From positions 1 to 32,768 of the forward strand of contig JALPYG010000008.1 of the NCBI GenBank assembly GCA_023271215.1: a stretch of 32,768 nt of DNA, in the 5' to 3' direction. Below the pieces are notes generated by a model, which saw nothing but the letters and a program-made list of their open reading frames with translations, had not been told where the DNA came from and did not search any database. Shown piece by piece: positions 1-32,768 of this stretch. Positions within the stretch are counted from its first letter, which is position 1. Every line of letters starts with the position of its first letter. Origin of the DNA: Dehalococcoidia bacterium. GTDB lineage: Bacteria; Chloroflexota; Dehalococcoidia; SZUA-161; SpSt-899. The position numbers were made by a program, and so were the translations under genes.

Positions 1-781
1 GGAAAGCGGTGGTGGCTTGCTGGCTCCAGCCGCCATCACCCCCGACTTGGTGCGGGGGTTGCTGGAGCAGGCGGAGAGGGATGGCAGCATCAAGGCGGTC
101 GTCCTGCGCATAGAGAGTCCTGGTGGAGCTATAGCCGCATCTCAGGAGATCGGCAACATGATAAAGGAGTTCGAAAAGCCTATTGTCGTCTCTATGGGTG
201 ATCAGGCTACTTCTGGCGGATATTACATTTCCGCCCACGCCGATATGATCGTCGCTCAACCGGGCACCATAACCGGCCGCATCGGCGTCATCTTCCAGCA
301 TCTCAACGTGGATGGACTGCTCGAGAAACTGGGTATCGAGAGGGAGACTATCACCGGGGGGGAACACAAAGATATGTTTGTTACCCCCCTGACCGCGGAG
401 TGCCGAGATATCCTCCAGCAAATCACGGATGAGGCGCATGACCAGTTTATGCGTACTGTAGCCGGGGGGCGGGATTTACCCCTCTCTGAAGTGAGGGAGC
501 TGGCCACCGGTGAGCTGTTTATCGGCACGCAGGCATTGGACTTAGGCCTGGTTGACCTCCTTGGTGGCCGGCAGGTCGCTATTGACGCTGCTGCCGAGTT
601 AGCGGGAGTACAAGATCCTGTGGTAATCGAGCTGGCTCCTCCGGTTCCCTCGATATGGGATCTTTTCCTTGGCGGAGGAGGCATCCTCGAGATTGTCAGG
701 GCCAGGCTGCTGGGGGAGGAGTTCATCATGTTGAGAGAAGTCAGGGAATTGCTTAATACCTATTCGCTGCCCCGATTTTGA
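1..781 (+). CDS. sppA: Signal peptide peptidase SppA-like serine protease (5' end probably outside window)
   Basis: ORF 17..781; motifs VVLRIESPGGAIAASQEI, VSMGDQATSGGYYISAHAD, GTITGRIGVIFQ typical of the SppA/ClpP-fold S49 family; N-terminus likely upstream. Confidence 0.88.
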   Translation, partial: ESGGGLLAPAAITPDLVRGLLEQAERDGSIKAVVLRIESPGGAIAASQEIGNMIKEFEKPIVVSMGDQATSGGYYISAHADMIVAQPGTITGRIGVIFQHLNVDGLLEKLGIERETITGGEHKDMFVTPLTAECRDILQQITDEAHDQFMRTVAGGRDLPLSEVRELATGELFIGTQALDLGLVDLLGGRQVAIDAAAELAGVQDPVVIELAPPVPSIWDLFLGGGGILEIVRARLLGEEFIMLREVRELLNTYSLPRF

Positions 782-914
782 TCTTACACTCAAGCCACGC
801 TTGTCCCTGCGAAGGCAGGGAGAGCCCACGGAGAAACACGGGTAGGGGATAAGGGATAAGGGATAGCCTCCCTGCACGCTAGGCGCTGCACGCTAAATTG
901 GAAAGGGGAAGGAT

Positions 915-1484
915 ATGGAAAAAGGTATTCTCGAGACACTCGGCGGCGTATTGGCCAGACCAATCTCTACCATTCGTAGTATATGTGAGCAGCGACCCAT
1001 TGGCTGGGCGATAATCGTCGTTCTGGTCGTTTCCGCCGTATCCACCGTCACCGGGATAGACCCAGGGATGCTCGAAGAATTGGGATTGCCTGACCTCAGC
1101 ATGCCTGCCATAGTTGCGTTATTCTCCATCATTAGTCTGGTAACCCTGCTAGTATTGACCGCCGTCTATCACCTGGCCGCCTCGGTGCTGGGTGGCAGGG
1201 GGACCTACGGCGGGCTTTTCTGCGGCTCTGCCTTTGCCGGCTTGCCGGGTATTTTTGCTGCTCCCCTGGCGGCGATAGGCTTGTTGCCAATCGTGGGTGA
1301 TCTGCTCTCCGGTCTGGGGACTTTCGGAATCGTGGTGTGGTCGTTGGTGCTAGGCATTCTAGCGATAAGAGAGAATTACCTTATCTCCACGGGACGGGCT
1401 ATCTTGATCTACCTTTTTGCCCCAGTGGTTTTGTTTGTGGTAGTCTTCTTAGTGACGTTTCTTATGTTTTTTCTTGTAAACTAA
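915..1484 (+). CDS. Yip1-like multi-span membrane protein
   Basis: 189 aa with several hydrophobic helices; RPISTIRSICEQRPIGWA N-terminus and overall layout resemble the Yip1 family; ATG preceded by ggaaaggggaagg. Confidence 0.55.
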   Translation: MEKGILETLGGVLARPISTIRSICEQRPIGWAIIVVLVVSAVSTVTGIDPGMLEELGLPDLSMPAIVALFSIISLVTLLVLTAVYHLAASVLGGRGTYGGLFCGSAFAGLPGIFAAPLAAIGLLPIVGDLLSGLGTFGIVVWSLVLGILAIRENYLISTGRAILIYLFAPVVLFVVVFLVTFLMFFLVN

Positions 1485-1571
1485 GCGTTCAGTAGTCAGC
1501 ATTCAGCACTTCTGAGTAATGAGTCCTGAGTTTAGAGTGAAAGTGCTGAGGGCTTATCTTGACGGAGGTGA

Positions 1572-4500
1572 ATGGTGAGCAGTGATCGGGGAAAAGCAAA
1601 AGTAGCCTCTGGTGAGGAAGCGGAGGAGAGCTTTCGGGCCACTATCCAGGAGTTGCTAAGCCAGACCGCAAGGATAGCGGAAGCTGATATCGTCGTGGGG
1701 ATCCCCTTCTATAACGAAGCCGATACTATCCCGGCGGTCTTGAAGACGGTAGAAAAAGGGCTGGAAGAATTCTACCCGGATCAAAAATCGGTCATTGTGA
1801 TGGCTGGTGCTCCAGCAGGTGGTGAAGCCCTCAGGGTGATCAATACCCTTCCCCAAAGCCCCGGGATAAACCGGATAGCTTTCTTGCTCACTGATGAGGG
1901 CGTGAGCGGGAAGGGTTGGGGCATGCGAGCCATTTTCGAGGCAGCCCGGAGCCTTGGTGCAGACCTGGCCATCGTGGAAGCCGACTTGGGCAGTCGCCAC
2001 GGGAGTGGAGAAATTGGGGGGTTGGCTCCGGACTGGATCAGGCTCCTTCTGGAGCCCATTAAGAGTTGGAAGATGGATCTGGTCATTTCCCGATTCCATC
2101 GCCATTACCTTGAGTCGTCGGTCGCCACTCTTTTATTCTATCCCCTCCTTACCGCCATCTATAATTGCCCCATTCACGACCTGCTGGGAGGACAGTGGGG
2201 AATCTCTCACCGGCTGATTCGAATATATCTGCAAGACACTCGCAACCTGCACAGCCATGAGATCGGTGAGCATGGTATAGATAGCTGGCTGGCCACCACG
2301 GCCGTCACCAGCGGCGCCAGGATTTGCCAGGCCAACCTGGGCATCAAGATTCATAGCCCAATGGCAGCCAAAGCAGAGTTGGTGCTGCGGCAGAAAATCA
2401 AGGTGCTGTTTGATCAGATTGTAGCCGACCAGGAGTGGTGGGGAGAGAGGGGGATTAAACCGCCTCTGCTACAACCTTTACCTACTTTCGGAGCCAGGAA
2501 GACACACCAACCCGATTCGGTGGAAGTCAACCCGCAACTTAAGATAAGGAAATATAAAGAGGGCTTCAATAACTACCACACGCTCTATAGGAGGACTCTT
2601 CCTCAGGAAATCTATCAGCAACTGGTTCAGTTGGCCTCAACCGACCTCAGAGAGAGTTTCTCCGCGAAGCTGTGGGCGCAAATCGTGTATCACTCCCTGC
2701 TGGCTTATGCTTTCGACCCGGAATTTGCCAGGGATGACTTGCTGAATGCCCTCATGCCGCTGCACAACGGTTTCATGGCCGGCTTTGCCCGCGAAATGTA
2801 TCTGTTGCGGGATAAATTGGGGATCTTGCTGCCTGAGGAGAGGGAGCGCCTGTTGGTCCTGGAAGCCGAAAGGAGAATCGAGGAGCTGCTGAATGAATTC
2901 CTCCACCAGAAGTCGGCTTTTCTTACTAGCTGGGAGATCACGCGGGAAACTCTCAAACCGCCCGTTCCTCACGTCACTTTTCGGGAGTTCGTACCCGGGG
3001 TGCCGCTGGTAGTCCCTTCGCAACTGACCACCACTGAAGGTGAGACAGTCGCCGCAAATGATATATATAATGCTATCTTTACCCGGCAAAGGGGGGACTT
3101 TGAGCATTTCGTCTACGAACGGCTGCAAATCCCACGCAATGCCAGTGCGGTAGAGCTAGCGCAGGGCATAAAGGATTTCCTGCGCTCACTGGAGGACGGA
3201 ATACTCCCCGGCAGCGATCTCTCGGCGGTCGAGGATACAAGGAAGATGGTGGACTTCATATTCGATGGCTTCCCGCACGAGGACGGGTTTTCCTTGATTC
3301 CGGAGATGGCCTCATGGCTTCTGAACCAGTATCCTCCTTACACCCTGCCTACGAAGCTGGGTTGCCGCAATCTCGCCGAAATGCTCCATGCACATGATCC
3401 GCTGGATATCCTGGCGCTGGCAAGCTGGTCCGAGGTGAGGGAATACGTGGAAAGTCTGTGGAGACTGATGGGAGAAAATCTCCGCTCGGAGCATTTTGCC
3501 CCTTGTGCCATAAAGGCTCTGGTGGTAAGCCATGAGGACTTCCCCTCACTGGTGGAGATGAAAAGTTCATCGGCTCTCAATAAGCTCACCACCCGGATAG
3601 TGGTGAGCAATCTTCATAAAGGGATGGGAGGGGAGTTCCCTAAGCTGCGTTATCTCACCACTATTGCCAAGAATATCGTGGAGGCTGAAAGGTTCGGCAG
3701 GATGTGGCAAAGTTGGGCCGCGGAGAGGAAGGAGTTTGGGAGAAAGGTTATCAACTCAATTGAGGGTCACTGGGGACGCGAACCTCTATCGGCACACAAC
3801 GTCTTCGAGGATGGGAATCAGCGGCTGCTGGCAGAGCGGCTGAGGCAGATGGCCGAAAAGGTCGCTCAGGAAGCCGATGGAGATGATGCTCGCTTGATGT
3901 TGGCTGAGAATCTTAAGGATATGGCCGATTCCTACCATCTGGCGATTACACTTCCCGACGGCACATTTCTCACCTGCTCCGCCTGGTCGTGGGCAAGTTA
4001 TAGCTTTAAGGGCGGCAGGGCCTTACCACCCCCGCTTTCATTACATGTGGAAAGAAACTGGACCTCAAGGGAATTTCTGGTGGAGTATTTCAAGTCTGCC
4101 GGCGGGACCGAGGAGGAGGTGGAGGAAAAGATTATCGAGCTTATGGAGCAGGGCAGAGAAAGTGAAGACCTGGCCCCGATCCTTCTCGGAACAGAGAAGG
4201 AAGCCGTGGAAGTAGTGTCAAGGAAGGTCGTTGCCCCGAAGCAGCCACCTACAGGGGCTTTGACCCGGTTTGCAGGTAACCCCGTTCTTGAACCGATCAA
4301 GGAGCATGTATGGGAATCGAAGTACGTGTTGAATGCGGGCGCGGTAAAATTGAATGGCAAGGTCTACCTGGTCTATCGGGCTTTCGGCGACGACGAGGTC
4401 TCCCGCCTGGGTCTGGCTGTAAGCGAGGACGGGTTCAAATTCGTCGAAAGGCTGGAAGAGCCGATATTCGAGCCAAAGGGTAAGAGCGAGGAGAAAGGGT

Positions 4501-5273
4501 GTGAGGATCCCCGGTTAACACTCCTGGACGACCGGATTTGTATGACTTATACCGCTTACGACGGCATAGTCGCCCAGATCGCCCTGGCTTCTATCGGAGT
4601 CAATGATTTCCTGAATCGCCGGTGGCGTGGCTGGAGAAGGCACGGACTGGTTTTCCCAGGGTTCACCGATAAGAATGCCGCTATATTCCCCGAACAGTTC
4701 AACGGGAAGTTTGCCATGCTTCATCGCGTCGATCCACATATCTGGGTGACGTTCTCCTCACATCTGCGTTGTCCCTGGCCGAGGAAGGAACACAAGATAC
4801 TGGCGGGGTCGACGTCGGGGATGATGTGGGATGGGAGGAAGATCGGTGCCGGGGCTCAGCCGATCAAGACCAGGTACGGCTGGCTGCTGATCACGCACGG
4901 GGTTGATTATGCCATTGTTTACCGCCTGGGAGTAATGTTACTCGATTTGGCCGATCCCAGAATTCTGCTCTATCGCTCGCCCAATCCCATTCTCGAACCA
5001 ACGGAAAGGTGTGAAGTGGGAGAAGAGGACACCTGCTGGGTGCCGAATGTGGTTTTCACCTGCGGGGCGGTACCGCGGGAAGATAACAAGAGGATACTTG
5101 ATGCCGGGGACGAGTTGCTGATTTACTACGGCGCCTCAGACACCGTAATCTGTATTGCCACTGCCAGGATCGGCGATCTCATCCCGGAGGAGTTCCGACA
5201 AGGCCCTCTTCCAGAAATTGAAGCAATGCCTCTGCCGCCGGGGAGAGAATCTTCTGTTTCCGGCAGACGATGA
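1572..5273 (+). CDS. Fusion protein: N-terminal GT-A glycosyltransferase (glucosyl-/mannosyl-glycerate synthase-like) and C-terminal GH130-like glycoside phosphorylase/hydrolase
   Basis: 1233 aa; N-term VVGIPFYNEADTIPAVLKTVEKGL and GKGWGMRAIFEAA (GT); C-term GNPVLEP..W..KYVLNAGAVKLNGKVYLVYRAFGDDEVSRLGLAVSEDG, EDPRLTLLDDRICMTYTAYDG, WVPNVVFTCGAV..LLIYYGASDT (GH130-like five-blade motifs). Confidence 0.8.
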   Translation: MVSSDRGKAKVASGEEAEESFRATIQELLSQTARIAEADIVVGIPFYNEADTIPAVLKTVEKGLEEFYPDQKSVIVMAGAPAGGEALRVINTLPQSPGINRIAFLLTDEGVSGKGWGMRAIFEAARSLGADLAIVEADLGSRHGSGEIGGLAPDWIRLLLEPIKSWKMDLVISRFHRHYLESSVATLLFYPLLTAIYNCPIHDLLGGQWGISHRLIRIYLQDTRNLHSHEIGEHGIDSWLATTAVTSGARICQANLGIKIHSPMAAKAELVLRQKIKVLFDQIVADQEWWGERGIKPPLLQPLPTFGARKTHQPDSVEVNPQLKIRKYKEGFNNYHTLYRRTLPQEIYQQLVQLASTDLRESFSAKLWAQIVYHSLLAYAFDPEFARDDLLNALMPLHNGFMAGFAREMYLLRDKLGILLPEERERLLVLEAERRIEELLNEFLHQKSAFLTSWEITRETLKPPVPHVTFREFVPGVPLVVPSQLTTTEGETVAANDIYNAIFTRQRGDFEHFVYERLQIPRNASAVELAQGIKDFLRSLEDGILPGSDLSAVEDTRKMVDFIFDGFPHEDGFSLIPEMASWLLNQYPPYTLPTKLGCRNLAEMLHAHDPLDILALASWSEVREYVESLWRLMGENLRSEHFAPCAIKALVVSHEDFPSLVEMKSSSALNKLTTRIVVSNLHKGMGGEFPKLRYLTTIAKNIVEAERFGRMWQSWAAERKEFGRKVINSIEGHWGREPLSAHNVFEDGNQRLLAERLRQMAEKVAQEADGDDARLMLAENLKDMADSYHLAITLPDGTFLTCSAWSWASYSFKGGRALPPPLSLHVERNWTSREFLVEYFKSAGGTEEEVEEKIIELMEQGRESEDLAPILLGTEKEAVEVVSRKVVAPKQPPTGALTRFAGNPVLEPIKEHVWESKYVLNAGAVKLNGKVYLVYRAFGDDEVSRLGLAVSEDGFKFVERLEEPIFEPKGKSEEKGCEDPRLTLLDDRICMTYTAYDGIVAQIALASIGVNDFLNRRWRGWRRHGLVFPGFTDKNAAIFPEQFNGKFAMLHRVDPHIWVTFSSHLRCPWPRKEHKILAGSTSGMMWDGRKIGAGAQPIKTRYGWLLITHGVDYAIVYRLGVMLLDLADPRILLYRSPNPILEPTERCEVGEEDTCWVPNVVFTCGAVPREDNKRILDAGDELLIYYGASDTVICIATARIGDLIPEEFRQGPLPEIEAMPLPPGRESSVSGRR

Positions 5274-6087
5274 AGAAGTCGCGAGTGAGCTCCACACCCT
5301 CGATATCCATTGCCTTGATGAGGCCGAGTTTCAGTTCATACTGAACCGCCCTTTCGGATACAATAGAGACACCAGCGCCGGATTCCACCGCCCTCTTCAC
5401 CGCAGTGGTGCTCCCCAGGGTCATGGCGATGTTGAGATCGTCGAGGCTCAGGTCAGCCTTTCTTAGCTTCTCCCGAGTAATGCTTCTGGTGCCCGAGCCG
5501 GCTTCTCGCATTACGAATGGAGCTCTCTTAAGCTCATCCAGCGTTGCCATCTCTCCGGCGAACCACCTGTTCTCAGCGGGGACAATCAAGGTCAGTTTAT
5601 CGCTCGCAAACCTGGTAAAGGTCAGCTTATCGCTCTTCTCGCTTGCCCCCACCACACCGATCTCAATCCCGTTTTCCAATAACCGCTTGATGATGCCCCT
5701 CGTATCATCCAGGGTCATGGTAATCTCAATGCCGGGGTAGCTCTCCCTGAATCTCTGGAGAATTCCGGGCAGGATGTATTCGCCGGGGATATTGCTCGCG
5801 CCTACGCTGAGTTCACCCCAGAGGAGACCCTTGAGTCGGTGTATGCCCTGTTCGGCCTCAGAAACGAGTTCCATGATTCGCAGAGCATAGCCGTATAGAA
5901 CCTCTCCGCTTCTGGTGAGGGTGGTAGTCCGCCCCCCGCGGTCGAGCAACCTGGTTCCCAGTTCCCGCTCCAGGGAGGCGATCTGGAAGCTAATGGTTGG
6001 CTGGGTTAGGCCCAGCTTTTCACCGGCCAGAGAGAAGCTCCGCCTGTCGGCTACAGTACAAAATATCTTCAACTGCTTGACGTCCAT
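5179..6087 (-). CDS. LysR-family transcriptional regulator (CysB/CysL-like)
   Basis: Start taken at MDVKQLKIFCTVADRRSFSLAGEKLGLTQPTISFQIASLERELGTRLLDRGGR (LysR wHTH); ORF track extends to 6276, but the conserved N-terminus maps to ATG at 6087. Confidence 0.92.
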   Translation of the reverse strand: MDVKQLKIFCTVADRRSFSLAGEKLGLTQPTISFQIASLERELGTRLLDRGGRTTTLTRSGEVLYGYALRIMELVSEAEQGIHRLKGLLWGELSVGASNIPGEYILPGILQRFRESYPGIEITMTLDDTRGIIKRLLENGIEIGVVGASEKSDKLTFTRFASDKLTLIVPAENRWFAGEMATLDELKRAPFVMREAGSGTRSITREKLRKADLSLDDLNIAMTLGSTTAVKRAVESGAGVSIVSERAVQYELKLGLIKAMDIEGVELTRDFFIVCRKQKILSPAAEALLQFLEEGLVGTPPG

Positions 6088-6290
6088 GAGCACTTCCAGT
6101 ATAGCAAACTTATAGCATAAACCCAAGTCAAGGAAAAGGCAGTTGCAATTAGCTACCTGGATAGGGTAAAATGCCAGCAGGTAACTGTTCAGCCACCCTG
6201 TGTCACCCTGACGCTGAACGCAGTGAGGGGGAAAAGGGTCTCCGAGATTCTTCGCGGAGCCTGCCCTGAGCGCCACGAGATTCTTCGCTT

Positions 6291-6353
6291 CGCTCAGAAT
6301 GACAGGAAGCGAAGGGCTCAGAATGACAGAAACGAAGGGCTCAGAATGACAGT
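6291..6353 (+). repeat. Short imperfect direct repeats of ctcagaatgacag(g/a)aa(g)cgaaggg
   Basis: Nearly three copies of CTCAGAATGACAG spaced ~23-24 bp, following 'gattcttcgcttcg'; intergenic LysR/selA. Confidence 0.75.
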
Positions 6354-6356
6354 AAG

Positions 6357-7757
6357 GTGAACGGTTATGCCAGCAGAATGGAATCGAAGAGCAGGTTTCG
6401 GGATCTACCTAGTGTGGACCGGCTAATCTCCGATGAGCGCATTAAGGCACTCGGTGAGGTGTATTCACACGACGCCGTAGTGAGTGTGGTGCGCCGACAC
6501 CTGGATTCGCTTCGCCTTTTCATGAGCCGGGGCGACCCCTGCCCGTCCTTTGCTGAGATAGCCGACACCGTTGTGGCCCGGCTTCAGTCCCTGGGGACCA
6601 TTGGCCCAAGGCGGGTGATAAACGCCACCGGGGTGATACTCCACACAAATCTAGGCAGAGCTCCCCTCAGCACCGATGCGATAGCTGCTATGAAGCAGGC
6701 ATCAGAGGGATTCAACAATCTGGAGATCGATCTCGAAAGCGGGAAAAGAGGCTCCCGCCAGGTTCACGTCGAGCCTCTCTTGTGTCAACTCTCCGGCGCT
6801 GAGGATTCCCTGGTGGTCAACAATAATGCTTCCGCGATGCTGCTGGCCCTCAGCGCTCTGGCCAGGAGAAAGGAGGTCATCGTATCCCGTGGTCAGGCGG
6901 TGGAGATCGGCGGAGGCTTTCGTATCCCTGACGTGATGAGGCAGAGCGGGGCAAAGCTGGTGGAAGTAGGCACAACCAACTGTACCTATATTGCCGACTA
7001 CGAGCAAGCGATCACGCCGCAAACAGCGGCACTGCTCCGAGTTCACTCGAGCAATTTCAAGGTGGTTGGTTTCACCCAGGAAGTTGCGATTCAGGAGCTG
7101 GTTGAGCTGGGCAAACGGTATGAACTGCCGGTATTCGATGACCTGGGCAGCGGCTGCCTCTTGGACACCACAGGGTTCGGTCTGGATGCCGAGCCGCGGG
7201 TGCAGGATAGTATAGCCGCCGGTGTCGGGTTAGCCTGCTTCTCGGGGGATAAGCTACTGGGCGGACCACAGGCTGGTATCATCGTAGGCCGGCGGCATCT
7301 GATCGGCAAGCTGAAGAGCCATCCGCTGGCGAGGGCGATGCGCATCGACAAGGTCAGGTTGGCGGCTCTCTCGGCGACGCTGATCCACTATCTCAAGGGA
7401 GAGGCCACGGACAAAATCCCCATATGGCGGATGATTGCCTCTCCTCTGAGTGAGATCGAAGGGCGGGCAGAGCAATGGGCACAGGCGGTGGGGCATCTGG
7501 CAATTACAGCAGCCGGAGAGTCTACGGTAGGTGGGGGAAGTTTGCCGGGAAGCACTCTGCCGACCCGATTGCTGATAATCAAGGTGCCCAGAAATCTCAG
7601 AGTACAGGACCTGGCTCAAGAACTGCGCCGGCAGCCTCTGCCGGTCGTTGGACGCATCGAGCGAAATGCTTTGGTCCTCGATCCTCGCAGCGTTCTTCCT
7701 GAAGAAGACACCGCCGTCGTTCAGTCCCTGCGCAGCGTCTTCGCTGCGGTAGGCTGA
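6357..7757 (+). CDS. selA: L-seryl-tRNA(Sec) selenium transferase
   Basis: RRVINATGVILHTNLGRAPLS, NNNASAMLLALSALA, FSGDKLLGGPQAGIIVGR motifs; length 466 aa; start could be a few codons downstream of 6357. Confidence 0.93.
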   Translation: MNGYASRMESKSRFRDLPSVDRLISDERIKALGEVYSHDAVVSVVRRHLDSLRLFMSRGDPCPSFAEIADTVVARLQSLGTIGPRRVINATGVILHTNLGRAPLSTDAIAAMKQASEGFNNLEIDLESGKRGSRQVHVEPLLCQLSGAEDSLVVNNNASAMLLALSALARRKEVIVSRGQAVEIGGGFRIPDVMRQSGAKLVEVGTTNCTYIADYEQAITPQTAALLRVHSSNFKVVGFTQEVAIQELVELGKRYELPVFDDLGSGCLLDTTGFGLDAEPRVQDSIAAGVGLACFSGDKLLGGPQAGIIVGRRHLIGKLKSHPLARAMRIDKVRLAALSATLIHYLKGEATDKIPIWRMIASPLSEIEGRAEQWAQAVGHLAITAAGESTVGGGSLPGSTLPTRLLIIKVPRNLRVQDLAQELRRQPLPVVGRIERNALVLDPRSVLPEEDTAVVQSLRSVFAAVG

Positions 7758-7946
7758 GTCCCCAGGCAGGCAGGTTGTGCCCTGGAACGAGAGCGAGTAT
7801 AATCTGAATTGATGGTAACTACTCAGGCCTGCCCCCGGCCGCAGGCCCAGGGGTTCAAGGTTCCGGGGTTCACGGTTCACAGTTGAAGAGCGATGAAGAA
7901 GGATTGTGAACTCTGTGGCTATCAATCGCTGGCTGAGTAATTACAG

Positions 7947-8954
7947 TTGATGCAGATTCGCGAACTGGGCGAATTTGGCCTTATTGAGAGGCTGGCTCAA
8001 ATCGTTGATGAGTCAGGGGCTGGCGGCCAACCAAGATCCGACCTGATCGTTGGTATAGGGGATGATGCCGCGGCCTGGAAGAGCAGAGGCCTGGTTCAAC
8101 TCGGCACTGCCGATATTCTGATCCAGGATGTACACTTCACCCTGGAGACAACCGCCTGGCGTAATCTGGGCTGGAAGGCCCTGGCGGTGAGTATCAGCGA
8201 TATCGCTGCCATGGGGGGTTTCCCGGACTATGCCGTGATCTCCCTGGGGCTGCCCTCCGATACTGAGGTGGAAGATATAACCAAACTCTATACGGGAATG
8301 GCAGAAATAGCACGCCAATTCAATATGGCCATTGTGGGCGGCGACGTCTCCGAAGCACCATTGCTCATTATCAGTCCCAGTGTTATCGGCCGGGTAGAGA
8401 AGGATAGAATGCTGACTCGCTCGGGGGCAATACCTGGCGACCGGATCGCGGTTACCGGATATCTGGGCTCGTCGGCAGCCGGGCTGAGAATGATGAAGAA
8501 GAAGCCTGAATTGGATCCCGTTATAGCCTCAGCTCTAATTGAAGCGCACCTGCGGCCTTGTCCCCGTGTGTCCGAGGGGCGGCTGTTGGGCGAAAACGGG
8601 GTGAAGTCGGCGATAGACATCAGCGATGGCCTGATTGCCGATCTCGCTCATATCTGCCGGGCAAGCGGGGTCGAGGCTAGAGTCCGCTTGGCGGATATCC
8701 CGGTGCATCCGACGGTGCAGGCTGCCTTCGGCGAAGGTAGCATCAGCCTGGCCCTTTCAGGAGGAGAGGATTACGAGCTGCTGTTCACCGCTCCAGGTGG
8801 AATAATCGAAAGGGTGAAACAACGCCTTTCAATCCCGGTGACCGTTATTGGGGAGATAATCGGTGGCGAACTCGGGAAAGTAACCATTCTTGGTGAAACT
8901 GGAAGGGAGGTCGAATGGGAGAAGAGGGGGTGGGAACACTTTGGGGATCATTAG
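7947..8954 (+). CDS. thiL: Thiamine-monophosphate kinase
   Basis: GIGDDAAAW, WRNLGWKALAVSISDIAAMGG, AIVGGDVSEAP, AIDISDGLIADLAHIC, ALSGGEDYELLFT. Confidence 0.93.
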   Translation: MMQIRELGEFGLIERLAQIVDESGAGGQPRSDLIVGIGDDAAAWKSRGLVQLGTADILIQDVHFTLETTAWRNLGWKALAVSISDIAAMGGFPDYAVISLGLPSDTEVEDITKLYTGMAEIARQFNMAIVGGDVSEAPLLIISPSVIGRVEKDRMLTRSGAIPGDRIAVTGYLGSSAAGLRMMKKKPELDPVIASALIEAHLRPCPRVSEGRLLGENGVKSAIDISDGLIADLAHICRASGVEARVRLADIPVHPTVQAAFGEGSISLALSGGEDYELLFTAPGGIIERVKQRLSIPVTVIGEIIGGELGKVTILGETGREVEWEKRGWEHFGDH

Positions 8955-9456
8955 GGCTGTCTTACACGAAGAGGTGAGAACATCAGATATTGAACTCGTC
9001 ACCTTCAGCCCGGATGAAACGCAGCGGATCGGGGCTGATATTGGGGAGGGAGCCGAAATCGGTGACTTGATATTGTTAGTAGGGGATCTGGGAGCCGGTA
9101 AGACCTGCTTCACCCAGGGCGTTGCCCGGGGATTGGGGCTGGCTGATTATACCTCAAGCCCCTCGTTCGTGCTGGTGAAAGAATATCAGGGAAGACTCAA
9201 CCTGTATCACATTGATTTCTACCGGCTCAATGATATACGGGAAATCGCTGAGCTGGGAATGAGTGACTACCTCAATAGGGATGGAATCTGTGTGGTGGAA
9301 TGGGCTGACAGGGCTCTGGATTTGCTCCCGGAAGAACACCTGCTTATCAAGTTTGAGCATCTGGCGGTAAATAAGCGCCGATTACGGTTCGAACCCAGGG
9401 GGCAGAGATACGTCCGTCTCGTGAAGGAATTGAAGGAAAGATGGAACTTGCGATAG
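8890..9456 (+). CDS. tsaE: tRNA (adenosine(37)-N6)-threonylcarbamoyltransferase ATPase subunit TsaE
   Basis: LVGDLGAGKTCFTQGVARGLG (P-loop), SSPSFVLVKEYQGRLNLYHIDFYRL; true start may be GTG at 8974 rather than 8890 (overlap with thiL). Confidence 0.9.
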   Translation: MVKLEGRSNGRRGGGNTLGIIRAVLHEEVRTSDIELVTFSPDETQRIGADIGEGAEIGDLILLVGDLGAGKTCFTQGVARGLGLADYTSSPSFVLVKEYQGRLNLYHIDFYRLNDIREIAELGMSDYLNRDGICVVEWADRALDLLPEEHLLIKFEHLAVNKRRLRFEPRGQRYVRLVKELKERWNLR

Positions 9457-10121
9457 ACACCTTAACCAGGGTTGCTAGCCTGGCGCTATCGAATAAAGGG
9501 GCCCTCATTGCCGAGATCACCTGGTATGCGGGACAGAATCATACTGTGGAGCTTGTTCCCAACATGATGACCCTCCTCGAGCAGCGCAAGGCGCATATCC
9601 ACGATGTCGAGAGCATCGTGGTGGCCAAAGGGCCGGGCAGCTTTAACGGCCTGCGGGTGGCGTTAGCCACTGCCAAGGGGCTGGCATTTGCTCTGGGCAT
9701 TCACCTGGTGGGGATAAGCACGCTGGAAGTGATGGCCTTCCCCTACGCTGACCTGGGGTTCCCTGTTTGTCCCATCCTGTATGCCGGACGCAGCGAGATC
9801 GCCACCGCACTGTTTCAAAAACGGAAGGGGCATTGGGAAAGGCTCACTGTGGAGCACACCACCACGATTGATGATCTCTGCTCACGAATTGGGCAACCAA
9901 CCGTATTCTGCGGCGAGATCAGTGATGAAGGGTGGATGCAGCTTGAGCAGCGACTGGGGAAGAAGGCATTGATTGTAAAGGGGTCAGCCGTGCTCCGGAG
10001 GGCGGGCTACCTTGCCGAGCTTGGCTGGCAAAGGATGGAATCGGGGGACTTCGATGATCCCTTCACTCTCCAACCATTGTACTTGAAGAGTCCGGCAATC
10101 ACCGTTAAGACCCTATCCTAA
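9441..10121 (+). CDS. tsaB: tRNA threonylcarbamoyladenosine biosynthesis protein TsaB
   Basis: MELAIDTLTRVASLALS, VVAKGPGSFNGLRVALATAKGLAFALGIHLVGISTLE; overlaps tsaE end. Confidence 0.9.
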   Translation: MELAIDTLTRVASLALSNKGALIAEITWYAGQNHTVELVPNMMTLLEQRKAHIHDVESIVVAKGPGSFNGLRVALATAKGLAFALGIHLVGISTLEVMAFPYADLGFPVCPILYAGRSEIATALFQKRKGHWERLTVEHTTTIDDLCSRIGQPTVFCGEISDEGWMQLEQRLGKKALIVKGSAVLRRAGYLAELGWQRMESGDFDDPFTLQPLYLKSPAITVKTLS

Positions 10122-10195
10122 ATATTGGCTTGATTCGCACCAGATCTATAAGCGGGAAGGATGACTTTTAGGATAGACTCGAAAAAGGAGGTATA

Positions 10196-10495
10196 ATGCA
10201 GTGTCCAATATGCCGTCGGCAGGTTAATGATGAGACTGAGCTGATGACATGTCTTGCAGGTCACATGCGGGAAGAAGCAGCAAGGCAAGCCAAGGAAATG
10301 CAGAGAATCTATCTGATGATGATGGCAAGCCAGTTGACCATCGCGTGCGTGACCACTCGAATCGCCCCACAGGATGTGGTAGGCACCTTCGGCGAGGTCT
10401 ACGGACTGCTGGAGAACCTCGTCGGGAAAAGCGATGTATGTGCCGAAATCGAGGAATGGCTGAAGAAGCGCGGCCCCGACTCAAAAGAAGCCTAG
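10196..10495 (+). CDS. Small protein with N-terminal CxxC..C..H putative zinc-binding motif
   Basis: 99 aa MQCPICRRQVNDETELMTCLAGHMREEA; strong SD aaaaaggaggtata upstream of ATG. Confidence 0.7.
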   Translation: MQCPICRRQVNDETELMTCLAGHMREEAARQAKEMQRIYLMMMASQLTIACVTTRIAPQDVVGTFGEVYGLLENLVGKSDVCAEIEEWLKKRGPDSKEA

Positions 10496-10517
10496 AACCT
10501 GAGCGCCCATCAATGGC

Positions 10518-12047
10518 TTATAATACCCGCTTCAGCCTGTGGTTGGGGGTGATACCGGGGATTCTGCCTCGCTTGGCGATGGGCTTACCTTCAACCTCGT
10601 GCAGATCGGCGGTGAAGTCGATTGGCTTGCTATCGCTGATGTAGCTTCCCACGGCAAAGGTATCGACCGGTGCCCCACTATCCAGGAAGTATCTGATCCG
10701 CTCCGGGTCAATGCCTCCGCTGACATATATCCTGACATCCTTGAAACCAGCAAGGTTAAGCCTCGCCCTGGTCTCCTTTACCAGATCGGCGGTGACCCGT
10801 CCCCTTTCGAAGGGCGTATCAAGCCTTACCCCCTCTAGCCTCCCACCCATTGCCCGGGCTACGATGATGCTCTCCTCGGGCTCGTCCCGGAAGGTATCCA
10901 CCAGGGCGATGCGAGGTACCTCCGGGGGCATGTGCCTGTCAAAAGCAAGAGTAGCCTTGGCAGTGTCTCCCATGACTATGATCAGGGCATGGGGTATGGT
11001 GCCCATTGGCTCCCGTCCGGCAAGCTTAGCGCCGGCTGTACTGGCACAGCTCCCACATCCCCCCACAATGGCAGCGTACTCCATTACTCCAACTACCGAG
11101 GGGTGTACATGACGAGCACCAAAGCTGATGACCGGGATTCCCTGGGCCGCTTGCACGCACTCCCGGGCGGCGGTGGCCCAGCCGCTGCAATGCGCCAGAA
11201 TACCCAGATAGGCCGTCTCATACACGGCATAAGATTGATAGGGGGCAGTTATGCGCAGCACCACCTCTTTCCTCTGGAAGGAGTCTCCCTCGGAGAGAGC
11301 CCATACCTCCGGGCTGCCTTCGGTAAGCACCCGGGAAAGCAGGTCGAGGACTTCATGCATGCCACAGAGGATACCCTCACTCTGGGGAAAGACCTCCATG
11401 GTGGCAATAGGATTGAGGCCCTCGCGCTTCAGGATTTCTTTGGTGCGCACAAAGTAGATGTCGGTGGTCTCGCCGGAGAGGAGCGAGTCTGCAGCTGCAA
11501 ATTGGGGACGGGGAATTTCCAGTGGCGCCGGCGGGATAAGTCTAGCGCCCAGGATTTTTTCCATGTGTTCCAGGGCAAATCGGTGTGCTCGTTGATCTAT
11601 AGAGGCCACGCAGTCGGTGGGAACTTCTACCGTATAGCCACGGTTTCTGGCATCGGCGACGGTATGCAAAACGCAGATATCGGTGCAAACGCCACAGACG
11701 ATGAGCTTCTCCGGTTTGATCTCCTTTAGCTCCCCTTCGAGAGCGCTTTCGAAGAAACCACTGAATCGATTCTTGGGGATGATCTCGCCGGGAATCGCAG
11801 CCAGTTCGGGGATGACCTCGGCTTCTGCGGTTCCGGCGATGCAGTGGGGAGGGAACATCTCGAATTCGGGGTCGTCCGGGGTATGATTATCGCAGATGAA
11901 GAAAACCTTAGACCCTCGGGATAATTCTTGTTCCAACCGTCTCTTAACATTTGGAATGATATTGCGTGCTAAATTGCCACAATAAAGGGGATACCCTTTC
12001 TCCAGGAAGCCCCTTAGCATGTCTATCACAAGCACTGCAGTAGTCAT
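10518..12047 (-). CDS. Bifunctional nicotinamidase (isochorismatase-like) + nicotinate phosphoribosyltransferase fusion
   Basis: N-term AVLVIDMLRGFL, CGVCTDICVLHTVADARNRGYTVEVPTDCVAS (PncA-like Asp/Lys/Cys layout); C-term FGARHVHPSVVGVMEYAAIVGGCGSCASTAGAKLAG, VRLDT, IYVSGGIDPERI (NAPRTase). Confidence 0.88.
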   Translation of the reverse strand: MTTAVLVIDMLRGFLEKGYPLYCGNLARNIIPNVKRRLEQELSRGSKVFFICDNHTPDDPEFEMFPPHCIAGTAEAEVIPELAAIPGEIIPKNRFSGFFESALEGELKEIKPEKLIVCGVCTDICVLHTVADARNRGYTVEVPTDCVASIDQRAHRFALEHMEKILGARLIPPAPLEIPRPQFAAADSLLSGETTDIYFVRTKEILKREGLNPIATMEVFPQSEGILCGMHEVLDLLSRVLTEGSPEVWALSEGDSFQRKEVVLRITAPYQSYAVYETAYLGILAHCSGWATAARECVQAAQGIPVISFGARHVHPSVVGVMEYAAIVGGCGSCASTAGAKLAGREPMGTIPHALIIVMGDTAKATLAFDRHMPPEVPRIALVDTFRDEPEESIIVARAMGGRLEGVRLDTPFERGRVTADLVKETRARLNLAGFKDVRIYVSGGIDPERIRYFLDSGAPVDTFAVGSYISDSKPIDFTADLHEVEGKPIAKRGRIPGITPNHRLKRVL

Positions 12048-12066
12048 TATGCCTTCACTCCGGTGC

Positions 12067-13308
12067 CTACTGGTCGATCCCGGGGGTGGGGAAGCGGCGA
12101 TTCATCTCCTCGACCTCCAGGCGTACCTCTCGATATAGTTTTTCGTCGCCGATATGGGACAGGACCCTGACGATGAGTTGAGCTATTCTCGCCATTTCTT
12201 CAGTGCCGAATCCGCGGGAGGTAAGTGCCGGGGTGCCCAGTCTGATTCCACTGGTGAGATCAGGGGGGCGGGGATCGAAGGGGATAGCATTCTTGTTCAC
12301 TACTATGTTTGCCTGACTCAAAGCCGATTCGGCCGTTTTCCCGGTTATGCTGGTAGGGGTGAGGTCAACGAGGACACGATGGTTATCGGTTCCCCCGGTG
12401 ACCAGGTGCATCCCTTCTGCGAGCAGTCTATCTGCCAGGATCCTGGCATTTTCCACTACAGCTTGCTGATAGGCAATGAAGTGCGGTTGTTTGGCTTCAT
12501 GAAAGGCCACTGCCTTGGCAGCGATGACGTGCATCAAAGGCCCTCCCTGAAGGCCGGGGAACACCGAGCGATCTATCGAAGCGCCGAACTTTGCCCGGCA
12601 GAGAATGAGTCCGCCACGCGGCCCGCGCAGGCTCTTGTGAGTGGTGGCTGTCGCCACATCGGCGTAAGGGATTGGACTGGGATGAACCCCCGCGGCGATC
12701 AAACCGGCTTCATGAGCCATGTCAACCAGTAGTCCGGCATTGACACGATCAGCAATCTGGCGGAATCGCTTATAATCCAGTATTCGGGGGTAGGAACTCG
12801 AGCCCACCACGATCAGCCTGGGCATATTCTTGACGGCCATCCTCTCTACCTCGTCGTAATCTATCTGCCCTGTTTCCCTATCCAGGCCGTAGAAAACGGG
12901 CCGGTAGAGCTTGCCGGAGAAGCTGATCGGACTGCCGTGCGTGAGATGCCCTCCCTGATCCAACGCCATGCTCAATATGGTATCGCCATAGTTAATCAGT
13001 GTCGTGTAGGCGGCCATGTTGGCTATTGAGCCGCTATAGGCTTGAACATTGGCATATTCAGCGCCGAAGAGGTCCTTTGCTCTATGAAGGGCTATTTCCT
13101 CTGCTTGATCGGCATTTCGGCAGCCACCGTAATAACGCCTCCCGGGATATCCCTCGGCATATTTGTTGGTGAGCACCGATCCTTGAGCCTCAAGAACGGC
13201 CAAGCTTGCGTAGTTCTCGGAAGCGATAAGGTTGATGCTGCTGCATTGCCGTCTCTCCTCGTCTAAAATGATGCCGGCTATTTGGGGGTCGATCCTGGCT
13301 AGTGACAT
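12067..13308 (-). CDS. glyA: Serine hydroxymethyltransferase
   Basis: IDPQIAGIILDEERRQCSSINLIASENY, KYAEGYPGRRYYGGC, TTTHKSLRGPRGGLILCR. Confidence 0.97.
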   Translation of the reverse strand: MSLARIDPQIAGIILDEERRQCSSINLIASENYASLAVLEAQGSVLTNKYAEGYPGRRYYGGCRNADQAEEIALHRAKDLFGAEYANVQAYSGSIANMAAYTTLINYGDTILSMALDQGGHLTHGSPISFSGKLYRPVFYGLDRETGQIDYDEVERMAVKNMPRLIVVGSSSYPRILDYKRFRQIADRVNAGLLVDMAHEAGLIAAGVHPSPIPYADVATATTHKSLRGPRGGLILCRAKFGASIDRSVFPGLQGGPLMHVIAAKAVAFHEAKQPHFIAYQQAVVENARILADRLLAEGMHLVTGGTDNHRVLVDLTPTSITGKTAESALSQANIVVNKNAIPFDPRPPDLTSGIRLGTPALTSRGFGTEEMARIAQLIVRVLSHIGDEKLYREVRLEVEEMNRRFPTPGIDQ

Positions 13309-13426
13309 CTACGTCTCCTCGGCCCCATCGTTATGAGGCGGGGCTTACACAGGTGGTGCTCCACAGAGATGAGGTGACACCCCCGGCGAGTGGCAAGTGT
13401 ATCGGGCAGATTCACTCCAGAGTGGA

Positions 13427-14920
13427 TTACTTAAGTAGCTTCTGGGTAACCTTGCGGAAATGGAAGCCAAATATAGCCATGCCGATAGCTTCCGGAAATG
13501 CCCGGTGGTACTTGAATAGAGCTTTGGTCACCAGCTTCCAGTAATACCTTCTCGATCCCTCCACGATACCCAGATACCACACCGACTTAAGGAAACTCTT
13601 CAAGGAGGGGATGGCTAGGGCAAGGCTGATCCTTTGCCTCCTCTTTACGGGTCTGTATTCCTCGAGGAAGGTGATAATTCTCTCGTAGTACTTCTCGGGG
13701 GAATAAATCGTTCGCATTATCTTCCGGTATCCGTTCACGAGAGCTTCGGCATCCATCTTGGGAATGAAATTAAGTGAGCCATCGGTGTTATTGCCCGAAC
13801 TGGTCTTCAGCAGGCGTCCTTCATCCTTGAGGCGATTATATAATCTCGTTTTGGGAAGGGCGGTGAGTATCCCGACCATGGCGGTGACGACACCCATTCT
13901 TTGAATGAAGTTGATCTGGCTTTCGAAGATGGATGGCGGATCGTTATCAAATCCCACGATGAACCCGCCGAGAACCTGCATGCCGAAGTTCTGGATTTTC
14001 TTTACGGCGGCGACCATGTTGCCGGTCTCATTCAGGAATTTATTGCACTCGGCAAGGCTGGCTTCGATAGGGGTTTCCAGTCCGATGAAGACCTTGTTGA
14101 ACCCCGCCTCAATCATCAGCCGCATCAGTTCCTCGTCGTCGGCAAGATTCAGAGATGCTTCAGTAAACAGTGTGAAGGGATACTTCTTTTCCTCCATCCA
14201 TGTAATTATCCCCCGGAGCATCTGCTTTACCCTGATCTTATTGCCTATGAAGTTATCGTCCACGATGAAAACAGAGCCTCGCCAACCGCGTTCATACAGG
14301 GCATCGAACTCCCGCAGCAGTTGACTCGTTTCCTTGGTCCTGGGCACGCGGCCGTTCATTATGATGATGTCGCAGAATTCACAGTCGTAGGGACAACCTC
14401 GCGAGTACTGGACGGAAAGGGTAGCGTAATGCTTGAAATCTATGAGATCCCACATCGGGACCGGCGTCTTAGTAAGATCGGGGCGTTTATCTGTAACATA
14501 AATGTGTTTAGCGCAACCGTTCTTCAGATCTTCCAGGAATACGGGGAGAGTCTCCTCCACCTCACCCAACACAAAGTGATCTATACCTTCAAACTCTTCG
14601 TATCCGGTAGTGAAAAGAGGGCCGCCGGCAACTGTCTTGACGTCAAACTTCCGGCAGCGCTCAACAACCTCCCTCACCGAGTCCTTCTGCACTATCATGG
14701 CGCTAATGAAAACGGAATCGGCCCATTCGAGATCCCTGTCCTTGAGGGCGGAGACATTCATGTCAACGAGTTTCTTCTCCCATTCCTCCGGGAGCATACT
14801 GGCGATAGTCAGCAACCCTAATGGGGGATAGGCTGCTTTCTTGGAGACAAATTTCATAACATGCTTGAAACTCCAGAAAGTGTCGGCCGGGTACTGTGGA
14901 TATACCAGAAGTATCTTCAT
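13427..14920 (-). CDS. B12-binding radical SAM protein (DUF4070 type, HpnP-like family)
   Basis: MKILLVYPQYPADTFWSFKHVMKFVSKKAAYPPLGLLTIASMLP; YSRGCPYDCEFCDIIIMNGR (CxxxCxxC); FIGLETPIEASL. Confidence 0.85.
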   Translation of the reverse strand: MKILLVYPQYPADTFWSFKHVMKFVSKKAAYPPLGLLTIASMLPEEWEKKLVDMNVSALKDRDLEWADSVFISAMIVQKDSVREVVERCRKFDVKTVAGGPLFTTGYEEFEGIDHFVLGEVEETLPVFLEDLKNGCAKHIYVTDKRPDLTKTPVPMWDLIDFKHYATLSVQYSRGCPYDCEFCDIIIMNGRVPRTKETSQLLREFDALYERGWRGSVFIVDDNFIGNKIRVKQMLRGIITWMEEKKYPFTLFTEASLNLADDEELMRLMIEAGFNKVFIGLETPIEASLAECNKFLNETGNMVAAVKKIQNFGMQVLGGFIVGFDNDPPSIFESQINFIQRMGVVTAMVGILTALPKTRLYNRLKDEGRLLKTSSGNNTDGSLNFIPKMDAEALVNGYRKIMRTIYSPEKYYERIITFLEEYRPVKRRQRISLALAIPSLKSFLKSVWYLGIVEGSRRYYWKLVTKALFKYHRAFPEAIGMAIFGFHFRKVTQKLLK

Positions 14921-15100
14921 TGCACCTCCATTGCCGGCTGTTTAGATTCAGGCTTTCTATATGTAACAGGTAAGTTTTTCCAAGAATTGTACTTGAGAGA
15001 TTTAATAAAATGTGGTAAACTGAATCTAGCTTTTGGAGAAACTAAACTGTTACCTATATTATAATCGGAACTGTTCCGGAAATCAAGGGCCAAACTCGAG

Positions 15101-15175
15101 TGGTGAGCCGGGTGGGATTCGAACCCACGACACCCGGATTAAAAGTCCGGTGCTCTTCCGCTGAGCTACCGGCCC
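15101..15175 (-). tRNA. tRNA-Lys(TTT) with encoded CCA
   Basis: Reverse complement GGGCCGGTAGCTCAGCGGAAGAGCACCGGACTTTTAATCCGGGTGTCGTGGGTTCGAATCCCACCCGGCTCACCA; complete cloverleaf pairing by hand. Confidence 0.95.
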
Positions 15176-15185
15176 GCCATTCAAA

Positions 15186-15776
15186 CTATAGCGCACCTGT
15201 CCGGCTAACGTCAACTCGAAGCGAATACGGCAGACCCAACGCTCCGGCATCCAATTGTTCCTTACCCGCCGCCTCCGATTCCCATTGGTGGTTCGGGACC
15301 AAGCCCCATTCACTTATCGGCCAGTAGATTAGCCATGCCCTGCCGACTATATCCCTTCGGGGAACGATGTCCCAACTGGTTGCGGCGCGATTGTCACCCA
15401 CAATGAAGAAACTGTCATTGGGGACCTTTCTGGGAGATACCGAGACCGAATGTCCTCGAACATAAGGCTCTTTGAGTTTCTCCCCGTTTACGTGGAGCAC
15501 TCCATTTCGCAACTCTATCAATTCATTCGGCAGGCCGACTATCCGATGGATGATACCATGATTAAGCTTGTCCGTTTGGAATACTACTATGTCTCCTCTC
15601 TGAGGATCAGCAAACCAGTAAGCCGCTTTGCTCACGATGATGAACTGACCATCGTGCAGGTTAGGCTCCATGCTGAAGCCGTGGACCTCGAAATTACACA
15701 CCACCGCGCGAATAGCTACGAAGAATAGCAATGCCAGAAGGATTGTTGTAAGAATCTCGCGAATCGCCGCCTTCAT
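15186..15776 (-). CDS. lepB: Signal peptidase I
   Basis: FEVHGFSMEPNLHDGQFIIVSK, RGDIVVFQTD...IIHRIVGLPNE, FFIVGDNRAATSWD. Confidence 0.9.
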   Translation of the reverse strand: MKAAIREILTTILLALLFFVAIRAVVCNFEVHGFSMEPNLHDGQFIIVSKAAYWFADPQRGDIVVFQTDKLNHGIIHRIVGLPNELIELRNGVLHVNGEKLKEPYVRGHSVSVSPRKVPNDSFFIVGDNRAATSWDIVPRRDIVGRAWLIYWPISEWGLVPNHQWESEAAGKEQLDAGALGLPYSLRVDVSRTGAL

Positions 15777-15907
15777 ATGTTACTCCGTGGTGGGCTATTG
15801 CCCGCTTAACAAGTGCAAAATATGTTAAAATAAGAACTGAATCTAGTATAGAGAAAAGCCGCCCGATAGTCAATTGGCTGCCTCTCAAACGGGGCTTTTG
15901 CAGGAAG

Positions 15908-16492
15908 ATGCCTACTTACGAAGAGGAACTGATCCAGCAAAGCAAGGATGGTGACCTGGACTCGTTCAACCAACTGGTGGAAAGGTATCAGAGGCAGGTG
16001 TATAATCTCGCTATGCGTATGCTGGGAAATCGCCAGGATGCGGAGGATGCTACCCAGGAAATTTTCATCCTTTCATGGAAAGCCATTGGCAGTTTCAGAG
16101 GAGGCACCTTCAGGACTTGGATCTTTCGTGTGGCAGCCCGCTTTTGTACCGACGAGGTCCGAAGGAGACGGGGACGGCAGGTGGACTCCCTGGACGCCAT
16201 GTTCCCCGAGCATAATCCGCTTCCGAGTTCTGCTGAGTCGCCCGAGGACCATCTCCTGCGAGAGGACTTGAGTCAGTTGATCAGTCAACATTTGCTCTGC
16301 TTGGCCGAGGAACAGCGCCTGGTGGTCACCCTGGCCGACCTTCAGGGGTTCACCTATGAGGAGATTGCGCAGATCACAAATAGCTCTATTGGCACGGTCA
16401 AGTCGAGACTAAATCGCGGAAGAGCCAACCTTCGCGACTTGTTGCTCAAAAATCGGGAACTTTTGCCCCCCGAATTTCGTCTGTATAAGTAG
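15908..16492 (+). CDS. ECF RNA polymerase sigma factor
   Basis: FNQLVERYQRQVYNLAMRMLGNRQDAEDATQEIFILSWKAI; LADLQGFTYEEIAQITNSSIGTVKSRLNRGRANLRDLL. Confidence 0.95.
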   Translation: MPTYEEELIQQSKDGDLDSFNQLVERYQRQVYNLAMRMLGNRQDAEDATQEIFILSWKAIGSFRGGTFRTWIFRVAARFCTDEVRRRRGRQVDSLDAMFPEHNPLPSSAESPEDHLLREDLSQLISQHLLCLAEEQRLVVTLADLQGFTYEEIAQITNSSIGTVKSRLNRGRANLRDLLLKNRELLPPEFRLYK

Positions 16493-16506
16493 GAGGGACA
16501 ATTAAG

Positions 16507-17256
16507 ATGTTCGGTCGCCGGCGCAAGAGAGAATGCCACAGGATCCGGGAGATGTTCTCCCCTTATCTGGATGATTGCCTAACGTCTCTGGAACGAGATG
16601 CGGTGCAATTTCATATCGAGATATGTGAGGATTGCGAGTGGGAGCTTCGCTCGTTGGGGGCCACGGTTCAATTGCTTCGCCGCATGCCTGCTGCATCTGC
16701 ACCACGTTCCTTCACCCTGGCGGAAGCACCAGCGAGACGGGATGGGGTTCCTTTCGCCCTCCCAGGCATGAAACGGTTGCGCCTGGCGACGACCCTGGCT
16801 GTCGTTCTTCTGGCGATCCTGTTAGCGGGCGATTTTAGCGGGCTGTTCCATGGCGATGTCATCGTTGAACCACCACCGGAGGTAGCTGATGTTGCAGCCC
16901 CTGAGGATACGGCACCGGAGCATCAGGAGGGAGACATACCTGTGCAGCAGGCAGAGGATCCCCCCGGTGAGATTGCCGATTGGCCGCCGGAAGCAACGGA
17001 ACCGGTGGATGGGCGTGTAACGCAGAGGGTTGAACCGGGGCAGGAGTGGGACCTGCCGGCTGAGCATCCCGAACTGCCCGAGGCTGTTGCCCCCCCTCAG
17101 AAAACCCTATCCATGGCTGCGACCACTTCAGATAGCATCCGCTGCCCTGCTGGTCGTACTTGGGGGTGCCCACCTCCTGGTCTGGCAGAGAAAACGGGGC
17201 TTAACCTTGCACAAAGCAAGCTAGATCCCTATAATCACCGAGGACTATTTGAGTAA
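16507..17256 (+). CDS. Anti-sigma factor with zf-HC2-like domain; C-terminus apparently frameshifted
   Basis: CHRIREMFSPYLDDCLTSLERDAVQFHIEICEDCEWEL; one TM (LATTLAVVLLAILLAG); second TM PLQIASAALLVVLGGAHLLVW lies in the +1 frame after a C7 tract. Confidence 0.8.
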   Translation: MFGRRRKRECHRIREMFSPYLDDCLTSLERDAVQFHIEICEDCEWELRSLGATVQLLRRMPAASAPRSFTLAEAPARRDGVPFALPGMKRLRLATTLAVVLLAILLAGDFSGLFHGDVIVEPPPEVADVAAPEDTAPEHQEGDIPVQQAEDPPGEIADWPPEATEPVDGRVTQRVEPGQEWDLPAEHPELPEAVAPPQKTLSMAATTSDSIRCPAGRTWGCPPPGLAEKTGLNLAQSKLDPYNHRGLFE

Positions 17257-17306
17257 GCGCTCATCCCACGATGTAGTATTTCACGGGATCATTGTATCAG
17301 GATCGT

Positions 17307-17457
17307 CAGGGGGATTCTCTCCCTGAAACCCCCTGAAAAGCGGTTATCCTTAGGATTTTCAAAGGGGCTTTGCCCCTTCATCAGGGAATTCTTCCCCTGA
17401 AATCCCCTAGTAAGCGGTCGTGCCCGGGATTCGAAAAGGAGCTTCGCCCCCCTATGA
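17307..17457. repeat. Two imperfect ~75-bp tandem direct repeats
   Basis: Unit 1 CAGGGGGATTCTCTCCCTGAAACCCCCTGAAAAGCGG...TTTTCAAAGGGGCTTTGCCCCTTCAT; unit 2 CAGGGAATTCTTCCCCTGAAATCCCCTAGTAAGCGG...TTCGAAAAGGAGCTTCGCCCCCCTATGA. Confidence 0.75.
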
Positions 17458-17486
17458 GGCATAGGAATTTCAAGGATTCCTATGCC
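17458..17486. other. Perfect 11-bp inverted repeat (stem-loop)
   Basis: GGCATAGGAAT-ttcaagg-ATTCCTATGCC, upstream of the ABC ATPase gene. Confidence 0.85.
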
Positions 17487-17544
17487 TCTAACAATCGCTA
17501 GTCGACAGTCAGCAGAAATCACTGTGAGCAAGAGAGGAGTTCCT

Positions 17545-18462
17545 ATGAACGACTCTGTTATTCAAGTCAGGGACTTCCGGAAAATCTATGGTGATGTCGT
17601 AGCTGTGGACGGCATCAGCTTTGAGGTGAAGCGTGGCGAAATCTTTGGGCTTCTAGGGCCCAACGGCGCGGGTAAGACCAGCACGCTGGAAAGTCTGGAA
17701 GGCTTGCGCATCCCCGATGGCGGATCTTTGCAGGTGATGGGCGTCGACCCTGCCCACCAGTCGCGTAAGCTGCGCAACCTGATCGGTGTGCAATTACAAA
17801 CCTCAGCCCTGCCGGACAGCATCACCGTTGAAGAGGCGATGAAGTTCTTCTGCGCCTACCACGGCGTAGCCCCGCGTTACGACTTGATAGACCGTTTGGG
17901 CCTGACAGAGAAAAGGGGTGCCCAGCATCACCAACTGTCTGCCGGCCAACAGCGACGGTTGGTGCTCGCCCTGGCGATTGCCCACAATCCCCCGGTGCTC
18001 TTTCTGGATGAGCCTACCGCCGGCCTCGACGTTGCTTCGCGTGTCGAATTGCACAACCTGATGCGGGAACTGCAAGCCGGCGGCACCACCATCGTGCTGG
18101 CCACGCACGACATGGCCGAAGCAGCGGAAATGGCGGACCGGGTGGCGATTTTGCTGCGTGGCAAGTTCGCTGCAACTGGCACCCCGCTGGACATAACCGC
18201 GACCGGCGCAGGCCTGACCAAGATCTCCGTCCGCACACAAGGCTCCAGCTTGTCCGATTCTGACATCACTTTCCCGGCTGTAAGACGGCATGTGTCCAAA
18301 GACGAGTACAGCATCTACTTCAGCACGGATATCGGCCCCACGGTCTCAGCCATTATTGACCACATCAAATCTCAGGGTGATACCCTGATCGATTTGCGCG
18401 TAGAACGACCCTCCCTGGAAGACCGTTTTCTGGAAATTACAACCACAGGAGGTATCCGATGA
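17545..18462 (+). CDS. ABC transporter ATP-binding protein (ABC-2/CcmA-type)
   Basis: FGLLGPNGAGKTSTLE (Walker A), LSAGQQRRLVLALAI, PPVLFLDEPTAGLD; start taken at MNDSVIQVRDFRKIYG with SD gaggag. Confidence 0.95.
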   Translation: MNDSVIQVRDFRKIYGDVVAVDGISFEVKRGEIFGLLGPNGAGKTSTLESLEGLRIPDGGSLQVMGVDPAHQSRKLRNLIGVQLQTSALPDSITVEEAMKFFCAYHGVAPRYDLIDRLGLTEKRGAQHHQLSAGQQRRLVLALAIAHNPPVLFLDEPTAGLDVASRVELHNLMRELQAGGTTIVLATHDMAEAAEMADRVAILLRGKFAATGTPLDITATGAGLTKISVRTQGSSLSDSDITFPAVRRHVSKDEYSIYFSTDIGPTVSAIIDHIKSQGDTLIDLRVERPSLEDRFLEITTTGGIR

Positions 18463-19271
18463 GCGCTTTTATAAATCACTTCTCATTTGAGTTCCGCACC
18501 GGGATCCGTAACAAAGAATTGCTCTTGATGAACTACCTGTTCCCATTAGGTTTTTACGTTATGGCGGGGATGTTCGTGACCGAGCTCAATCCTGCTTTTC
18601 GCGAGACCGTGATCCCCTCGATGATCCTTTTTGCAATCATGGTGAGCATGTTGCTGGGCTTGCCTCAGCCATTGGTAACGGCGCGCGAAGTAGGCATCTT
18701 TCGCAGCTATAAGATCAACGGTGTCCCGGCGATATCGATCCTGACTATTCCCGCGCTGACGACCATGCTGCATACGCTGATTGTAGCTGTGGTAATCACT
18801 GCCACAGCGCCCTTGATCTTCGACGCACCTCTACCCGTCAACTGGCCCGGTTTTATCGTGGTCTTCTTGCTCACAGCCTTTGCTTTTATCGGTATCAGCC
18901 TGCTGATCAGCGTGATTTCGTCCAGTTCGCGGGCAACCGTGCTGTGGTCGCAACTGATATTCTTGCCATCAATGATGATAGGTGGACTGATGATACCTGC
19001 GCACATGATGCCCGATGCCCTCGCCAGAATCGGAATGCTCTTGCCGAGCACCTATTCCATGAGTGCCTTTCAAAGGTTGGCCAAGAATTGGACTATCGGG
19101 TTTGATCCGTACTGGTCGCTCGCCGTCCTGCTGGCAGGCGGGGTGCTGTCGTTTGGACTGGCCATCTATCTCTTCTGCTGGGACAGCCACAACAGGACGC
19201 AACGAGGGCATCCCATGCTGGCGTTACTGGCTTTGCTGCCTTACGCCCTCGGGGCCCTCTTGCTATGGTGA
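18459..19271 (+). CDS. ABC-2 type transporter permease
   Basis: Six-TM-like hydrophobic profile; ATGA overlap with upstream ATPase. Confidence 0.88.
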   Translation: MSAFINHFSFEFRTGIRNKELLLMNYLFPLGFYVMAGMFVTELNPAFRETVIPSMILFAIMVSMLLGLPQPLVTAREVGIFRSYKINGVPAISILTIPALTTMLHTLIVAVVITATAPLIFDAPLPVNWPGFIVVFLLTAFAFIGISLLISVISSSSRATVLWSQLIFLPSMMIGGLMIPAHMMPDALARIGMLLPSTYSMSAFQRLAKNWTIGFDPYWSLAVLLAGGVLSFGLAIYLFCWDSHNRTQRGHPMLALLALLPYALGALLLW

Positions 19272-20983
19272 CCAGAGGTAGATGAGGAGCCAAGAATCCC
19301 CTTGAGTTTCTCTACGACATCTCCTAAGGGAACAAGCTCGACTTCACGCTTAGTCCGAAGCCTTATCTCGGCAGCGCCCTGTTTCAATGTTCGCGGGCTC
19401 ACCACCACCCTGATGGGTATGCCGAGGAGATCGGCGTCGTTGAACTTGACCCCTGGAGATTCTTCCCGGTCATCGAAGAGCACTTCAAATCGGGCCTTTC
19501 GAAGCTCGGAATAGAGCTTTCCTGCAGCCTCTGCTACCTCGTCACGGTCAATGCTCAGTGGGCAGAGGTAAACCTGATGCGGGGCGATCGAGAGCGGCCA
19601 GATTATGCCTTTCTCGTCGTGATTCTGTTCCACGACCGCCGCCAGAAGCCGCCCCAGCCCTATGCCATAGCAGCCCATGACGATCGGCTTTTCTGTCCCA
19701 TCTTGATCGAGGTAAAACGCCCCCATTTTCTCGCTGAACACAGTCCCCAGCTTGAACAGGTGCCCTACCTCGATGCCCCGTTCTGACAGGAGTTCAGCCC
19801 CACATCCGACGCATCTGTAACCCGCCTGGGCGAGGGCGATGTCGGTCATAATGTCTACCTTAAAGTCGCGCGGGTAGTTGGCATTCTTGAGATGTGCATC
19901 TGGTTTGTTGGCGCCGACGACGAAGTTAGCGCCCATGGCTATCGAGTCGTCGGCCACGATCCTTATCCCCGAAAGTCCTATCGGCGATGCCGAACCAGCC
20001 ACCAACCCCGCCCCGGTCACCTCACCCTCCGTGGCCAGACGCACCTCGATGCATTTGAGGGCGTTCTTAAGCTTCACCTCGTTGACCTCGAGATCTCCCC
20101 GGATGACGACGAAGACAACCTCTCCATCGGCAGCATAGAAAACGGCCTTCAGCGTTTGACCTGTTAGCATCCCAAGGAAGCGCGCCAGCTCCTCGATGGT
20201 CTTCACCCCGGGCGTAGATACCTCTTCCAGTGGCAGAGGTTCCCCCTTGTTCTCTACCTCTGGCCTGGCGAAGGCAGCCCGATCCGCGTTGGCGGCATAG
20301 CCGCACTGCGCACAATAGATCACCTCATCCTCACCGGTCTCGACAAGAAGGATGAACTCGTGGGAATCCTTGCCGCCTATGGCGCCGCTATCGGCCTCGA
20401 CCATGACTACCGGCAGCCCACAGCGGGCATAGATGTTATTATACGCCCGGACCATCTTCTGGTAGCTTCGATCCAGCGCTTCTTCGCTGACGTCCAGGCT
20501 GTAGAGATCCTTCATGTGGAACTCGCGCACGCGCAGTAACCCTCCCCTGGGCCGCGGTTCGTCCCGGAACTTGGTCTGTATCTGATAGGGCATCATCGGC
20601 AGATCTCGATAGCTTCGCACATTCAAACGGGCCAGGGCTGTTACGATCTCCTCATGTGTGGGACCAAGGCAAAGATCACGATCCCGCCGGTCGGTCAGGG
20701 TGAACAGGGATTTTCCAAACGCCAGATCCCGTCCGGTCTCTTGCCACATCTCGAAGGGCTGCAGCACGGGCAGCATTACCTCCTGGCCGCCGGCGGCGTC
20801 CATTTCCTCTCGGATGATCTGTTCGATCTTGCGCAGCACACGCCATCCCAGGGGCAGATAGGCATAAACGCCCGCTGCCACCTGATGGATCATCCCTGCT
20901 TTGAGAAGCAGTTGATGACTTGCGGTATCGGCCTCCGCCGGAGATTGCCGCAAGGTCTTGCCGAAAAGTGTGGATAAACGCAT
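19241..20983 (-). CDS. proS: Prolyl-tRNA synthetase (bacterial type with editing insertion)
   Basis: MRLSTLFGKTLRQSPAEADTASHQLLLKAGMIHQVAAGVYAYLPLGWRVL; FRDEPRPRGGLLRVREFHMKDLYSLD; ORF track starts at 21028, conserved start at M16. Confidence 0.96.
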   Translation of the reverse strand: MRLSTLFGKTLRQSPAEADTASHQLLLKAGMIHQVAAGVYAYLPLGWRVLRKIEQIIREEMDAAGGQEVMLPVLQPFEMWQETGRDLAFGKSLFTLTDRRDRDLCLGPTHEEIVTALARLNVRSYRDLPMMPYQIQTKFRDEPRPRGGLLRVREFHMKDLYSLDVSEEALDRSYQKMVRAYNNIYARCGLPVVMVEADSGAIGGKDSHEFILLVETGEDEVIYCAQCGYAANADRAAFARPEVENKGEPLPLEEVSTPGVKTIEELARFLGMLTGQTLKAVFYAADGEVVFVVIRGDLEVNEVKLKNALKCIEVRLATEGEVTGAGLVAGSASPIGLSGIRIVADDSIAMGANFVVGANKPDAHLKNANYPRDFKVDIMTDIALAQAGYRCVGCGAELLSERGIEVGHLFKLGTVFSEKMGAFYLDQDGTEKPIVMGCYGIGLGRLLAAVVEQNHDEKGIIWPLSIAPHQVYLCPLSIDRDEVAEAAGKLYSELRKARFEVLFDDREESPGVKFNDADLLGIPIRVVVSPRTLKQGAAEIRLRTKREVELVPLGDVVEKLKGILGSSSTSGHHSKRAPRA

Positions 20984-21224
20984 GATTTCGAAGAGGCGAC
21001 GCCTGCTCACAAGTATAACACGATTCAAACAAGTTTCTCTACCCCCCGAATTGCCTTAAATGAAAATCGGGGGTCAGGCCAGTGATCAATCAGGATGCAT
21101 CCTCAAAGTAGTGGAAAAACAGCCTGATATACGCTATCATAAGATACGCGTTCACCCATCAGCGCCGCCTTACGGATGAACGACATGAGCATGCCCTTGA
21201 GCCGTCAGGCTTCAACTTTGAGGG

Positions 21225-21264
21225 CAGAGGGAATCCTTTCCCTCTGAAGCCGCCAGTGAAGGAA
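21225..21264. repeat. Possible third diverged copy of the 17.3-kb repeat family
   Basis: CAGAGGGAATCCTTTCCCTCTGAAGCCGCCAGTGAAGG resembles CAGGGGGATTCTCTCCCTGAAACCCCCTGAAAAG. Confidence 0.45.
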
Positions 21265-21333
21265 AGGAATCCTTCACTCCTCGCAGCTGATCGCTGACTG
21301 CTAAACGCTTAACGTAACCTGCAAGGAGGAATT

Positions 21334-21822
21334 ATGGGAAAAAGGCTGTATCGCAGTCGAAGCGACCGGGTGATCTGGGGGGTGTGCGGGGGGCTGGCCA
21401 GACACCTGAATGTGGATCCGACGCTGGTCCGCCTGGTGATGGTGTTGCTGGTTTTCGCCAACGGGCTAGGCATCCTGATCTACATCGTCATGGCTGTCAT
21501 CGTTCCACTGGAGGGTTCAAAGACGACCGAGCCCAAGGAGACGATGCGGGAGAATGTGGAGGAGATCAAGAAGACCGCCGGCGAACTCGGAGAAGAGATA
21601 CGTTCCACATTTGGCGAGGAGCAAGCGGAGGCGAAAGATGGGGAAGGGATTTATCGGTGGCGCCGCGAACTCATAGGTACTGTCCTCATCGTGGCGGGCC
21701 TCGCTTTCCTGGTAGAGAATTTCAACCTCTTCTGGTTCGATTTGATCAGACTGTGGCCACTATTACTTGTGGGCGCTGGTCTGCTGTTTATTCTGACGAC
21801 GTGGAGGAGGCGCCATGAGTGA
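21334..21822 (+). CDS. PspC-domain membrane protein
   Basis: KRLYRSRSDRVIWGVCGGLARHLNVDPTLVRLVMVLLVFANGLGILIYIVMAVIVP. Confidence 0.92.
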   Translation: MGKRLYRSRSDRVIWGVCGGLARHLNVDPTLVRLVMVLLVFANGLGILIYIVMAVIVPLEGSKTTEPKETMRENVEEIKKTAGELGEEIRSTFGEEQAEAKDGEGIYRWRRELIGTVLIVAGLAFLVENFNLFWFDLIRLWPLLLVGAGLLFILTTWRRRHE

Positions 21823-22714
21823 AACGAAATCGCCGAGGAAGCATCGTATCTCCATCTGGGGCATTATTCTGGTTCTTCTGGGAGTGGTTCTCCTTTTACA
21901 GAACTTTAACGTTCTCCCATGGGGACTGTGGGCGATGCTGTGGAGATTCTGGCCGGTGATACTTATCGTCATCGGACTTAATATCGTCGGCCGTCATAAG
22001 CCCTGGCTGTCAACGGTCCTGGTGGTGGTGCTGGGCGCCTTTTTGGGCGTAGCTGTCTGGCAATATCAGATGCCTCCCTGTCAGGAAGTCATCATCACCC
22101 ATTCAGAGCCCCGGGGCGACCTCCGTGAAGCCGTTGTTGATGTGGATTTCCAGGCTGGACATCTCCGCTTGTCTGCCCTCACACCAGACTCCCCGAATCT
22201 GGTGGAGGCCCTCTCCCGATGGAATGGCCTGACGGCGGATTTCCGTCGCGAAGATACGGTGGGGAACCTTCGTCTGAACAGCACCTGGGACCGCCGACCG
22301 CCCTGGAGGAGGGTGGGAGCGGGGTGGACCGAGTGGAAGGTCGAGCTCACCCAGGGTATTCCGCTAATCCTTGAGGTTAATTCGGCTGCCGCAGATGTGG
22401 CGCTCGATCTCCGCCATCTTAAGGTGACGCGGCTCGACCTGGAACTGAACGCCGGCAACTGCAAGGTCAGGATGCCCTCTGGTGAGGGAATCACGCGGAT
22501 GTTCATCGAGGCCAACGCCGCCAATATCCAGATAACCATCCCCGAAGGGGTAGCTGCTCGAATTGAGGTGGATCTCAACGTAGGTGTCCTGGAGATAGAC
22601 GAGAGCCGCTTCCCCAGGAAGGGCGATTACTACATCTCACCCGACTTTGAAGATGCCGAGAATCGGATATATCTAAGGATAGACCTAAATGCCGGCCGCG
22701 TTGAGGTGTCATAA
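21815..22714 (+). CDS. LiaF/DUF5668-like membrane protein with C-terminal toast-rack/DUF4097-like beta domain
   Basis: ISIWGIILVLLGVVLLLQNFNVLPWGLWAMLWRFWPVILIVIGL; C-term repetitive LNAG..EIDVNLNVG pattern; overlaps pspC-like ORF. Confidence 0.75.
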   Translation: MSETKSPRKHRISIWGIILVLLGVVLLLQNFNVLPWGLWAMLWRFWPVILIVIGLNIVGRHKPWLSTVLVVVLGAFLGVAVWQYQMPPCQEVIITHSEPRGDLREAVVDVDFQAGHLRLSALTPDSPNLVEALSRWNGLTADFRREDTVGNLRLNSTWDRRPPWRRVGAGWTEWKVELTQGIPLILEVNSAAADVALDLRHLKVTRLDLELNAGNCKVRMPSGEGITRMFIEANAANIQITIPEGVAARIEVDLNVGVLEIDESRFPRKGDYYISPDFEDAENRIYLRIDLNAGRVEVS

Positions 22715-22770
22715 TAGATGGCCTTAGTGCTGAACGATTTCCTGAGCAGTCTAGAAGGAGGGGATAAGCT

Positions 22771-24276
22771 ATGAACGACGCGGAGATAGCAATGAATCCT
22801 AACAGGATAGTTCAGTATTTGGGAAAGCCGCAGGAAGAATTCACGAAAGAAGACCTCATCAAGTTTGTCGAGGAGAACAAGATCGAGATGCTCAACTTCC
22901 GGCATGTAGGAGGAGATGGCAGGTTAAAGACGCTTAATTTTGCCGTTATCAGTAGAGCTCAATTAGATCGAGTATTGTCGATGGGAGAAAGGGTAGATGG
23001 TTCCAGCCTGTTCCCCTATATCGATGCGGCATCGAGCGATTTATACCTTATCCCTCGCTATAGGACTGCCTACGTGAATCCGTTCTCACCCATTCCAACG
23101 ATAGACATACTCTGCTCTTACTATACAAACGAGGGGGTTCGGCTGGCAAGCTCTCCGGAGAATATTCTTAGAAGGGCTCATGAAGCATTGAAGAATAGCA
23201 CCGGGCTAGGTCTCGAGGCTATGGGCGAGTTAGAGTATTACGTTCTTTATGAGAGAAGGGACCTTTATCACCTCATGATCCAGCAGGGTTATCAGGAGTC
23301 ATCCCCATTTTCCAAGTGGGAAGTATTAAGGTGCGAGGCGATGCAAGCCATTGCTCAGGCGGGAGGAAAGATAAAATATGCTCATTCTGAGGTAGGGGCT
23401 ATTCCTGGGGAAGATCATGAAATGGAACAGGATGAGATTGAGTTTCTCCCCGTGGCGATAGAAGATGCGGCGGATCAAATTGTTATTGCCAAATGGGTGT
23501 TGAGGATGGTCGGCTATAAGTATGGGGTAACGATCAGCTTTGCCCCCAAGATTTCGGTGGGTCATGCAGGCAGTGGACTTCACATCCATACGAGATTGGT
23601 TAGGGATGGGGAAAACATGATGATCGAAGGAAGCCGGTTAAGCGATATCGCCAGAAGGGCCATTGCGGGGTATCTCAAGATGGCTCCTTCATTGACCGCC
23701 TTCGGTAATACCGTCCCCATTTCCTATCTGAGATTGGTTCCGCACCAGGAGGCGCCAACAAACATAAGTTGGGGTGACAGAAACCGGTCCGTATTAGTTA
23801 GAGTTCCCCTTGGGTGGTTAGGTGTGAGTGACATGATAAGAGACGCCAATCCTCAGGAGAGGGGGACATTCCTGGAGCCTGCCGGCCGGCAGACGGTCGA
23901 GTTTCGATGCCCTGATGGTTCGGCCGATGTTCATCTCTTGCTGGCAGGGCTGGCCGTGGCAGCTCGACACGGATTGGAGATGGATGGGGGGTTGGAACTG
24001 GCTGATAGACTGTACGTGGACATGAATATCTTTTCCCCTCAGCATAAGCGACTTCAGGAGAGCCTGGCAAAGTTACCTACCTCGTGCTGGGAGTCCGCTG
24101 AATGTCTTTTGGGAGATCGTGAGATATACCAGAGGGACGGCGTTTTCCCCTCGGTAGCAATTGATGGGATAGTCAAAAAGCTTAAAAGTTACGATGATAA
24201 GGGCATGAGTGAGAGATTATACGGTAAGGGGGATGAGATCAAGAAACTGGTTGAAGAGTATCTCCACTGTTCGTAA
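22771..24276 (+). CDS. Glutamine synthetase family protein (GSI-like, divergent)
   Basis: DGSSLFPYIDAASSDLYLIP, FAPKISVGHAGSGLHIHTRL, YLRLVPHQEAPTNISWGDRNRSVLVRVP, EFRCPDGSADVHLLLAGL. Confidence 0.88.
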   Translation: MNDAEIAMNPNRIVQYLGKPQEEFTKEDLIKFVEENKIEMLNFRHVGGDGRLKTLNFAVISRAQLDRVLSMGERVDGSSLFPYIDAASSDLYLIPRYRTAYVNPFSPIPTIDILCSYYTNEGVRLASSPENILRRAHEALKNSTGLGLEAMGELEYYVLYERRDLYHLMIQQGYQESSPFSKWEVLRCEAMQAIAQAGGKIKYAHSEVGAIPGEDHEMEQDEIEFLPVAIEDAADQIVIAKWVLRMVGYKYGVTISFAPKISVGHAGSGLHIHTRLVRDGENMMIEGSRLSDIARRAIAGYLKMAPSLTAFGNTVPISYLRLVPHQEAPTNISWGDRNRSVLVRVPLGWLGVSDMIRDANPQERGTFLEPAGRQTVEFRCPDGSADVHLLLAGLAVAARHGLEMDGGLELADRLYVDMNIFSPQHKRLQESLAKLPTSCWESAECLLGDREIYQRDGVFPSVAIDGIVKKLKSYDDKGMSERLYGKGDEIKKLVEEYLHCS

Positions 24277-24302
24277 CATCTGAAACCATTCACCAGAGTT
24301 GG

Positions 24303-25379
24303 ATGGTGAATGTGGATACGATAATAATCGCCGTTGTTGCCATTGGGGTGACCGTGTCTCTGCGCTCATATCTTCAGCGCCAGAGACGAGGCAGGGCCGA
24401 GCGGTCAAGTTCAGGCTCCTCGGAGGAAGTCACCACCACGCTGGGATGGGATTCCCGTTTATCGCCCAGCAAGATGCTGCCCGGAGAGAAGACCGTCGAG
24501 GTCTGCCGGGTGCACAAATCCTTTGGCGGAAAGGAAGTGGTCGACGACATCTCCTTCGAGGTCAAGTCCGGCGAGATATTCGGGATGGTCGGGCCCAACG
24601 GCGCCGGTAAGACGACCACCATCCGGATGCTCATGGATATCATCAAACCCGATTCCGGCGGGGTGAAAATTCTCGGCGAGTCCCTCAGAGAGAGCACCAA
24701 GGACAGGATCGGCTACCTCCCCGAGGAAAGGGGACTCTACCGCAGGATCACTGTGGCCGAATCGCTGGAGTATCTGGCTCGACTCAAGAGCCTCACTCCC
24801 GGCGCGGCGAAGTCAGGCACAGACAACCTGCTCCACCGGGTGGGCATGTTCCAGCATAAGGACAAGAAGATAGAGCAGCTCAGCCGGGGCATGGGACAGA
24901 TAATCCAGTTCGTCGCCACCATCATCCACGACCCCGATCTGGTGATCCTGGACGAGCCCTTTGCGGGGCTCGACCCGGTGAACAGGGAGATGCTCAAGGA
25001 ATTGATCCGGGAGCTTCGCCAACACGGGAAAACGATCATCCTGAGCACCCATCAGATGAACGAAGTGGAGGAGCTCTGCGACCGCATCCTGATGATCAAT
25101 AAGGGCAAGACAGTGCTCTACGGGGAATTGTCTGAGATCAGGTCGAGATTCAGAAACAACTCTATCTTCCTCGAATGTGAGGGCTCGTTTGACGGGCTGG
25201 CCGGCGTGACGGGGGAGAAAAATCACGGCAAATTCGTAGAGCTTTTTCTCGACGGGAAAACCTCGTCCCAGGAGGTGCTGGCCCAGCTTCTGGCCCGGGA
25301 CGTCACAGTTGACCGGTTCGAAGTTTCCACCCCATCGCTCAACGAGATATTCATTCAGGTGGTGAAGGAGGAGCCATGA
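24303..25379 (+). CDS. ABC transporter ATPase (NatA-like) with possible N-terminal TM segment
   Basis: FGMVGPNGAGKTTTIRMLMDIIKPDSG, LSRGMGQIIQFVATIIHDPDLVILDEPFAGLDPVN; core domain could start at 24474. Confidence 0.92.
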   Translation: MVNVDTIIIAVVAIGVTVSLRSYLQRQRRGRAERSSSGSSEEVTTTLGWDSRLSPSKMLPGEKTVEVCRVHKSFGGKEVVDDISFEVKSGEIFGMVGPNGAGKTTTIRMLMDIIKPDSGGVKILGESLRESTKDRIGYLPEERGLYRRITVAESLEYLARLKSLTPGAAKSGTDNLLHRVGMFQHKDKKIEQLSRGMGQIIQFVATIIHDPDLVILDEPFAGLDPVNREMLKELIRELRQHGKTIILSTHQMNEVEELCDRILMINKGKTVLYGELSEIRSRFRNNSIFLECEGSFDGLAGVTGEKNHGKFVELFLDGKTSSQEVLAQLLARDVTVDRFEVSTPSLNEIFIQVVKEEP

Positions 25380-26587
25380 ACAAGATGCTCACCATCCTAA
25401 AGCACGAGTTCAGGCAGACCATCAAGAGGAAGTCGTTCCTTATCATGACCATCAGCGTCCCCCTGATTGCGCTGATCGGGATGCTAGGCTATCCGTTCAT
25501 CATGGGGCTCTTTCCAGAGCCGGAAATGCCCGAGAAGATCGGCTATGCGGACAATACTGGAATCTTCACTGGCTACACCGAACAGCCCGGCCTCACCTTT
25601 GTCCCTTACCCCACCGAGGCTGAGGCCAAAAACGACCTCCTGGCCGGAGAGATCGACGAGTTTTTCATTATCCCATCAGATTACCTCGCCACCGGGCAGG
25701 TGATTAGATTCACCATGGAAGGCGAACTTGCGCCCCCACCCGGACTAACAAAGCAGATCAGTGATTTTCTGTTGAGCAACCTTCTGGCCGGTGAGGTCAC
25801 TGAGCAGTTGCTCCAGCGGGTCAAGGAGCCGTTGATGCTTGCCTCGCTGCAACTGGACGAGATGGGCCACGTAATCCAGATTCCCCATCCACTGGTAGTG
25901 CTCTTTGTCCCCTACGTTTTCGCCCTACTCTTCATGATCTCGATATTCTTCACCTCCGGGTTCCTGCTGCAGAGCGTCTCTGAGGAGAAGGAGAACCGGA
26001 TGATCGAGGTATTGCTTTCCTCCGTTTCCCCCAGGCAGTTGTTCTTGGGAAAGATACTGGGGCTGGGCGCCGCCGGCCTTCTGCAGATGACGGTATGGAT
26101 GGTCACCATCAGGATTTTTGCCAATGTGGCCGCGATGAACATACCGGCACTGGGCGATCTTGTCATTCCCACCAGCATGCTCGTCCTGGGGTTGGTCTAC
26201 TTCATACTCGGATATCTGCTGTTCGCTGTGCTTTTTGCCGGCGTGGGTTCCATCGGCTCGACTGCCAGGGAGAGCCAGCAATGGGCAGGTGTCCTCCAGA
26301 TGCCGGCGGTAGTACCGCTGGTGTTGTTCCCCGTGATCGCCGAGCACCCGGATGAGCTCATTGCCAGGATACTGACCTTCATTCCCTTCACCGCCCCGAT
26401 CACCGTTATGATGCGCCTCCCCAATACCACCATCCCCCTCTGGGAATTGGCCCTGAGTCTGACCATCATGGTGGGATCGATTGCTGTCGGGATATGGGTC
26501 GTGGCCAGGGTCTTCAGGGTATTTCTGCTGATGTACGGCAAGAGGCCGGCACTCAGGGAGATCGTCCGGTATGCAAGGGAGGCGTAG
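25376..26587 (+). CDS. ABC-2 transporter permease (NatB-like)
   Basis: MNKMLTILKHEFRQTIKRKSFLIMTISVPLIAL; multi-TM; GFLLQSVSEEKENRMIEVLLSSVSPRQLFLGKILG. Confidence 0.93.
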   Translation: MNKMLTILKHEFRQTIKRKSFLIMTISVPLIALIGMLGYPFIMGLFPEPEMPEKIGYADNTGIFTGYTEQPGLTFVPYPTEAEAKNDLLAGEIDEFFIIPSDYLATGQVIRFTMEGELAPPPGLTKQISDFLLSNLLAGEVTEQLLQRVKEPLMLASLQLDEMGHVIQIPHPLVVLFVPYVFALLFMISIFFTSGFLLQSVSEEKENRMIEVLLSSVSPRQLFLGKILGLGAAGLLQMTVWMVTIRIFANVAAMNIPALGDLVIPTSMLVLGLVYFILGYLLFAVLFAGVGSIGSTARESQQWAGVLQMPAVVPLVLFPVIAEHPDELIARILTFIPFTAPITVMMRLPNTTIPLWELALSLTIMVGSIAVGIWVVARVFRVFLLMYGKRPALREIVRYAREA

Positions 26588-26622
26588 CAGACGCAACGTC
26601 TTGCGGCTATGAGTTGTGACCG

Positions 26623-27954
26623 ATGACCGGTATCAATCCAGAGAATAAATGCGGAGTTCCCGAAAGCCTCCTGGCCAGGATATGGAAGGGTCAATGGGTA
26701 CAGAAAGGTGCCCTTCCTACCAGTGACGGCCGGATGGTGAGGGTGCGCTCGCCCGGAATAGAGAACAAGGATAGCGGCCCCGATTTCCTCGGAGCCATCG
26801 TTATTCTTGATGACGAGATACTCCAGGGCGATGTCGAACTCCACGTGAAGTCGAGCGACTGGAGGGCACATGGCCACCACCTCGACCGGCATTTCAACGG
26901 GGTGATTCTCCACGTGGTGTTGTGGGACGATGCGAAAAGGCCGGCTCAACTTGAAAACGGGGAATCGGCTCCCACCTTACCCCTGCACGACTTCCTCAAT
27001 GGCTCAATGGATGAGCTTTCCCTCCGCGCGATGACTCTCATTTCCCCCTGCCGAGGCGTTGGGAGTCAGCGCGGAGAAGGGAGAATCGGCGAAGTCCTGG
27101 ATTGGTGTGGCGAAGAGCGGTTCTATTTGAAATCGGCTTTCTTTGAGGTGGGGTTGATTCTCGATGAGCCGGCTGAGGTGCTGTACCAGGGTGTGATGGG
27201 AGCTCTGGGATACACCAAGAATAAGAAGCCCTTTCAGGAACTGGCACGCCGGCTGCCGCTGCGGGTCCTGGAGAGCATCGCTCAGGAACAGGGGCTCGGT
27301 AGCAGAAGCCTTGTGCTCCAGGCTCTGCTTCTGGGTGGGGCGGGGTTGCTGCCTTCACAATGTGGGGAGAAGTCCGGCTTTGGGGGTTTGGAGGCGCCAT
27401 CGAAGCTGGAGGATATCTGGCGTTCCCTGAATGTCGAAAACGCCATGAGCTATACCGACTGGCACTTCTTCCGGATGCATCCCAGGAACTTTCCCACGCG
27501 GCGACTCCTGGCAGCGGGACACCTCTTCGATCGCTATCTGGACCAAGGCTTGCTCCAGGGGGTGTCCGATCTTGTAGCAGAGGCGAATCCCGGGAGAGGC
27601 ACGACGGCGATTGAGTCCGGCTTCCTGATACCCGACCTCATTGGGTCGGGACGGGCACGGGAGATCACGGTGAATGTGGTTTTGCCATTTTCCCTCGCCC
27701 TGGCTGAGTGCGATTCGCGTCCGAAGATCGGGAAGCATATCCTGGAGCTGTATCGAACCTATCCTCGACTGGGGGAAAATCAGATAACTCGATACCTGAG
27801 CGAGCTTTTCTGGGGCGCGGGGAAGCCGGAGACGGTGAACTCAGCGCGACGTCAGCAGGGATTGATCCATCTCTACCAGACATTCTGTCGGGAGCAGAGA
27901 TGTGGGATCTGCCCGGTTAATGTGGAGATCATTAATTCAGCCGGCGATTTATAG
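26623..27954 (+). CDS. DUF2851 family protein
   Basis: ESLLARIWKGQWV, GIENKDSGPDFLGAIVILDDEILQGDVELHVKSSDWRAHGHHLDRHFNGVILHVVLWDD. Confidence 0.82.
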   Translation: MTGINPENKCGVPESLLARIWKGQWVQKGALPTSDGRMVRVRSPGIENKDSGPDFLGAIVILDDEILQGDVELHVKSSDWRAHGHHLDRHFNGVILHVVLWDDAKRPAQLENGESAPTLPLHDFLNGSMDELSLRAMTLISPCRGVGSQRGEGRIGEVLDWCGEERFYLKSAFFEVGLILDEPAEVLYQGVMGALGYTKNKKPFQELARRLPLRVLESIAQEQGLGSRSLVLQALLLGGAGLLPSQCGEKSGFGGLEAPSKLEDIWRSLNVENAMSYTDWHFFRMHPRNFPTRRLLAAGHLFDRYLDQGLLQGVSDLVAEANPGRGTTAIESGFLIPDLIGSGRAREITVNVVLPFSLALAECDSRPKIGKHILELYRTYPRLGENQITRYLSELFWGAGKPETVNSARRQQGLIHLYQTFCREQRCGICPVNVEIINSAGDL

Positions 27955-28001
27955 CCACAGAGTTCATGGAGGAAATGAAAGGGAATACGGAGGATACCAC
28001 A

Positions 28002-28184
28002 ATGAAAAAGGAACTCATGGATATACTGGCCTGTCCGATGTGCAAGAACTCTCTCGAACTTACTGTCGAGGAGGAGGATGATAAGGAGGTGATCAACGGC
28101 TCTCTTTACTGCGCCAACTGCTCAGTGCGCTATCCTATCAAGGATACCATCCCGAATCTTCTTCCCCCAGACGTCAAGGATTGA
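28002..28184 (+). CDS. Trm112-like zinc-ribbon protein
   Basis: MKKELMDILACPMCKNSLEL...GSLYCANCSVRYPIKDTIPNLLP. Confidence 0.88.
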   Translation: MKKELMDILACPMCKNSLELTVEEEDDKEVINGSLYCANCSVRYPIKDTIPNLLPPDVKD

Positions 28185-28257
28185 GCCATCAGGTCGCACC
28201 GGATTACGTTGATCTAGAGACGGCGATATTAAGAATGGGCCCTCCCTGCGAGGATCG

Positions 28258-28668
28258 GTGACAACGATGGAAATGATGCGGCGCGAAATCAGCCTCCGCA
28301 ACCATTCCGGCGGACAGAAAGGTCAGACCCTGATCGAGGTAGTGGTAACCCTGGCCTTGATAGCCATAATTATACCCACTATGTTCACGGCGCTATCGGC
28401 AGCGATAACCAGCGCCGATCGTGTCCGTGACCGCTCCATAGTCCTGGAGCTTGCTCAGTCCCAGATGGAGAGCATCCAGGGACAGGAATTTCGTCCTGGT
28501 GGAGACTATGATCTTATTTCGCATCCTGCGGGTTTTGATATCTATGTATATGTTATAGACGGTGTCGAACGTTGCCCGGGCGGCGAGGTCATTCTCCAGC
28601 GGGTCACCATCACGGTCACCGGTCATCACGGCTCATTGCAGTTGGAAGGGTATAAGGTGAGGCGATGA
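28258..28668 (+). CDS. Prepilin-type pseudopilin
   Basis: GQTLIEVVVTLALIAIIIPTMFTALSAAI (class III signal/N-methylation-like motif). Confidence 0.82.
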   Translation: MTTMEMMRREISLRNHSGGQKGQTLIEVVVTLALIAIIIPTMFTALSAAITSADRVRDRSIVLELAQSQMESIQGQEFRPGGDYDLISHPAGFDIYVYVIDGVERCPGGEVILQRVTITVTGHHGSLQLEGYKVRR

Positions 28669-29162
28669 GAGGACGGGAAAAGGGACTCACTCTGGTAGAG
28701 ATAGTGATAGCTATGACGATTGGCGCCATGGTTATTGCCCTTATGGTTCCGGCCACCCAACTGATGATGCGGCTGGGACCACGGCTGGATAACGAACTGG
28801 CGGTGGTGCACGACCTCGACATTGTGCGCCGCTGGCTTATCAGGGACGGTCAGGCTTTCCGGCACTACGAAATGCGGGACAGTCCGGAATACGTGAGGTT
28901 TCAGTGGTACGATTACACCGGCGAGCTGCCGGTGAAATATACGGTAACCTATAGCTATGATGCCGAAAACACCTCGTTGATTCGAGAGGAAAGGCGTAAT
29001 GGTGTGGTGAAATCCACCCTCAGGATAGCGAGAAACATTCTAACTGAGGAAGATGTGAAATTTGAAGTTCGGGATGGCATAGTCAGCGTGCACATTACGG
29101 CTACCGCAGGGAATGTATCTCGAAGCGCAAAAATGCTCGTTGCCCAACGGCGGGAGTATTGA
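28665..29162 (+). CDS. Prepilin-type pseudopilin
   Basis: KGLTLVEIVIAMTIGAMVIALMVPATQLMM; ATGA overlap with previous gene. Confidence 0.82.
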   Translation: MRGREKGLTLVEIVIAMTIGAMVIALMVPATQLMMRLGPRLDNELAVVHDLDIVRRWLIRDGQAFRHYEMRDSPEYVRFQWYDYTGELPVKYTVTYSYDAENTSLIREERRNGVVKSTLRIARNILTEEDVKFEVRDGIVSVHITATAGNVSRSAKMLVAQRREY

Positions 29163-30202
29163 GTATGGAGTATCGAGTATTGAGGGAAGGAAAAAGGGCG
29201 GAGGGAGGATGCCCCAAAACCCCAAACTCCAAACTGAGAACTCATGAGCAGGGGCAGGCCCTGGTATACGTCCTCATTTTCCTGATCGTGGGGTCGCTGC
29301 TGGTGGCCTTGCTGGTGCCATTTCTTGGTGCGGGTTTTCGCAGGCAGTTAGTCAATCGGGAGCAGGTGATGGCCGGCTATGCGGCTGAGGCCGGCGTAAA
29401 GAGAGTAATCGCCGATCTCATTCGCGGGGCGGATGCGCTTAGCCCTCATTATACCGTTCCTGAGATCACTGTCAATGACCTCAGGCCCATCATTGATATC
29501 CGTGCAGCGACCATTGCTCTTCCCTTCGACCAACTGTATGTCGATCCCGGCCTTCGGGACCCTGCCCTGCGCACCATTCGTGCCGGCCAGGGATACTTAA
29601 TGCGGCTTCACCATGTAAAGGAGGGCGAGCTCAGGATTAACTGGGCGTATAGCCCTGCAGGGCTGACGAAGCTGGGTATCTGGCAGGGGTTCACCGCTCA
29701 GGCTGCGGGGAGAATTTATGCTTGGCCGGAGGAGCAGCCCCTAGCGACGGCGGAGTCAATCGGGGATCACAATTATATCTCTGTGGACATTACCGACCCC
29801 GGTATTTACACTATCGTCTTTTTCAACCCGCCGGAGATAGAGGAATATCCAAACGAGGAATATCCAAACGAGGAGTATCCAAACGAGGAGTATCCAAACG
29901 AGGAGTATCCAAACGAGGAGTATCTAAACGAGGAATATCCAAACGAGGATGAGGAAATAGTCTTGATACCTAACACTGATAAGGTAACGAGTCCCTTCCG
30001 ACCCGGCGGAGGCAAGAATACCTGGATATATGTCAGGGCCCATCAGGATTACGTCATCACCGCCACTGCCGGCGGGGTCAGTGTTTCGGCCTTTGTGCGC
30101 CAGGTTCCGGGGTTCTCTGAGCCACCCGCTGGAGAATGGATGGCTGAGAGGTCGGGATGGATCACTAACCGGGTATCCATCCTCTCGTGGCGAGCTCCTT
30201 GA
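29159..30202 (+). CDS. PilX-like minor pilin/pilus-associated protein with NEEYP repeat
   Basis: EQGQALVYVLIFLIVGSLLVALLVPFLG N-terminal helix; operonic with two pseudopilins; TTG(29159) or ATG(29165) start. Confidence 0.65.
   Translation: MSMEYRVLREGKRAEGGCPKTPNSKLRTHEQGQALVYVLIFLIVGSLLVALLVPFLGAGFRRQLVNREQVMAGYAAEAGVKRVIADLIRGADALSPHYTVPEITVNDLRPIIDIRAATIALPFDQLYVDPGLRDPALRTIRAGQGYLMRLHHVKEGELRINWAYSPAGLTKLGIWQGFTAQAAGRIYAWPEEQPLATAESIGDHNYISVDITDPGIYTIVFFNPPEIEEYPNEEYPNEEYPNEEYPNEEYPNEEYLNEEYPNEDEEIVLIPNTDKVTSPFRPGGGKNTWIYVRAHQDYVITATAGGVSVSAFVRQVPGFSEPPAGEWMAERSGWITNRVSILSWRAP
29840..29944 (+). repeat. 15-bp in-frame minisatellite, 7 copies (GAGGARTATCYAAAC = E-E-Y-P/L-N)
   Basis: Seven contiguous units; four variant types (aatatcc x3, agtatcc x3, agtatct x1) read directly. 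Confidence 0.95.
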
Positions 30203-30255
30203 GTTCCGGCCAACTACCTTGCCCCACAGGTAGCGAACCCACATATTGCTGGAAA

Positions 30256-30705
30256 CTACCGGCACACAGACGGCGAGGCTACCAACACGGGGGCCACACA
30301 ACAACGCACCACCCGCTCGGCGATGCTACCAACGAACCAACGCGAAACACCGGATCTGCCGTGGGTACTCATAATGACCAGGTCCACCTGGTTGTTCTTG
30401 GCATAATCCAGTATCTCTTCGGCGGCCCGACCCCGGACGACGACAGTCTGCGCGGCTATGCCCTCTTGCTTCAGCTTTGCAGCTACCTGAGATAGATACC
30501 CCGTAGCTGCAGCCTCGACCTTCTTCTGGGTGTCACGGCGCCAGTCTTCGGTCGTCTCATAACCGTCAGGGGGACCGATAATCTCTACTACCCTGAGCAA
30601 GATCACCTCCGGAACACTAAATCCGGTAGCGATGGCCTTGACGTGCTTCAGAATGGACTCCGATAATTCCGAACCATCCAACGGTACCAGTATTCTTTTG
30701 TACAT
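30256..30705 (-). CDS. Universal stress protein UspA family
   Basis: MYKRILVPLDGSELSESILKHVKAIA; VDLVIMSTHGRSGVSRWFVGSIAERVVRCCVAPVLVA; ORF track start 30750, conserved start M16. Confidence 0.93.
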   Translation of the reverse strand: MYKRILVPLDGSELSESILKHVKAIATGFSVPEVILLRVVEIIGPPDGYETTEDWRRDTQKKVEAAATGYLSQVAAKLKQEGIAAQTVVVRGRAAEEILDYAKNNQVDLVIMSTHGRSGVSRWFVGSIAERVVRCCVAPVLVASPSVCR

Positions 30706-30749
30706 CCCTGCCTCCTTAATGAAACGTTCTTTCGTTGTAAGGTTACCCA

Positions 30750-30777
30750 TTGCACGAGAGACACATTATAGTATAAA
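30750..30777 (+). promoter_or_regulatory. Putative sigma70-type promoter for the tRNA-Ser fragment
   Basis: TTGCAC (30750-30755) – 16 nt – TATAAA (30772-30777), ~28 bp before tRNA start. Confidence 0.5.
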
Positions 30778-30805
30778 CTAGAGATCGGGGTTATGCAACT
30801 TCATG

Positions 30806-30844
30806 GGAGGGGTGACCGAGTGGTTTAAGGTGCCGCTCTCGAAA
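30806..30844 (+). pseudogene. 5' half of tRNA-Ser(CGA), broken at the anticodon loop (probable integration boundary)
   Basis: GGAGGGG-TG-ACCGAGTGGTTTAAGGT-G-CCGCT-CTCGAAA; expected 3' stem AGCGG replaced by TTTGC; no 3' half found in remaining sequence. Confidence 0.8.
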
Positions 30845-31049
30845 TTTGCCCTCAGGTGTCCCAAACGGTGCTTTCAGATACGAATTGGTGTTTTTGCGTC
30901 CACTGCCAAACCGTGTTTTTGAAGCTAAAATACCATCTGGTGACATCCTGTTTGATTCAGTCCGTTAGCTTTTTGTTAGCTATTTTCTAGCTTCATTCGG
31001 AATTCACAGCGCTCCTCTGAGGCTGTACCGAGAGTGCAGACTGGTAGCT

Positions 31050-31888
31050 TCAGCTTTCACGATGACCTTTACCCAAATTTTTGTATATCAGCCCTAGAAT
31101 TTCATCCTCCACACTGGGCGTGAGTTCGCCGCTCTGCACATCATTCTTGAGTTTGACCGCAGTTCGCTCAAACTCCTCAAAGGTAACGACAATCACTCCC
31201 ACTTGCCCAGGTGGGTCAGCTGTCAGAACCGGCTTAATCTCGCCGGACGGCCAGATGGCGATAGACAGCAACGTAGAAGTGGACGGTTTGCCCGGTGCCA
31301 TCATTGGCTGCCCGGTTACCATAGCCATAGCACTTGTTAGCATGGTGCCTACAAAGCCAACCATCACACCCATCTTGACCTTGAGCTCATTGCATCTCTT
31401 TTCGCTTGCCTTCAGGTCTCCTATGGCCTCGATAAGCCTCTGTCGCTCCTCGGCAAGCTCTCTTACTTGAGACGACAGATCAGTGTAGCTCAGGCCGGTT
31501 TCCTCTTTTATCTTCAGCAGCTCCATAGCTGCCGGGACGAAATCCTCCGGCAAGGTAGGGCTTACTTCTGAGCAAAATGCAATCCATTCTTCAAGCCCAT
31601 CCGGTTCAACTCCCATAGCCAGCAGCCTCTGGAGAAAGCTAAACCCCAGCCTCGCCTGAGTCAGGTCCAGGCTCTGCTTTCTTAATCTCACTGCCACGTT
31701 GTGAAGCTCGTCAATCCTACCTTTAAGCCCTAGCTCAGGGTATTTTCCCTCTCTGGCTTCCTTAAGAAAAGAATGGATATGACTGCCCCTTTGGAAACCC
31801 CGGTCTTTTCTGATACCTTGTCAGCGGAGAGACCTTGAAGATAAAAGTCCAGAACCTCCATCCTGGTCTGAAAGGGAAGCTGCTTCAT
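31050..31888 (-). pseudogene. HTH + coiled-coil protein split by a -1 frameshift near 31761-31775
   Basis: Frame A: MKQLPFQTRMEVLDFYLQGLSADKVSEKTGVSKGAVISIL; frame B continues LKEAREGKYPELGLKGRIDELHNVAVRLRKQSLDLTQARLGFSFLQRLLAMG... Confidence 0.65.
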
Positions 31889-31898
31889 CTCTAACCTC

Positions 31899-32086
31899 GG
31901 TCATTTTCTCGGTCGGTCACATAAACTTAGGCACTCACCCATTATCCATCAGGGAGGGGGAGGGGGTCACCGGTCAGATACCACTAGACCCAATTTTCAG
32001 CATCGCTAGCGGAGAGAATAGAGAACCCACTCATCTGACCGTCTATCTAACTGACCTTTCGACTATTATGACCGATCCTTCTGACC
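31899..32086. promoter_or_regulatory. Iteron/operator-like cluster of GGTCA/TGACC pentamers
   Basis: GGTCA at 31899, 31915, 31965, 31972; TGACC at 32036, 32052, 32069, 32082; CGGTCAGAT (31971-31979) is inverted as ATCTGACCG (32033-32041). Confidence 0.55.
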
Positions 32087-32181
32087 AAGTCAAGCCATCC
32101 TCCGTGGCCCCTGGGCCCGGTTAGCGCGAGCACCTCTACACGCTCGCTATGAGTTATCGAGGTAACAATATTGTCTTTTGT

Positions 32182-32742
32182 TCAGCGGAACATGTCCACC
32201 CACTCGTATCCAACTAGTGGATACGCACTCTGGATGACCAGTAGATACGACACCCTGGTGAATATAAAACTCAGATCAAGCTCATCCTCGTAGCTGCCGT
32301 CCACGTAGCGGCGTAGCAGCACTTCTGGATTCGGGCGATCATCCTTCTTGTAGACCGCCGGCATGGTTTCCTGTTCTTTACCCTGATCCAGTTCTGCTTC
32401 TGGCTCAATAAACTCGGCGAATACTTGGTCTACGGTTGAACGGGCATAACCAAAATCCTCTTTTATCTGTCCAGCACTGTACCCTTGCTCTCGCAGCTTG
32501 CGGATACTCTCCATTCTGCCAGGCCCCTCATCCGCGGGCTGAGACGGCTCCTCCGAAACAGCCTCAACCACCCCTTCCGCGAAGTTTTGCGACGACTCCT
32601 CCACTCCTTCCGCCTTGATGGACTTTGGAGCATTGGTCTTGGGCATATTGTTGGCATTGTTTTGCGGATGAGCGCCGGACATGTGTCCGCCCAGAGTTTC
32701 TTTACTCTTAAACTTCTTACCACACACCTTACAGACCAACAT
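32182..32742 (-). CDS. C2H2 zinc-finger protein with HTH-like central segment
   Basis: MLVCKVCGKKFKSKETLGGHMSGAH = C-x2-C-x12-H-x4-H; MESIRKLREQGYSAGQIKEDFGYARSTVDQVFAEF helix-turn-helix-like; SD aaggggggaaaag before ATG. Confidence 0.75.
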   Translation of the reverse strand: MLVCKVCGKKFKSKETLGGHMSGAHPQNNANNMPKTNAPKSIKAEGVEESSQNFAEGVVEAVSEEPSQPADEGPGRMESIRKLREQGYSAGQIKEDFGYARSTVDQVFAEFIEPEAELDQGKEQETMPAVYKKDDRPNPEVLLRRYVDGSYEDELDLSFIFTRVSYLLVIQSAYPLVGYEWVDMFR

Positions 32743-32768
32743 TTTCTTTTCCCCCCTTCCACCGGTGC

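Follow-up and report, generated by a model that had tools for sequence, protein, structure and literature searches.

A cut tRNA-Ser(CGA) gene as the very probable left end of an integrative element belonging to a family widespread in Dehalococcoidia

The window (the whole stretch of 32,768 nucleotides that was analysed, corresponding to the entire contig C129 of the draft genome G000) contains only the initial 39 nt of a tRNA-Ser(CGA) gene, at 30806-30844, and this half stops at the exact 3' edge of the 7-nt anticodon loop CTCGAAA (30844). The cut after CTCGAAA, noticed in the original prediction, is borne out by the sister genome G002 (isolate AH-958-E16, a member of Dehalococcoidia from the same genus as G000 and, judging from its name, probably a single-cell genome), where the intact tRNA-Ser(CGA) starts with the same sequence (39/39 nt). 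Neither ARAGORN nor Rfam called a tRNA at 30806-30844; when scored against tRNA halves, the interval reached 39, compared with 13 at most for shuffled sequence. The original prediction also held that the promoter of the gene is kept. A -10-like TATAAA is indeed present upstream of the half, but a sigma-70 scan found no strong site close to it. The features of the locus are as follows.

30256..30750, minus strand: universal stress protein gene (PF00582, E 2.9e-29), in the chromosomal left flank, outside the element
30806..30844, plus strand: displaced tRNA-Ser(CGA) 5' half, the att block at the very probable attL, cut at the anticodon-loop edge as in 59 arm copies
30838..30844, plus strand: anticodon loop CTCGAAA, the presumed crossover (overlap) region, where junction identity in sibling elements stops
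30845..30980, plus strand: left attachment arm, conserved throughout the element family (profile R1), with a 96% identical copy on contig C80
30964..30980, plus strand: GTTAGC-TTTTT-GTTAGC, a direct repeat in tandem that presumably provides the arm-binding sites of the integrase; the repeat type agrees left and right in 11 relatives
31050..31888, minus strand: element ORF A, with an HTH-like N-terminus (weak HTH/sigma region 4 matches only)
32182..32742, minus strand: element ORF B, encoding a C2H2-like zinc finger and an HTH of resolvase type (HTH_7, E 5.1e-05; zf-C2H2, E 6e-04, below its cut-off)

ORF A is interrupted by a frameshift in the window copy and is open in G002 (275 aa), so that either decay or a sequencing error may be responsible. 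ORF B is 96% identical in G002, and a 46% identical paralogue is found on contig C1 (L019 5834-6376). The contig stops at 32768 and 1.9 kb of the element is visible, which leaves little sequence behind the earlier claim of a lower gene density. The assemblies of G000 and G002 stop inside the element at positions that agree to within 1 bp (window 32768; base 1 of G002 contig C35), suggesting a repeat or another copy there. On the other side of the junction, the ORF at 29159-30202, which belongs to a cluster of pilin-like appearance, contains an in-frame tandem repeat at 29845-29955 with about seven copies of EEYPN.

Related junctions are present elsewhere in G000 and in G002. On contig C113 of G000, a tRNA-Ser(TGA) 5' half is cut at the same loop position and is followed by sequence related to that of the window, while contig C148 carries a tyrosine integrase gene (PF00589), then, 39 bp downstream, an intact tRNA-Ser(TGA), and then sucC. 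The corresponding empty site exists in G002, where the alignment of the C113 flank extends to base 39 of the tRNA and that of the C148 flank begins 3 bp upstream of the tRNA. The 39-nt 5' half is thus common to both alignments, that is, it is duplicated in the Ser(TGA) sibling element as its att block, and therefore this element brought a 5' half with it and restored the gene at the end carrying the integrase. The comparison with a relative's empty site proposed originally was accordingly possible for the Ser(TGA) sibling, which provides the clean proof, but for Ser(CGA) no unoccupied site flanked as in the window could be found. As to the Ser(CGA) element, G002 contains both junctions on separate contigs: C35, where the junction is the same as that of the window (97% identity), and C40, where the intact tRNA-Ser(CGA), beginning with the same 39 nt, is preceded by element-like, non-native sequence. 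Two Ser(CGA) junctions on separate contigs were also found in G395 and G397.

Complete elements are available from other genomes. In L177 (G394), the cut and the intact Ser(CGA) genes are 6.8 kb apart, and a full integrase of 387 aa ends 80 bp before the intact tRNA; in L122 (G214), the distance is 5.9 kb, with a decayed integrase between the two. The intact cognate tRNA at the other boundary is therefore on the same contig in L177 and L122, on a separate contig in G002 and unassembled in G000. Likewise, a PF00589 integrase is present inside the sibling element (C148) and the relatives, and the window contig ends before that region. Other complete elements, of 4.7 to 18 kb, use Thr, Phe, Trp, Met, Val and Glu tRNAs. 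Whole integrases in the relatives end 19-101 bp before the rebuilt tRNA, and those of one other subgroup overlap it by 37 bp. L180 and L182 each have, close to the integrase, an ORF that resembles an excisionase (HTH_17). In L181 (10857-12140 and 10915), the end of a different integrase is directly followed, and overlapped, by a cut Ser(CGA) half, an arrangement suggestive of insertions stacked within a single tRNA gene.

We are therefore highly confident that the junction in the window is the attL of a tyrosine-integrase integrative element, of a family widespread in Dehalococcoidia, whose attP contains the 5' half of tRNA-Ser(CGA) and which rebuilds an intact tRNA at its far end. According to this proposal, the attP of the element would carry a copy of the 5' half, and recombination across the 7-bp anticodon loop would join this element-borne half to the chromosomal 3' half. 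The loop is presumed to be the crossover region by analogy with what is known of tyrosine integrases (PMC8371274). The intact tRNA would then be found at the far, integrase end, and the old 5' half would be left against the left arm. The lack of a tRNA 3' half at the junction, which had been regarded as unusual, is real but is expected of elements that capture a 5' half, because the old half stays at attL and the gene is rebuilt at the other end. In G000 (150 contigs, 68% complete), the right end of the window's element and its integrase are absent from the assembly; hence the rebuilt tRNA of this copy, like the state of its right end and the integrase reaction itself, is something we infer rather than observe. 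The suggested extension of the contig to the right was limited by its end exactly at 32768, and the Ser(CGA) 3' half was not found in G000.

The original prediction had considered that the serine tRNA may have been sacrificed. If the insertion had destroyed the gene, UCG codons would be read by tRNA-Ser(UGA), which can read UCG by wobble, and the Ser(TGA) tRNA gene is present in G000. The search for a second intact tRNA-Ser(CGA) gave none in the G000 assembly, and neither did a 3' half appear, as such a loss would predict. However, G000 is just 68% complete, and G002, which has the same element, retains an intact Ser(CGA) on C40 beside element-like sequence and thus has both junctions; in G000 itself, both ends of the Ser(TGA) sibling are present, and complete relatives always show the rebuilt tRNA. 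A sacrificed tRNA is consequently improbable, and the tRNA-Ser(CGA) of G000 was probably not lost. The record CP070729 (L160) was considered as proof of a lost tRNA and rejected, as it is without many other tRNAs and contains Ns.

The left arm was followed across Dehalococcoidia with profile R1, a sequence-only profile of 136 positions whose training alignment includes the arm copy of the window. The profile matched 60 of the 393 Dehalococcoidia genomes. Among the 97 copies whose neighbours were examined, 44 adjoin tRNA 5' halves, 15 antisense 3' halves and 13 a tRNA-Glu cut in the T-loop, and no recognisable tRNA adjoins the remaining 25. The 5' and the antisense 3' halves are cut at the anticodon loop, with few exceptions at the loop edge. 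The former derive from Ser (CGA and TGA), Thr (CGT), Arg (CCT and TCG), Lys, Phe, Met and Trp tRNAs and the latter from Arg, Val, Thr, Ala and Met tRNAs, with Thr(CGT), Arg(TCG), Arg(CCT) and Met used in both orientations. At six loci with the same arm family (L132, L133, L134, L143, L284 and L285), the cut tRNA is tRNA-Glu(CTC) and the cut lies in its T-loop rather than in the anticodon loop; such elements have an intact gene at the opposite end. The sequence TGGTAGCGCATACCGGA beside some arms, which has no Rfam match, was considered as a non-tRNA neighbour, and this was rejected: it proved to be the 3'-terminal part of such a T-loop-cut tRNA-Glu(CTC). Within G000, the arm on C80 (6940-7075; L016, L124) is 96% identical to that of the window and is joined to an antisense tRNA-Arg(TCG) 3' half. 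The two arms differ strongly only in about the first 11 nt beside the cut, and they appear to record a recent target switch.

In addition, a search of about 85,000 species genomes for the cut-Ser(CGA) pattern returned 13 stretches, 12 of which are in records titled Dehalococcoidia or Chloroflexi. The thirteenth (L164, titled 'bacterium') is a false match, namely an intact tRNA with T after the loop.

These data also bear on the remaining alternatives. A misassembly at 30844 might be thought of in a draft of 150 contigs whose contig stops 1.9 kb further on, but the same junction in a second genome, the same arm after cut tRNAs in dozens of genomes and the homologous junctions in other families and assemblies speak against an assembly break, which we regard as very unlikely. 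A tRNA intron of group I type or a split tRNA, recalling the known bacterial tRNA introns located in anticodon loops, is refuted to near certainty by the contiguous tRNA of the relatives, the 5' half duplicated at both element ends, the lack of an exon pair, the same arm adjoining both 5' and antisense 3' halves, and the lack of any Rfam intron match at gathering score within the window. The placing of an element boundary at the anticodon loop, in contrast, is strongly supported by the conserved arm, the complete elements, the relatives with an integrase and the empty site of the sibling.

The tandem repeats at the end of the arm (GTTAGC in the window) are, on their sequence pattern, most likely the arm-binding sites of the integrase. 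The repeat type (ATTAGC, GTTAGC, TAACGCC or TAACACC) is the same at both ends in 11 of the 12 elements whose right end includes integrase sequence, the exception being the Thr element of G138, and all three clade A integrases scanned whole match the arm-binding domain PF14657, two of them near its cut-off. The idea that the element-side core half-site repeats the captured tRNA half in inverted orientation was set aside, as this is only weakly so (4.07 matches out of 11, against a permuted mean of 3.44 and a maximum of 3.90 in 2,000 permutations).

Junctions of this type are known and uncommon. Of the 3,919 islands mapped by Islander, 3,760 have a 3' fragment and 159 a 5' fragment (PMC4383910). 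The window resembles Islander tRNA-gene islands in having a displaced tRNA end fragment (30806-30844) at one boundary, and the family resembles the 5'-fragment class in its general plan, with a tRNA fragment at one end, an intact tRNA at the other, an integrase between them and crossover at the anticodon loop. It differs in that 5' halves, a minority in Islander, are the prevailing type here and come from at least nine tRNA types, in that some tRNAs are used in both orientations, and in that most 5'-type right ends have a promoter-like site. In the archaeal pTN3-like integrases, the 5' half is also used, and the tRNA is expressed from the integrase promoter (PMC8371274); integration of pTN3 disrupts the integrase gene (PMC5495485). 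The family shares with them the 5' half as att site, as established for the Ser(TGA) sibling, and a rebuilt tRNA removed from its original promoter. Unlike in pTN3, the integrase of the relatives is not disrupted, being normally whole and ending before the tRNA, and the hosts are bacterial. The Dehalococcoides islands at ssrA, tRNA-Arg and tRNA-Ala occur in the same class and are bounded by tRNA or tmRNA fragments (PMC3146451, PMC2764846). The tRNA-Arg and tRNA-Ala islands described there leave 3' fragments (PMC3146451, PMC2764846). The ssrA islands depend on serine recombinases (PMC3146451), with DsiB and a 20-bp repeat, and were rejected as the same system because recombinase and target differ: the enzyme of the present family is a PF00589 tyrosine recombinase, and its targets are tRNA anticodon or T loops. 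The junction thus adds one more member to a type already known, while the element family, with its pattern of promoters, seems to be new.

According to a review, a rebuilt bacterial tRNA retains its original promoter, with very few exceptions (PMC8371274). Capture of a 5' half separates the tRNA from its native promoter, and most 5'-type elements accordingly carry a sigma-70-like promoter sequence, which would serve the rebuilt tRNA from just upstream. This pattern emerged from right ends gathered by two integrase queries, a method that overlaps little with the arm search, in which sigma-70-like sites were scored in the 230 bp upstream of the tRNA (threshold at least 10 of 12.5; mean for shuffled sequence 8.3). 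There are 32 distinct right ends in which the element lies next to the 5' end of the tRNA; 24 of them reach the threshold and 21 contain TATAAT, whereas neither is true of any of the 14 right ends in which it lies next to the 3' end (Fisher p about 1e-6 for 24/32 vs 0/14, uncorrected for relatedness). It should be added that the idea was formed on the first dozen elements, several of which are included in the larger test set. Within one integrase clade, TATAAT is found in 8/12 right ends of the 5' type and in 0/13 of the 3' type. The typical site consists of TTGACG or TTTACA, 17 nt and TATAAT, and lies within the last codons of the integrase; in a few right ends it is located about 15 nt upstream of the tRNA instead. 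The nearest right end to that of the window with enough sequence is found in G004, a genome of the same genus. Its integrase is decayed and the 230-bp scan gave no clear sigma-70-like site there, and therefore the promoter pattern is not claimed for the window element.

For incomplete Dehalococcoidia genomes, the 136-bp arm profile flags elements of this kind, whose cut tRNAs would otherwise pass for gene losses or faults of assembly. In the usual description of bacterial tRNA islands, the tRNA stays under its own promoter, and the present family mostly does the opposite, in many species and with many tRNA types. Its sequences suggest a solution to the promoter problem, so that control of a host tRNA gene by an integrative element becomes testable. 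We lean towards the view, with some reserve, that a class-wide mobile family takes over the expression of host tRNAs, replacement of the 5' half being accompanied by the supply of a sigma-70 promoter, often in the last codons of the integrase, which 3'-capturing elements lack. If this is true, the coding sequence of the integrase would be selected both as a protein and as the promoter of a host RNA.
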